From NCBI GenBank assembly GCA_000697055.1, contig JNDT01002027.1:1-64000 (forward strand): a stretch of 64,000 bases of DNA, read 5' to 3'. The position numbers were made by a program, and so were the translations under genes. Of this stretch, positions 1-64,000 are shown one piece after another. How positions within the stretch are numbered: the stretch's first letter is position 1; every line of letters starts with the position of its first letter. The notes beneath the pieces were generated by a model. It made no database searches and was not told the DNA's origin. It was given only the letters and a program-made list of their open reading frames with translations. The DNA is from Saksenaea vasiformis B4078 (lineage: Eukaryota; Mucoromycota; Mucoromycetes; Mucorales; Saksenaeaceae).

Positions 1-1913
1 TAAACGTCAATATTGCTTAGGTGACGACAGGCAGATTCTGCATCTTAGCAGTGAATGCCCCAATAGACGTCGACCAGGTATGGTCTAGTCCAGCTTGTGT
101 ACGTCTTTCTCTAACACAGAACAGCTCGCAATGATTACAGAAATATTGTCTACCCTATCCGGCTGTGCCCTCAGTGCGCGTATGGTAGACAAGGAACCAG
201 AACATCTCTAGTAAGTTGTGCCGGTAGACGTAACACAAGGATTTCTAACTATTTGATTAGTTTTGGAATAGAGATGTTAATGCCGAACGGAACATTCGTG
301 ATGTCTTTGTTCGCTACATCGAATCTGGATGCCAATTGACATCTCGCCCGGCAGCACTGTCCAGCACAGTTCGGCAGTAAGGAACTGCTCACTCGTCACT
401 TTGTATGACAGGTGAGGACGAGGTCTAATTTCCGCAAATGATCTAACGATCGGAGATTTCAGGGCTACAGGCATGGTCACATAGCCCCTCCGCAGATTAA
501 AGCAGCGGTTGGAACCAATAGAATCACAATGAGGTCTTTGAAAAGAAGATAAATGTATTACCGAAAGCTGGCTAACAGATGTACAAAATACTGTGAGGAA
601 ATTCGCCAAAAGCTCTATAGAGAACAAATATTACGGTTGATATTAGACGAATAGCTCAAACAAGCCCGGACAAAGGGTACAACATGAAAAGGTACCAAAA
701 GAGAAGAGATAAAACATCCTAGACGGAGCAGTAACAGTTAAAGGGTTATCCAACAGGTGATATGATCTCTTTGCGGGTTAACAGCCCTTGGCTTGTTTCT
801 ATAGCATTGAAGGTCTACCCATGCCATGAACAAAGAGTACTATTTCAGACTTGAGGCAGTACAACGGTGGGGATGTGTAGTGGTGATGGCGAACCAGCGC
901 AACGCAAGCAGAACATCTCGTTAGCATTTGAAACCATGAAACCGCAGAAAAAGACCACAGGACCAGCAATAGACGAGTCAGGAGGTGTAAAAAAGCTGGT
1001 TTTATGTGGATCCAGGCTATAGCAGTTCTACAACGGTTGTAGTGCGATGAACAGGGGGCGTTAGCCCTTCCAAAGGCATTGTTTTGGAAGGAATTTCTAT
1101 GATTGTATCTGCTGATGGAAATATCACTTATCCCGTTCAGCTTCTGGCACACGAGCACATGCACAGCCAATAAAACTTTGTCCGTCAATAGACCTCAATT
1201 CGACTCGTGCATATTCTGTGAAAGGCAATTCACCGAGTATGATACATTGACGCCACTACGTGTCGGATATTCAACTGTGGTGTAACTAGCTCGTTGGTAT
1301 CTCCTCTTTTAGAAGATCCCTGAAACGTTAAAAGAACCGCTGCTCTGATGCACGATATTGTGGAGTATCAATAATCAGACGATCAAGTGTAGAAGTATGT
1401 TAGAGTTGATACTACTCTGCAAACGGGATCAAGAACTGTGTCACAAGGTCACTGACCCATTGACCGAACTGACGGAATTAATGCTGAGTATACAAATGAC
1501 CGTCAATGTATGACAAAGAAGTCCAGACAAAAACACATGGTACAAGAGATGGATCTTGGCAAGTGCACAACCCAGGGAAACTAACCGGGGTTCCGGAAAC
1601 GTTCCTGAACTTATGTTATCACTTAAATCATGAGTACGAAACTTTGTTCTTGCATGTCACCTTGCACCGCGATCCAACTGCTTAATCTTTTAGTTTCCTC
1701 TACGTTGTCAATTACAGTTCATCGGCATATCAATTGATATAGGTTCTTGAACTATAGGGATAAAAATAGGCACTTACTGCGCAGGTTTTCCAAGACATCG
1801 AATAATAAACTCAAAGCTGATTAGGCGGTGGCGATTTATCTTGGCAATGTCCTACGTAGGTTTAATATAAAACTAGACGGTGCCATCGGCTTCCTCTGAA
1901 TTTTCAAAGCAAA
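1..1913. other. gene-poor leading region
   Basis: Only short open frames without family motifs, consistent start context or splice partners are seen on either strand. The final part is the promoter side of the first CotH gene. I see no gene here that I can support. Confidence 0.5.
1864..1873 (+). promoter_or_regulatory. TATA-like box of CotH gene 1
   Basis: An A/T-rich TATA-like stretch (aatataaaac) lies about 45 bp before the ATG at 1914. The second CotH gene has a TATA-like box at the same distance from its start, which supports the reading. Confidence 0.4.
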
Positions 1914-3826
1914 ATGGTCCTTCGCTCAGTTCTGGGTACGTTTTCATCAGATCACAATAATTCACGCATAATAACACATTCCGTAATCTTAGTCGCGGGA
2001 CTTTTCACGTTAGTTACTGCTCGAAATATCACGTATAATGTCATCACGTCAGTCGGAGGAAAACAAACAGTGGCAGTTGTCATCGACAATGTTCCGTTCC
2101 CTTTAAAGCCATCACCTGACTGTGCGGTCTTGTTCCAGGGCGAAGCTCCCAGAGCTGCCAAAAGCTACAATTATGCTAAATTTGACGGCAATCAGATGAT
2201 CGAACAGGAAGCGTTTTTGCGTTCTGCTCTTCAGCAAAACACTCCTAATCAATTCTACAATCGCACATGGAACGATATCAAGCCAGCTCAGCTCCCAACC
2301 GTGCTTCCACCTATGGCATCTGTAGATCGCATCAAGTCTAACCTCCATCGACACAACGAGATTGTGACATTGCACTTCAAAGCTAATCAAACCGAGATGG
2401 ATCAAATGGAGAGAAATGCAACCCAAAGTCTAGATAAGGTTATGACGACGATGACATATATCACGTAAGTTGAAGTCATGCAATACCTGATTATTTATGC
2501 TAACCACCAAATAGATCGGAGGAAACGCAACAATTTTCTGACGTAGAGATCAAACTTGCCGGAAACAGTGCGAGAGTGTTCTCCAAGCTTACGTATAATA
2601 TCAAGATCCCGAAGAAGCAATCGATTGGTGGTTTCCGCAGATTGAAATTACGCTCTTTGGCTACCGACCCATCTTATGTACGAGAGAAAGTTGTGTACGA
2701 CGTTATGAAGTCTGCAGGTGTTGCTACCACCGATTTCTCCTTTGCAAGGTAAATTTTGCTTGGTGAAAAGCAACATACATATCTAATCGGTCTGCAGAGT
2801 ATTTGTCAACGATAAGCCTTATGGCCTGTTCGGTCTCATCGAGACATTTAAGAATCCGTGGTTAAAGAATGAGTTTGGCGGAGGAAAAAAAGGATTTGAA
2901 CAAGGCATCCTGTACCAAGGCCTTTCTCACTCATCAGGCGGCAACTTCAGCGCGGATCTCGGATTCCGCGGAGACAACGAGACACTCTATGCTGATAACT
3001 CTTACAAAATCAAAGAAGATCCTGATAAAGGCCAGAAGATAGATTATACTCGCCTAATGGAATTTACGAGATTCCTTGCTAATGCTCCCACAACCGAGTC
3101 AGCAGCCGTTAAAGAATGGGGCAAGCACATCGATTTAGAGAGCTTGGTGAGAAAGTAAGTAAAAATTGGAACGATACACCCACGAAAAGGAGGCTTACCA
3201 CTTTTTTTTTAATTAGTATGGCACTTGAAATATTACTTGGATTTGGCGATGGGTATATTTCCAACATCAACAACTATTACCTCTATGACAGTTTAAAAGA
3301 TCAACGGTTCATCTACATTCCTTCAGACGTCGACTTTTCGATGGGATCTACGCTTACAAGGTTATCTGAAATGTGGACTGGTGACTATCATCAATTCCCT
3401 GGCATGTCACTCGGCCGGCCACTGTTCCAGAAGATGTTAGAAGTTCCAGGACTAAAGAAACAGTTTGAGGAAATTCTTGTCAAGATCTGCAAGGAGGTCT
3501 TGAATCCCCAGACTATGAATCCGTATATTGATGAAGTTGTCAACATGATTCGCGAAGATGTTTCTTGGGATCAGAGTTTGCCGCGCTCTAATGCTGTCCT
3601 GGAAGCTGTGATTTCACAACTCAAAAGCCTACCTGAAGGTGCCGCCCTATTTCCTCCACCTTTCGACACCAACACGACTCTTGACATGGGACAACGCATG
3701 GTCCTTAACGACGTTACACTTGATACAGCAGTAAATGGACCTACTGGATACGTCTCTCTATCTGGTGTTAAAGAATGGGTCGCTCGACAGAGCGAAGCGA
3801 CACTGAAATATCTCAATGCTGTGTAG
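1914..3826 (+). CDS. CotH: CotH family secreted protein (copy 1 of tandem pair)
   Basis: Spore-coat CotH-like protein, 564 residues. Exons 1914-1935, 1993-2464, 2515-2748, 2798-3154 and 3217-3826, all GT-AG and phase-consistent. Intron 1 (57 bp) is a multiple of three, so the frame also stays open unspliced; splicing is preferred because it gives a clean signal peptide and matches the two other CotH genes here. After cleavage near TARN comes the CotH kinase-like fold: a FVNDKPYGLFGLIE block, a DGYISNINNYYLY block and a PSDVDFSMGST block, the last carrying the likely metal-binding aspartates known from bacterial CotH kinases. No hydrophobic C-terminal tail is present, so no GPI anchor is predicted. 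In Mucorales CotH proteins are secreted or surface proteins and some bind host receptors; which role applies here is not known. Its paralogue lies 5.4 kb downstream in the same direction. Confidence 0.9.
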
Positions 3827-4299
3827 AACGTGTAACCTTTGTTGTTATAATTAAAGACTCTTCCTTGATCGTTGATAACAGTTAATTTCATTTTCCAATT
3901 GAATAATTTTACACTCTTGATCACAAGCTTTTGTTCATACTTCATACTCCAGATGCTACTGAAGAGCAATGATCAATACAATTGTTGTATTGCACCTTAT
4001 TCCAAAGATATAGTATCCGGCGGTACCAACCATACTGCATGAACTCCAGGTCTCTCGTACGAGGTTAACTACTTCGTCCTTGCTTCAACTTGCACACTTT
4101 CTTGCCGCGCTGCAAGTAGAAAAATACGTATTCTATCTATGCAATGGGGTTGAAGAAAGTCCACTAAGAAAACTGTGTAATTGTACTTGAGTTTGTAACT
4201 GTTGCGGTATTGGTTGTTCAGATAATGGCTGTGAATTGCACACAGACTCGATTAACTGTGATTTGACTATGGCATCAGGTTTTACTGTGGGATTTTTCC
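3827..4299. other. intergenic
   Basis: 3' flank of CotH copy 1. No supported gene; a MITE-like copy follows. Confidence 0.5.
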
Positions 4300-4453
4300 C
4301 ATCACTTAGCGTCTACTCGAAATTATTTGGCATGATTTCCAGATAAACTCTGAGCTTTGGAGTATGTATTTTTGCGTTCATACGATACTATGATCTTTCT
4401 GGACGCAAATTTTATTCTAGAGTATCGTAAAATGTGTATTTCAATAAACGGTA
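4300..4453. mobile_element. MITE-like repeat, degenerate copy
   Basis: The right part (from about 4400) carries the family end: ggacgcaaattttatt, then a tcgtaaaat box and the terminal ttcaataaac. The left end is too diverged to place. It resembles the better copies at 5129-5338 and 32962-33172. Confidence 0.4.
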
Positions 4454-5128
4454 CGACCCGATGTTGACCCGTACTTATTCTCGAAAACTGTGAAACGTGC
4501 AGGAGCGTTTGATACATCGCGTAGTTTCGCGACCAGCTAATCGCGTATCCAATCTCTCGACCATCTGATGACAAGTTGAGCAGATGTCATCATTGGTTGT
4601 CGGTTGTTGGGACATTTCTTGTGAAGAAGGATAAGACCGTATGATTTTCGACCTGATGGCTATGCACATTTGATACAAAATTGGTTCAAATGGCACAGGG
4701 TTCCTTGTATATGTTGCATACAGCCGGCGATATTCTTTTCACGAACAGATGGTCAAGGATTACTCCACGGTTAAGAATTAGACCTTCGATTGAAATTGCC
4801 ACGTAATATTTGGATTTCCAACCTTTTTAGAAGCTGGCATCTGTACTACTGTGCTTACTGCGGGGTTAATTTAGCCTTTCAGTATACATCGATTGTGTAC
4901 GCAAGTCAAGTTTGCGATACGGGCAGATTGGAAGTGCACCATATACGTGAATCTTCACGCATTGCACTGGTGTGAGGAAAGTTCCTCCACTAATTCTCGT
5001 TGAAGGAGAAGATCCAAAAAATGTGGTACAACCTCCAAAACCATGCGGTCTCACAGAGTTGTACCACGGCTTCCGAGTCCTCTCCGATGTTTGTCTACTT
5101 CACCATGCAAAGTTCTTTCGGAGCTAAC

Positions 5129-5338
5129 ATACTGTTTATTGAATCATTTTTTACGCTACACTAAATAAATCTTGCGTCCCTGAAGAGCCAAGTTTGCGCT
5201 AAAGAAGAATTGAATATGCGGTCGTTAGTACGTCAATTTTACTCAGAATATTAATCAACTTGCGTGAATTCGGTCTCTCCAGCGGCCGCAAAATTTATTC
5301 GAGCAGCATAAAAAATAATTCATGGTTAATAAATGGAA
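5129..5338. mobile_element. MITE with terminal inverted repeats
   Basis: About 210 bp, non-coding. The left end (tttattgaatca, then ttttttacgctac and aaatcttgcgtcc) is mirrored by the right end (ggccgcaaaatttatt, then agcagcataaaaaat and ttaataaa). The two ends can be told apart (atactg side and ttcca side), and the copy at 32962-33172 carries the same pair in the opposite orientation. No clear target-site duplication. Confidence 0.7.
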
Positions 5339-5764
5339 TAATACTTGGATGTCCTTTCACTTACCCCCGAAGCGTATGGCCGTTCTACGTACGGCGGCCT
5401 GCCCCGCACCTGAGCGGTGGGGGCGGCGAGATGGCGGGGGGAACCCAGTGGCGTTAAGAGCGGCCACGTTTTGAACGGTCTGTAGAGGACTTGGAGCGAT
5501 GCAACGTCTGGCGATCTATTGCGGAAAATGAGCGATCCTGAGTGTGTGACAACATTTGCTTACTTGAGTGAAGGGCGAGAAGCATCAACACAGCCAAGAC
5601 GGTGCGGGACAGCGGTCATGCAGCCTAAACAGGATACAGAAAAATATGAGTAGTCCTGGATATGTAAATAAAAAGTTGACATCCGTACCGGGGATGTTAA
5701 AAAGAACAGAGCCAAAGAAAAAAAAAAGGAAAAGAAGTGCTCGCTTTAAGTTGCATCACTTTCC

Positions 5765-6110
5765 GTTATCTGAGACATCCTTTTTGTGTGAGATGAAAGG
5801 AATCTATCTTCAACACATCTTTTGCATGAGATGACGGAATCCTGTTTCTGACACCGTTTGTATGAGTCAAAAGAATCCGATCACTGATTTATCCTGTGCA
5901 TGAGACGATGGTACTCTATCACCGTGTGAGATAAAAACACCGTACCTTTCACACACCCTTTGCATGAAATAACAAGAAGCCGATCACTGATTCATCCTTT
6001 GCATGAGACCATGATACCCTATCTTTATCACGCCATTTGCACGAGACGATGAATCCCTGTTTCTGACACATCCTTTGCGTTAGATAATGGGAAGCCATCA
6101 ATGACACAAA
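5765..6110. repeat. degenerate ~40-bp tandem repeat array
   Basis: About eight to nine imperfect units built round the core tttgcatgagacgatg followed by an aatcc block and a tgtttctgacacatcc block. Units vary from roughly 35 to 45 bp and have lost exact identity. No open frame runs through it, so it looks like an old satellite or minisatellite. Confidence 0.65.
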
Positions 6111-6957
6111 CGTAACATGGAAGAGTATGACACGCAAATCATGGCGTCCGATGAACGTAAAGATACGCACGGCGGACGTCCAGAATTTTCATAGATATGA
6201 GATTGTTTTCCGAATCAAAAGATAACGAATAAATATGCAACGTCTGAGCGGCCGCCAATGTTCTAAGAAATATGATTGATTGAAATGATCGCTGCTGTAC
6301 GATAGCACAAACGCTTCTAAATGGATGCACTCATTTTATTTAGAAGGAGTCGTTTGAAAGAAATGACGTGTGATGTGCGAACACGCAGCATTTGCTAAAC
6401 TTTCAGACGTTCCGATGAGACACGACCATCCTCCTAAGCATCCATATTCCAAATGTCATAGGTGCTGCCAAGCCAACCTCAAGCTCGGATTCAAGACCTC
6501 TGCGAGGGGAAAACGATAAATTTCTCTATGTATATGTAATCCCATCTTGCTGCAAGCCGTCATGGTATGCAGGCCATTGTATCCTTTGTTAAGCGTTCGA
6601 TATTCATTGATGCTTGTTAAAAAATGTATTAATCTTTATGTCTCCATTTCTAAAATCAAGTCAAGTACTTTTGTTTCCGTTTTCGAAACAGTTTCCATGG
6701 CACACTACGGGAAAAGGTCTTGAGAAAATCTTAAGAAAATCTTGCAAAGATATCAGACCAACAACCTTGAAAAAATCTCTGGTTTTGAAGGGTTGTTGCA
6801 ATTTTCCAATATCCTTTTTAAAGATCTTGTCAAGATTTTGTCAGGATTACTGCAAGCACTAGCCCAATTTTCTACTTCTATTGCCTCCTCGCGCCTATTA
6901 CTTCACTTCTCCGTTTAGCTAAACAATCAATACCAATTTGATGTCTTATTCTAGTAT
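6111..6957. other. intergenic
   Basis: No supported gene. A weak internal repetition of a cttgaaaaaatct / cttgagaaaatctt type motif occurs at about 6715-6840. Confidence 0.4.
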
Positions 6958-7542
6958 TTATTGTTTCTTTTTACCAGAAATGACACTACTTTTACCTCTC
7001 TTTTGAAGGTCTCTAGTCTTGCTAGGGGGAACTTTGCGCTTACATTTGGAACCTTTGGCAGCGACCTCTTCATCGACATCTTCGCTGCTGGCTTCTGTAT
7101 CGTCTTCCGCACTTTGATCTACCTCGTCACTCTCATCTTCAGTAGCATTAGTCGCTTCATTTTCCTCTTGTTCTTCTCCTTCACCGCTACATCTCTGTTA
7201 ATACAGTTGGATATATTCGTTATCAATACCTTTGAAATCTGTTACTCATCTCTGGAGCACCATGATCACCCTCAAGGCCAAAGTTGAAACTCCAGGCATT
7301 GTTATTGTCTTCGTCGACTACAGCTTTGTAAAAGTTCATGTTACTAACGTGCCATATCACTGCAGGATCCGCTTGAAAGAAGTGGGGTCGATTGGCGAAT
7401 TGGAAGTGAAGGAAATGCAGTCTTTTAAAGTCTTGGAACAGTCGTTCCAGCCTATCTGGCCGCACATTTAGTGGGACATCGATTCTTAAGGGAAGAACAC
7501 AACGATATCGTTTTCAGCTTGACAACTATGCGGATTTGACAT
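6958..7542 (-). pseudogene. acidic nuclear-type protein, probably broken
   Basis: Unrecognised. From an ATG at 7542 the frame begins MSNPHSCQAENDIVVFF and hits a stop; one base away the frame continues as LRIDVPLNVRPDRLERLFQD and stays open to about 7230. A short 37-bp GT-AG gap (7193-7229), too short for a usual intron here, would join it to a C-terminal block very rich in Glu/Asp and Ser (7192 down) that ends in a basic, nuclear-localisation-like tail (KCKRKVPPSK, GKKKQ). The composition is clearly coding, but the frameshift near 7488 and the odd gap suggest decay, or a sequence error in a C run. No function is inferred. Confidence 0.45.
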
Positions 7543-9140
7543 GATATTCGTTCAAAATGACATACCATTTTCTGCATATAATTGACCGTATTCCTTTCAT
7601 CAGATAAGTGGCCAAAATAATTGCATGACTTTTTCTTCCGCCTGCTTGTTTTTTTTCGAAGACGCATCAGACACTAAGATCTATGTCAATTGAATATCGA
7701 GAAACCCATTTTCTTTTTCCTCACATGGTGAACGCTAAACCTATCTTTTTCCTGAACTCTGCGCATGTTCTCCTCTCTGGTCTCTTACACTAACTATAGA
7801 CGCGGGCGCTTGATAATTACCTAACCGATGTCTGCTAAGGCCTGGGAATGTTGATTGGGAAGAGCTAAGAAATAGCTTGGTTACCATAACCATTTCTAAG
7901 CTCTATCATTTCATCAGCATGTTTATTGAGGGCCCAATTTAGCTTTCAGCACCTATCGTATCCATGTATAAGATGCATGGACATATCCTGCAAAATATGA
8001 TTGGCAGTCACAAAGGCGTATTGGACCCTGGGAAGATTTATCCTGACATATGCTTATCTGAAGTAGGTACAATGATTATAATTCCCTTGCCGCACGGTCG
8101 TGGGTAAAGGAGTGAAGAGGGGTACCCCTTAAGATCATGACAGAATGTCCTTGTGGCTCGGATTGCAGATCACTCATTTCGATTAGCTGCGTACCATGTT
8201 CTATTTATGGATGGAGCGTCAATGTGTATAGCATCGGCAGTATGGAAAACTCGAACAAATGGTGGTACTGTTACGCCTTACGGAATATCAGCACAAGACT
8301 ATCGATCTGCTGTAGATCCATCTCTAGAGCCGGCAGAAAATGAACAATGCCTTTTGGACATAGAAAGCTTCTGTGGAGAAATAAGCAAACCTTTCGGCAC
8401 CACACATCACATATTTTTTTGAAAAAAATGAAGATCTTCGCTGCGTTATCCATGCTGAGATAGTCCGTCTTTGACCAAACAATGCCGTCACACGCAACGA
8501 TGTAACTTGGATATCATCTGATAAACAGCCTCTTTTCACTCATTCACGATCCGAAAAGAAGCTGAAGCTCCTTGTAATAAAAAGTTGTTTGATTCTTCGG
8601 AACGTACGGGGTTAACATGAATTTCTCATATCCGTTAACACCTGTAATATATATATATCCCTTTCAACAACTTGTCCTCAGGTTTTAAATATGGGTTTGC
8701 AATATAGTCATTATTTTGAAGAGTAATGCTGAGCATTGTTTGCTGCAGCCCCACTTTTTCGTAACTTCCACGTATTTGCCAATCTACTGACGAGTAGAAT
8801 TTTCTGCACTGATAAGAATGGCATGTCTTTTGTTTGTTAGTATTTGGAACCACACGTGCAAATATCATTATTTATTCTAATAGCCCAATAGAAACGCTGC
8901 CCAGGTTTACAGGTAATCTGTGCTGCACTTCTTTCTTGCATCTTTTTATTTGACCCAATCTTCGTGGCGAAGCACAGCAAGCGGCTACCACTTTGTTCAA
9001 TCTGAAATTCGCAAAACGAATATAATCCATTTAACTCTATTTGTCCATGTTTCTGAGTAACAGTGACCTTACCATTCAAGGGGTATAGTTCGAGGACACA
9101 GGGCAAGGTTTCTATTGGAGATTCCTCTTGGAGATGGGCG
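7543..9140. other. intergenic with possible relic
   Basis: No supported gene. A frame at 8153-8422 (+) with segments such as FRLAAYHVLFMDG and YGISAQDYRSAVDPSL looks protein-like but lacks a partner exon or family motif; it may be a relic. Confidence 0.35.
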
Positions 9141-9150
9141 CATATAAAAG
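9141..9150 (+). promoter_or_regulatory. TATA box of CotH gene 2
   Basis: catataaaag, 43 bp before the ATG at 9193. Confidence 0.5.
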
Positions 9151-9192
9151 TCTACAGTCAATTTACTCACCTCTTGAACATCACCTTCATTC

Positions 9193-11097
9193 ATGATCTT
9201 TCGTTTGATCTTATGTAAGTTTTGCACCATCAATGAATCTGTATTGAGTATCTTGTACTTTAGTCTTAGTTACAAGTCTTGTGGCATTAGCTGTTGCTCG
9301 AAACGTCACATACAGTGTCATCACCGCGTCATCTGGAAAAAAGCAGACGGTGGCGGTTGTCGTTGACAGTGTCCCTTTCCCTTTAAAGCAATCACCCGAT
9401 TGCGCCGTCTTATTTAGGGGTGAAGCTCCTGAGGCTAGCAAGAGTTATAATTATGCTAAATTCAATGGTGACCAGATGGTTGACCAGGAACCATTTTCGC
9501 GGTCTGCTGTTCACGAAGACACCCCTAATCAGTTCTATAACCGCGAATGGAACACTATGAACACACATCAACTCCCAACTGTGCTTCCACCGATGACATC
9601 CATTAACCGTATCGAATCAGACCTCCATCGAAATAATGAAATTGTGACACTGCATTTCAACGCTAGTCAAGCCGAGATCGACCGTATGCAATATAATGTA
9701 GCCACAAAAGATAAGGTTCTCACTACAATGACATATATTACGTAAGTTTAGCTACATGATACGTCATAACGCTAATTGCCAAACAGGTCAAATGGAACCC
9801 AACAATTCACTGGCGTAGAGATCAAGTTATCTGGGAATACCGCGCGAACATTCTCCAAGCTTTCATACAATATCAACATTCCCAAGAAGAAATCTATTGG
9901 TGGTTTTCGCAAATTAAAGTTACGCTCCTTGGCTACCGATCCATCCTATGTACGAGAGAAAGCTGTATACGATATTATGCGATCGACTGGTGTTGCTTCC
10001 ACTGGATTTTCCTATGCAAGGTACGTTCACTTAGCAAAAAGTAACATCCATGTTTGACCAACTTCTAGAGTGTTCATTAACGATCAGCCTTACGGCCTTT
10101 TTGGTCTTATTGAAAGATATAAGAACCCATGGCTAAGAAACGAGTTTGGTGGAGGCCAAAAAGGCTTTCAGCAAGGCATCCTATATCAAGGCCTTTCTTA
10201 TTCAAAGACTACCAATCTTAGCGCAAATCTCGAGTTCCGTGGGGACAATCAGACGTTATATGCCGATAACTCTTACAGAATCAAGTCCAAGCCGGACAAG
10301 GGCCAGAAGGAAGACTATACTCATTTAATGGAGTTTACAAAATTCCTTGCTAGTGCACCCACCAACGAATCGACAGCTGTTAAAGAATGGGAGAAGCACA
10401 TAGATCTAGAAAGCTTGGTGAGAAAGTAAGTAGCTAACCGGCACTGGCATACCACTGAGAAAGGAACTTAGCCGTTTATGATAGTATGGCGCTTGAAATA
10501 TTACTTGGATTTGCTGATGGATACATTTCCACCATAAACAACTACTACCTGTATGACAGTGTGAAAGACCAACGGTTCATATATATTCCTTCGGACACCG
10601 ACTTATCAATGGGATCCACAGTTACAAAATTATCTGACATGTGGAGCGGGGATTATCATCAATATCCTGGGATGTCATCCAGCCGACCGCTGTTCCAGAA
10701 GATGTTAAAGGTCCCAGAACTAAAGCAACAATTTGAGCAACTCCTTGTCAAGATCTGCAAGGAAGTTCTCAACCCGAAGATTATGAACCCATACATCGAT
10801 GCTCTTGTTAGTATGGTTCGGGAAGACATTTCTTGGGATCAGACTCTGCCACGATCTAATAATGCTCCTGGGGCCAATACGGGATCAGAGCTGAAGGATC
10901 AGGTTGCAGCTGCGGATACGTTTCCTCCGTTCTATGATTTTAACACAGCTATTAATCTGAGATCTCGCCTGGCTTACAACAGCGTCACACTCAATGAAGC
11001 GGTAAATGGCCCTACAGGTTATATTTCTCTATCTGGTGTTAAAGAATGGGTCGCTCGACAGAGTGAATCGACGTTGAGATATTTTAATGCCACATAA
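9193..11097 (+). CDS. CotH: CotH family secreted protein (copy 2 of tandem pair)
   Basis: Paralogue of the gene at 1914, 567 residues. Exons 9193-9214, 9264-9741, 9787-10020, 10069-10425 and 10485-11097. The first exon is only 22 nt (MIFRLIL plus one base); after a 49-bp intron the reading continues FLVTSLVALAVA, giving a classic signal peptide that is missed if the intron is ignored. All four introns fall at the same codons as in copy 1. The same CotH blocks are present: FINDQPYGLFGLIE, DGYISTINNYYLY and PSDTDLSMGST (likely metal-binding Asp). No GPI-type tail. The upstream TATA box and very close exon identity indicate a recent duplication with both copies intact. Expected role: secreted CotH kinase-like or surface protein of spores or hyphae. 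Confidence 0.9.
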
Positions 11098-12546
11098 AAC
11101 GAAAAATACTATTAAACATCTAATTGACATTCTCCATGAGATCATGTTCCTTTTCTTGACTGATAGTTCGGTGTTGACGACTTTTTTCGCTCCAAATTTC
11201 ATGATCGATTATGGCAACCATTTGTCCAACGTCTTGCAGTTCAACCTTTTTAGTCATGCATAATCTCCCACAAGACTGAACTTACATGAATTAGGTTCTT
11301 TTTGACGCAAAATTCGTCTCGACTAACTGAAACATTCGTGATGATAAGTATATCTCTCATTAGTCTGATACATGATCGACTTTAACCGAAGGTATTCCTG
11401 TATGGATGAGGACCTACGCAGCATCGGCGATCGTGGAACGTGGTAGCAAGGGAAAAAGAAATTGTTTCAGATTAACTGCTTTTATGTTGAAATGGGCGAG
11501 CTATTACAGATACTCGGGCCGATCTCGAGAAGTTGACACCATGGGGATGAGTTGGGCTGTACTTCCTCAGGGAGGCTAGCTCCAGCCATAAAAAAAAATC
11601 TCGAGAAGTTTTGCATATAGAAAATAATCTCCCGATTTGAAATAAGGCAAGCCAATGTACAGCGTCTGGTAATTTTGGCTGCCCTGAAGAGACGTGACTG
11701 ATCGAATTGACCATCGCTGTCTGATAATACAAGTATCTGTAAAAGAGGAGCACCTGTTTGATTTGTAGGATATTCCCCGGAAAGAGATGGTGCCTGACAG
11801 GCATTTAAGCAAGATTTGCGCAATCTTTGGACTTCTGGAATACTTCATGCCAGCCAACGCAAGTTACTGTTACTGCACTGGTCGCTGCAGAAAGAGCCTT
11901 TCAGCAGGTGCAGAATCGCATGAGAAACATTATAAATATACGGCCGTTACTGTTTATTGAATTAAGCATTACGTATGTACTGAAGGACCATACTTTCTGT
12001 GGGTATCACACTCACCGACTATATAGGTCGCAGAGAAAAGATGATAGACACAGGAGTATGTCCAATTCAGGTACCAAATCAACGGCAACAATGCAAAAAA
12101 GAGGTTAAAATAGCAGGTCCAAAAGTGATGCCCTTTCTGTAACTGAACAGGGCTTCCATCTTCAGCAGAATTACAGTCATTGCATCTATCTAGCCCAGAG
12201 AAGGAATAGCACAGCGATTTTCGCAGCTGCAAGCGCAGCAAAACGTCACGGAAACGAGCAAGGGTTCTTCCGCGGAGATTCGGACATCTGCGGTAGACAT
12301 ACTGAGCATGTACACTGAAGCTTTTTCTTCGTCGATATTCACATTGATAATGTTATTCCTTTCAATAGTCGGGTGGGAGTTTCTCCAAGTAAAAATCAAG
12401 TAATGCCGCAGGGACGCTGACTAATTTGTTGCGATTGACCATAGCAAACGGGCCTTGATTAGACCGAGAAATTTAGACGCCGCAAAGCGAAAAAATAAAG
12501 AGACCACGGCTCACGGTTCATTTTCACTTCACGTAAAGAAAAAGTC
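11098..12546. other. intergenic, possible relic
   Basis: Three overlapping open frames on the minus strand at 11472-11857 look partly protein-like but shift frame and lack motifs, so they may be a dead gene. The rest is promoter-side DNA of the next gene. Confidence 0.4.
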
Positions 12547-14060
12547 ATGGCCTCGCGTTTATTTTTGTCTCGTTCAATAAAGCCTTTCGTGAGTAAAAAC
12601 GTGCTTGTAAGTAATAGTTATTCGAGAAGCAAACACATTTCTCATTAGTGTAATAAAGTATCGTCGAGGATTAGCTACAGCAACGAACTTACTCCCTACA
12701 CTTCGAACCACCATTCTACAAAATGGCTTCACTGTCGCTACCGAAGAAAATCCAGCAGCTCAAACTGCTACAGTTGGTGTATGGATCGATGCTGGATCCC
12801 GTGCTGAATATGTCAAGAATAACGGCGCAGCTCATTTCCTAGAGCACATGGCCTTCAAGGTGAGGATCCTAGTCAATGCTCTTAAAGCAGACATTTCCAA
12901 CCTATTTTTTTTTTTGTGTCCAGGGCACCAAAACAAGATCACAAAGAGATCTTGAATTGCAAATTGAGAATATGGGTGGACATTTGAATGCTTATACTGC
13001 GCGAGAACAAACAGTATACTATGCCAAAGCATTCAAGTACGATGTCCCAAAAGCAGTTGAGATATTGTCGGATATATTGCAGAATTCAACATTAGACCCT
13101 GGCGCAATTGAACGCGAACGCGACGTTATCTTGAGAGAACAGGAGGAAGTGGAGAAGCAAATGGAAGAGGTTGTGTTCGACCATCTGCATGCTACAGCCT
13201 TCCAGAACGAGTCACTGGGATTGACGATCTTGGGTCCTGAGAAGAATATTCGAGAATTGACCCGAGAGGACCTTTCAAATTATATCCGAACCAATTATAC
13301 AGGCGAGCGTATGATTTTGGTAGGCGCTGGAGGAGTGGATCACGATGAGCTAGTGAGTTTGGCACAGTCGCACTTTGGCAGTCTTCCAACAGCTCTCAAT
13401 GCTTCATCCAGCAAGAGTGCCATTAAGAAACCCGTATTTACTGGCTCTGAGTTCCGTAAACTTGATCAAAACGCAACACAAGCTCATATTGCTGTGGCTG
13501 TCGAGGGTGCAAGCTGGACATCGCCTGACTACTTTCCTTTACTTGTCACCCAATCTATTGTCGGTTCGTGGGATCGATCATTAGGAGCGCTAGGATATAT
13601 GGATGATCGTCTGCCTTCGGTCATGCACTACAACCAACTCGCCAATTCATTCATGTCATTCAACACGTCTTATAAAGACACTGGCCTCTGGGGTATTTAT
13701 TTTGTCACAGAGAACAAAGATCGTCTTGATGATATCCTACGCTATACTCAAAAGGAGTGGAACCGTTTATCGACGACGGTGACGGACGTTGAAGTGGAGC
13801 GTGCAAAACAACAACTCAAGGCTGGATTATTATTGGGTCTGGATGGCAGCACGCCGATCGCGGAAGATATCGGACGTCAGCTATTGACATCGGGTACAAG
13901 AATGTCTCCGAAACAGGTGGAGGAGGCAGTATCTCAAGTATCATTGGACGATGTCCGTCGTGTGTCCCGTGACTACCTGAGTCGTGAAGCAGCTGTAGTT
14001 GGTATTGGAGCGGTGAACTCGATGGGCGAATTTAGTAAGCTTCGGAAAGAAGTATACTAG
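12547..14060 (+). CDS. MAS1: mitochondrial processing peptidase beta subunit
   Basis: Catalytic beta subunit of the matrix peptidase that removes presequences from imported mitochondrial proteins. Exons 12547-12606, 12659-12859 and 12924-14060 give 465 residues, the usual length. The N-terminus ([14 protein letters not shown], then RRGLATATN) is an Arg/Ser-rich presequence. The zinc-binding HxxEH motif reads [11 protein letters not shown] at about residues 80-90 and is followed by [13 protein letters not shown] and the region [11 protein letters not shown] that carries the third ligand. The C-terminal inactive M16 half is complete. Exon 1 could also end 18 bp earlier at a second donor (12589); either keeps frame. 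It would work as a heterodimer with the alpha subunit, which is not in the window. Confidence 0.93.
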
Positions 14061-14453
14061 ATACTACATAGTAGAGAAATGCAGTGATGATCACTGATTG
14101 TTTTATCTTGGGTTCTTACGATTTTTAGCTAGATCTACAAATCTTACAACAATAAAAAACGAGGCTGTTGAAAATGACGGATTTTGATAGGGTTTTGATG
14201 GCCACGTGTTCAGAAAGTTAAAAAACAAGGTTGCCAAGTCAAAGCTACACAGCAATTTCTATTTTTGCATGCGACAAGATGATAGTAGTTGATTGGTCAG
14301 TTCCCACTTTTTTTATTCGATCTCTGAGTTGCATGATCTCCCCCAGGTTCACGATTTTTGAAACAGATGAGCCTACACGTTCTTTTTTATTCTTTCCCAT
14401 AAATTTAGCGGCTGTGGTCCCTGCATTTTTTTCTTCGTCTTCTTTCTTTACTC
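14061..14453. other. intergenic
   Basis: Terminator and promoter region between two head-to-tail genes; pyrimidine-rich towards the next start. No gene seen. Confidence 0.5.
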
Positions 14454-17400
14454 ATGTTCCCAGGCTTTCGAAGGAATAGTGATAATGATGAGTGTCAAAC
14501 TACTTTTACAAATACTAGTAGAAACTCGCCTTTGAGACCATCTACACAACGTCCGAGTTCACCCTCGATGATATCTACACACTCTTCCTATTCATCCAAT
14601 TCGTCAAGCTATTCCAGATCTTCGTCCATATCTCAAGTGATGCAGAATAACCCGACGTCCCCGATAATGGATACCTCTCCGCGATTTGATCCTTATCAGC
14701 ACAGATCGCGTGCCATGTCCAGTAGCAGTGACAGTCCACTCTCGAGGCAAATAAACTACCAGGGACCATACAACTCTAATAACTATGACTCTGTACGACT
14801 TCATCCGTCGACTTCAGCACCTAACGCACTTGAAAATCCGAGAAGGTCCCCAAGTGTGGGCTCTCGTCATCCGTCACCGACACCCTCGAGGATGGAAGGA
14901 CGACAGCAAAGCTTTGAAGGAACTCCCTCTTCACCAGCTTCTCCATCACACGCTATCTTCCCTCCTACCGAAGAACTAATGGCTGTAGCTGAGGCAGAAA
15001 TGAAGGCGACGCAGCAGATTTTTAAAGTAGCCTACGCTGGTGAAGTGACCTATAAACCAGAGCGTGGATTACTGTCAAAACTGAAAAGATGCTATTACGT
15101 CCTTACCAACAATCACCTACTTCAGTACAAATCACAGCAGAAAGCAAAGGCAGAAATCGATCTGTTTGACACCACATCCGGCACAAATCAAAGGCACTAT
15201 TCACAACACGTTCCAAAGGAGCGTGTAGTGCTGGCGCTGTGGGATATCTTTGCCGTTCAGACCGTAATTACAGCTCCCAATACCTTTCGCATCGACCATC
15301 TTCATCCGCAGACTCGACAACCGCAGTCGCTCACTCTTACAGTGGAAAGTGCAAAAGAATGTGAACGTTGGATACAACAACTCCGTAAGGCAGTAGCCGT
15401 TCACCATCCAGGAATGACAGACTTCATCACCGGCGCAGAACGATACGGTGCTATTGATCGTATATCAAAGCAACAAGATATGATCGAGCCGCATGACGAT
15501 ATGGTAATCCATAAAGTGATCTTCAAGGAAAAAAGAATCAAGACATCGGGTGACTCTCAAAGTACCAAAGAAGTCTTTTTGGTGATCTTGCTAGCTATAG
15601 GCAGATTCAGTCTCTATGTATTACCTGTCGGGCCGGCCGATCAAGAGTATATCAAGTCAGTGGAGCGTGATCGCCATGGATTGCTGGCAATCCAGAGCAT
15701 TGAGTACGATGGCAAGGACGATACCATCAAACTACTGATCCGACAGGTCGGCAAACCATCTCGTCAATTGGCTATTGTTTCCACCTTTTGCGAATCCATT
15801 GTCCAGTACTTACGCCAGGCGATCGATTCTATTGCTCCCTCGCAACGTTTCCCGACCTATTCGGCCCAACTTCCAGTCCACCTCACTCAGGCACAGATTA
15901 GGCCGCGCTTAATGAGCATTTCTACCGATACGACTTACAGTGCGGACAAACAGCAAGTGGCAACTTTTGATACCGTTTTACAAGCCTACTGCGCTGCACT
16001 TAATCTCAACAAAGCCAGATTTGAATACGTTGTATCGGGAGCGCCGGATGCTAGGGTATTTGTTCTTTTACCGCCAAACGAAGTCAAGGAAAGTACACCA
16101 AATTACACGAGATACGAACTTTTAGCCCTTTTTCGATGTCTGCGACATAATGTAAGTGCACAATTTTTATAGAATACTTTGATTAATCTACAAACCTTAG
16201 GCTTTCTTCCGAGAGATATGCATCGCACACCATCCCCTGAATGAACTTGAGACCTGGAGTACACAGAAGGAGGATGGCTGGACAATGGCGCCACCAGGTA
16301 CACCAGATATAGGTGGTGTTTTGTCAAGCGAGATGTTCTCTGTCATCTTGAGCAACAGCAGGACACTCCGAAAGATTGACCTAACGGACTGCCGGATCGG
16401 AACCAACACGACCTTGACTTCCACCTTGACAATACTCGGCCTAGCTATGCGAACGGGTCAGATAGAGCTGAATAGGCTACGTGTGGGTGAAAACAGGATG
16501 ACAGCTACCGACCTCCACACCATTGTCGCCGGTATTCGTGCGAATAAGAAAGCTATCAAGGAACTCGATGTACACGATTGCGGTCTCACACAAGAACAGA
16601 TTGAGTTTATCCTGGAGAATCTGCTACAAAGACCTGAACGCCTTGAAATCGTCGATATTTCTTCAAACGCCCCGAGCGTTCATCCAAAACTGTTTGACAG
16701 CCTCCTTCAACGTGCTAAACGGCTAAGTATTCTCAACCTTAAAGGATGTGAACTCTCGCTGAGGTCCGGGACATTTGACAATTGCCGCCTTAAGGAACTT
16801 GACCTAAGTGGTGTCCGCCTGGACGATTCAGATTTGCTTTCCTTGTGCAAGTGGATGCGATCACCGGCATTCAACTGTCTGGAGGTGCTGCGTCTAGAAG
16901 GGTGTGGATTACATGGAGGTCATTTGGCCAACATTCTTTCCGTGATTACACAGTCCGGCAATCGGCGGATGCATTTGGACGTCGGTGCGAACCCGATTAT
17001 GAAAGAAGTCGTACATCTCCCGAAGCTGTTCTATTCCTTTATGCAAGGAGAAGGACCATGTTCATTGTCGCTATGCAAGACAGAATGGGAAGATCCAACA
17101 CTGCGAGAATTTATCGACTGTATGCGAGATAATCCAACGTTGGTAAAACTGGATCTGTCGGATATTCGCGTTGTAGGATCCGAACTTTCGCGCGATACCG
17201 TTCGGATGCTGACTTCTTTCCTGGAACGGAATACGGTACTGAAGGAACTGCGATTGAATGCAACGACACACAGGGACAATCTAGCCAAGGCGGTCGCAGA
17301 ATCTCTGGAAGGTCTCAAGCATAATATGGCTTTGGAACGATTGGAACTAGCTGGTCTTGGTTTCGGTGATCCAGGTGCAACCATCCTGGCCAAAGTACTA

Positions 17401-18393
17401 CAGAGCAACCAGACACTGCGATCGATTGATATCGACAACAATCGCGTAGGTTCTCCTTTCTACATCTGCAAACAAAAAAAATGAACAAATGCTATTTAGA
17501 TTACCATTGATGGTTTCCGAGCGTTGCTCAAAGCGTTTGAATCTTGCCGTCTCGGTGTAGTGGACTTTCCCAAACCGCGTAAAGATCTACGATACCAGCT
17601 CACGACGCTCAAGAACAGGATTACAGAGCTGATCCAGGGTGAAAACGAATCACGTTGGTTCATCGTGCATTCTACAGGTGGTGAATCGCGTAACGTGAAG
17701 ACCCAGATGCAGTTACAGATCCAAGCGCGTCAATCAGCCGAGTTGAGTTACAAGCAGATCGCGGACGTGATCGAGCAGCTGATGAACGCTGTCCACAAAA
17801 ATCGTGTAGCGTATGAATACAACCTACGACAGACCCAAGCACTCCAGTTGCAAGCTCAAGAAGCTGCTCAGGAATTGGCCACTGCTCAACTCAGGCTCCA
17901 GGGACGTGGCGCTAACTTGAGCGCAGTTGGCGTTAGCCGTGTGCCAAGTGTTTTGAGTAGTAATTGTAGTACCAACAGCAGCCGTGGAAGCAACCATGGG
18001 AATCGGCGACCTATTTCTCAAGATCAGGCACAGTTTTCGCTCCATGATGTCCCTCACTTGTACGACCTAGCACCACAAATCTCATGGGACACCTCGAGAG
18101 GAGATACACCACTCAGTTCGCCTTGCACGCCTTACGATGATCCTTATTCATTATCCATCGTTGGGTCATATTACCCAGAGGATCAGTCAAGACACATGAT
18201 GACGACCGGTACGTCAGCAACCTATGTGATCGAGAATCCTGGGTTTATCAGCGACTTTGGGATTCCAGAAGAAGAGGAGCCCATAGTATCCGACAAAACA
18301 TCGTCGATTGATCGTGAATCGATGTGGGAAGATCAAATTTGCGAACAATTTCGCCACGGTTTGTATCTACCGCCAGATGAGAAGGATTCATGA
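14454..18393 (+). CDS. PH domain and leucine-rich-repeat protein (CARMIL-like layout)
   Basis: Large cytoplasmic scaffold, 1278 residues; exons 14454-16151, 16201-17445 and 17500-18393. Residues 1-165 are Ser/Pro-rich and disordered. A PH domain follows at about 190-320 (FKVAYAGEVTYKPERG..., YYVLTNNHLLQYKS, ending in WIQQLRKAV), then a second folded region (about 345-470), then a long leucine-rich-repeat array of the ribonuclease-inhibitor type (about 600-985; repeats such as LRKIDLTDCRI, LKELDLSGVRL, LVKLDLSDIRV). After the repeats comes a helical segment (about 1020-1120) and a Ser-rich acidic tail. PH then LRR then helical domain recalls CARMIL proteins that act on actin capping protein, but I do not see the capping-protein-binding motif, so this is an architectural comparison only. 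The start may lie in an earlier exon, because the ATG sits beside a possible acceptor (ttcccag). Confidence 0.8.
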
Positions 18394-18605
18394 TAGCAAC
18401 ATGTAAAGACGTCATGCAAGGACAACACCACCCTCTCCTTTATTTATTTTCGCACAACACCCGTCTCATTCCTTTTACTATCGTATGACCACAATTGTTT
18501 ATGTACAGCCTTTCGTCCTTTAACTTATTATGTAATTTATGAGCCCTTGTCATATTTTGTAATCTTGAATAATCAATGAATCGCGTAGAAGAACCTACTT
18601 TATCT

Positions 18606-19792
18606 TTACATCGCTTCTCGTTTTCGTTCCAAAATGACGACATCCAAGTTGGAAACCACTTTGGCCAGTGGTTGCGATTTGTCAAAAGGAGCCATATCCT
18701 CAGAATAGAGTTCAAGTCGCTAAGCCATGGTACGTGTCATGAGGTAGCTGAAAGCAAACGGAAGGGGCATACCTGATCGTCATCTGCTGGTAAGCAGTGA
18801 TTACGGTTATTGACTGAACATGCGTTAGCGATGGTATCTAACACCCTGCCAACAGAGTGTGCCTATTTGTAATCATTAAATTTCTCCACTTTAAAAAAGA
18901 ACAGTGCATCACCTACCTTGTCAAAGAACATGGGGGCGGGATCCTTGTTTGATTCCTTCGGAAAATTAACTTGCAAATATAATCTTGATTGCATTGGTAC
19001 GGACGCGTTTCCCTTGTCACAAATTGATACATCTATTTTCTATACAAGCGACACCTTACCTTGGCCTTCGCCTTGGCTCTCATCAGTTCTACCATGCTAC
19101 TAGTCTTCGATGCTGTTTTTCGATTGATTGTTGAAGTAGCGACGGGCTTAAATGTCTTGTTTATTGTCGCCTGTGCTGCTAATCGTCGTTGTTCTTTCCG
19201 TTCTTCATTGGCATGAAGGGATCGACACGCATGAGAAGCCGGATAGCGGTGTCTAAACCATTTTAGTGATTCCTTCGTGAAAATGTGAAGCACTTTTACT
19301 TTAAGCAAAACACTTGACTGCATCCATCACAATGGACGCGTGTCATTTGATCCACTGCACCACACTTATCTACAGTGCACAGTTCAACCTGTCTGACACA
19401 TCCTGACAGAGAATGCGTCCTCAGCTGTTTCCGTTATCTTAGTTTCATAGCAATACATACAAACTACTGACCGTTTCATCTGTCTTGAACAGTCGATGAC
19501 ACTGTTCGCATTCTACCAGAGGTGTTTCGGCAGTCCATGCGGGGCATTCGTGATCATGAGGTAACCGATGTTGGCCACTGTTGAAAGAACAACACTCACT
19601 TAATTTATTTTTTTGCGCCAAAACGATCTCACCAGAACGCTTTTTCACAAAAAGGACATGTAACTGGGAGGAAATCTGCATTTAAAACTGGATTATAGAC
19701 GACACTGCGAAATGATAGCAGATGATTTCTAGAATACCGAGGGCTTTGCAAATGGGGAGACCGCAATGATTGCCAACGTGAGGTAACTCCAT
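18606..19792 (-). CDS. CUZ1: AN1 zinc-finger / ubiquitin-like protein, Cuz1-ZFAND1 family
   Basis: Proteasome- and Cdc48-associated stress adaptor family. Eight exons: 19792-19738, 19675-19633, 19577-19472, 19424-19300, 19252-19060, 19012-18917, 18862-18773 and 18719-18606; total 822 nt, 273 residues, about the length of yeast Cuz1. The first AN1 finger starts right after the ATG (NHCGLPICKALDFLPVTC, then FCGQHRLPHDHEC); the second reads CTVDKCG, HCDGCSQVFCLKHRYPASHAC. A basic linker follows (ending MRAKAKAK), then a C-terminal domain resembling the divergent ubiquitin-like fold of Cuz1 (LYLQVNFP, DTIANACSV, LELYSEDM, LDVVILERKREAM). Every junction is phase-consistent, which is strong support for a gene with no long single frame. 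In yeast the family helps cells survive arsenite and metal stress. It converges with the PH-LRR gene. Confidence 0.88.
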
Positions 19793-19898
19793 GATGACGA
19801 AGGAGAAAACAGAAAAAAATTAAGAAATGATTCGCACGCTCAGCTCCAGTTTCTTGCACTGTCTTGATCATTGCCAATTCATTGTATACTCCACAGGT

Positions 19899-20081
19899 TC
19901 AATTATTTACCATCCTTGAAGCATCTTTATATGCCCAAAGTCTTGACAAGGCACCTGATGTACTAGATAGTGGCTTCGTTAGTACCTTCTTAATCTTGCC
20001 ACACTGGCTAACTATTTCTTGCGCCAAGTGATTGTCTAGTTCATCTATCGTCAGTGGCATATACAACGTGCAGACTTTCAT
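19899..20081 (-). CDS. small hypothetical protein
   Basis: A 60-residue frame starting MKVCTLYMPLTIDELDNHLA, helical in character, between the stop of the HP1-like gene and the start of the CUZ1-like gene. A possible donor (gtaaat at the codon after DASRM) would continue it into an exon overlapping the CUZ1 5' side, so its end is uncertain. Not recognised. Confidence 0.25.
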   Translation of the reverse strand: MKVCTLYMPLTIDELDNHLAQEIVSQCGKIKKVLTKPLSSTSGALSRLWAYKDASRMVNN

Positions 20082-20272
20082 ATTCCGTTATAACCGATCG
20101 ATATATATCTTAAGCAATGTGTACATGTTGGGACACTAACACGAGAAAAAACGTAACGTGTAATATACATTTTGCAAATTGACAACATGCGTTAAGCATG
20201 AAATATAGCTCGCTTGTTCAACGAGGCTAGTTCGTAAGATAAGCTGATATAAGTAGCTTCTAAAACAAGGAA

Positions 20273-21443
20273 TTATGATTTTTTGCCCTTTTCAATTGTC
20301 TCAAACAGCAGATGGGATTCATAAAAATCCAGTAACTAGAAAGAAGACAAAGGTTAACCGTCATTGTGTCCTTATCTGCTTTAGACGACCTTTTGTGGAC
20401 ACTTCTGATAGACTTCTGTGGAATGATGTACTGTTTTCTTGCCATTTTTCCTGGAAAAGAAAAGGGAAGATGTCAGTTCCTGGGAAAATAATGCTGCTAG
20501 TTTCATTACCAAACCAAATAGACAGCAAGACCAGATCTTTTTGCTCGTTCAACTGTTGCTACTCGATCCACTGCTTCTTCCCAATCTGTGATGTCTTCTA
20601 GAAACGCCAGTTCTTTCTCTATCTCTTTCACTTTTCTTGAGGTTTCCAGGTTGGTGGGTAGGCCACGTTTCAAAGCCCGCCAGTATTTTTTGGTTTCTTG
20701 AGGACACTGACTGTATTTAAAGGTACTTTATTATTCTATCTTTTATCTCGCGGTATAACCTTTGAATGTATTGTGCTTCTTCCCACGTGGCGGCGTCAAT
20801 ATCGTAGCCTACCCATTTGCAGTAGTACTTTGTGACCTGTCCCTACCAGATCGATACTGTCAGTGCGAATGGTTCCTGCCTCCATCGTGCACCAGGATCA
20901 GAACTCACAGCCCATTCTCTGTGATCAAGTATAGCTTCCAAATGTTCGCCATCTTCATCCGTTGACATGACTACCTGCGTTCCGAAAACAAACTTGACAG
21001 AGCGCCACTGAGAAGGAAAAAAAAGAAGACTTGCTCACCTTTTGAAACCCCGTTGCACAACACCAGTTGGAGAGGTTCCTGGACCAACCACAACAAGTTG
21101 CCTATCTCAAAATCCCATTAACCTTGTAATCTTTACCACTTGATCATTGAGAAATTCCCGAATGCCATAAAACTTAGCTGGCACTCTGTTATTAAGAGAA
21201 GAAAGATGCAAGCTCTCTCATATTGAAAATTTTTCAGATAGAGCATCCGAGGGATTAATGCAATGCAAGCAAACAGATATAATGATGGGAGAGAAGCAAC
21301 GGAGAAATAAGTTCATACCTCCTATATCTAAACTCAAGTGGATAGAATCGATACTTTGTTAGATCCAGAAACAACTCAGTTTCAGAGAGATATTGGGTCA
21401 TATTCGCGTACATAAGATGGAGATAGACGTGCATTTCCTCCAT
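20273..21443 (-). CDS. HP1-like protein: chromodomain plus chromo shadow domain
   Basis: Heterochromatin-type reader. Eight exons: 21443-21319, 21185-21123, 21078-21039, 20974-20909, 20836-20760, 20710-20510, 20450-20390 and 20335-20273; 696 nt, 231 residues. The chromodomain is split by two introns: EAILDHREWA, then VTKYYCKWVGYDIDAATWEE, then CPQETKKYW. A charged hinge (SRKVKEIEKELAFLED) leads to a chromo shadow domain (DWEEAVDRVATVER, LAVYLVWKNGKKTVHHS, KCPQKLLDFYESHLLF), the dimerisation module that binds PxVxL partners. The two domains together are typical of HP1/Swi6, which bind H3K9-methylated chromatin. The first aromatic-cage residue seems replaced by a non-aromatic one, while W and Y of the KW.GY core are kept. 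The three N-terminal exons (YRFYPLEFRYRRVPAK onward) are less certain; exon 4 could also begin at 20992. A MITE lies 3 bp upstream of the ATG. Confidence 0.78.
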
Positions 21444-21445
21444 TG

Positions 21446-21586
21446 TTTATTGGATGAATCTTCACGCCACTCTCTATGAATTTTGTGTTCATAGAGGCAC
21501 CGAGTTTATGTAAATAGAGTATGAAACTGTCGCAAATTCACTAGCAGAATTTGTATAGCTTAGTGTGAAGATACATCCAATAAATA
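21446..21586. mobile_element. MITE-like element beside the HP1-like start codon
   Basis: About 141 bp with inverted ends: left tttattggatgaatcttcac, right gtgtgaagatacatccaata (reverse match). It has the same plan as the 5129 copy (tttattg end, acgc/acac box, aatttg box) but is shorter and diverged. It occupies what should be the 5' UTR or core promoter of the HP1-like gene. Confidence 0.55.
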
Positions 21587-21817
21587 GTAATTCATTCGTC
21601 CCGACTCTATTCATTTTTTTTAACTAATTTTATACTTTCTATCAATCTTTCTCGACCTTTCGGACGGCGCCTGTGGAGACGTTCAGGTGTCGAGGATGTC
21701 CAAAAACGTCTGAATCGCAGGTCAAGCCGTGGGGCTAATCGCCGTCACAAAGCGAGTCCTCGTAAAAAAACGACGTGAAGGAAGCCCTTGCTCACTCCTT
21801 GTTTCTTACACCGCAAC

Positions 21818-22223
21818 ATGCTTTCGGCACAAACTCCATACGCACTTGCACGAGCCACTTTTAAACGTGCACAGCGTGGCTTGTTTGGTGGAAAGCATAT
21901 TCAGTTTGGTAACAATGTAACGTACCCCGTTCCATGCGAGACCCAGCTCATACTGTTTTGTACAGAATCCATTTTCGAAGAAGAAGACGAGACGCAACTG
22001 GCTCCCGAATGTTCAGAGCAAGAAGATTTTTTCCGAAACCCTGCAACGTTTTATTGATCTTAAGGTGACGACATCCGTCCTGCGAACGATTGACAAGAAA
22101 GGCGGACTAGACAAGTACTTGTTGGAGACCAAGGACAAAAATCTGCAAAGTGCCAAAGCACTAGACCTCAAGGCAACCATCTTAAAACACCAACAGAAAG
22201 CGTCCGCCAGCCCCTCCTTGTAA
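21818..22223 (+). CDS. MRPL24: mitochondrial large-subunit ribosomal protein bL28m
   Basis: Component of the mitochondrial 54S/large ribosomal subunit. Exons 21818-21916 and 21966-22223 give 118 residues. The bL28 signature is clear: FKRAQRGLFGGKHIQFGNN at the exon 1 end, then KKKTRRNWLPNVQSKKI, LQRFIDLKVTTSVLRTIDKK and GGLDKYLLETKDKNL. The N-terminus MLSAQTPYALARATFKRAQR is short, basic and Ser/Ala-rich as expected for mitochondrial import. The 49-bp intron has a gtaacg donor and a good tttgtacag acceptor; reading through it gives a nonsense tail, so splicing is required. It converges with the PC-esterase-like gene, the two stops being about 80 bp apart. Confidence 0.9.
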
Positions 22224-22301
22224 AAACATAATTCCTTACTATACACAGTAGAAATCAAGAAAGACATCTTTATAACTAGCGTTCTACGCATTTCTTTTTC
22301 C

Positions 22302-24092
22302 TTATCCCTCATTGCAGAGAGCATTCATCAACAATTGATTCTCTATCTCTACAACGTCTGCTGTTGCATGGTTCGATGGACATTTCTGACTCTGTATTTT
22401 CTCTTCCCATGTTCGTGCCTCCCCCAACATCATCGTATCCCATACAAGCGCATTGAACCTTTCCACGAAGAGATTTCGCGCCAAATGATCAAAGGCCTTA
22501 ATTCGTGCCCCACTTGTGCGTCGCTGCCGATCGCTGCTATCGACACGACAGCAGTAGTATTGCGGTGTCCGATACACGATCTTAGGGGCCTGGCGCTGAC
22601 GTGGCTGTATGTACTGTCGATCAATAAGATCGGCGAGTTCCGTCAGCGCTATTGAAAATTCGTTTAGCGTCATGTAAGCTGCGTCCCAGTTTCCAAGTGA
22701 AATGATAACTACATCCACGAGTGCGGACCGTATGCCTTTTTGCCACGCTGGTTCGTTAAGGTAGGTGAGGCCGTCCCACTTATAGCTACGCACATGTACG
22801 CCTTCCACTTGTTGCGATGTGAGTCCTTCCGTCAGAGTATAATCAAATGTCAGGTTATTAATGCGAGCACGCGTATCAAAGAGTGTCGGGTCCCACGTCG
22901 TTTCGTTGAAATCTTCGCAAAGACAGACACGCCGATCAAGGTCACCGTAGCCACTACACCATTTGCCTCTCGTGGCGAATTTCTTGAGGGAGCGACGAGT
23001 GTTTGAATCGCCATAGATGTCTATACCGCGAGGATATTTACGTGCCAGGCATTGGTTGAATGCCTCATACCCAATGGTGCGGTATCGGCATTCATAGGGC
23101 ATCCATACTTTACCATAACGATCCTGCTGGCCAGCCGACTTGGGTGCCAGTACCCATCGGCCAGGGTGGTCGGCACGAGTACATAACGGCAGAACGTTGT
23201 TGGAATGATTCACCACGTCATCCAGGATATGGATCGTTGACTGCGGATATACTGGCAAGCGCTGGGACGTGTAAGGGATGACAGGCCCGTTTTCAAAATT
23301 CCATCGTCCTTCGATGTATTCCACCCTGCCTTCGATGTGATAGGGGCCTGCGTCCATCAACTTCATATCCGCTTCGTAGATATGCCATAAACCGCGTTCA
23401 AACATACGTTCCTCAAGCTGCCGTGACCATTCGGGCACATTGTTATCTTCGATCAGCAGCCGTCGCGCTGCACGTAATATCCGGTGACCGTGCCAGGGTT
23501 GCATACGGAGTGGAATGGATGCACCCGTTTCTTGATGGTCTGCAGAAACAATCATGGTGTCCCACCACGGATCACTGATGTCGAGGTTTTGTTCTTTAAA
23601 TGGTGCATAAAGAAACCGATAAGGATCGTCCTTGTTATGTGAGGGCGGTTCAGGAGGTGGAAGAAAGGCGCGAACGCACGTGGTTTGACCGACCACCAGA
23701 GGGTCCTTTGGTAAAAGAATTAAGGGTGATTTCAGGACTACTCCTGTCTCAAACGTTGTGTCCTTATCTCTCAATGACAGCGAGTCGGCTATAACTTTCC
23801 GCAAAATCGGCAGAGGAATAGGCTGTTTATCGCAAGATGCCGACGCTTCCATCCATTGCGACCATGATGGCTGAAACCATCTGTTTATCCACCATGGCAT
23901 GGGGCTCCGTCGGATGGGGACTTCTGGAAAATAGGTCAGTATCGCGACCTCGATATGATGCAAATGTCTATCGATGGTTATTCTATCAGAATCGGGAGGT
24001 GATAGAACGTAAATTAAAGGTATCAACATCATGAACAATGCTATCAACAATACGATATGCCATTGTCGAAGTAGTGTTGTTTGAAGCCCCAT
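22302..24092 (-). CDS. type II membrane protein with PC-esterase / GDS(L)-like domain
   Basis: Single-exon gene, 596 residues from the ATG at 24092 (MGLQTTLLRQW). A signal anchor spans about residues 10-30 (IVLLIALFMMLIPLIYVL), so the rest should lie in the Golgi lumen or outside. Near residue 370 it has the esterase block: C-rich lead (CRYRTIGYEAFNQCLARK), then GIDIYGDSNTRRSLKKF, where GDS carries the presumed nucleophile. Further blocks include VVIISLGNWDAAYM and, close to the C-terminus, CPSNHATADV, the likely His region. This is the layout of the PC-esterase/NXPE/Cas1-type families that acetylate or deacetylate wall glycans. Family-level assignment only; the glycan substrate is not known. 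Confidence 0.78.
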   Translation of the reverse strand: MGLQTTLLRQWHIVLLIALFMMLIPLIYVLSPPDSDRITIDRHLHHIEVAILTYFPEVPIRRSPMPWWINRWFQPSWSQWMEASASCDKQPIPLPILRKVIADSLSLRDKDTTFETGVVLKSPLILLPKDPLVVGQTTCVRAFLPPPEPPSHNKDDPYRFLYAPFKEQNLDISDPWWDTMIVSADHQETGASIPLRMQPWHGHRILRAARRLLIEDNNVPEWSRQLEERMFERGLWHIYEADMKLMDAGPYHIEGRVEYIEGRWNFENGPVIPYTSQRLPVYPQSTIHILDDVVNHSNNVLPLCTRADHPGRWVLAPKSAGQQDRYGKVWMPYECRYRTIGYEAFNQCLARKYPRGIDIYGDSNTRRSLKKFATRGKWCSGYGDLDRRVCLCEDFNETTWDPTLFDTRARINNLTFDYTLTEGLTSQQVEGVHVRSYKWDGLTYLNEPAWQKGIRSALVDVVIISLGNWDAAYMTLNEFSIALTELADLIDRQYIQPRQRQAPKIVYRTPQYYCCRVDSSDRQRRTSGARIKAFDHLARNLFVERFNALVWDTMMLGEARTWEEKIQSQKCPSNHATADVVEIENQLLMNALCNEG

Positions 24093-24247
24093 GTAGGAAA
24101 GAAAAAGAGGCAATATCGAGAAAAAAGTCTACGTGCCTATAGGGAGTGGGATTTTTGTCTGTCATTCTACCGTCATGTTTCCCCTCTCAATCCAATCTAC
24201 CCAAAACAAGGAAACAGTTGCCTTTCGAATTTGGTTGCTTTATTTTG

Positions 24248-25111
24248 TCATCGACATGGCAACAGATCGTCATCGCAGCAAGGGATAGGGTAAGTTGATC
24301 CAATGGCAGACACATACATCAACCAGGGCTCACGTACCACCAACTTGACACCCTGCGGGATGTGGACAGCCAACTGGCATGTGTCATCATCTGCCTCTCC
24401 AGCGCTTTTGTTGTATCCTGGAGGGAAGAGGCATGCATCCCGAACAAATGCCCATAGTAAAGGCGCATCACCTCTCTTGTTCGCCACTAACTTGACATAT
24501 AAACTATCAACAACAACACCGCGACGTAACCTTACCTTGTAACCAAATGGTACTTGCTTGGACGGCGGACATGCGAAACATCCAGTACTGGCGACTACCT
24601 GTCTCCAAAAGGCAATTTTTGCAGGGTACGTTAACGTGATAGCCCAATATACTTCCGCTGCATAGCCAAAACAAAGTAACAATAACTTATTTGCACCCTT
24701 TTGTTTTTTTTTCCTTTACCATTGAGCACAAGCCATGTCGCGAAATCTGCAATGACAGGTATCACTGCCGTAGTCTGTGGAAACGTAACGCGTCCTATCC
24801 AGAATGGAAATCAATAACAAATAACAATAACCTCTTTTATTGACCGTACGATTCTGGGCAGATGTCCGTAGAGTATAACTCAGTGCTTCGATCCGCTGCC
24901 AATACAGCCTAGGAATATGAAGATGTTTAACAAGAGTAAGGGCGCTCCCGACTTCTCATACACTCATGCCTCGATCCGTAAGGATAAAATGACAGTCGCG
25001 ACAATATAATCTGTACACTTGTTTGCGTTCGTAAGTGTTTCCATTTTCCACCATTTCATCATAATGGTCAAAAAACTTTATCATATCCGCGATGGTTGGG
25101 GGACACATCAT
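24248..25111 (-). CDS. FAM72 family protein
   Basis: Homologue of animal FAM72, a small cysteine-rich protein family. Five exons: 25111-24962, 24908-24850, 24794-24720, 24657-24536 and 24486-24248; 214 residues. Family blocks in order: VYRLYCRDCHFILTDRGM, AVLAADRSTELYSTDICPE, DTCHCRFRDMACAQCGSILG, GYHVNVPCKNC, QYWMFRMSAV and DAPLLWAFVRD. The paired CxxC motifs (CRDC, CxC, CAQC, CKNC) suggest zinc binding. The C-terminal 45 residues extend beyond the animal proteins. The start is uncertain: an ATG at 25216 would overlap the stop of the upstream gene in an ATGA pair and would add a hydrophobic stretch; 25111 is preferred because the family begins shortly before the first CxxC. In mammals FAM72A antagonises UNG2; nothing here tests that role. 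Confidence 0.88.
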
Positions 25112-25212
25112 AGGAAAAGAATGAACTTCGGAGACAGTGACCAAAGAAAAGAATAAAATAAAATAAAATAACCAAGTATCTATTTTGTGTGCGCATATGT
25201 GTGTTTCCTCGG

Positions 25213-25560
25213 TCATTTTTTTTGACGGTTTGTAAACATTGTCCAAGGAGGTGTTGGTCCTCTCCAAGACATCCGACTTAAAGTAGGTGTCTGACAAAAA
25301 GTAGAAGAAGCCCTTTCAGAGATGATAGTAGTGGGTGATTGTGGTGGTGTGCTGGAGTTTATGGGCATTACAGAATCTCCTAAAAATGGCGAGAGGGAGA
25401 GATGACGATGGGCAATTGTCACACTGTGTGCTAGTTCTTCGTTTTCTTCATTATCTGTCTTCTTTTGCTCCCGTAATCGTGGTTGGCGTGGTGGAGCAGA
25501 TAATTCAGTTACATAGCTCGATGATTTTTCCGAAAAAGGAATGAGGTCTTCCTGTACCAG

Positions 25561-25594
<34 letters not shown>

Positions 25595-25815
25595 CGTTGT
25601 CGTTGCTGTTGCTGCTCTATCATCATCCTCGCTTCATTGGGTGGTTTTGATTGACCTGTCTGTTCTATTAAACTGACTGGGTTTTCCTTATCTGAGGGAC
25701 CCCGTGTTTGCTGTCGTTTCTGATACAGAAGCCATACAGCAAACAACAGTAACATAAACACCAGCAGACCTAATCCAATCATGGCCCATTGCCATGGAAG
25801 GATTTGTTTGTTCAT
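25213..25815 (-). CDS. single-pass membrane protein with polyglutamine tract
   Basis: 200 residues, no intron needed. After MNKQILPWQW comes one strong transmembrane helix (AMIGLGLLVFMLLLFAVWLLY) followed by a basic stop-transfer sequence, so the long tail should be cytoplasmic. The tail holds a glutamine run at about residues 70-85 and a Ser/Thr/Pro-rich end. No domain is recognised. The downstream FAM72 gene begins about 100 bp further on in the same direction. Confidence 0.65.
25559..25613. repeat. TTG/CAA trinucleotide microsatellite
   Basis: Near-perfect ttg repeats with a few tcg and ctg interruptions; on the minus strand it encodes the glutamine tract of the membrane protein. Length is likely to vary between strains. 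Confidence 0.9.
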
Positions 25816-26784
25816 AGAAATTGAAGAAGAAAGGGAAAAGAGAGCGAAGGTCCTTCAGCTGATAGCATTTTAGAGTTTTGTTTACTGAATTATTACTTTC
25901 AATGGCATACCCGCACTTTCGCCAAAACTTGGGACCAAGCCGTTTTCAGCCAATCAAATGAGTCTCAAGGTCGAGCAGACCGACCAATGCAGTAAAACAA
26001 AATGGGTAGCTAACGTTAATCGAATTAGAGTTGTCCTAGCAACGTAACAAGTGTTCATGCAAGAATTACCAAGATAGGCTTGGTGTTATACGATTGTTCC
26101 CAAAGAAAAAAAACGAAAGTTCGCCAATATGTTCGAACGTTCTTCACCATCCTTTCAATTTGCTAAGACCCATCTCATCAAATGCACAATGGTTATGTTC
26201 ATTCATTGACGTATGCATCAACTGTGGCTATTGACATGTCATTCATGGTGGCTAAAACGATCGTTGGTGACATTAGCAACAGAAATTGCTGACGGGGTTT
26301 ATGTCTTACTAGACCGTTACAACTGATTGGCTAGTTCGCTTATGTAAATTGGGTGTCCTTCTTGTTTTTGTTGTCGGAAAGGTGTACGCCAATCAGGCTA
26401 GCGCAAGACAGAACATACCAAGAAAAGATTCCCAAAATAACTGTTGTTCCCCTTTGACGCACCATAAGAGGAAGACCAAGTAACAGCTGACCTTGGCTTC
26501 TCTCCATAACGATTTGTGCTTCCTTTGGTAACTGCACATAGATTAGCTTACTACTGTCTGAGAACTATTTGTTTAGTTTAGTTATGAAATGACGATGTTT
26601 TCAATCACCCTGTCCTTCTCTTTGTATTGCAATCACGTTATGACAACTTCTTCCTTTTTCGTTTCTTTTAATTAAAACAAACTGAATTTTTTGACAATGC
26701 TTAATGATAAAGATTTGCTACTTTACAATGAATAATATCAACACAAACAGAAAGACATGTATATGAGGGGAAAGAATGATGCAT
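25816..26784. other. intergenic
   Basis: Separates two minus-strand genes. Apart from the doubtful small reading frame at 26340-26507 I see nothing coding. Confidence 0.5.
26340..26507 (-). CDS. possible small membrane peptide or last exon
   Basis: 55 residues from an internal ATG (MERSQGQLLLGLPLMVRQRG) with one transmembrane segment (VILGIFSWYVLSCASLIGV). Directly upstream a tatgtgcag acceptor-like site would let this be the last exon of a longer gene, but I cannot find the first exon. Not recognised. Confidence 0.25.
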   Translation of the reverse strand: MERSQGQLLLGLPLMVRQRGTTVILGIFSWYVLSCASLIGVHLSDNKNKKDTQFT

Positions 26785-27546
26785 TCATGAGGCGACAGGA
26801 CAGGCAAAGCCGGACATTGCAGGTTTGGCAATGATGGTCGGTTTGTAACCCAACCAATCTAAGCCTGCAATGTAAAGTGTGATCCAAAACTGCACTTGTA
26901 GTGAGTTCCGATGTTCACCGTTACAAGCCTGGTACAAGTCGACAAATGTGGTATCGGATCTGTCCCTCGCTTGATAATTGATGCTCATTGCTACACGAAT
27001 GGTTGAGATGGTTGATGGTTCCAGCGTGAAGGCTTCGTCGAGATTGCTGTTTTTGCCGATCATCAAACCCGTCAATGCGTCCTTGGCAACCACTTCGATC
27101 TTGTTGAGACGAGTAGGGAAATGATTCTGCCGATTGTCAACGGTCACATTGACTAGCCAGCTGCTTTCAAAAGACACATTACCCATCTCGGCCTGGCGAG
27201 TCTGGGTAACCGAGGCAGGAGAAAGGAGTGACGCGCCTTCGATCCGCATCAAAGGCACGCGTGGCCAGGCAAAGAACGCCAGGACGGCAATGACAACCAG
27301 ACTTAAAAATACACAAATGACCCATGCTCTCCGGCCGCATCCTTTGCGTTGTGTCTGGGTTTCTTTTGTTGGTCTTGCTCTGGGAAATCCAAAAAAGCAA
27401 CAACCGATCCATACGCCTTGAAAAGCGGGATCTCTGTTTGATTCAAGATCATAACGCCGATGCTGTTGGTGTGGTTGTTTTTGATATCGTTGCATTTCCT
27501 TATCGCTTTTTTCATCGTCATGCTCTTCCTTCTCACCATCATGCAT
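26785..27546 (-). CDS. LEA2-like (late embryogenesis/Hin1 type) membrane protein
   Basis: 253 residues, one exon. Charged, His/Gln-rich N-terminal cytoplasmic part (1-70), a transmembrane helix at about 75-95 (VICVFLSLVVIAVLAFFAW), then a beta-rich domain: WLVNVTVDNRQNHFPTRLNK, VVAKDALTGLMIGK, ISTIRVAMSINYQA and a C-terminal FWITLYIAGLDWLGYKP block. The order anchor then LEA2-like beta sandwich, with V.V.N.N....L..I.V wording, is typical of LEA14/NDR1/TMEM106-like proteins and of fungal vacuolar or plasma-membrane members. Function unknown in fungi; family assignment by pattern only. Confidence 0.65.
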   Translation of the reverse strand: MHDGEKEEHDDEKSDKEMQRYQKQPHQQHRRYDLESNRDPAFQGVWIGCCFFGFPRARPTKETQTQRKGCGRRAWVICVFLSLVVIAVLAFFAWPRVPLMRIEGASLLSPASVTQTRQAEMGNVSFESSWLVNVTVDNRQNHFPTRLNKIEVVAKDALTGLMIGKNSNLDEAFTLEPSTISTIRVAMSINYQARDRSDTTFVDLYQACNGEHRNSLQVQFWITLYIAGLDWLGYKPTIIAKPAMSGFACPVAS

Positions 27547-27752
27547 GGTGACAGGTTCCTCCTTGGGTGGTAACGAGATATATTTTTCGCAAGATAATAC
27601 TGCGTCGCGAGTTTCAAACGTGTCATGATTTGGATTAGATGGTAAAACATGTTCGATTGTGTCTAATTGACGAGATGCTGGAGTACAAAGAAAGAGAATA
27701 AAAATAAATAAATCATCATCATTGACATCTTTCCCCTTTCTCCCTCCGTCTG

Positions 27753-28319
27753 TTATTCTTTTTTGAGCTCAAACGCAAGCACGCCCCAGCCAGTTTTCCA
27801 ATCAAGGCTAGCGCTCATTTTGTTACACAGATCAACCGGTATGCTAAACTTACGCTGTAGAAACGCGCTAGCGATTGTCAGGCGTCTAGGGTCGGGATCG
27901 AGATGTTGGGAGAAGAGTGTGTGACTTGTCGTTGTGGAAGGAAGCGATCCGTGTGAGGAGGAATACGGAGGGGAAGCCAATGACGCCATGGAGCGTGGCC
28001 GAGCATCGTTTTGCTGCTGCTCAAGTGATTGTTGTTCTGCCAGTATTTCTTTGTAATTGGGAGACATAAACCGATCTGCGATTGACAAACGTGGTACATC
28101 ATTCACGGGAGAGGTGTTCCGTAGCTGAGGTGTAGATGTTCTTCGTTGATAGTCATAACGTGAACTGGAAGGTGAAATTAATGGACGTTCAGGACGTATG
28201 TCATGAGATAGTCTAGGACGATGATGGACATGATGATGCACATGGTGATGATGATGTTGTGATGGTGATGGATAAGGTAATCTTTGTGATGATGATAGAC
28301 GATGATTAGATACTGGCAT
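27753..28319 (-). CDS. His-rich disordered hypothetical protein
   Basis: 188 residues from the ATG at 28319 (MPVSNHRLSSSQRLPYPSPS). A histidine-rich stretch (HHHHHVHHHVHHRP) is followed by Ser/Pro-rich disorder. The C-terminal 60 residues look folded (LTIASAFLQRKFSIPVDLCNKM, DWKTGWGVLAFELKKE). The open frame extends further upstream to 28631 but without convincing composition. Not recognised. Confidence 0.55.
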   Translation of the reverse strand: MPVSNHRLSSSQRLPYPSPSQHHHHHVHHHVHHRPRLSHDIRPERPLISPSSSRYDYQRRTSTPQLRNTSPVNDVPRLSIADRFMSPNYKEILAEQQSLEQQQNDARPRSMASLASPPYSSSHGSLPSTTTSHTLFSQHLDPDPRRLTIASAFLQRKFSIPVDLCNKMSASLDWKTGWGVLAFELKKE

Positions 28320-28548
28320 AGCTATATCCAGAAAATGAAAAGGAAAATGAAAAGAAAATGAAGGGACCATGCTATAAAAAAGAAAAACTTTATTTTCGAG
28401 CAAAGGAGGTTCATGCACTCCTGACTCCATCCACGCAAAGTGGCAAAAAAAGCACTGGTTTTGATCATTTATCCGACATGCTTTACCGAAGGGACTAAAA
28501 AGCAATTGTGTTAAGTGATAAGACTCTGGCCTGCCCTGTACCCAAAAT

Positions 28549-28559
28549 CCCCCCCCCCC
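28549..28559. repeat. C homopolymer (11 bp)
   Basis: Uninterrupted run of C, a likely site of length error or slippage. Confidence 0.9.
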
Positions 28560-28699
28560 TTTCTTTCGAAGCAATATAAGGCGATTTTCACTTCTCTTTG
28601 CATTCAAAACATGGCCAACTCTGGTTATCACACAGAAACCAGAATCCTTTTGCTAGAAGTCTTCGGTAGTTTCACTTCACCTGATGTCAAGACGAGTGA

Positions 28700-29620
28700 A
28701 GATGAAAGATCCGGTAATGCGAATGTGTCATTTCCTCGTACACATGCCTGCAATCATGACTGAATTTGTGAAAGGCAGCCAACATGAAAGTCAGATAGTC
28801 TTCTTCACGAGCTTGTCCTCCAAGATTTGTTCGAGTAAGGTAAACATTATTCACGTTGAAATGGATGGAGTGACACTTGGATATCATCTTACATACCTCC
28901 CCAAACGATTATCCTACCTCGTATGGAAATCTGCGCCGCACTTGTTAATTGGGTAATGCAAGTAGCTATGCCGATGTGGGATGGACCGGGTTGCAGGAGG
29001 TAACGCACAAGGCTATGATTAACTTCAGCTCCGTGGTGAATTAATGTCCTCGCTGAGGATATACGGAACAAGGTATACAGAGCTAAAGAGTAAAAAAAAA
29101 AAAAAAAAAATTCACGCTGCCCTTTAAGTATCCATCACATCCAGTTACCTGAACATCATGTTTATGTTCGAATAATGAGATCTGTCTCTGGCGTGAATGT
29201 AAAAGGGAGCACACTTGACATCAAATACAGTAGAAAATCATCTTGACTTAATTGTTGAACCAATGTTGACAGACTGGTAAGCTTCTTGGACAGAAGTAAA
29301 GGAAAAGATGGATACATAAAGTCCGCGCACTTTCTTGCATTTCGACAAGCAAGAGGGATAGACACAACTGCCCCTGAAGATCGCACAAATGCTTTTGAAA
29401 GGAGCACGTTTGTTTATTTTCTTTTTCAAGAAATTTCTTTTGAAGGAGACAAAGGGTGACGCACGGATACTATAGATATATTCGGACGTTTGGAGACATG
29501 TAAGCCTCGACCATCTTCGAGAGTTCAGGGAATTTGACCTGTGTGACTCAATTAGGCAGGATCGATTTGGACTAATGACCACTACACGAATCAATCCTAT
29601 ATAACCATCATATGCTGGCA
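28700..29620 (-). CDS. unresolved multi-exon gene
   Basis: Coding-like minus-strand blocks: one at 29407-29210 with VSIPLACRNARKCADFMYPS and LSTLVQQLSQDDFLLYLMS; one from about 29087 to 28917 with LYTLFRISSARTLIHHGAEV, LQPGPSHIGIATCITQL and IRGRIIVWGG; one from about 28836 with QAREEDYLTFMLAAFHKFSH. A phase-1 intron (donor near 29209, acceptor ctttag at 29088) and a phase-1 intron (donor gtatgt near 28916) join them. An upstream block MPAYDGYIGLIRVVVI (29619) may be the start. Exon ends in the first third cannot be fixed and alternative frames stay open. Not recognised; it may also be partly decayed. Confidence 0.35.
29092..29110. repeat. poly-A tract (19 bp)
   Basis: Uninterrupted A run; on the minus strand it is the pyrimidine tract before the ctttag acceptor of the unresolved gene. 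Confidence 0.9.
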
Positions 29621-29644
29621 TAATAGTGTGTCGCGTCAGAAAAA

Positions 29645-30511
29645 AAGCGCACGCCTTAGTCTACTACCCTTTTGTAACCTTTGTGCAGTCGTGTTCTTAG
29701 AAGAATGGTATCAGTTCAACGCCAACGCTACGAATAATATATAACTTCTTCCATGATGAATGACCCGCTTTCATATATCCCTCATCTTCGCTACTGATCT
29801 TGCATTTTGACATAGAAAACCCTGGTACCTGCCATTTATCATTAATCATCGAGTTCCACGATGAAGCGCGGTAGACTCCATTCGTTATATTGCATCAGTG
29901 TCTGCCCACAACTGCACGTATATTGCTTCCCGCCGATCGCAGTAACGACAGCCGAACAACGAAATGTCCAGGAAAGCATTATTAAAAATCAATATGGATA
30001 CACAATTCATCTCATTTGATTTTAACGTCTGCCGAAATGCTATGAAGCATCGTAGCATCTATGCATATACTGCAGAAGTAACGCAGGTAATTCAATATGC
30101 AATATGTCTGATTGATCGGAGTGTACGCTTCAACCGTATTTAACGATGGAAAGCGATCGAGTACTCAGCCCATCGTGACCCTCGGGAAAGGTGGGCTTTG
30201 ATTTGGTGACTTACTGCAAACCCGTCTCTGTGAATTGTTCCTACACTGGACGCATAATTTATTAACATTCAAGTTGTAAACTAGAGCTCGTTAATTGGCT
30301 CGTCAACGCGTTCATCCTGGTTTCTAGGTGGGTTTGAGGAACTTGCGCCCGTTATCATTCCGGAACACATAAGGCTTGTGCTGACGCAATTTGAATGATT
30401 GCCATGGTTTCTGCGAAACAGCGAATTGCCGAGAAGACCGAACGGTCACGCTTTTCTTCTCTTCTCTTTCTTCCTTTCCTCCTGTCTTTCTTTACTGGAC
30501 TATGAGAGACG
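29645..30511. other. intergenic
   Basis: No supported gene. The last 150 bases are pyrimidine-rich and lead into the next start. Confidence 0.5.
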
Positions 30512-31487
30512 ATGGGACAAAAGACGAATGAACAGAAAAACTCGGCATCAAAGTATGACTTTGTTAAAGTTCGCGTTCATCTGTCCGATCAGCACTACTA
30601 CGTCTTGTCACGATTCCTTTTATGTCGAATGTTAACTGCCGCTCGCATTGATTACGGTCATGCTTTACGCATTGCGCTCGATCTAAAGAAACGGCTAGTC
30701 GATAAGTCACAACTTGATGTATCACAGCAGGAATTACAGTCTGAATTGTTTGATCTTTTTCGGCGTCACGGTTACGGTCCAGAGCATGTACAGTGGTACA
30801 AGACAATGGCCAATTTCCACCATCAACGTATTCCTGTAGTCGTTCTTCTGGCAGGCACTGCGTCTATAGGAAAATCTACCATAGCAACCCGACTATCTGA
30901 ACGCCTCAACTTATCCTCTGTGCTTAAAACCGATGTCGTCTATGATCTGATGCACACTATCATGGAGTGAGTTATCTTTTCTTTTCAATTTCTTGGCATA
31001 CTGAATCGGGTTACCGTTAGTGGTGTACCTCCACCGCCGCTGTGGTCATTGGACGATATCCATTTTGATCGTGAATGCGCCCTTGTATGCCAAGGTAATT
31101 ACAAATTGACAATAAAACTATTGACATGACGTGACAGGTTTGGATGCAGATCTTTGTAAATCTGTTAGCGATGGAAAATCGATCATTATCGAAGGTGATC
31201 TAGTGAGTCACGCCTTACTAGACCACATGCAGCAATTTCAGCAACAGCAAGTCATTGTAGCACCCTTTTTGCTCACTTTGCCGGACATCGCGCTACATCG
31301 GGAGTTAGTGCAGGACACAGACGTGTTTGACCGACTGCGTGCATGGCAGGATGCCTTACTTAGAATGAATACCCGAAAACAAGGCCCAAAATTCCATGTC
31401 ATTCAGGTGGATTTGGACAACCTGCAACTATCTATTGACTCGATCCAATCCTTTGTACTGGAACGTATACGGAGCTGTGGCCTGTGA
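30512..31487 (+). CDS. 2-phosphoglycerate-kinase / LPA1-like P-loop protein
   Basis: 292 residues; exons 30512-30966, 31021-31094 and 31138-31487. The N-terminal third resembles an ATP-cone (YDFVKVRVHLSDQHYYVLSR, ARIDYGHALRIALDLKKRL) and is followed by a P-loop kinase domain: Walker A in VVLLAGTASIGKSTIATRLS at about residues 110-128, then SSVLKTDVVYDLMHTIME and, after two introns, GKSIIIEGDLVS. The order ATP-cone plus P-loop matches archaeal 2-phosphoglycerate kinases and the plant Low Phytic Acid 1 proteins linked to inositol phosphate metabolism. The fungal substrate is unknown. Both introns are short (54 and 43 bp) and phase-consistent. Confidence 0.75.
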
Positions 31488-32961
31488 CCCATTATTGATT
31501 TCTTGATCTTTTTTAAATCGTGATGATGATAATTAATTTCATAGCCCTGTAAAATACCTTTCTTAAGTTCACCAAATAAAGCCAGAATATGACTCAATGA
31601 CTAGATCGATAACATGTGTTGTTATTGGGAAAAAAAAAAAAGGTGTTGAGTAAGGGTGGGGATCGATGAATTAAGGAATTCTCGAAATACAAGGACAGAG
31701 AGACTGACAATAAGTCCTATTAATCATGAAGATACACAACAACCTCAATTACTTAACACCACTGCGGAAAGAGTAGTTCTTGGGTTCAAGTATAATTTTT
31801 CGCTCATTATCGAACTACTTAATGGTACTGATTCGTTAGGTCGCCCTTGTTACCAATGACTTGAGCCGGTTGACCAGATGTTGCGTCGTTTCGATTACTC
31901 TGCAATGCATTACCTTCTGCAATCACTACTCCCCACCGCACGTAGGCATGTGCAGTTCCGCCACACAGGTAACAATTGTGGTGTTGGCCCCACCCTTCGA
32001 GGAGTTATGTAAGATCACATCGGAGTATCATTCTTTATGCCACCAACGATGCGCTAGAGGTCAAGTCTATGGAGGTCACTTCTTTGCCGTAAAGTGGATC
32101 CTTCGTAGACTCAAAGCTTATGTAGATAGCATAAAACGCCTCAGTATCATACGTTATCGATAAATCATTCCTTGATAGCTATATGCCGACATAACTTCCC
32201 TGGATTTTGACTGATCATCTGCGTCAAACAAATATCACATTGCGTTCAAGTTGAATAAATTTTGGCCCCAGAAGGTGATACGTCTTTGCAGTGAGAAGTG
32301 GTTTATTTTGCGTTAATCCAAGGAATAGTTCGCATCTGAATAACACCAGTTTTGCATTAAAGAGCTTCAGTGATGGTTTTTCGGTATCCTGTCGGAAAGC
32401 AGTACAAATGTCTCAAGCTAAGGAAATGTAATATTGAAACAAGAGATCGTTTTTGCATTGTGGGTGCTCCACTGACGGGTTCCCAGAATCCCATCGGAAC
32501 CAGTAAAAATGTCTCACGATAAGGACAGGTTCCACCCAAAATGATCCGTATTTAAAGGGACGCATGGATTTCCTTTTCTTTTTTTCCCTTTGGATCTGTT
32601 CTTTACAAAAAACATCCCGGTAAGGATGTCAATACTTCAAAGCGTATACAGGGTCATTCATTCTCCATGTTTATATTTTAGCCTACAAGACTCTGTTCTG
32701 AACCACCTTGGCTGAGTGAGCTCCCTCTTGTCACATTCGGTAAGCAAAATGATATCCATTTGCATGCACAGTTGTCACTCATTGTTACATCTTTCAAGTC
32801 CTCGCCGGGTACTGCATCGTCCAAGTCCTCTGTAGTGCTATCAAACTCGGCCTTATGGCCATTTTCCACTTTCACCGGGCCCATCGGTCCAGAGTGCGGC
32901 GCCGGTCCCCAGCATTAGCTGGGAATACCCTTCGGGGGTAAGTGAATTGACATCAAACATC
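31488..32961. other. intergenic with repeats and a GC-rich relic
   Basis: No supported gene. Contains the direct repeat at 32386-32525 and a GC-rich patch at 32678-32940 with a short minus-strand frame (MGPVKVENGHKAEFDSTTED) that looks coding but has no partner exon; it may be a gene relic. Confidence 0.4.
32386..32525. repeat. pair of ~40-bp direct repeats
   Basis: Copies at 32386-32424 and 32488-32525 share the frame atcc..tcggaa.cagta.aaatgtctca.g.taagg. They are separated by about 60 bp of unrelated sequence. Confidence 0.6.
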
Positions 32962-33172
32962 TTCCATTTATTTACCGAGAATGAATTTTTATGCTGCTCA
33001 AACAAATTTTGCGTCCATCTGGGGACCAAGTTTGATGTAAGTAGAGTATTATTTTATCGCCAATTTATATACTGATAACCGCATATTTCATCCCTTTCTT
33101 AGCGCAAACCTGGCTCTTGATGGGCGCAAAATTTACATAGAGTAGCGTAAAAATCCATTCAATAAACAGTAT
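32962..33172. mobile_element. MITE with terminal inverted repeats
   Basis: About 210 bp. Left: ttatttacc, gaatttttatgctgctc, aaattttgcgtccatc. Right: gatgggcgcaaaattta, agagtagcgtaaaaat, ttcaataaacagtat. It is the same family as 5129-5338 in inverse orientation and sits just upstream of the EXORDIUM-like gene, within 160 bp of its start. Confidence 0.7.
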
Positions 33173-33325
33173 ACAAGTGTTACTGAGCATATTGCAACCG
33201 ACATGAGCGAGCATCTAAATATAGACAAACCCAACCAATCAAAATGATGTGTGGTATTATGTGCGTTGCTTGTGTTCCTGGTGTGCCTAAAGCAGCAATC
33301 AGTCGTTCTTTTTCTTAAACTCCTC

Positions 33326-34371
33326 ATGTACCTTATAGCATTGGCGTTTACATGGCTAATTGCATGTGTGGCTGCGCAGCAGCAGCAATCAGCTACACTG
33401 ACGAACCAACTGACCGAGATTGCCAAAAAATACGCCGGTAATTTCGAAAACAAAGGTGGCCGAGTCCTCCACGACAAAGTCAATGGTAAGGCATCCACTG
33501 TTTGGACGTGTGGTCTTACGAGGGATCTCGGTAGTCTATCTTATTTTTTACGGTAACTGGACGACTCCAGACAAGGTGGCTGAACAACATATTTTTATGA
33601 ATTTCGTTGATCGCGTCTCGAGCACAACATGGTTTAAAACATGTAAGTGAGATCCCAGACGTGAACATCTCTCGTATTGAGATTATATAACTTTTAGTTG
33701 CAGAATACACCGACAACCAGGGGCGAAAAGTATCTGGTCCTTTGAATTTGGCTGCGGCCGTAGCCGACGCCGGGAGCCACGGAATGAATTTAACGAGCAC
33801 CGACACCCATAAACAGATTATCACCGACGCTGTCCATTCTGGATACCTCTCGACAACAAACGAAACCGATAAGGATGGATTCTACGTTCTATTGGCTGGT
33901 AATGACATTCATGATGCTGATTTCTGCAGCAAGCACTGCGGTTACAACTACAACAGTGATGACTTCCAGTACATGTACATTGGCTATCCAGGGGAATGCC
34001 AGGACAAGTATGTTGGCTTGTTGTGACGTTATATTCAATTCATTTTTGGGAATAGATGCGTGCCTCCTCTAATTAAGCAATCGTCACCAAACAATAACCC
34101 TGCAATGGATGCTGCCATTACCATCTTCTCGCACGAGGTCCAGGATATCCTGACTGACCCTCGTGGTGACGGGTGGGTGGTCAAGGATGGTCAAACTACG
34201 ATTGAATTAGGTGATTTCTGCTCAGGTATGGGTGCAACAACCGAACAATGGTTTGGCAACGTCTCGACGACAGAAAACAATGCAAAGTACAACCTAGCTA
34301 TTGGAAACGACAAATACCTCGTACAGACTGTATTCAGTCGTCAAAAGAACGCCTGTACTTTGGCACCATAA
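33326..34371 (+). CDS. EXORDIUM / phosphate-induced-1 family secreted protein
   Basis: 297 residues; exons 33326-33485, 33535-33642, 33698-34007 and 34056-34371, all phase-consistent. Signal peptide MYLIALAFTWLIACVAA. The PHI-1/EXO signature is spread over the exons: VYLIFYGNWTTPDKV, FVDRVSSTTWFKT, then YTDNQGRKVSGPLNLAAAV, DGFYVLLAGNDIHDADFCSKH, CGYNYNSDDFQYMYIGY, AMDAAITIFSHEVQDILTDP and ELGDFC. Plant EXORDIUM proteins are apoplastic and promote growth; the family is patchy in fungi. The HE pair in FSHEVQD recalls a metallopeptidase helix, known in this family but without proven activity. A longer start would add an untypical leader, so 33326 is chosen. It is convergent with CotH copy 3. 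Confidence 0.88.
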
Positions 34372-34528
34372 TCTATCTTTCTTGTATAACATGAACAAAA
34401 ATAGAAACATCTGCTCAAATGACTCTTGTGTGTGGCACAGCCCGAAAACAGTTTAACCTGCCTAAAATGCTGCGGGCGTGTTTCTTTTTTCGTACGGAAG
34501 TAAGACATCCTTTTGCTCTTTATGAATA

Positions 34529-36527
34529 CTATTGTTCTCTTTGCACTGTCTGCAAACGACGCTGTACGTTCTGCATAACAAATGTTGTTAATGCCTCTCC
34601 TGTTTGAAGGATCCAGTCCTTTAGAGGCATAAGCGACGGATGATCTGGAATAGGTCCCTCGATTGCTGTGTCAAAGTCCACAGAACCAATGCGAGAAAGA
34701 TAGTCTGCACCGAGAGGTAGCTGCAAGACCTTTTGCTGTATCTGATCCCTATGCTTCTTCGCAACTTCGTCGTTTGCAAACGCCGAGGCACGGTACTTTC
34801 GCACTCGGGCATCCCACATGACATCTTCCCGAATAAATGCTGCAATTGAGTACATATGTTCCATAAGGAGGGGTTGGACATAAAACGCCTTGTGTATTTC
34901 CTCCAAGATACTTTCGAATCGTTGACGGAAGCTGGGCACCGCAAAGATAGCTCGTACCAATGGCCGATGACGATCGTTATTCAAAAGGTCAAACCTGTCC
35001 AGTTTAGCTAGCATGTCGGAAGGGGTATCATTCCGAAGTGGGATCATGCTGCTACCCATGGTTTGATCCAGGTCGGCTGTCATCCATAGGAATCGATCTG
35101 TTTCTGGATCCTGATACAAAAAGTAGTTGTGCGCCTGACCCAGGTAGCCGTCAACGTGACCCATGAGGACTTCAAACGCGATACTACAACGGCGTTAATG
35201 CTCAATTTATATATTGCGTACACGTACTTTTTCAAAAATAGGTCAACATCTAGATGCCTGTTCCAGGCATCTTCTATACGCTCGTCATTCTCGTCTTGGT
35301 CTATTTCAGGATGATCCACAAATTCCATAAAATCGATCAAATCTTGAATACTTAGATCTTCTTTCGATGCAGTCTCAGAAACTTTGTAAAGTGTCTCATT
35401 GTCAAACGAGTAATCCGAAGGTTTAGGTCCTAAATAGGCGAGATTTGCACCACCTCTCAGTTTCGGCGGTGCCATCGGATTTTCCGGCATGCTCCCTTGA
35501 TAAAGAGCACCATTTTTATACTTCTTTCCATGCCCAAAAATGTTTTTCAAGAACGGATTCTTGTAATTATCAATCATCCCATACAGACCCATAGGCTCTT
35601 CGTTGACAAACAGCCTAAATAAACAGTTATTAACCAGCCTTCAGGTAGGTTACGAACTAACCGTATATACGAAGCATGCGATGCAGGCAGACCTGCAGCA
35701 TCAAGCACGTCATAATATAATTTTTCGCGCATAAATGTAGGATCGGTCACACAGGCTCGCAACTTGAAGCGACGATATCCATCCAAGGATAATGGATTAT
35801 CTTTGGAAATGTGGATATTAAAGGAAAACTTCTCAAATAATCGAGAAGTCTGTCCACCAAGTTGAAATTTGACGTTTTCGAATTGACGCAGTTCGTTACC
35901 ACTAATGCAATTCTGAAGGTAAACTGGGGAATGCTTGGTTGCTTTACCTGATGTGTGTCATGTTTACATTAATGGCAAACGACTCTAGGTAGTTGTCGTA
36001 GAGCTCTTGCAAATCGTCCACGGGTGCTTGAATATGCAGCGTCGGAATCTCATTTTGTGGATGAGCACTACTACTGTCCGATCTCTCATACATGTGCGGA
36101 TACAGTGCCGGTAGCGCTTTTAGTCCGCTGTGATATGTGGTGGTACGTCCATAGAAATCATGTACGGGCGTTGAAGATGGTTGACGCATAAACGATTCCT
36201 CATCAACCACAGTGCCATTCTCGTAAATTTGTAAATAATGATATGGCTTAAAAGCTTCAGCATAGCCGACGTACACCAGCGGGTCCAAGTCAGATCTCTC
36301 GAGTACGTAGACTTCTTTGATTCCTTCGATGTGTATAGCCATCTTGACGTCTCGGTTTTTGCCCAAGTCGCCAACCACCTTAAACATTGTTATATCCGTG
36401 GCCTTCGCCACAGCGATCCAAAACACTACAGAAATCAGTACAGGTTATGAGTCGTGATTCTTTTTGCTGTCATTAGGAAAAAAATTTCATCTGCATTGAT
36501 CATACAGCAACATAATAGTTTTCGCAT
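34529..36527 (-). CDS. CotH: CotH family secreted protein (diverged copy 3)
   Basis: 593 residues. Exons 36527-36506, 36425-35948, 35901-35662, 35614-35228 and 35183-34529. As in the two other CotH genes the first exon is 22 nt: MRKLLCC plus one base, then LFWIAVAKA completing the signal peptide, and the four introns sit at equivalent codons. CotH blocks: LDGYRRFKLRACVTDP, FVNEEPMGLYGMIDNYKNP, GHVDGYLGQAHNYFLY and WMTADLDQTMGSSM with the likely metal-binding Asp. It is far from copies 1 and 2 in sequence and carries an extra insertion in the ALYQG region, so it represents an older subfamily. No GPI-type tail. The intron 1 donor (gtatga) is weak but gives the correct phase. Confidence 0.87.
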
Positions 36528-36797
36528 GACGGAGAAAAAAAAGTGTCATAAGGTAAAAAAGCTTATCATAGGTGATATAAATTCTAAAATCGTGTTTGTT
36601 GAAATGCCAATCTGAACCGTTTGCCGTCATTTCATCCTCGGATAAAAATCAACGGTGGTTAGAAGTTGAATAGGGCTTGAAGTGATTTCTATCAAAAATA
36701 AATACTATTATATAGTGGGGGCAAATAAGGATACATAGGCGGGCTAATCCAGTAGCAATCCGCAGACATATATATAGAAAGTGGGAATGTGTGTTCT

Positions 36798-38226
36798 TCA
36801 TTTGAACATACGATAATCGTTATTACTCCATTCTGGCCTATCTGCCAAACGACTTGATCTTTCCATAGAGAACGAAGCCGTAGGATCTGTGATAACCGAC
36901 GTATCACCATTCCGCAAAGGTCGTCCACTCAGTGCAAAGTTCGGTTCTGACGTGGTTTCACGTACGGCTGTAGTACTGAAAGGATTTGTTGATCGTACAC
37001 CGGTGAAAGTTGCCAAAGAATTATGTGCTGGTGCAGCAGTTGTCTTTGCCTCCGGTGGAACTTTGACCTGTTGTAGGTCGATCACATCTTGAGCTTCATC
37101 CGTTCGCGATTTCGATCGTTTGGCCGAATCACTTGTTCCTTTACTGCGAAGATAACGAATTGCCTTTTTTTTTTCCAAGTTTAAAATTATTTTTAGATCA
37201 TAGACGAATTAGTTTTATTTTGTCAGACTTAAACAAGCCTGAGCTATTTACCATGCCACAATTTTCGCAGAACGCTTGACTGGGTAGGCGTGTATAATCG
37301 ACTCTCAGTGCTTCGACCAGCAAAGTAGATTCTATCAATTGGAAATAGACGGTAAAGGACTAACATAGATGGTTTGAGCTTGCTCATGGTTGTACCTATC
37401 AAGACTTACATCTGAACGGTTACCCAAGAACTCAGTCACCTTAAGGAGATTCATCGTAAGATTGACAACAAACGTCAAAATCAAGCATAACAACGATTTT
37501 CGTGCGATATATTCAATAACACGATTATGTTGACTCATTAGTGACTTGGAACTACTGATGTGCATATAAAGTCTAACGGTTTGGTTTCACGTCAGTCTAT
37601 GGAATCTTTGCATCACCATGCCTTTTTACCTTCGAACAAACATGCCACTGAGGAACACATTTGCAAGAGTATCAGCAACAAAGTTGAGGATAATAACGCC
37701 TGACCCCCTATGGTTAATGGGATTAGTCTGAATCAATGTCTCTGCACATTAACATACCACTGCGTGAGACATGTCGAACCAAGGAGAACTTGCTGTTTCA
37801 TAATGTCAATTTGCAGTGAATAGAATGCAAGTTCGTAAGGCCAGTCGGAAAAGCGGAGGGCAATCAGAAAGCCTCCGACGATCTTAATCCATAGGGCATG
37901 TCGATCCGATTCAAGGATAAGAAGACGCATAAACATTACGGCATAGAAAAGTATGTAGGCTACACAAGCAGGCGGAGTCGTTAATTTCCATAGTTTCCCG
38001 TTTGTGTATATTCTAACCAATGTGCCATAGCCTAAAAAAGGGAAAATCAGTTGATGAACTGGCTCAACGTGGCTGTGACTTACGAAACCAGGAGTGGGAA
38101 AAAAGCACAAGTCGTAATCTCGAACAAGGGTATGAGGCCGAATAAAAGTCGATGGATTAAGAAAACAACAACTTGGGCCATATTGAGCAGATGACTAACA
38201 GATACGATTAGGCTGAAGTTCATCAT
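36798..38226 (-). CDS. polytopic membrane protein with cytoplasmic tail
   Basis: 354 residues in the model 38226-38109, 38031-37758, 37707-37630, 37572-37424, 37331-37252 and 37163-36798. Hydrophobic helices: MAQVVVFLIHRLLFGLIPLF, PPACVAYILFYAVMFMRLL, IKIVGGFLIALRF, GVIILNFVADTLANVFLSG and LLCLILTFVVNLTMNLL, so at least five to seven transmembrane segments, followed by a soluble Ser/Thr/Lys-rich tail of about 140 residues. An earlier exon (near 38390-38310, MIILSPYGERVVDRIN and a further helix) may belong at the start, which would make a seven-helix layout. Intron 1 (gtgctt donor) is the least certain. Not assigned to a family; receptor-like proteins of this plan are common in fungi. Confidence 0.6.
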
Positions 38227-38949
38227 TGCGCTTTATTTACATTTTGCCTTGAGTACGTCGAAATTGTCTGTAACACACCATAAAATTACGTACAGATACA
38301 ACGACAGAGAGCCACATGCCGATCATATTGATACGGTCAACGACTCTCTCTCCATATGGTGATAATATGATCATGATGTCTTATTCCTCCGCTTTAATTC
38401 GGCACCCGAGAATATAAATCTTCGTCGTCGTCCTCAGCGTCTTCGTTGTAGTCTTCGTCGTAGATTAGTGTAAAAAAAGAAAAGGAGAAAGGAATAAGAA
38501 AGGTTGGCACGGTGAGACAGGAACTAAAAAAAAAGAGGTTTTTGAATGAGAAAAGCCACGGTCTTTTTGTTATATACAGCTGGATGCTGGAGTTTGAAAA
38601 ATAAGCGTAGGGTTTGTTAAAGCGCGAACCTATTCTGCATTCCACTTCTTTCCGAAGTACTAAGCTTACCAATTCGCAATAGGTCTCCGCCCTTCCCGTT
38701 GGAAAATAGGCTTTTCTTGCTTAAATATATGAAGGTAAAGTGTGCCTCTGAAAAGCGTGGTATATTTTTTAAAGTTTGCTCATCTCCAGAACTCAATTGG
38801 TTAGGTTTTATTTGTTTGACTTATTCCTCTACCCCGCTTTCAACGATCATAAAAAATGGAACCAATGATGGCATCCCAGTTTGAGGATTTTAACGGAGTT
38901 ACAAGTGATCGGCGGGAATATCAGAACCCTTCAGGGATCTGTAGCTAAT
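38227..38949. other. intergenic
   Basis: Between two minus-strand genes. Contains a possible upstream exon of the membrane protein (about 38310-38390) and an acidic run (38398-38470) without a gene context. Confidence 0.4.
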
Positions 38950-41900
38950 TCAACCTATCACAGCGAATTCAGGGGAGTACCAAACTTCCCAGTCGTTTTC
39001 GTTCTGCGGATTGCCAAAGATTTTGAGAGCCTTAACACGGAGCCTAAACGTTCCGTTAGGAACAAGGTGGATAGACCAGCTGTTCTCAGTTCTAAGTACA
39101 AAACGGCCCCGCCAGTCGTACACCCAATCCGAGTTGTCGTCACTATGGTCATTCCGGGACAACCAGTGGTCCGTGCCGTGCGGCAGATCTCCCACGACGG
39201 TATTATTCTGAACAAGCTGTAATTTCATTATGGCACTCGGAGTTCCAAGACGATTATACAAATAGAGGACATCACCGTCTCGGAAGTTATAGACCAACGA
39301 GTGATTGCTATACAATGGTCCCTGCCGTAATACAGGTTCGGCCATACGGTTCCCGATGTAAGGATAACCTTGCTGAGTACCAATCCACTTAGATGACTTA
39401 TTTCCATTTGCTTTGCTCTACCTTTGTATCAAAAATTGGCAGGTCTCGTTGGTTTCCCAAAGAACCATAATAGGGAATTTGTAACGATTTAGTTTGGCGA
39501 TCGTCTGTTTCATTAATCACAAGGAAACCTCCATAAATTAAATGCGACATATTGAAAGCAGGTTGGGTGAACGTCACGAGGATATCACCGGCCTCGCCGC
39601 CTCGTAATGATATTTCTGTTTTCTCAAATTTCACCGATCCATGAATCATCCGATATTCGGGCTGAGCGATTGGGACCGCGCTCCCGGAAAGGTCATAGCC
39701 TATTGTAAGAAAGAATGGGGTTACAAGGTATATTGTTGCATATATTTGTCAAACCTGAAACAGCAGCCGCCGGAAGATGATTAAGATGGTACGTTTTCGT
39801 TTTGTTCGACTCGTTCTTTATTGTCAGCGTGGTCCCTCCCAGAAAATGGGCAGTGTCGTTCAGAGCGATCTTGAAAGGGCTGACGCTAGTTGTACCTTGA
39901 ATCGAATCGTAGATCTTTAGTGACGCTAGTCAGTCAAAACCGCAAAGCGGGTCCTGCTATAATAGAGACCTGTATCAAGCCAGATCCTTGTTTTGCTGGC
40001 GAGTCCAAATTACTGTTGTCGGGTGCTATCACAGGCTTGGCATAATTTGTGACGGCTCTCAGCACAGTTTCCGGATCGCGTTGGCCTGTCGCCTCCATAT
40101 ACAGTGCGATACACCCCGCAACATAGGGCTACACGTGTTTTGTTCAAATCAAAATGAGACCGAGAGATGCTTACTGCAGCCATGCTTGTTCCACTCAGCA
40201 TTGCATACCCCCCTATGACCGAATTCCACGTGAGAAGGACGTTACCCTGGTAGAAGGACCAACGATTAATTACCGAGTTTTAGCGGATATGTCGAATAGA
40301 TCTGTCCTCCGACTCCCGCGACATCGGGTTTCACGTGCAGCTGCGACCCCACACAAGCGTCAATTGTTTTTCGTTTCTCTTTTTTCTTTTATCCTGTACC
40401 TCTGGATCAGGTCCCCAAGTTGAGAATCTTTTATAGCGGTTTGGGTTAACATATCCCACAGATGATTATATTTGAAATTATCTATTTTCTTACGATGACA
40501 TCATGCCAGCTGTTTTGACATGGATGAGCGCAGTGGTGAATTCCAAAGCCACCGATCGCTGGGATTTCAGCATACGTTCAATAGTTGTGCCATCGGCGGA
40601 GGTCACCGTAGCAACAGGGATCCGGACACGTGCGCGGTCTCGTAAACTTATCGTGTCCGTGGCCGAGTCTGCAACTACTAGCATACCTGTTCCACCAGCA
40701 TTCTGCACGTGTCTTGCCATTTGTCCCCACCCGCAATCTCCGGGTCTCACCAGAACGATGTTCTGCTTCATGTCTTGCAGAATTGGGGTGCAAGCGTCTG
40801 TGGCATGGACAACCTGCGTTTTGCCTTCCTGAGCCGTAAACCGTGGATTCGACGTTGTCGAGTACTCTTGGAGATCAGGATAAATTAGTAACCAAATCAA
40901 GCCATAAATAACAAAGGAAAAAAAATAAGCGTGGTTAGTCCTAACCAAATGTGCCTAAAGTCGCTGTGTCGTTGACTATTCTAACGACATGACCGAGCTT
41001 CTCTCCATTGTCTACGGACGCCACCGCGAGAACGTTTTGACCGATCGCAGGAGACGGTGTTCGTGCGATGCCTTAAAATGGTGTTTACCCATGTGCTGAT
41101 TAGAAATTCCGAACGCTCCTTCACATCTTTAGAGTTTTTACCGTCTCTTCCCTCGTTTCCTTGCGCCACCACCACAACGACACCCCTCTCAACGATGTTG
41201 GACAGTGCGACAGCAAGAGCATCCTAAAAGGAAAAAGGTTTTCAAAGCACATGTAGAAAACTTTCGCTACCTCTTCCCATGCACTTTCGCCTCCGCCCAG
41301 AGACAAGTTCAGGACGTCCATACCGTTTTGGGCAGCCATTTCGCTACCGCAAGACAGTAATGTTAGCTGACGTTTTGTGTTGGGCTGCTTTCTGCGTCCC
41401 CCCTCTCTTTTTCTCTCTCTCTTTCTTCTCATGCATGCTAATACCAATGTCCCCGACGCTCTCCTATCTTTTTCAGCTACCTACGCTGCAGCCAAAATAA
41501 TATCGTCGTCTGTATCACCATTACAACCAAAAATACTTTGGAATAGCTATCAGATAACTACGTAGTACATAAGATAGGTTACCGCCAAACACCCAACTGC
41601 ACATTTGGTGCGACCCCTTGAAAACCCTATCGACAGATCTTAATTTCAGCTGCTGTATTGTTGATGCGTACTTTCTGCGTGTCATTTGCAGCAATTATGC
41701 CAGCGACATGTGTACCATGGCCGTCACACTCTTCGCTAAGTTGAAAGGTCAGTAGCATTCACTGTCATCTATCTCCTGCTTTTTCATGCAGTTCAACCTA
41801 CAAGGGATCGCTGTCTGGTGATGGACTGGTATCTTCGCTGTAAGAATCACCGACCAAGTCATAACCATATCGAACAAGACATCCTTCCTAATATTGCATC

Positions 41901-42566
41901 GTAAAAGATAGAAAAGAGTTGCTGCTGTTGTTTTTTTTTCGTCTTTGTTACCCCAAAACATCCACCCAAAGATGGATGTGTATAATCTACTCCTGTGTCT
42001 AGTATCCCAACCTTGATGCCTTTACCCGTCCACCCTTGTTTTCTTGTCTGGTTCACACCTGTAAGTGCATGGGCGGCTTGCAAATTGGGCAAGCCAGTAT
42101 CAGTCGTGCCAAATTCAAACAACGACGACTTGATTGCGCGTGGACGTGAATAGCGTTTTCCAGGCCAGTAGCGATGGACATAAGGGCAGGTGTTTAATGT
42201 CTGAGCAAGAAATATTGCGGGCTTGAGGTTGTCCATCGGAGTCGATTGAATACTTGCTGCAGAAAAATGCGGAGAAGGCGACATATGAATTGACATGCCG
42301 TTCATGATATTGGTGAAGCGGTACCGCACCGTTACGTTGAGTCCTGCCTGTTCTAGGTACTTTAGGAAGGCCTCCTGATCGGCCAAAGCTGCCTGTCGAT
42401 CAGTGATAGGTGAGCGGAACTGCACAGTGTATCTGTGGACTGCTTCCGGGTGTCGTTGATGATGTCCATGAGCTTTGTAGGACTTATGCTTGCGATACAC
42501 TCTGTGGCTGTCTCCTGTTACACAAGCAAAAAGCCAGATCCAATGAACGATCCATAGTGTCTTCAT
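38950..42566 (-). CDS. secreted subtilisin-like serine protease with PA and C-terminal beta domains
   Basis: S8 subtilase, 888 residues in 16 exons: 42566-41952, 41887-41802, 41735-41672, 41626-41583, 41535-41485, 41343-41271, 41223-41142, 41071-40946, 40866-40494, 40427-40400, 40340-40274, 40212-40175, 40128-39970, 39914-39755, 39699-39422 and 39372-38950. All phases close. Signal peptide (LWIVHWIWLFACVTG), inhibitor I9-like propeptide, then the triad: Asp190 (GILDTGVDYTHP), His240 (CDGHGTHVAG) and Ser546 (LSGTSMAAPYVAG); oxyanion Asn334 (AQGNEG). A protease-associated domain lies at about 390-480 between His and Ser, and Fn3-like beta domains follow. This is the PA-subtilase layout of minor extracellular proteases. 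Secreted, probably nutritional or wall-modifying. Donors at exons 4 (gtaacc) and 13 (gtctct) are atypical but needed for frame. Confidence 0.9.
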
Positions 42567-43853
42567 TGCTTATAAAACGAAGAAACAGACGAACAAAAAG
42601 AAAAAGAAAGGGAACTGCGCTACCTTTATTATTATATTTTCAGTTCTGATTGATATTCTTTATTACATTCTCGCAAGCCAACGGCAGAAGAACTGTTTGT
42701 ACGGTTACCATTTTGAATTAAAGTTTTGTTAATGAGGTCATTTTTATTTTCCCAAGATGAATAATTTGGTTCGTGTCCCCAAAAAACCAATTTGGAGGAG
42801 CCACGGCTAGAAAAAGGTACTCAACAACTTCTTCTACACTGTGTGCTACTTGGGCCCGTGCAAAAATCGAAAGATACGCACCTATTGCAGACTTTGTTGC
42901 GTCATTCCAAGGGAGTACTACCAAATGCGGGATTTTCCATTGATGAAACTTGCTGATCGGTCACTTCTTGTCCTTCGATTGAATTTTCGGAAAGTACGGG
43001 CCCGGTGTCACTTCTGACTTTCATTTTTACCCGATGAAAAAAGCGCAAGCGAAAAAAAAAAAGCCTCCCACTTCCCCTTCACTGATAAAAATTCCACGTC
43101 CCTATCAGTTAGATAACGGAAGTTAAAAAGGCCAAGGATAACATCGGGATAAGCAGATAAGGAGCACCCGGCTGTTCACTAAACTCTGTCTTAATAGTAA
43201 ATTGCCATCAAGCCAGGGCCTAATAGTTCATTGAGAAAGCTTGTTGGGCGTGAGAATCCTTTGAACGGGAAAGGTTCACGTCTTCTCACGAGTTTGATTG
43301 GGTCTGTGTCGCCCAAGCGGCGGTAGGAAAAGGTGCCCACCCGTTGGATGACGGACACCAAACCTAATCTCGGTGTTTGGACGATGGTACCACGAGGGAT
43401 CTGATGCAAAAAAAGTCAATCTCATATAAACTTCCCACCGCATGATTTCTCAGTCTACAATAGAAACTACAGACGCAAGGGTCCGTGCGAATCCAAATAT
43501 CTGCAAAAGCAGAAGAAAATATCATTATTCTCTTGCTTCAACTGTTTCGTTTTCCCATGGCTGCACAATAGTAGTAACTCCGTTCTATATAAGTGGAACG
43601 AATATGTATAAGGAAATAGTTTTAGGTTTGCAGGTCATAGGTCTAAATTGACCTTGTTGAGCGGTATTTGGTAAGTAAAACCCAAACCCGCAGCCATTGA
43701 ACCACTAAGGTCTCTCTATTCGATAGCGGAGATAGCCGACCAAACCAAGGGCGGTTTCAAATAGCCAATTTTTTTTTCTATTTAAACCTTTGTTGTCACC
43801 GAGTCGGTCGATCACCCATCCCTTTTTTTTTTCCTTCTCAGCCTTTTCCCTTT
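42567..43853. other. intergenic with coding-like blocks
   Basis: Two minus-strand blocks look coding but could not be joined: 42924-42718 (VVLPWNDATKSAIGAYLSIF, VVEYLFLAVAPPNWFFGD) and 43409-43191 (IPRGTIVQTPRLGLVSVIQR, PTSFLNELLGPGLMAIYY), the second just after a ttttgcatcag acceptor. They may be exons of one unrecognised or broken gene. Confidence 0.35.
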
Positions 43854-45260
43854 ATGACCACTGAAGTACGCGAAGTCGCCACTTCTACCGAAAAATTCAA
43901 GGTCGAAGAAACGACCATCGACCACTATGTTGAAGAAGATCGGGCTTCCAGTATTGTCAATGAATTCGGACATGGCACCGGTTCGTGGCTTACTGCGTAC
44001 GCAAACGTCGTCTGTGTCGTTGCTGGTACGGGTACTCTGGGTCTCCCTTACGCTTTCAAGAACGGTGGATGGCTAGGCATTCTTATTCTGATGCTTGCCT
44101 ATATGATGGCTGTATACAGTGGTATCATTCTTATTCGGTGTCTCTACTACAAGCCTGGCCATCGTCTCCATGACTACAAGGAAATCGGTACAGCTGCTTT
44201 TGGACTACCTGGTTATATTGTCGCCTCGTTCCTTCACATCCTCAATCTATTTGGCTGTCCGGCGCTTTACCTAGTGTTGGCTGGTGGTAACATGCACGAT
44301 CTTCTCAAGCACACGGTAAGCTTAGTAACCATTGATTGGATCACATGTTCTTACGCGTTTGCTTTGTTTGTTTAGGCGGCTGGGCTTACAGCGCAATACT
44401 GGAGTATTATTTTTGCCGCTTTGTTGTTGATTCCCTCTGTCACCATGAAGACGTTGCGTGAAGTTACTGCGGTTGCTGTTATTGGTGCTTTGAGCACGAT
44501 GATTGCTGTATTTATTATTGTGATCCGTTCCCCCATTGAACGCAGCATGAATCCAAACCCTGTTACACATGAAGGCGTTATCTGGGCTGGTTTCCCTACC
44601 GCCTTGTCCACCATTGCTTTCTCTTTCGGTGGCAACAACACTTATCCCCACGTCGAACATGCTCTCGCTAAACCTCATCAGTGGAAATGGGCTGTTACAG
44701 CTGGTCTGTCGACTTGTACTGCTCTCTACGTGATGACTGCTGTCCCTGGTTATTGGTCCTACGGTCAAGCAACTTTGTCACCCATCTACAACAGTTTCCA
44801 GGACGGTTCGGCTGCCAAGATTGTTGCTATGATTGTCATGACTATTCACGTTATTCTCGCCATTCCTATCTACACCACTTCGTTCTCTCTCGAATTTGAA
44901 AAGTTCACTCGCTGCCACGAGGATAGACTTGGTAAATTTGGTGCCTGGCTTGGACGTGCCGTCATCCGTACAGCAACCATGGTCATTCTTGCTTTGCTTG
45001 CTGTCTTTGTTCCTTTCTTTGACAACTTTATGAGTCTTATCGGTGCGCTTGCCAACTGCGGTCTCGTTTTCCTGTTGCCAGTTCTTTGTTACCTGAAGCT
45101 TACTGGTGTGCGAAACAAGCCTTGGTACGAATTGGCCTTTTGCGCTCTCACTTTGCTCTTGGGTCTTGTCGGATGTATCTTTGGAACAAAGGATGCTGTT
45201 CTCGGTTTGAAGGCAAGCTTCGAGTCTGCTGGAACAGCAAGTACTGGTGGTCATCATTAG
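43854..45260 (+). CDS. amino-acid transporter, AAAP/Avt family
   Basis: 448 residues; exons 43854-44315 and 44376-45260. Hydrophilic N-terminus of about 45 residues, then eleven or so membrane helices. The family motif is clear in helix 1: VAGTGTLGLPYAFKNGGWLG (about residues 58-77), and later blocks AFSFGGNNTYPHVEHAL, PGYWSYG and GALANCGLVFLLPVLCYLK fit vacuolar Avt-type and other AAAP amino-acid/proton symporters or antiporters. Substrate and membrane cannot be told from sequence alone. The upstream tract tttctatttaaac, about 80 bp before the ATG, is a TATA-like candidate followed by a pyrimidine-rich leader. Confidence 0.88.
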
Positions 45261-46639
45261 ATCTAAAAAAAATTACAGCGCTGTGCGCTATATACAATTG
45301 TTTTCCTCCTGTTCAACTTATCCCATTCTAATCTTTTATTCGTTTTGTGTACATATCTCATGGTTTTCCTCCATCTCTCTCCCTTTCCCTCTTTCTTTTG
45401 TGTCTGTGTAATACAATAAATGAGTTCTTTATCAATTTAATTCCTTTTAAGGATTTTTATGCAAGGGAGTTCCATTGCAATGAATCGCACCATCCTAGCA
45501 TGGACTGAAAAGGGGTTTTGTTTACCCGGTGTTCTGTCTGCTGATACACACTTTGTATTGAGCGACAGTGGTCAGATTCTCTTTTAGGGGTATTTAGCCC
45601 CTGTCTTTTGTTGTGATTCATGCATGACATGCAAGTCATACCTCAACTTGCAATTCTGTCATGTTTCATCGTCTGACGTGTTTATGACCACATGCACATT
45701 TGCAGCGGTTCCCCTTCAAACACAGCGCACATGGTTCTTCCTTATTTTTCCTTAAGTGGCCCGTGTCCTCAATGTCTTCTTAATCACTAGCTAAGCTATT
45801 ACACTCTACAAGATCGTATCTTCCAACACTTCCTTTTAGTAATTACCTGGAAACGCCGAAATCCACTTGATGGGAAAGAGCATTCCAAATCAGTTTAGAC
45901 TAGCTTGTACAAGAATCTTCTTAATTCTGTTCTGCGTTACAAATGGCGGTGTTACTGGATGTAAGCTTTTCGGCTCTCAACTGTTCAATGGTGGCACCCA
46001 AAGGAAGTCAGTCGTGAAAAACGGATAAGCGATGCTTGTGAAGAAAAATATACTGATAAAAGCTATTCTATCAGTATCGATTTGTGGCTGTGAGTATGCC
46101 TATTAGGTAAGCATACCCATTTTACTCTCGTCAGAAAACGAAAAGAAGGGAAAGAAGGATCTACCGTTCATCAGACAGAAGATGCAACCTCGGGCGCATA
46201 AAAACAAAATAATGAAGAGAAGAAGGGGAAAAAGTAGCAAGAAAGAGCAAGTTAGCCAACAGATGTAGCCATGGATTTTGTCCTAACTGTACAACACAAT
46301 GAATTGACGTAGCAACTGCTGTCCCTCATATCGTACAAAGCAGAAACTCTGCCCATCAATGCGCATACACTTGAATAGAAATTTTCGCTGATGCCAGTAT
46401 CTTGTAGCAATGGGACGATATACGTAAACAAGAGCGAGTCAATACATGTCTTATGCCCTAGTTACCTGGGGCATCACAGCATGCATGAATCAAATAAATC
46501 GTCCAATCATGAAATACACAGGAAGCCTCGCTTTCGCTTTTTCTAACATTTCCCGATTTGGAATGGGCGGAGCATCGTATTCCTTGCGACAGACTCGGAA
46601 CTGCCTTTTTTCCTGTCACTGTTCTTCCAAAGCTAACAA
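45261..46639. other. intergenic
   Basis: 3' flank of the transporter and promoter side of the helicase gene. Only short unsupported frames on both strands. Confidence 0.5.
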
Positions 46640-49600
46640 ATGGCAAGAAAGACTAAAAAGAATCCCTCTAATCGCGGTTATGCTACTTCCTCGTTACCAT
46701 CGAAAAAAGTTGCTGAGCCAGTCCCTGAACAGCCAGAGACAACTGACGTGTCTGTCGCGTCATCAGTCTCGCATGAAGCTGTATCTTCAGCGCAATTAGA
46801 GCTAAATCAAGAACCAGAAGATCATGTGTTGACATTAGTGAAGCGTTTTGAGCAATTGAATGATCGAAAAGCACAAAAGAATGTGGATGTGATGTCCCAT
46901 GACGATCACAAATCCGCTGAACAAAAATCGTTTAGTCTTCCTTCTGAACTGGAAGCTGAGGTCCTTCAAGTGCTCAAAACTCAAGGCAAAGCAGATACAT
47001 TTTGTAAGATGACTGTGTGATATTCACATGTTGACATTTCCCTTTCTTTCGCATCAGCGTCGTTTAGGCCATTGATGCGTCATCGATCTCATCAAAACGA
47101 CAAAGATAAAGCAATTGGCCAGTTGGATGTCATATATCGCACTCTGCAAAAGATTGGATTTAACTCAAGCGATATCGAAAAATCGCTGGGAACCAATATA
47201 TCCTTGCATGTTGATGATCATATCGATTGGGTAAAGCATCAAGATTGCACTGGCAATAAGGATTTAACCTTTCCCATACAGTTATGCATTCATGTACCTT
47301 ATGAAAGAATGCCTGTCGGCTTTTACGATAAATACTATACCGAAGAAGGTTTGTGGGACAATGAGAAAACTCGAATTCATACTCTCCGGATATTACCTAG
47401 ATACATCGATAAAAGCAGTGCAATATGATAACGGATCTGTATTTATCTACACTGATGGCGTAAAGAAAGGACTTACGTTGTTGGTATAGTTGGAAAAGAC
47501 CAAGGATTTAGGTACCGGTGAAACGACTCCTGCTGAAGAACCATTGATGGCGGCTGCTGTGCATGACGAGAAGGTCGAAAGGAAAACCAAAGACAAAGAA
47601 AGCGGGGACGATTACAAATCGCGGATCTTGCGCGCGGCCCAGAGATACATGGTGCGTCACGATTTCTAAGACGTTTCTCTAACATCAATGATTGTAGGAA
47701 GACGAAGTTGAAGAAGAAAGCGTAAACGAGAAACATGCCAAACTGCACATCGAGCTTTCTATGCTTGAGAAACAACTACCATCCAGTAAAAAAAGCAAAA
47801 AGGCCAGAAAGAATGGAAGCGAGCGCTTGTCGGAAGCAGAATTGGAACAGGTGAAGCAAAAAATAGAGAAACTCAAACAATCTCTCCGTAAACTTGAAGC
47901 CGATTGGGAATACGATAAATCTAAAGCGTCTGAGTTATACATCATGAAACAACAAGAAGCTGCAGAAGAGCGACAACAGCAACGTGAGGACATAGAGATA
48001 AATCATTTGGATACCACTTCAGAGGCTAAAAGCGAACACGAATCACCGAATAACGAAACCAAAGATGAGCAAGAAGAAGAGGACAGTTTATTTGGTGGAC
48101 TGATGTTAGAGGAAATGGAACAATCAGTTCCAAGCGCCGAAACTTCTATTTCCTCGTGGAATGTCGTCCAAATTGTTGTCCCTTCATGGAAAGGAAAATA
48201 CCCTAAAGAGCAATTGCAAGAATACTGCAAACGACATAGATATATAAAACACAACTACACTAGATGCGAATTGGGCAGAGGACTTTGGCGTGCGTCAGTT
48301 ACAATGAAGACAAAGAGCTCGGATATCGAGCCTTTCGTGGCTGACATGCCTTCAGACGTCGCTGCACCGACACCGGAGGATGCAGAACAACTGGCGGCGG
48401 TATGTTTCGCGCAATGACCTTACCGTGTACTTATTATTTCTTTAGGCTGCGGCACTATTCCAGTTTGACTCTGAATCTTCCGTCTACTTAGCCATGCCAC
48501 CATCTGTGAAAGAGTTATGGAAAAAATGGAAGGAAGACAAGGTACGCTCGCAAAGTCTGAACCCATCTAATTGCTTATCGGTGCCGTTTCCAGAGGCAAA
48601 AGGACGAGGCACCACGCATAGAAGCAGATCGCAAGCGCATTCAATTCCTGTCCGATCTACTGGATAGATCGTATGGAAGGCGCGAGAGCAAACCTAATGT
48701 ATGATCTTTTTTTTTTGTTTTTCTGTACTTGGTATGTTTGTTTCTCAGCACAAGTTTAGGAAGACAATCTAAAACAAGGCACGGAAGGCCCTCGTAGTCA
48801 TACAACAAGAAACTCTCATGAGACCATCAGCAGGAGACATGAAGTGTTTAGCCGCGTCCAGCAACAATTCGCAAAACGTCTAAAGACCGAAAATTATGCA
48901 AATATGAAGGTCTGTAAAATTTGAATACACAGGAAACAGTTAAAAATATGTAATGTCTTAGATTAAGCGAGATGATTTACCAGTGGCTGCTTATCGCCAA
49001 GATATCCTTGAGCTTGTCAAAGAAAACCAGGTCATCATCATTTCTGGTGAAACTGGTTGGTAAGTGAAGAAAACTGAAAGTTTTCCCGCTGATATTCATT
49101 ATGTAATAGCGGTAAGAGTACTCAAGTACCTCAGTTCCTCGCAGAAGATCTATTGCAAGGCACTGCGAAAAATGGAATGGTCATCTGTACACAGGTAGAT
49201 GATTCGGTAAAGGAACTTATATCACCGTGCTAATCATTTGCGGTCAAAGCCTCGCAGAATTTCTGCCATTTCTATTGCTCATCGCGTATCGCTTGAAATG
49301 GGCGACCGACCCCGTACCACTGGAAGCTCCGAAGCTCTTGTTGGTTATCAAATCCGTCTTGAAAGTAAATCTTCCAAGGAAAATGTACTTTTGTTCTGCA
49401 CCACGGTATGACTCTGCTTAGCGTATGATAGCACGTATTCAGTCTTTCTAGGGTATACTACTTCGACGTCTTGAAAGTGATCACACTCTGGAAGGCGTTA
49501 CACACGTTGTGGTGGATGAGGTGCACGAACGGACAGTTGAGAGCGATTTTCTATTGATCATCTTGAGACGCCTATGCAGTGTCCGTCCAGATTTAAGGTA

Positions 49601-52084
49601 TGAGCTAATCAGACTTCACCAACTCCTAAGCAAGATTATCTTAACAGGGTCATCTTAATGAGTGCTACAGTTGAAGCACAACGTTTCTCAGTGTATTTTG
49701 GAAACTGTCCAGTTCTTTCTGTGCCAGGAAGGACCTACCCAGTTCAAGTACAATATCTGGAGGACATAGTTGAGACAACAGGTACAAAGTGGCTGGTGCA
49801 GTTAATAACGTTTCTCTAATGATGGTATGTCGTCAGGCTACGTATTAGAAGAAGATTCTCCTTATGCACTTCGACGCACTAGGATTCGGCAAGGTAAGCG
49901 GTATTATAGTTTATTACGTGTCTCTCATGTTTCGTAGATCGAGGCAGTGTAGATGTATCTGGAAAACATGGATCATCAAAACGCGTGCGACTTGAATGGT
50001 TTGAAGAGGATACAGATGACGAAGATCCTTATGATCCTGTAAGAGCCGAGTCCAAACTGAAAACCGTGACCAGTGAAGGCGTCGAAGAAGAGGACGAGGG
50101 ATACAGTAGACAAACGCGCAAGATGATTAAGCGTATGGATGAGATGAGAATTAATTTTGATCTTTTACTTCAACTTTTGGAGTACATCTGCCTCCAAAAC
50201 GGAGAAAAAAAGCATGAAATCCCTGAGACTGGTGCCATCTTGGTGTTTCTTCCTGGTATGCCAGAGATCCGCAAACTGTATGATATGCTGTCCAGCCACA
50301 GTATACTTGGTGATCCAACCAAGTTTCTTCTCATTGCCTTGCACTCCACCCTTTCTTCTGAACATCAAGAGCGTGCATTCGATATACCACCGGAAGGTAT
50401 CCGTAAGGTCGTACTGTCTACCAATATTGCCGAGACGGGTGTCACTATCAGTGACATTACCATTGTTATTGATACAGGAATGGTGAAAACTATCAGGTAA
50501 ACATTACAAACAGGCAGATAATGATGGACTGATATATGACTCCTAAAAGTTACGAGGAAAAGAAGCGGGTGACACGTTTGCAACAGAAATTTGTTGCAAA
50601 AGCAAACGCTCGGCAACGTCGCGGACGTGCTGGTCGTGTGCAGGAAGGCGTATGTTTCCACATGTTTACTCAGGAGCGGTATGAAAAGGTAAAGTTTGCG
50701 TTATCTATGTAGTAAGCAACTAAGTTTGAAGTAGATGGCTGATTATGAAACGCCTGAGATGCTACGATTGCCGTTAGAGGAGATATGTCTTCGCATCAAA
50801 GTGTGTAATCTTGGCACCATTGAAGAAGTACTAGGCGCAGCACTTGACGCACCTTCGAAAAAAATGATAGAAAATGCTATCCAAAATCTCCAGGAGGTAT
50901 GAGATTTGAAAATTATATCGTTGATCTGACTTGTGTTGGCAGGTGCAAGCGTTGTCATCTGATGGAACGGAAAGTCTAACGCCATTAGGAGCTCATCTTT
51001 CAAACTTGCCCGTTGATGTCCATATTGGCAAAATGATTCTCTTTGGTGCTATTTTCCGCTGTCTAGATCCCGTCTTAACCATAGCAGCAGCTCTTAGCTT
51101 CAAGAGTCCCTTTGTGCGGCCTTTCGGGAAGGAAGCGGAGGCAGACGCCGCTCGGGAAACACTCAAAGACGGTAAGTTGGTACTGGCCTTTGTAGTAAGC
51201 TATAGCATTATCTTTAGTGAATTCGGACTTTTGGACGATCTACAAAGCATACTGCGCCTGGCGTGAGCAGTTGCAGCGCGTGCGGCAGCAATCAGGGTGG
51301 ACAAGGAAGATGCACGGTTTCTGTAAAAAGCATTTTCTAAGTCAACAAAACTTGGAAATGATTGAAGATATGAAGAAACAGTACTTTGAGCTGTTGGTTA
51401 GCATTGGCTTCGTCCATGCAAAAGACGAAGATGTTCGTCCAAAGTACGAAGTGACACGTATGAAGCGTATGTGCCAGGTACCTCGCCAGTACGATGTCAA
51501 TTCGAATTCAGTGGCGGTGGTTAACGCCGCGATTGTCGCGGGCTTGTATCCAAAAATCGCAAGCTATTCCCCGGAGAATAGCCACTATGTCAATAACAAG
51601 CTTGCGATGTACATTCACCCTTCTTCGGTGCTTTACCGACGACAGGGCGCATTGGAAAGCGAATTCTTGGTGTATAACACTGTCGTTATGAGCGACAAAG
51701 TCTATTTATGGGAAAATGCTTATATTAGCGCGGCGGTTGTCATGCTCCTGGCAAGGGACATGGATGTCAAGGTATGTTTTATCACAATGATAATTTGGTA
51801 TACTCACATTTGACATTTGCAGCATAAAAGACGTAGCGTCACGTTGGATCGATGGATCCACTTCAGATGCTATGCTAGAACTGCTGTGGTGATCAAATCC
51901 TTACGGAGCGAGCTGGTAATCATCGCTTTTCTTTAAGGTCACCGATCGAAACTGACTGACATATTTGTTCCTTGTGTAGAATAATTGGCTAACTGCTAAG
52001 ATGGATCGTCCTAATTTGGATCTGACCACATATGGACAGGAGATTATGGATGTTTGGGTCAAGGTGTTGGAGATGCAATCGTAA
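46640..52084 (+). CDS. DHX29: DEAH/RHA RNA helicase, DHX29-like
   Basis: 1467 residues in 21 exons: 46640-47003, 47058-47348, 47401-47417, 47490-47651, 47698-48399, 48446-48541, 48594-48698, 48760-48909, 48962-49059, 49110-49194, 49250-49405, 49452-49597, 49648-49781, 49837-49893, 49938-50496, 50550-50688, 50735-50896, 50943-51171, 51218-51771, 51823-51915 and 51980-52084 (4404 nt, frame closed). Long N-terminal region with DHX29-type helical block ([19 protein letters not shown]) and a charged coiled coil (about 280-350). Helicase motifs: GETGCGKST (about 657-665), PRRISAI, DEVH (about 764), [13 protein letters not shown] and RQRRGRAGR, followed by winged-helix, ratchet and OB-fold parts ending [22 protein letters not shown]29-type helicases help 48S initiation complexes scan structured leaders; this assignment rests on architecture. 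Exon 3 is only 17 nt. Confidence 0.9.
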
Positions 52085-52366
52085 TGGCTGTACACATAGT
52101 GGTCGACAGAATTGAAGCAATAAATATGAGCGTCATGATACTCGCGTGAAAAGAACGATGTGAGTAGTACCCTCTTCCGCGATGTGATTTATTCAGATCA
52201 GTTTGCGATGTAACTCATCTAGAAAGAAATTCACTCCTTCTATCGTTCAATTTAGCCCGCGATTCGGCAGTAGTATTTTCCAAATGCACGGCTGCCTCTT
52301 TGTAGCATTACAAAATGTGAATAAGTGCTGATGTAAAGTATAAAATATGAATACAAGGCAAAAATG

Positions 52367-53346
52367 CTATGATGTGCCTGCCGTGTGCGGTTTATCGGAA
52401 TCTTGTTCCGAATGCAGGTTAGGTATCTGTATATGGCAGTCATCGGGTTTCCGAACTTGGCATTCGTCTGGTTTGGGAGCTTGATGTTCATTGGGCTTCC
52501 AAGCGCAATTATCGTCCGGGTTCTGTCGGCTTGCGCTGGAGACAGGTGCAGTCGGCGGAGATGAGACTACAGGCGCGGGATAATCCTGGGTCGAAGACTG
52601 TGGTTCGATTTGTGGATGTGAACAATTTGGTAATGAAATTCCTCTTTCAGAGTATGGCGGCAGCTGATCACCGCCATCGTTCTCTCTCATGATATAATGA
52701 TCCCCATTCGAGGTATATCCGTTACCAAAGAATGAGTTTCTACGCTGAAACGCAGGAGGTACTGGTTGTGGACCTTTGTCACGTCTATTGCATATACGCT
52801 ATAGAAACGGATCAAAATTTGAAGTATAATCAGGTTCTGACCTACCCAGAGACACGTAGCAATCACTACAACAACTACAGTACACATTATTGCGATGACA
52901 ACAATAATTGGAGTTGGCATTGCCATCGGTTGGAACTGGTCAGAAGGATCCAGAAAAGGAGGAAAAGATTGGTCGTGGTGCTGATCGTCTAGGATTCTGT
53001 GATCAAGTATGGTAATAGGTCCGAATCTTGCGCTGTCGTTTGATTTGTTACACTCAGCAATCAGCCAGTAGTTGCTTCCAGGTGCAACGTTGCGAACTTG
53101 GTTCGTCGAGCTGATTACAGTCGATGGAATATCTGTCTGCATGGTACTGACAACAGTAAAGGCGTCTCCAGATAGGACATCCATCATGAGAGCCAACGAG
53201 CCACAACCGCTGGGGATATCGTTGTAGTCGATTGCAATGGGATCGCCGATACCAAAAGTATTTGTTGCGTTATGTGTTCGGATGGAAAACGCAGACGCAT
53301 AGCATAATAACAGAGAGCCATAGGTAACAAGACCTGATAGTAGCAT
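52367..53346 (-). CDS. Kre9/KNH-like single-pass surface protein, array member 1 (type A)
   Basis: 310 residues; exons 53346-52846 and 52798-52367. Signal peptide (LLLSGLVTYGSLLLCYASA), beta-sandwich ectodomain with the Kre9/KNH-like pattern (IAIDYNDIPSGCGSLALMMD, IPSTVISS, NYWLIAECNKS, ARFGPITI), spacer, one transmembrane helix (PIIVVIAIMCTVVVVVIATC) and a proline-rich cytoplasmic tail. The intron falls right after the helix (CLW, then RICNRRDKGPQPVPPAFQRR), exactly as in member 3. The tail contains an LPPY motif of the PY type. No GPI anchor. Likely a type I plasma-membrane protein sensing or holding wall glucan; function unknown. Confidence 0.75.
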
Positions 53347-54520
53347 TTATGATTCTTCAACAAGAAAAGAAGGACAGGTGCAAGCTGAGGAAAAATTTAT
53401 AGCTTTGCGCTTAACGTAGGACAATGGTGTATCGTCATGAACTTCAAACTGCGCGGATGGTAGTTCGCATTTGCTCGGTACTTAGCGGCTGGCTAAGAGC
53501 TGTGCATCACAGCCTTTTTTGAATCCCACTTGTTACATTGCGATTTACGTTAAGGGCACCAGCATTGTTCTATGGTTACAAGGACACTGATCTAACATAT
53601 GTGTACCATCAAGTAACACATACATCTTCAACTGATTAGTCGTAGCCTGATTCCGATGAATTATTAGTTTTCGCCATATTTTGTCGATGAATTCCAGGTG
53701 CATGCTGCATCGAACTAATATTGATCGATAGACATCTCGATGGATCCGAACGAAACGAATATTCTTTTGGGATTTGCTTTTCTCAACGATTGCACATGAT
53801 GGTAGCGATTCTTAGTGCCCTGCTGTTTCCTTTGCTTCTGCAAGCAGAAGCGTCAGAAAGTGGGTTGAGTCTGTCATTGATTTACGCTTAGCTATGAAGA
53901 TCAGGTTTGTGCTATGCTAAGCACTTTGGTGATCGCATTGCGAAGCTGCCCTGATCTTAGAACTATTCATCACATAACAGGTTGTTACTCTTCGGACACT
54001 TGCGCAGCACCATAAACGTGACCATGTACTACTTGATGTTATTCTCTATTGAGACTTCTTATTGACGTAACGCCTCTTGCACGCAAATGGCAATGGCACA
54101 AGAAGATGAAATGTATCCATGGCAAGTGGCACAGGTTGCCCAGTTGCTGAGCAGAGGTTGCTCTTCTCCGAAAAAAAACCACGTTGTCCTGTGTTACTGA
54201 GGCGTCCCAATCCCACAAGTATTGGACCGTTGATGCAGCTATTTTATTGAGAAAACGCCGGTTCAGTGATTGCATAATTGACGTCTTCAATAGGAATTGC
54301 TGTAGACATTGAATATAGGCTCAGCTCCATCTATATGAGTGACAACGGAGTTTAAATAACAAACGTACGACGGCATTTGTGTCTTAGGTCACTACACGTG
54401 AAGAACTTTCTGACGTAATGACTATGTATTCAGAAAAGCTAATGTATGCATGTAGAAGTGTTTGCAGGTCTTTTTGCTTGCCAGAAATAATTGCAGTCTT
54501 TCTTATTCTTTTTAAATCCT
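53347..54520. other. intergenic, possible short secreted peptide
   Basis: A plus-strand ATG at 53796 starts a good signal-peptide-like run (MMVAILSALLFPLLLQAEA) followed by a gtgggt donor-like site; what it would join is unclear. A minus-strand frame at 54039-54290 is also protein-like but isolated. TATA-like gctataaatt at about 53393-53404 probably serves array member 1. Confidence 0.3.
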
Positions 54521-55535
54521 TCATTGATCTCTCTCCAGTTCCGTTTTTGCATGACTCGGATTTTCTGTAGGCATACGGATATGACCGTTTGCAAGAGGAT
54601 CTAGATGGGGTGATCCAAAAGGATACGGCAAAACAGCTATTTGTGGCGGGACTGATGCCTCTGCTTTTGCCGGGAGTGGAGAACAGGGGACTGGCAGAAA
54701 GATATACGGATAGTATGGTTTTTGGTCGTGTAAGGATTGATGTTGCGATTCTGGTGGAAATTGAGGATTATATGCAAAGATTGCACCTTTGGGAATAGAG
54801 GAAGGTTGCCATGTTTTGACTCCAGGTAAACTAAATTGAGCAGCTTTCGGTGGCGACAGCGGTTGCAGTGGTTGATCCGAGTTTGCGTCCTCAGAATGCT
54901 CATATGTCACTTGCCTTCTTTTCCAAAAGTAGACGCACAACAGCTATAAATTATTGTTGAAAAGTCGGACTGTCAGATTACATACACTCTATGCGAAAAG
55001 GCTTCTAGTTACCCATATTAAGGCAGCGAAAATTATCAGATACGCTATGCCTCCAGCAATAGTACCCATAGCATCAGTTCTCGTCCATTTTCTTGTTTCA
55101 CAGTCTGCGGTTGCCCATACGCTCTTTTTTTTTTCATATGAGTCTTCGGTCGGTTTCTTCAAAATAGCTTACGGGAGGGTGGAATGTAAAAGCACCGAAA
55201 ACAGACGTTGAAGACGGCGAGTCATTACATTGCGCAACAAGCCAATACGATTGGCCGTATGTCACGTTTTCGGGCCAACTAATGTCATAAGTGTAGAGTC
55301 CAGGCGGTATATGATCGGAAATGGGAATAAGCAGTTCTGGATCTTCATAATTGAAACCTGCAAGCAAAAAAAGCTTGATGTTTGTAGTGGAACTGCTAAC
55401 ATTACTCCAAGTAAGCGTGTCTGTGCTTCTAAAGTTGTAATAGTAATTCCTTGATTCTAGGTCAATTGAGAAAGAAAATACATGATTGATATAAATAGAC
55501 ACGAAAAGACAAAGATAAAGATGCAAAGTGTACAT
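54521..55535 (-). CDS. Kre9/KNH-like single-pass surface protein, array member 2 (type B)
   Basis: 298 residues; exons 55535-55173, 55123-55013 and 54943-54521. Signal peptide (LHLYLCLFVSIYINHVFS), Kre9-like ectodomain (STDTLTWSNVSSSTTNIKLF, LLAGFNYEDPELLIPI, GQSYWLVAQCNDSPSSTSVF), then a separate exon with the juxtamembrane SVWATADCETRKW segment and the helix GTIAGGIAYLIIFAALIW, then a Pro/Tyr-rich tail (DQKPYYPYIFLPVPCSPLP). Splice positions and tail wording match member 4 and differ from members 1 and 3, which lack the middle intron. Type I membrane topology inferred. Confidence 0.75.
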
Positions 55536-56716
55536 GATAAGAAGAACAATGTAAACATAGCAAAAAAGTGAAAATCGGGCTTGCTGATGTTAATGTAGTG
55601 CAAAAGAGAGTTGACCCCCAACCACTACTTACGACGTCCGATTGTGTCACAGGTCATCTCCGCGCATGCACAATTTACACGAGATGGTCGTCCTGAGCGT
55701 GTATTTCCGGTAGCATTACTGAATATTCTCGCCTAGATCATAATATATGTCAAACTAGACACGATTTGTGCTTATGTAGTTCTCACCACCGTAATCTAAG
55801 TTGGGCAAGTAATATTCACTTATTTCTCCGTTCGTGGCACAGGTAGACACTCAATTTCCGACGTACTAACGAAGCGTGTCCATCAAGTGAATGATATTGT
55901 ACATCCTCATCGATTATTCCTGCATGCTTGCCATACCATCATTGTCGTGTTCAGTAGTGTATATGGCAACAATGCTTTATTCATAGTTCATGTCTGCGCC
56001 TTGATAATTGCTTCCCATACGAGTGAATGTGATCATCATCTTAGGAATAGATGAAGTCCACAGCAACGATAGGTACTTGGCTGTATTATGCCTCTCTCAA
56101 CATCCCTCACAGCTCTTCGTTTCTTTCTTCCGCGGAGCCACTTTTCCTTCTTCTGGCATCAGTAGTCGATAACCAGACTATCATGACCAGAGTGGTTCTT
56201 TGCTTACTTTGGATGGTGATTTCTGGAGGTGTTTGTTTAACAGTAACGAAAATTGAAGGGTAATAATGTCATCTTTGTAGGCTTACCCTGGTGATGACCT
56301 TTTCGTCATGTTGGGAACACGCTAGACAACCATTATGTGAGATCGTTGTATAAAACAACAAACGAATCTTGCCAAATCTTCGATCCCACTATGGCAAACA
56401 GCCGGTACCGCTACTTAAAAGGGCGACTGGCAAGCTTTAGATGTTAGAGATCAGAGCATGCTCATGTCAATAGCTCTACTCTTACATGTTATTAATCTGC
56501 GATTTATTTACTTTTTTTTTTGCGGTATCGACGGGATATTTTTATTAGATTTAGCTGAATAGTAAAATAGCGTTGAAATTTGGAGTATGCAGTCGTCCCG
56601 ATTTATGCTGCCCAAGTTTAGATCGGTAGCTCAAGGGTGACGGATAACAAGGTAATACTTTAACATACATGAAATTGTTTAAGCTATGCCGTCGCAAAGT
56701 ATAGGGGAGAATAGTA
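55536..56716. other. intergenic
   Basis: Spacer between array members 2 and 3. A plus-strand hydrophobic frame near 56180-56263 (MTRVVLCLLWMVISGGVCLT) resembles a lone signal peptide and may be a relic. Nothing else supported. Confidence 0.35.
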
Positions 56717-57882
56717 TTAGTAGTAATTGTGGGGTTTATCATGATGAACTCCCGCGACCTGATCAGGTTTCCACGATTCAGGACCAGGGACATGCATTTT
56801 CGTTGAAGACATCAACTCAGTCTTTCCGGCAGGCGTGCATGCTGGTTGTGTCATTGGTACAGCAACTTCTGGAGCGAAGTTGTTGTTGTAGCTATGTTGA
56901 ATTTCTGCAATGTCGACGTAATGTCCATAACTCTGCTGCTGTTGTCCGTAAGGGTACACGTAACTTGTTGGGGTAGTATTCACCATAGCAGGTGAAGGCA
57001 TTGTCGTGAACGCCTGGGTCATTGTGGGTGAAGGTTGTACACCGGTTTCTTGATGTGAGTAGCCTCCATATGCTTCATGTACTGGGCTATAGCGTGGTGG
57101 CTGTGTTCCATTGTACTTGTCGGTCTTTGGGGAATTTTGGTCACCAAAGAAAGTATTTGTGTCTTGAAATACAGACGGTATAGGCTGCGGACCTTTGTTG
57201 CGTCTGCGGCAACATCTCTGTAGACAAACATCAACGATATAGGACAATTCCAGTGGCTTGTTACCCGTAGAAAAATTATCGTACAGACGGTCCAGATAAA
57301 TCCGACAAGAGACAAAACAACAACTACTGGGATGGGTAACGCTAAATTTGATGGCCAAATCGGACTAGAAGAGCGACCAGAAGGGCCTTCGATATTGTCT
57401 TTCCTTTCTTCTCCTTTTGACGGCGGTGACGTTGGTACAGGGATCAGAGAGAAATCGTCGCCTGTCCTACTCGGAGTCGTGGACGAGCTTGTATTCGGGC
57501 GAGGTGCAGGACCTGGGTCTCCCTTCTCAAATGGACGGATAATTGTAAAAGTGCCGACCTTGGCCTTAGCTGATGACCCGTCGCATTGGGCAACAAGCCA
57601 GTAGTTGTTGCCAGGATCAACGTAAGGTATGGAAGGCACTATTCTTTCGTTGGTTGACGGTATATTACTCGCGATGGAGGCTATGTTGTAATAATCATCA
57701 CCGTAATTTGTTGCCAAAGAAACGCTCAATTTCCCGCAATCACTAGGCGCGTCTTTCCACTTGATCATTGCATATTGGCCTTGTGTAAATATACCATCAT
57801 TGAAAACGAAATCGATGGAAAACGCAGAGACATGAGTTGCCACTAGACAGCAGAGAAGGATATGCGCAATTGATGCCGTCAT
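56717..57882 (-). CDS. Kre9/KNH-like single-pass surface protein, array member 3 (type A)
   Basis: 372 residues from the ATG at 57882; exons 57882-57265 and 57217-56717. Signal peptide MTASIAHILLCCLVATHVSA (an upstream in-frame ATG at 57960 would add a less likely leader). Ectodomain: GQYAMIKWKDAPSDCGKLSV, YNIASIASNIPSTNER, GNNYWLVAQCDGSSAKAKVG; Ser/Thr/Pro stalk; helix PIPVVVVLSLVGFIWTVCTI; tail starting RCCRRRNKGPQPIPSVFQ, nearly the same as member 1. The tail has a canonical PPxY (QPPRYSP) and a Tyr/Gln-rich stretch (YVYPYGQQQQSYGHYV). Confidence 0.77.
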
Positions 57883-58739
57883 TTCGCGTCTATTCAAAAA
57901 CGGTATGGTTCCAAGGAACAGTTTTAGAAAAAGAAGAAAATTTGCCGCAGTCCATCTCATTATTTAAGTTAGAGGGGTAACACGAAACATCGACTGTTGG
58001 AAGCGCGTCCTTAAGGGAGTTCAACTTAGTGCAACTCAGCTCCGTACGAGAGGTACAATTTTGATCTGAACGTTTGAGTGAGGCGCACAAACAACAGCAG
58101 TAATCCTCATAAGTTAATTGTTCTGCGAGTGAGGAAATTTTTCACGTGGCGTGTCCTTGCCTTTTAGGGATTGGAGGCTGTATTTACCCATCTTTGGCAA
58201 AAGGCGAGTCATTCATGGTGTGGTCGGAGATCCCTTGGTTTGACAAGTCATGTTTACTGCTCTTCTTTTTTTCCTCCATGTATGCGTACCTGTGCTCTAA
58301 ATAGTTCAAGCTAACGGTTGTCTTATGGATCCGGGGGTAGACCCGAGGAACACGCGATAACTTACATTGATATCATTATTGAAGAAGGTGGAGAACAAAA
58401 GATCGAGATTATGTAGAGTGAATGAAAGGATCTTGCGGCCATCGAGATCTCCCTGGGCCATACCGCATTGAACATACTGACCCTTGTCTTCATGGTACTA
58501 ATGCTACTGCTGTCCTTCCTTTTTTTTTTTTTTTTTTTTTTTTTTTTGTCAGCAAAAGCCTTACATCGTTATGACTGTTAAAAAACAGATACCGAAGTTT
58601 CGAGATGATTAATGGTAATCTAGCGTAGTGGAGTTCCGGAATCCCTTACCGCTCCCAAGGAGCAAAGATCCAGTATCTGGCATGAAGTTTGTTTGCCTTG
58701 TATGACTGAACTGTGCAATTGTACCTTTGTCCTTTTTGC
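57883..58739. other. intergenic
   Basis: Spacer upstream of array member 3, including the long T tract. No gene seen. Confidence 0.5.
58520..58547. repeat. poly-T tract (28 bp)
   Basis: Uninterrupted T run; could be the poly-A tail of an inserted retrocopy on the minus strand or simple slippage. Confidence 0.9.
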
Positions 58740-58965
58740 TTTCCCTGTCGTATGGACTTACATCAGACGCATAGGATTGATATATTACCGTTGCAAGGTT
58801 TTCGGGATTATCCGAAAGTCGCGTTGATGCGAGTAGCGTATGAATTCGTTGCCAACTTATGTACTGACGAACGCATACTTGATTCTTTTCTTAGCATAAA
58901 AGCGACTCCTCATGGACGCAAAATTTATATAGATTAGCGTAAACTTTGTTCAATACACCGTAGCT
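58740..58965. mobile_element. MITE-like repeat, diverged copy
   Basis: It aligns along most of its length with the 32962-33172 copy: aagt..gttgatg.gagtag.gtat, then ttgccaacttatgtactgac, cgcata, ttcttagc, and the right end ggacgcaaaatttata, gattagcgtaaa, ttcaataca. The left end is degenerate. Confidence 0.5.
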
Positions 58966-59438
58966 CGCAGAGACAAATGGCGACGAGACTAGAATGCAAA
59001 TGGTAGGATCAAGTGATGTGTTACGTGGAGAATATGAGAATCGTGCTACACCTGGCTTTAAAGCATAGCAAACTTTTACTCGTTGTATTGACATGAACCC
59101 ATATCTGTTGTGAATTAATCGTTACATTATAGTTAGGAGAATTGTCCTGGAAGTAAAACAAAATAATGATAAACATATAAACGGGATACGGTAAAATGGA
59201 GTTATGAATATATGACAAAAGAAATATAAAAGTATCCTTTGAGGACGGCATCAAAATGATGTATGTTTCCCACAAAGATGCGTAGCACTACGCCAGCGTA
59301 GGCACACGAAATCAGGCACATACGGTGAATACTCCGCACGACGCATCTTGTAATTCTAGCAGACATCCACTGTGAGAAAAAGTTAAAATGCCTGGTACAA
59401 TTCGCTTCTGCTTATGACCAAATCTTTGATAGATTGGG
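58966..59438. other. intergenic
   Basis: 3' flank of array member 4; no gene seen. Confidence 0.5.
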
Positions 59439-60502
59439 TCATGGACCATCCTTTTCCTTGGTGGTATGGTGTTCTCCTTGTCCCTCTTCATTTTCTTCTT
59501 GTTTCATTTGAGGAGGGGATTCTGTTGATGTGCTTGCTTGATGAATAGAGGCGGATGCTAGAGGGTAAGGATGGACAATGTATGGGTATAGAAGCGCCTG
59601 TGGTGGTGCAGACGCCTCTGCATTTAATGGGATGGGTGAGCAAGATGGTGGCGGAGGATAGCGTGGTTTTTGATCGCATGGAAAATAATGGTGCTGATCC
59701 GACTGATGAATCTGGGGGTTATACCCAGGTGCTGGGCTACTAGGTGTGTAGGGTGCCAGGAGCATGCTGGGCATGACAGGGGCGGAGGGTGTGGGTTGCG
59801 GAGAGGGCAATGAGTGATTTTTCTCGTCATTGTTGCTACCATCACATTCTGAAGTCTCACATATCGTCTTCTCTGGAAACGGATCTACCAATCGTTTTCG
59901 ATTTCGACGATTGATGTATATTCGCTGAAACAATGCAAGAATTAGCGGTCACTCCCATGTTATACGGATACAAACACGACGTTCTTACCCAAGCAATTAC
60001 TGCAACTATACTAACGTATGCGAGTACTCCGAAAGCAGTGCCGATTATTTGCGACTCCGTTGGCCATTCATTACCCGAAGAGCATAACGGAAAATAACGC
60101 CAAGACTGTATCCATAAATTAGAGATTACCCATGGAAGGCAAAACACTTACAGCCTCATACACTGCGAACGCACCAAATACCGCCTTTGAAGAGGGTGAA
60201 TCGTCTCCTTGCGCAACAAACCAGAGGTCATTATCTTCTGAGTCCAAATAATCAGACCAGCTGAACGTATATTTGCCATTCTTTGATGGAATCTTTGTGC
60301 CAACAATTGCAATCGTCCTTGCGTCTTGATAATCAAAGCCTTTGAGCAGAAAGAAGTCGATACTTGTCATTTTATCTGTCGTATTCGTCCAACGAATGAC
60401 TTCATTGTCGCGCATATAACGAAATCCATCCGCATCGTCGAATTTAATAGAGAAACAATTTACCGCGCCAAGAAAACATAAAATCAGAGCGGTTATTAAC
60501 AT
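59439..60502 (-). CDS. Kre9/KNH-like single-pass surface protein, array member 4 (type B)
   Basis: 317 residues; exons 60502-60152, 60105-59989 and 59924-59439. Signal peptide MLITALILCFLGAVNC. The ectodomain gives the clearest Kre9/KNH match of the four: NEVIRWTNTTDKMTSIDFFL, LKGFDYQDARTIAIVGTKIP, NGKYTFSWSDYL, LWFVAQGDDSPSSKAVFGAF. The middle exon starts SWRYFPLCSSGNEW and holds the helix GTAFGVLAYVSIVAVIAW. Tail: RIYINRRNRKRLVDPFPEKT, then a proline-rich part (DQKPRYPPPPSCSP) shared with member 2. A TATA-like box lies about 50 bp upstream of the ATG. Confidence 0.78.
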
Positions 60503-60548
60503 GTTGGGAACGTGGAAGAAAGTGGCGAAGAACAAATTTGGTGGAAAA

Positions 60549-60558
60549 AAGTATATAA
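60549..60558 (-). promoter_or_regulatory. TATA-like box of array member 4
   Basis: On the minus strand the sequence reads tttatatact, about 50 bp before the ATG at 60502. Confidence 0.4.
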
Positions 60559-60662
60559 ATATTACACTCCGAAACATCGTTACACATGATTCTGAAAAGG
60601 TCGATGGGCTTGTAGGGTCACTCAGTATCTGAACCCTAGATCTCATCTGTGAGTCAAAAAAG

Positions 60663-63600
60663 TCAGGAAACTGTAGTGCCGCGTTTGACTCTTTTACCCG
60701 ATCCAGAGTTCGCGATAACTCCTGTCATAGCAACAGGTCCCGGTCCACTCAACCTTCATTTGATAGAAAGTTATTATTATCGCAAACGCGGAGATAGCAC
60801 TTACTCTTCGCAGAGCTTCCGTGGAGAGGTCGCGCACCTTTAAAACATGGATGCAATATTAGTATATACATGTCATAGAGTTGACAGTAATTTACCGGTA
60901 ATTGGTGGCGCCGGGAATAAATGGTTTTCCAGCCGAGAAATTGCTGGGGTCGAAAGGTGATAGCGTTCTCCTATCTACAGACAGGACATTGCTTGCGCAT
61001 GCCAGACCTATTGCGAGAGCCGCTTGAACATCTCTGTTTTGTGTAGCATGGCCTGATTGATACGCTATGCAACTCGGATTCACACACTGGGATGCACCGT
61101 TTACCCTAACTGTCTTCCATTCTCCCTTCTTCCTTCGCCGAGCTTTGGCCCTCTCCACTCGCCCAAAATAGTAAACGCATAACTGCGAACTTCGATGCTC
61201 GTTCGTCATCGATACGGGGACATAACGCTGATGTCGCCTTCGCAGCCATGCTCCTCCACGTCTAATGTGACCCTTCAGTCGAGAACCGACACCTGTGCCC
61301 TGGGTCCCTATAGCCATGATAGGCACAATATTTCGTGCACCATCCTTGTCAGTGTTGGCAGCTGTCCTGACGAACCTTCGCTCCTGCGCAGCAATCTTAT
61401 CATAAACGCGACTAGTAAACAGTGACTGAGTACGTTTTTTATAGTGAGCGTGATTTGAGTGGTAAAACGATCGCAGTTGTTTTCGGCAGTTTCTTTTCAC
61501 CTAATAGGTATTGAAGAATTAGAGGTAGAAGGAAAAAAGGATAGCACCTCTTGCGACTCTAAAACTTGTTCTACAGTAGTTGCTAAAGCCGATGAACTTT
61601 CTTTCAAGCGTTTTTCTGCGCTCTTAACCGTCAAGTCGTTCTGGTATGAAGTGAGAACCTGAATCCACTGACTACCATTACTGTACCGTATTCCTCCTTT
61701 CTCTTTTTTTGCGAAACTTCCTGGAAAAGGTTTTCTCTTCCAGATATCCTGCCGTGATCCGCATTGATTTGGGAAGTTTGCACATTTCTTCAGGAATGGA
61801 TACTGGTATTTGTGTATCGTCCAATTGGCGGTTGTGTAAGTTGAAGTGTAGGCGAGCGCGTTCCATTGTAAGAGGGACAGTTGTCGAAAGAACCCTCAAC
61901 CCATAATCCGTCCCGCCAAAGGTAATAGCTTTCTTGTGATCCTGGCTGATTTGCCGATTCAGCTCTGTAATGTCAAGGAACTGTGTACTGGCTTCGCAAC
62001 CTGGGCGATTCCAACTTGTAACCTTACACATCTTTACCTCCTCCTTTTCATCGTCTCTCTCTGACTCCTTTTCCTTGCCCTTTCGCTTCTTCTTGAGAAT
62101 ATCCATCTCCTGTAGTTTGATTTAATTCAGTTGATTGACTGTTGCATACAATATCCTTCAGTTACCTTCTGACATACATATCGCCGCCTTCGCTGATCAG
62201 CCAGTTCCGACCGTATCTTACTTAAATTATGTTGTTTCTGTGCGCGCTCCAATTTCGAGGTCTCCAAATCTTTGTAACTTTTGCTTTGCTTTTCCTTCGC
62301 CCTTGGATCGCTGATATTTATCTTGTGGCGCTTACGCTTGTCTCGAATTTTCCTTTGGACAGCGTCTTTTCTCCGTCGATGCTCTTCTGTCCGATTTTGG
62401 ACGACATGTTCTGCCTGTTGTAAGGGCCTTTTTTGATTGCCTTTCTGCCGACTCCAAGGTTTTGATCCTACATTTTGCGTCTTCCAGCAACGTTGTAACT
62501 GTTGAAACATCTCGATTTGATCCATTCTCAAAGACACTGTTCTCGTCGTCCATACTCTTCCCTTTCGCATTCTTCCTTCTTTGTTCATAATGAGATACAG
62601 CTATATTCCTTCTTTTTGAACGTTCCCATCAATTATCGCCATCTGATGGGGTGTAACAGTTACTCGCCACCGTGGTTCCAAACCGCGAGCATGGCAAATA
62701 CGAGTGATTTTGTCTTGATCAAAGAAGGAACCAATTACGGCGGCTTTGTTAGTTTGAGCTTGTCTAATGTTTGTAATCGCGGTTCCATCTTCTTTGTATA
62801 AATCAAATTTTGCCGAGGTCGAACCAAAAAGTTCATACATGGACGCCGCATCGAGAGGTAGGGCATGGATCGAGGCAGGGCTGATCGCTGGGCAAATATT
62901 AGCAGTGAATTTGCTGTATCCAGTGGCACGGAGAACGATATTCGATAACAAAACAAACCGAACACGCAAGGCAATCGCAGTGCTTGATCGTCCTTTCGGT
63001 ATATATGGTCTTAGTGCGTTCGTAATCTGAACGACGGTATCTATCTCGACCTTCTGGAGCTTGTTATCGTCGTCGTTCCACAACCCCAAGACATCAGCGT
63101 CTCTCACTTTTCCTTCAACATCTACTGATAGTAACAGTTTCTTCGCAATAGCTTGAATTCGTATCAACCTTCTTCTGCTAGGTTCTTTCTTCGCGTCATT
63201 CGCTTGAACTTCTTCTGATTTCTCTTGCAACTCTTCCAATTCGTCTTGCATCTCTTCGATTGCCATCTCAATGGCCTCATCTATTCCTTCATCGTCTATC
63301 CCACTTATATCCACAGGAATACCCAACTCGCTCACCTCACCTTCAGACTACATAACGTTTATTCTGTTAATATGTCGATGACATCGGATATTACGCTCAC
63401 CTCTTCATCCTTCCGAGACTGTGGATTCTCACCTTTCGTGGACATGTATTCCTCTCTCGTGCGTGATTGCAACCTTGTAATCGCATCTGTACACGACTTC
63501 TCACGTCGCAATAGTTTAATTCTTTTGTATTGGTCCGTTCCCACTTCCAGCCTTTTCTTCAGGCGCCTTAAATTCTTGCTTTCTTGTTTTATTCTGGCTT

Positions 63601-64000
63601 TGATATGACGCCAATGCTATTCCTTTTTCCTTTTCATTGGTTTGATACTCTCCTCCCGTTGTTTTTCTTTCTCTTTTGCTTTTTTCTCGGCAATCTGACG
63701 GACCTTTTGCTCTCTTTCAGGGGCAAGGTTTAGTTTAAGGAGTATACGGAGGAGATGGTTGATCGATTTATGGAACAAACCGCCTGCCCACATGTTTTGT
63801 AGGTTGGCGGCGTATTGCTTCAGCTGAAAGTGCATTGTGGTGCTTAAGCCGGTAGGTGGTTTTGGTAAATCTTTCAACATTGGGTGTTGCAGCGCAGACC
63901 AGAAAGGTTTCTCACTAGCTTTATAGCTCTGTCTCCCGAAACAGCTCGAATGAATAAATTGCAAATGGGCTTCGCTGAATAGGTTGCTGAATTCATCATT
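60663..64000 (-). pseudogene. Fanzor/TnpB-like RNA-guided nuclease gene, 5' end outside window, decaying
   Basis: Exons: beyond 64000 to 63401, 63347-62622, 62571-62166, 62109-61548, 61500-60896, 60837-60805 and 60753-60663 (about 1000 residues visible). Long helical, charged N-terminal part; a middle domain (ADVLGLWNDDDNKLQK, ITRICHARGLEPRWRVTV); RuvC-I aspartate in KKAITFGGTDYGLRVLS; RuvC-II glutamate in SMTNEHRSSQLC just after a LKGH segment; zinc-ribbon half CVNPSC; RuvC-III aspartate in QNRDVQAALAI. This motif order is that of TnpB and eukaryotic Fanzor proteins. The CxxC of the first zinc knuckle is CVYY, so one ligand is lost. There is an in-frame TAG at 63617, one extra base in an A/T run at about 62430-62435 and one at about 61704-61710. 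Six GT-AG introns of about 47-58 bp keep phase elsewhere. Either a decayed copy or one with sequence errors. Confidence 0.75.

Follow-up and report, generated by a model that had tools for sequence, protein, structure and literature searches.

TnpB nucleases are proposed to cut the empty donor site of their element, which is then restored by repair from the remaining copy. The TnpB and Cas12f chains compared below come from bacteria or archaea. Fanzor nucleases are eukaryotic relatives of Cas12, the DNA-cutting enzymes of CRISPR systems. Most Fanzor1 proteins measure 600-700 aa (PMC11423790). The element that encodes SpuFz (633 aa, one open reading frame) is bounded by terminal inverted repeats of 33 bp and shows putative TA duplications (PMC3627910), and PpFz1 from Parasitella parasitica (PDB 9cf0, 9cf1) carries an extra FRI domain inside RuvC (PMC11423790). 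A further element, MCi-2 of Mucor circinelloides (Bao and Jurka 2013), is described as having no recognisable inverted repeats, variable 5' regions, short direct repeats and a Fanzor-coding 3' region of about 6 kb (PMC3627910). A literature search for Fanzor together with Mucoromycota or with Mortierella, with subscription journals mostly outside its scope, returned no paper.

Here, we describe a Fanzor-like gene at the end of a window of 64,000 nucleotides (the whole stretch of DNA that was analysed), on a contig of 83,940 bases in a 38.7-Mb assembly. We consider it likely that this copy, now decayed, stems from a lineage of DNA transposons, and that the lineage encodes a RuvC nuclease of Fanzor1 type, enlarged in its N-terminal part and very probably guided by RNA.

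The window copy, C472, is one minus-strand gene whose seven exons occupy, within the window, positions 64000 to 60663 (Table 1). The exon plan was derived from the alignment of nine copies of the same genome (C472, C561, C282, C458, C531, C270, C604, C643 and C160); introns 1-4 were placed by comparison of these sister copies, and introns 5-6 were read off the window sequence, guided by the alignment of the element 3' ends and by P0001, the annotated A. ossiformis protein EC973_007782. An initial annotation had reported the motifs RuvC-I and RuvC-II, a zinc half-site and RuvC-III, together with six short introns. The motifs are as it gave them, on the minus strand in exons 3 and 5, all six introns are of the GT...AG type and 46-58 nt long, and the boundary that it had set at 60663 coincides with the stop codon. 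Since at least 148 places in the genome match exon 5 (its own included), with 97% identity for the closest of the others among the matches listed, the gene lies far beyond chance.

Table 1. Features of the window copy and of its element (window coordinates).
Feature	Position	Strand	Remarks
Element part inside window	60623..64000	minus	similarity to other copies runs on to about contig base 65679
Exon 1, 3' part	63401..64000	minus	N-terminal region; in-frame stop 63617; start codon near contig base 64877, beyond window
Intron 1 (53 nt)	63348..63400	minus	GT...AG; sister-copy alignment
Exon 2	62166..63347	minus	conserved N-terminal region with ISPASIHALPLDA block; frame changes near 62613 and 62430
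Intron 2 (56 nt)	62110..62165	minus	sister-copy alignment
Exon 3	61687..62109	minus	RuvC-I GTDYG 61914-61900
Intron 3 (46 nt)	61641..61686	minus	sister-copy alignment
Exon 4 (31 codons)	61548..61640	minus	sister-copy alignment
Intron 4 (47 nt)	61501..61547	minus	sister-copy alignment
Exon 5	60896..61500	minus	RuvC-II NEHRSSQLC 61203-61177; zinc residues CVYY and CVNPSC 61086-61069; RuvC-III NRDVQAA 61038-61018
Intron 5 (58 nt)	60838..60895	minus	sequence read against 3'-end alignment and P0001
Exon 6 (33 nt)	60805..60837	minus	sequence read against 3'-end alignment and P0001
Intron 6 (51 nt)	60754..60804	minus	sequence read against 3'-end alignment and P0001
Exon 7	60663..60753	minus	includes stop codon 60665-60663; ends 38 nt short of element 3' end
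5' arm of 17-bp terminal stem	60700..60717	minus	inside exon 7; 16/17 pairs in window copy
3' arm of terminal stem	60626..60642	minus	one base from element end
Element 3' end, GATAC plus TG	60623..60629	minus	between-copy similarity stops

The kinship with Fanzor and TnpB nucleases proposed at the outset is borne out by the motif plan, by a paralogue that exceeds a Pfam cut-off and by the fold matches, the best six of which are Fanzor1 structures; the description of the source as mucoralean also agrees with the nearest relatives, which belong to Apophysomyces. The outcomes named beforehand as speaking against this kinship, a structure without a RuvC fold or a best match to an unrelated family, did not occur in P0006, a relative 39% identical to P0001, whose fold is Fanzor1-like and includes the RuvC/TNB nuclease lobe. 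The published Fanzor1 pattern D-X(125,275)-[TS][TS]XX-[C4 zinc]-X(5,50)-RD, with CxxC...C and RD, is present in P0001 (spacing 208) and in the Mortierella protein P0003 (spacing 230). The spacing of 277 in P0004 is just outside it, and the gene models of P0004 and P0005 are without the zinc/RuvC-III end. The window copy retains all three acids, as the initial annotation had stated; its first zinc half-site is CVYY, as in C643, whereas the other seven of the nine copies have CVYC, so that one zinc ligand has been lost.

Profile searches recovered this relationship in part. A 45% paralogue passes the Pfam cut-off for Cas12f1-like_TNB, whereas the window exons, the 1256-aa protein of C160 and P0001 match no Pfam family over cut-off. 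Cas12f1-like_TNB gave no match for window exon 5, C160 or P0001, and matched 3 of 21 relatives at E up to 0.1 (best 0.013). No NCBIfam family was returned for P0001, the sole member tried, and a single-sequence PDB search with P0001 yielded no nuclease and one chance match. Profile A3 gave E-values of about 0.5 throughout, with an unrelated Integrator subunit ranked narrowly ahead of SpuFz1; with profile A7 SpuFz1 ranked first, at an E-value of only 0.38. Alignment by hhalign to PF07282-positive families reached a probability of 47% (E 2e-4). PF07282 itself has at least 137 matches in the genome (150 of 388 candidates scored; e.g. loci L003, L007 and L008). Because only 7 of the PF07282 matches listed overlap exon-5 homologues of the giant lineage, the genome holds many further loci of Fanzor/TnpB type.

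The most conspicuous property of the lineage is its size. The protein measures 1256 aa in C160, 1285 aa in A. ossiformis, 1285 aa in Mortierella sp. AM989 and 1335 aa in Benniella sp., and the GTDYG motif begins only at residue 943 in P0001 and 930 in P0003. The usual Fanzor1 length is thus exceeded, a length that is typical of the group and not defining. The N-terminal part of about 930 residues is a real part of the protein and travels with the nuclease: all 85 genomic candidates for exon 2 were scored, and 79 of them match, counting exon 2 itself. Of the 73 merged exon-2 loci, 58 are followed on the same strand by an exon-5 match at a distance of at most 3.5 kb, and in none does such a match lie upstream. 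The N-terminal part likewise accompanies the nuclease in the Mortierella and Benniella relatives. An AF2 model of the N-terminal part of P0002 was unreliable (pLDDT 43.8), and the fold search made with that model, which bears on a WED/REC lobe ahead of RuvC as in Fanzor1, gave SpuFz as its best PDB match, at a non-significant E of 0.16.

Comparison of the nine copies also bears on the damage. Of the three lesions listed by the initial annotation two are supported, namely a stop at 63617 and a change of frame near 62430, whereas the proposed frameshift in the homopolymer at 61704-61710 is rejected, the run having the same length in eight of the nine aligned copies, including that of the window, and exon 3 being free of in-frame stops. 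A further frame change near 62613 had been missed. Another appears to lie in exon 1 near contig base 64730, outside the window, judging from the two reading frames and the exon length. Damage is present in all nine copies read across the gene, so the view of a dying element holds for the window copy and for the others. C160 is the sole copy among them whose joined exons stay open as far as the end of exon 5, where its C-terminus is altered.

The decay of individual copies is accompanied by traces of selection on the protein. Over the whole protein, the 36 pairs formed by the nine copies gave dN/dS values of 0.18-0.34 in the 30 pairs with dS above 0.1, and of 0.37-0.72 in the six pairs with a dS below this value. 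When the two halves of the protein were treated separately, dN/dS was low in both for diverged pairs; the exception is the pair C472-C643, with an N-terminal dN/dS of 0.66 at a dS there of only 0.05. Values near 0.2 between diverged copies show past purifying selection on the protein, in a lineage that would have been selected while moving. The overall pattern would be the usual mark of a protein needed during movement of the lineage and neglected in dead copies. The pair C472-C643 is also a mosaic, its dS being 0.05 in the N-terminal part and 0.32 in RuvC; such uneven dS suggests that copies have exchanged sequence, with recombination or gene conversion as the probable route.

The gene is part of a repeated element. 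Merging of the exon-5 matches (150 of 173 candidates scored) leaves at least 127 RuvC loci, fragments included, and the last 348 bases of the element have 27 matches including the window copy (all candidates scored), 24 of which reach the 3' end. Similarity among copies stops at 60623-60625, and the flanks beyond differ, except for short shared flank starts in the pairs C458/C308 and C643/C78. The 3' flanks of C458 and C308 both start with TAAGGGT, the very bases with which the element of C458 opens at its 5' end; the agreement is either accidental or left over from the way in which insertion takes place. A common 3' end, different flanks and a conserved 5' terminus make up the association with an element that is a feature of Fanzor1. 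In addition, Apophysomyces genomes of species other than that of the source assembly were called transposon-poor with a homology tool, in the part of PMC5604411 cited here; our counts suggest that Apophysomyces genomes can hold more than 100 loci derived from Fanzor, which may escape a tool of that kind.

These data bear on the suggestion that the gene is a single host gene domesticated from Fanzor. A long multi-exon gene with conserved catalytic acids would agree with domestication, but the window copy contains a stop and frame changes, and at least 14 other loci with different flanks match the whole of exon 5 at 74-97% identity (one of them only over residues 1 to 197). The gene belongs to a multi-copy family with a common, precise 3' end, and domestication, which the initial annotation had put forward beside decay, is refuted for the window locus; we regard it as the least credible of the explanations weighed here.

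At the start of full copies there is a conserved 5' terminus with the palindromes GGGC-TAA-GCCC and CTCAG-AC-CTGAG, recognisable even in divergent copies. Of 12 copies, 10 have AATAC directly in front of it, 7 in exact form and the others with one transition. In all seven copies with both ends read, the two bases that follow TAC are equal at the two ends. Two of these pairs differ from TG, and as TG is the usual state its agreement between ends is weak evidence, only AG (C270) and CA (C160) being informative. Direct repeats, read by eye, vary between copies from 3 to 13 bp (C458 13, C531 6, C604 3, C270 5, C160 8 and C548 6 bp). The 5' ends vary: the window copy is without about 300 bp of the full-copy 5' terminus, and C643 and C561/C282 also have different 5' parts. 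In C548, about 300 bases of the 5' end are joined to 1160 bases of the 3' end and the middle is gone, as in internally deleted DNA transposons, which keep both ends and lose the interior. The copies form a family whose 3' end is precise and whose 5' ends vary, and which includes a derivative that has lost its interior but has both ends. The 5' terminus was also seen on four contigs (C177 18103-18168, C394 85705-85763, C244 54621-54698 and C574 462-541) with no matching 3' end there, which suggests that other elements share that end.

A 3' end common to most copies combined with varying 5' ends could recall a LINE-like retrotransposon or retrocopy, truncated at the 5' end through reverse transcription. 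Introns are, however, retained in nine aligned copies among the matches listed, the 3' ends are without a poly-A tail, the 5' terminus is conserved in divergent copies, and C548 has both ends with its middle removed. In view of the introns and of C548 we reject an origin of LINE type, and we attach hardly more credence to it than to domestication.

No inverted repeat joins the ends when the 5' 150 bp are compared with the reversed 3' 150 bp in six two-ended copies, in which 41 to 298 of 300 shuffles score equally well, and no transposase was found in six 5' regions, where the longest other open reading frame is 131 aa from stop to stop. This scarcity of other coding capacity would suit an explanation in which a non-autonomous transposon of a known kind (Crypton-like or Helitron-like) carries the Fanzor gene as cargo that has no role in its movement. 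With its precise 3' end, its differing 5' ends and its short direct repeats the element resembles MCi-2 of Mucor, which is unclassified and includes a subfamily with a partial Crypton gene, and Fanzor1 genes are often captured by transposons, according to the account cited (PMC3627910). The Crypton-type domain PF12012 is silent in the genome, which is no real test against a Crypton since the domain is silent in all 14 controls too. The diverged-copy dN/dS near 0.2, however, suggests that the protein matters to the lineage, as does an architecture common to the Mortierella and Benniella relatives; we hold the cargo explanation to be rather unlikely, if the strongest of the rivals.

The 3' end of the element also contains a candidate RNA structure. 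Of the 27 matches to this end, C264, C353, C435 and C67 were not entered in the alignment and C441 was dropped by the end filter, leaving 22; C466, with an altered 3' end, was omitted for the stem, and the 21 copies used comprise 20 distinct ones. In these 20, the terminal stem plus a 6-bp hairpin has 96.5% of cells paired, against 22-43% when slid. Out of 1000 shuffles, the stem match scores better than 997 in C472, 998 in C531, 999 in C458 and 967 in C643; in C160, C139 and C232 it is no better than chance by the same shuffles. Covariation gave a single pair in which both partners change, a result that 328 of 500 shuffles equalled; the number of cells changed on both sides and the covariation score were each reached in 7 of 500. 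Folding z-scores of whole tails are modest (-1.76 to -0.01 in five tails), and an Rfam search of 60400-61500 gave a single match, far below cut-off. These results make a genuine terminal stem probable for the main subfamilies. The coding region extends to 38 bases from the element end, and our guess, from position, is that the stem might form the guide-RNA scaffold. The initial annotation had the guide RNA come from the element end; the stem fits that idea, yet the claim is still reached by inference.

Under the DNA transposon reading that we prefer, the element would move as DNA, helped by an enzyme not found within it, and the sites that it enters would leave AATAC-like sequence next to its 5' end, with a short direct repeat flanking it on either side. 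Once the element has been excised, the nuclease, with a guide RNA made of the element 3' end plus flank, would cut the empty donor site, and repair of the cut from the remaining copy would restore the element. AATAC would then be the target-adjacent motif and the terminal stem a part of the guide-RNA scaffold.

A bolder version assigns to the N-terminal 930 residues or so the role of the missing recombinase, or of its DNA-end-binding partner, so that one polypeptide would both move the element and make the RNA-guided cut. We consider this improbable, more so than the cargo explanation. If true, it would constitute a self-sufficient Fanzor transposon without a separate transposase, and an N-terminal half that provides the transposase would answer how Fanzor-only elements move; if this half forms a larger target-recognition lobe instead, knowledge of eukaryotic RNA-guided nucleases would be widened.

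Some observations concern the surroundings of the element. At 60122-60502, on the minus strand, a small protein has a sub-threshold Kre9/KNH match (20.9 bits, cut-off 24.6); its predicted start is about 120 bases from the element 3' end, and the element may sit in the promoter of this gene. The 5' flank holds a probable host gene (contig 66.3-69.0 kb, minus strand; L009 6262-8999) whose MyTH4 match exceeds the cut-off and whose RhoGAP and WW matches stay below it. Positions 58520-58547 of the window consist of 28 consecutive T.

Among known systems, TnpB of IS200/IS605 and Cas12f have chains of about 360-530 residues in the structures compared. SpuFz1 of Spizellomyces punctatus (PDB 8gkh, 9ceu-9cez) is 16-18% identical over the domain; unlike SpuFz, the present lineage has proteins of about 1250-1335 aa, six introns in the window gene and an element without terminal inverted repeats. 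In PpFz1, whose residue numbering reaches 844, the extra domain is inside RuvC, whereas most of the extra length of the giant lineage precedes it. MuDR-like Fanzor elements have terminal inverted repeats and 9-bp duplications, in contrast to the absence of inverted repeats and the repeats of 3 to 13 bp found here, and IS607-type Fanzor2 elements have a serine recombinase beside the Fanzor gene; the 5' regions read in six copies here contain no reading frame above 131 aa. The closest published element is MCi-2, likewise from Mucorales and without inverted repeats, with variable 5' parts, a long Fanzor-coding 3' part and short direct repeats; it differs in its duplications, ATAATTNNNN(N) of 11-12 bp, and in the subfamily with a partial Crypton gene, as far as the account in PMC3627910 goes. 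Compared by description only, MCi-2 may or may not belong to the same lineage. New with respect to known Fanzor1 are the protein of about 1250-1335 aa, with about 930 residues before RuvC, and the terminal stem in the main subfamilies: a lineage of twice the normal Fanzor1 size, apparently selected while multiplying, with relatives in Mortierella, Benniella and Umbelopsis.
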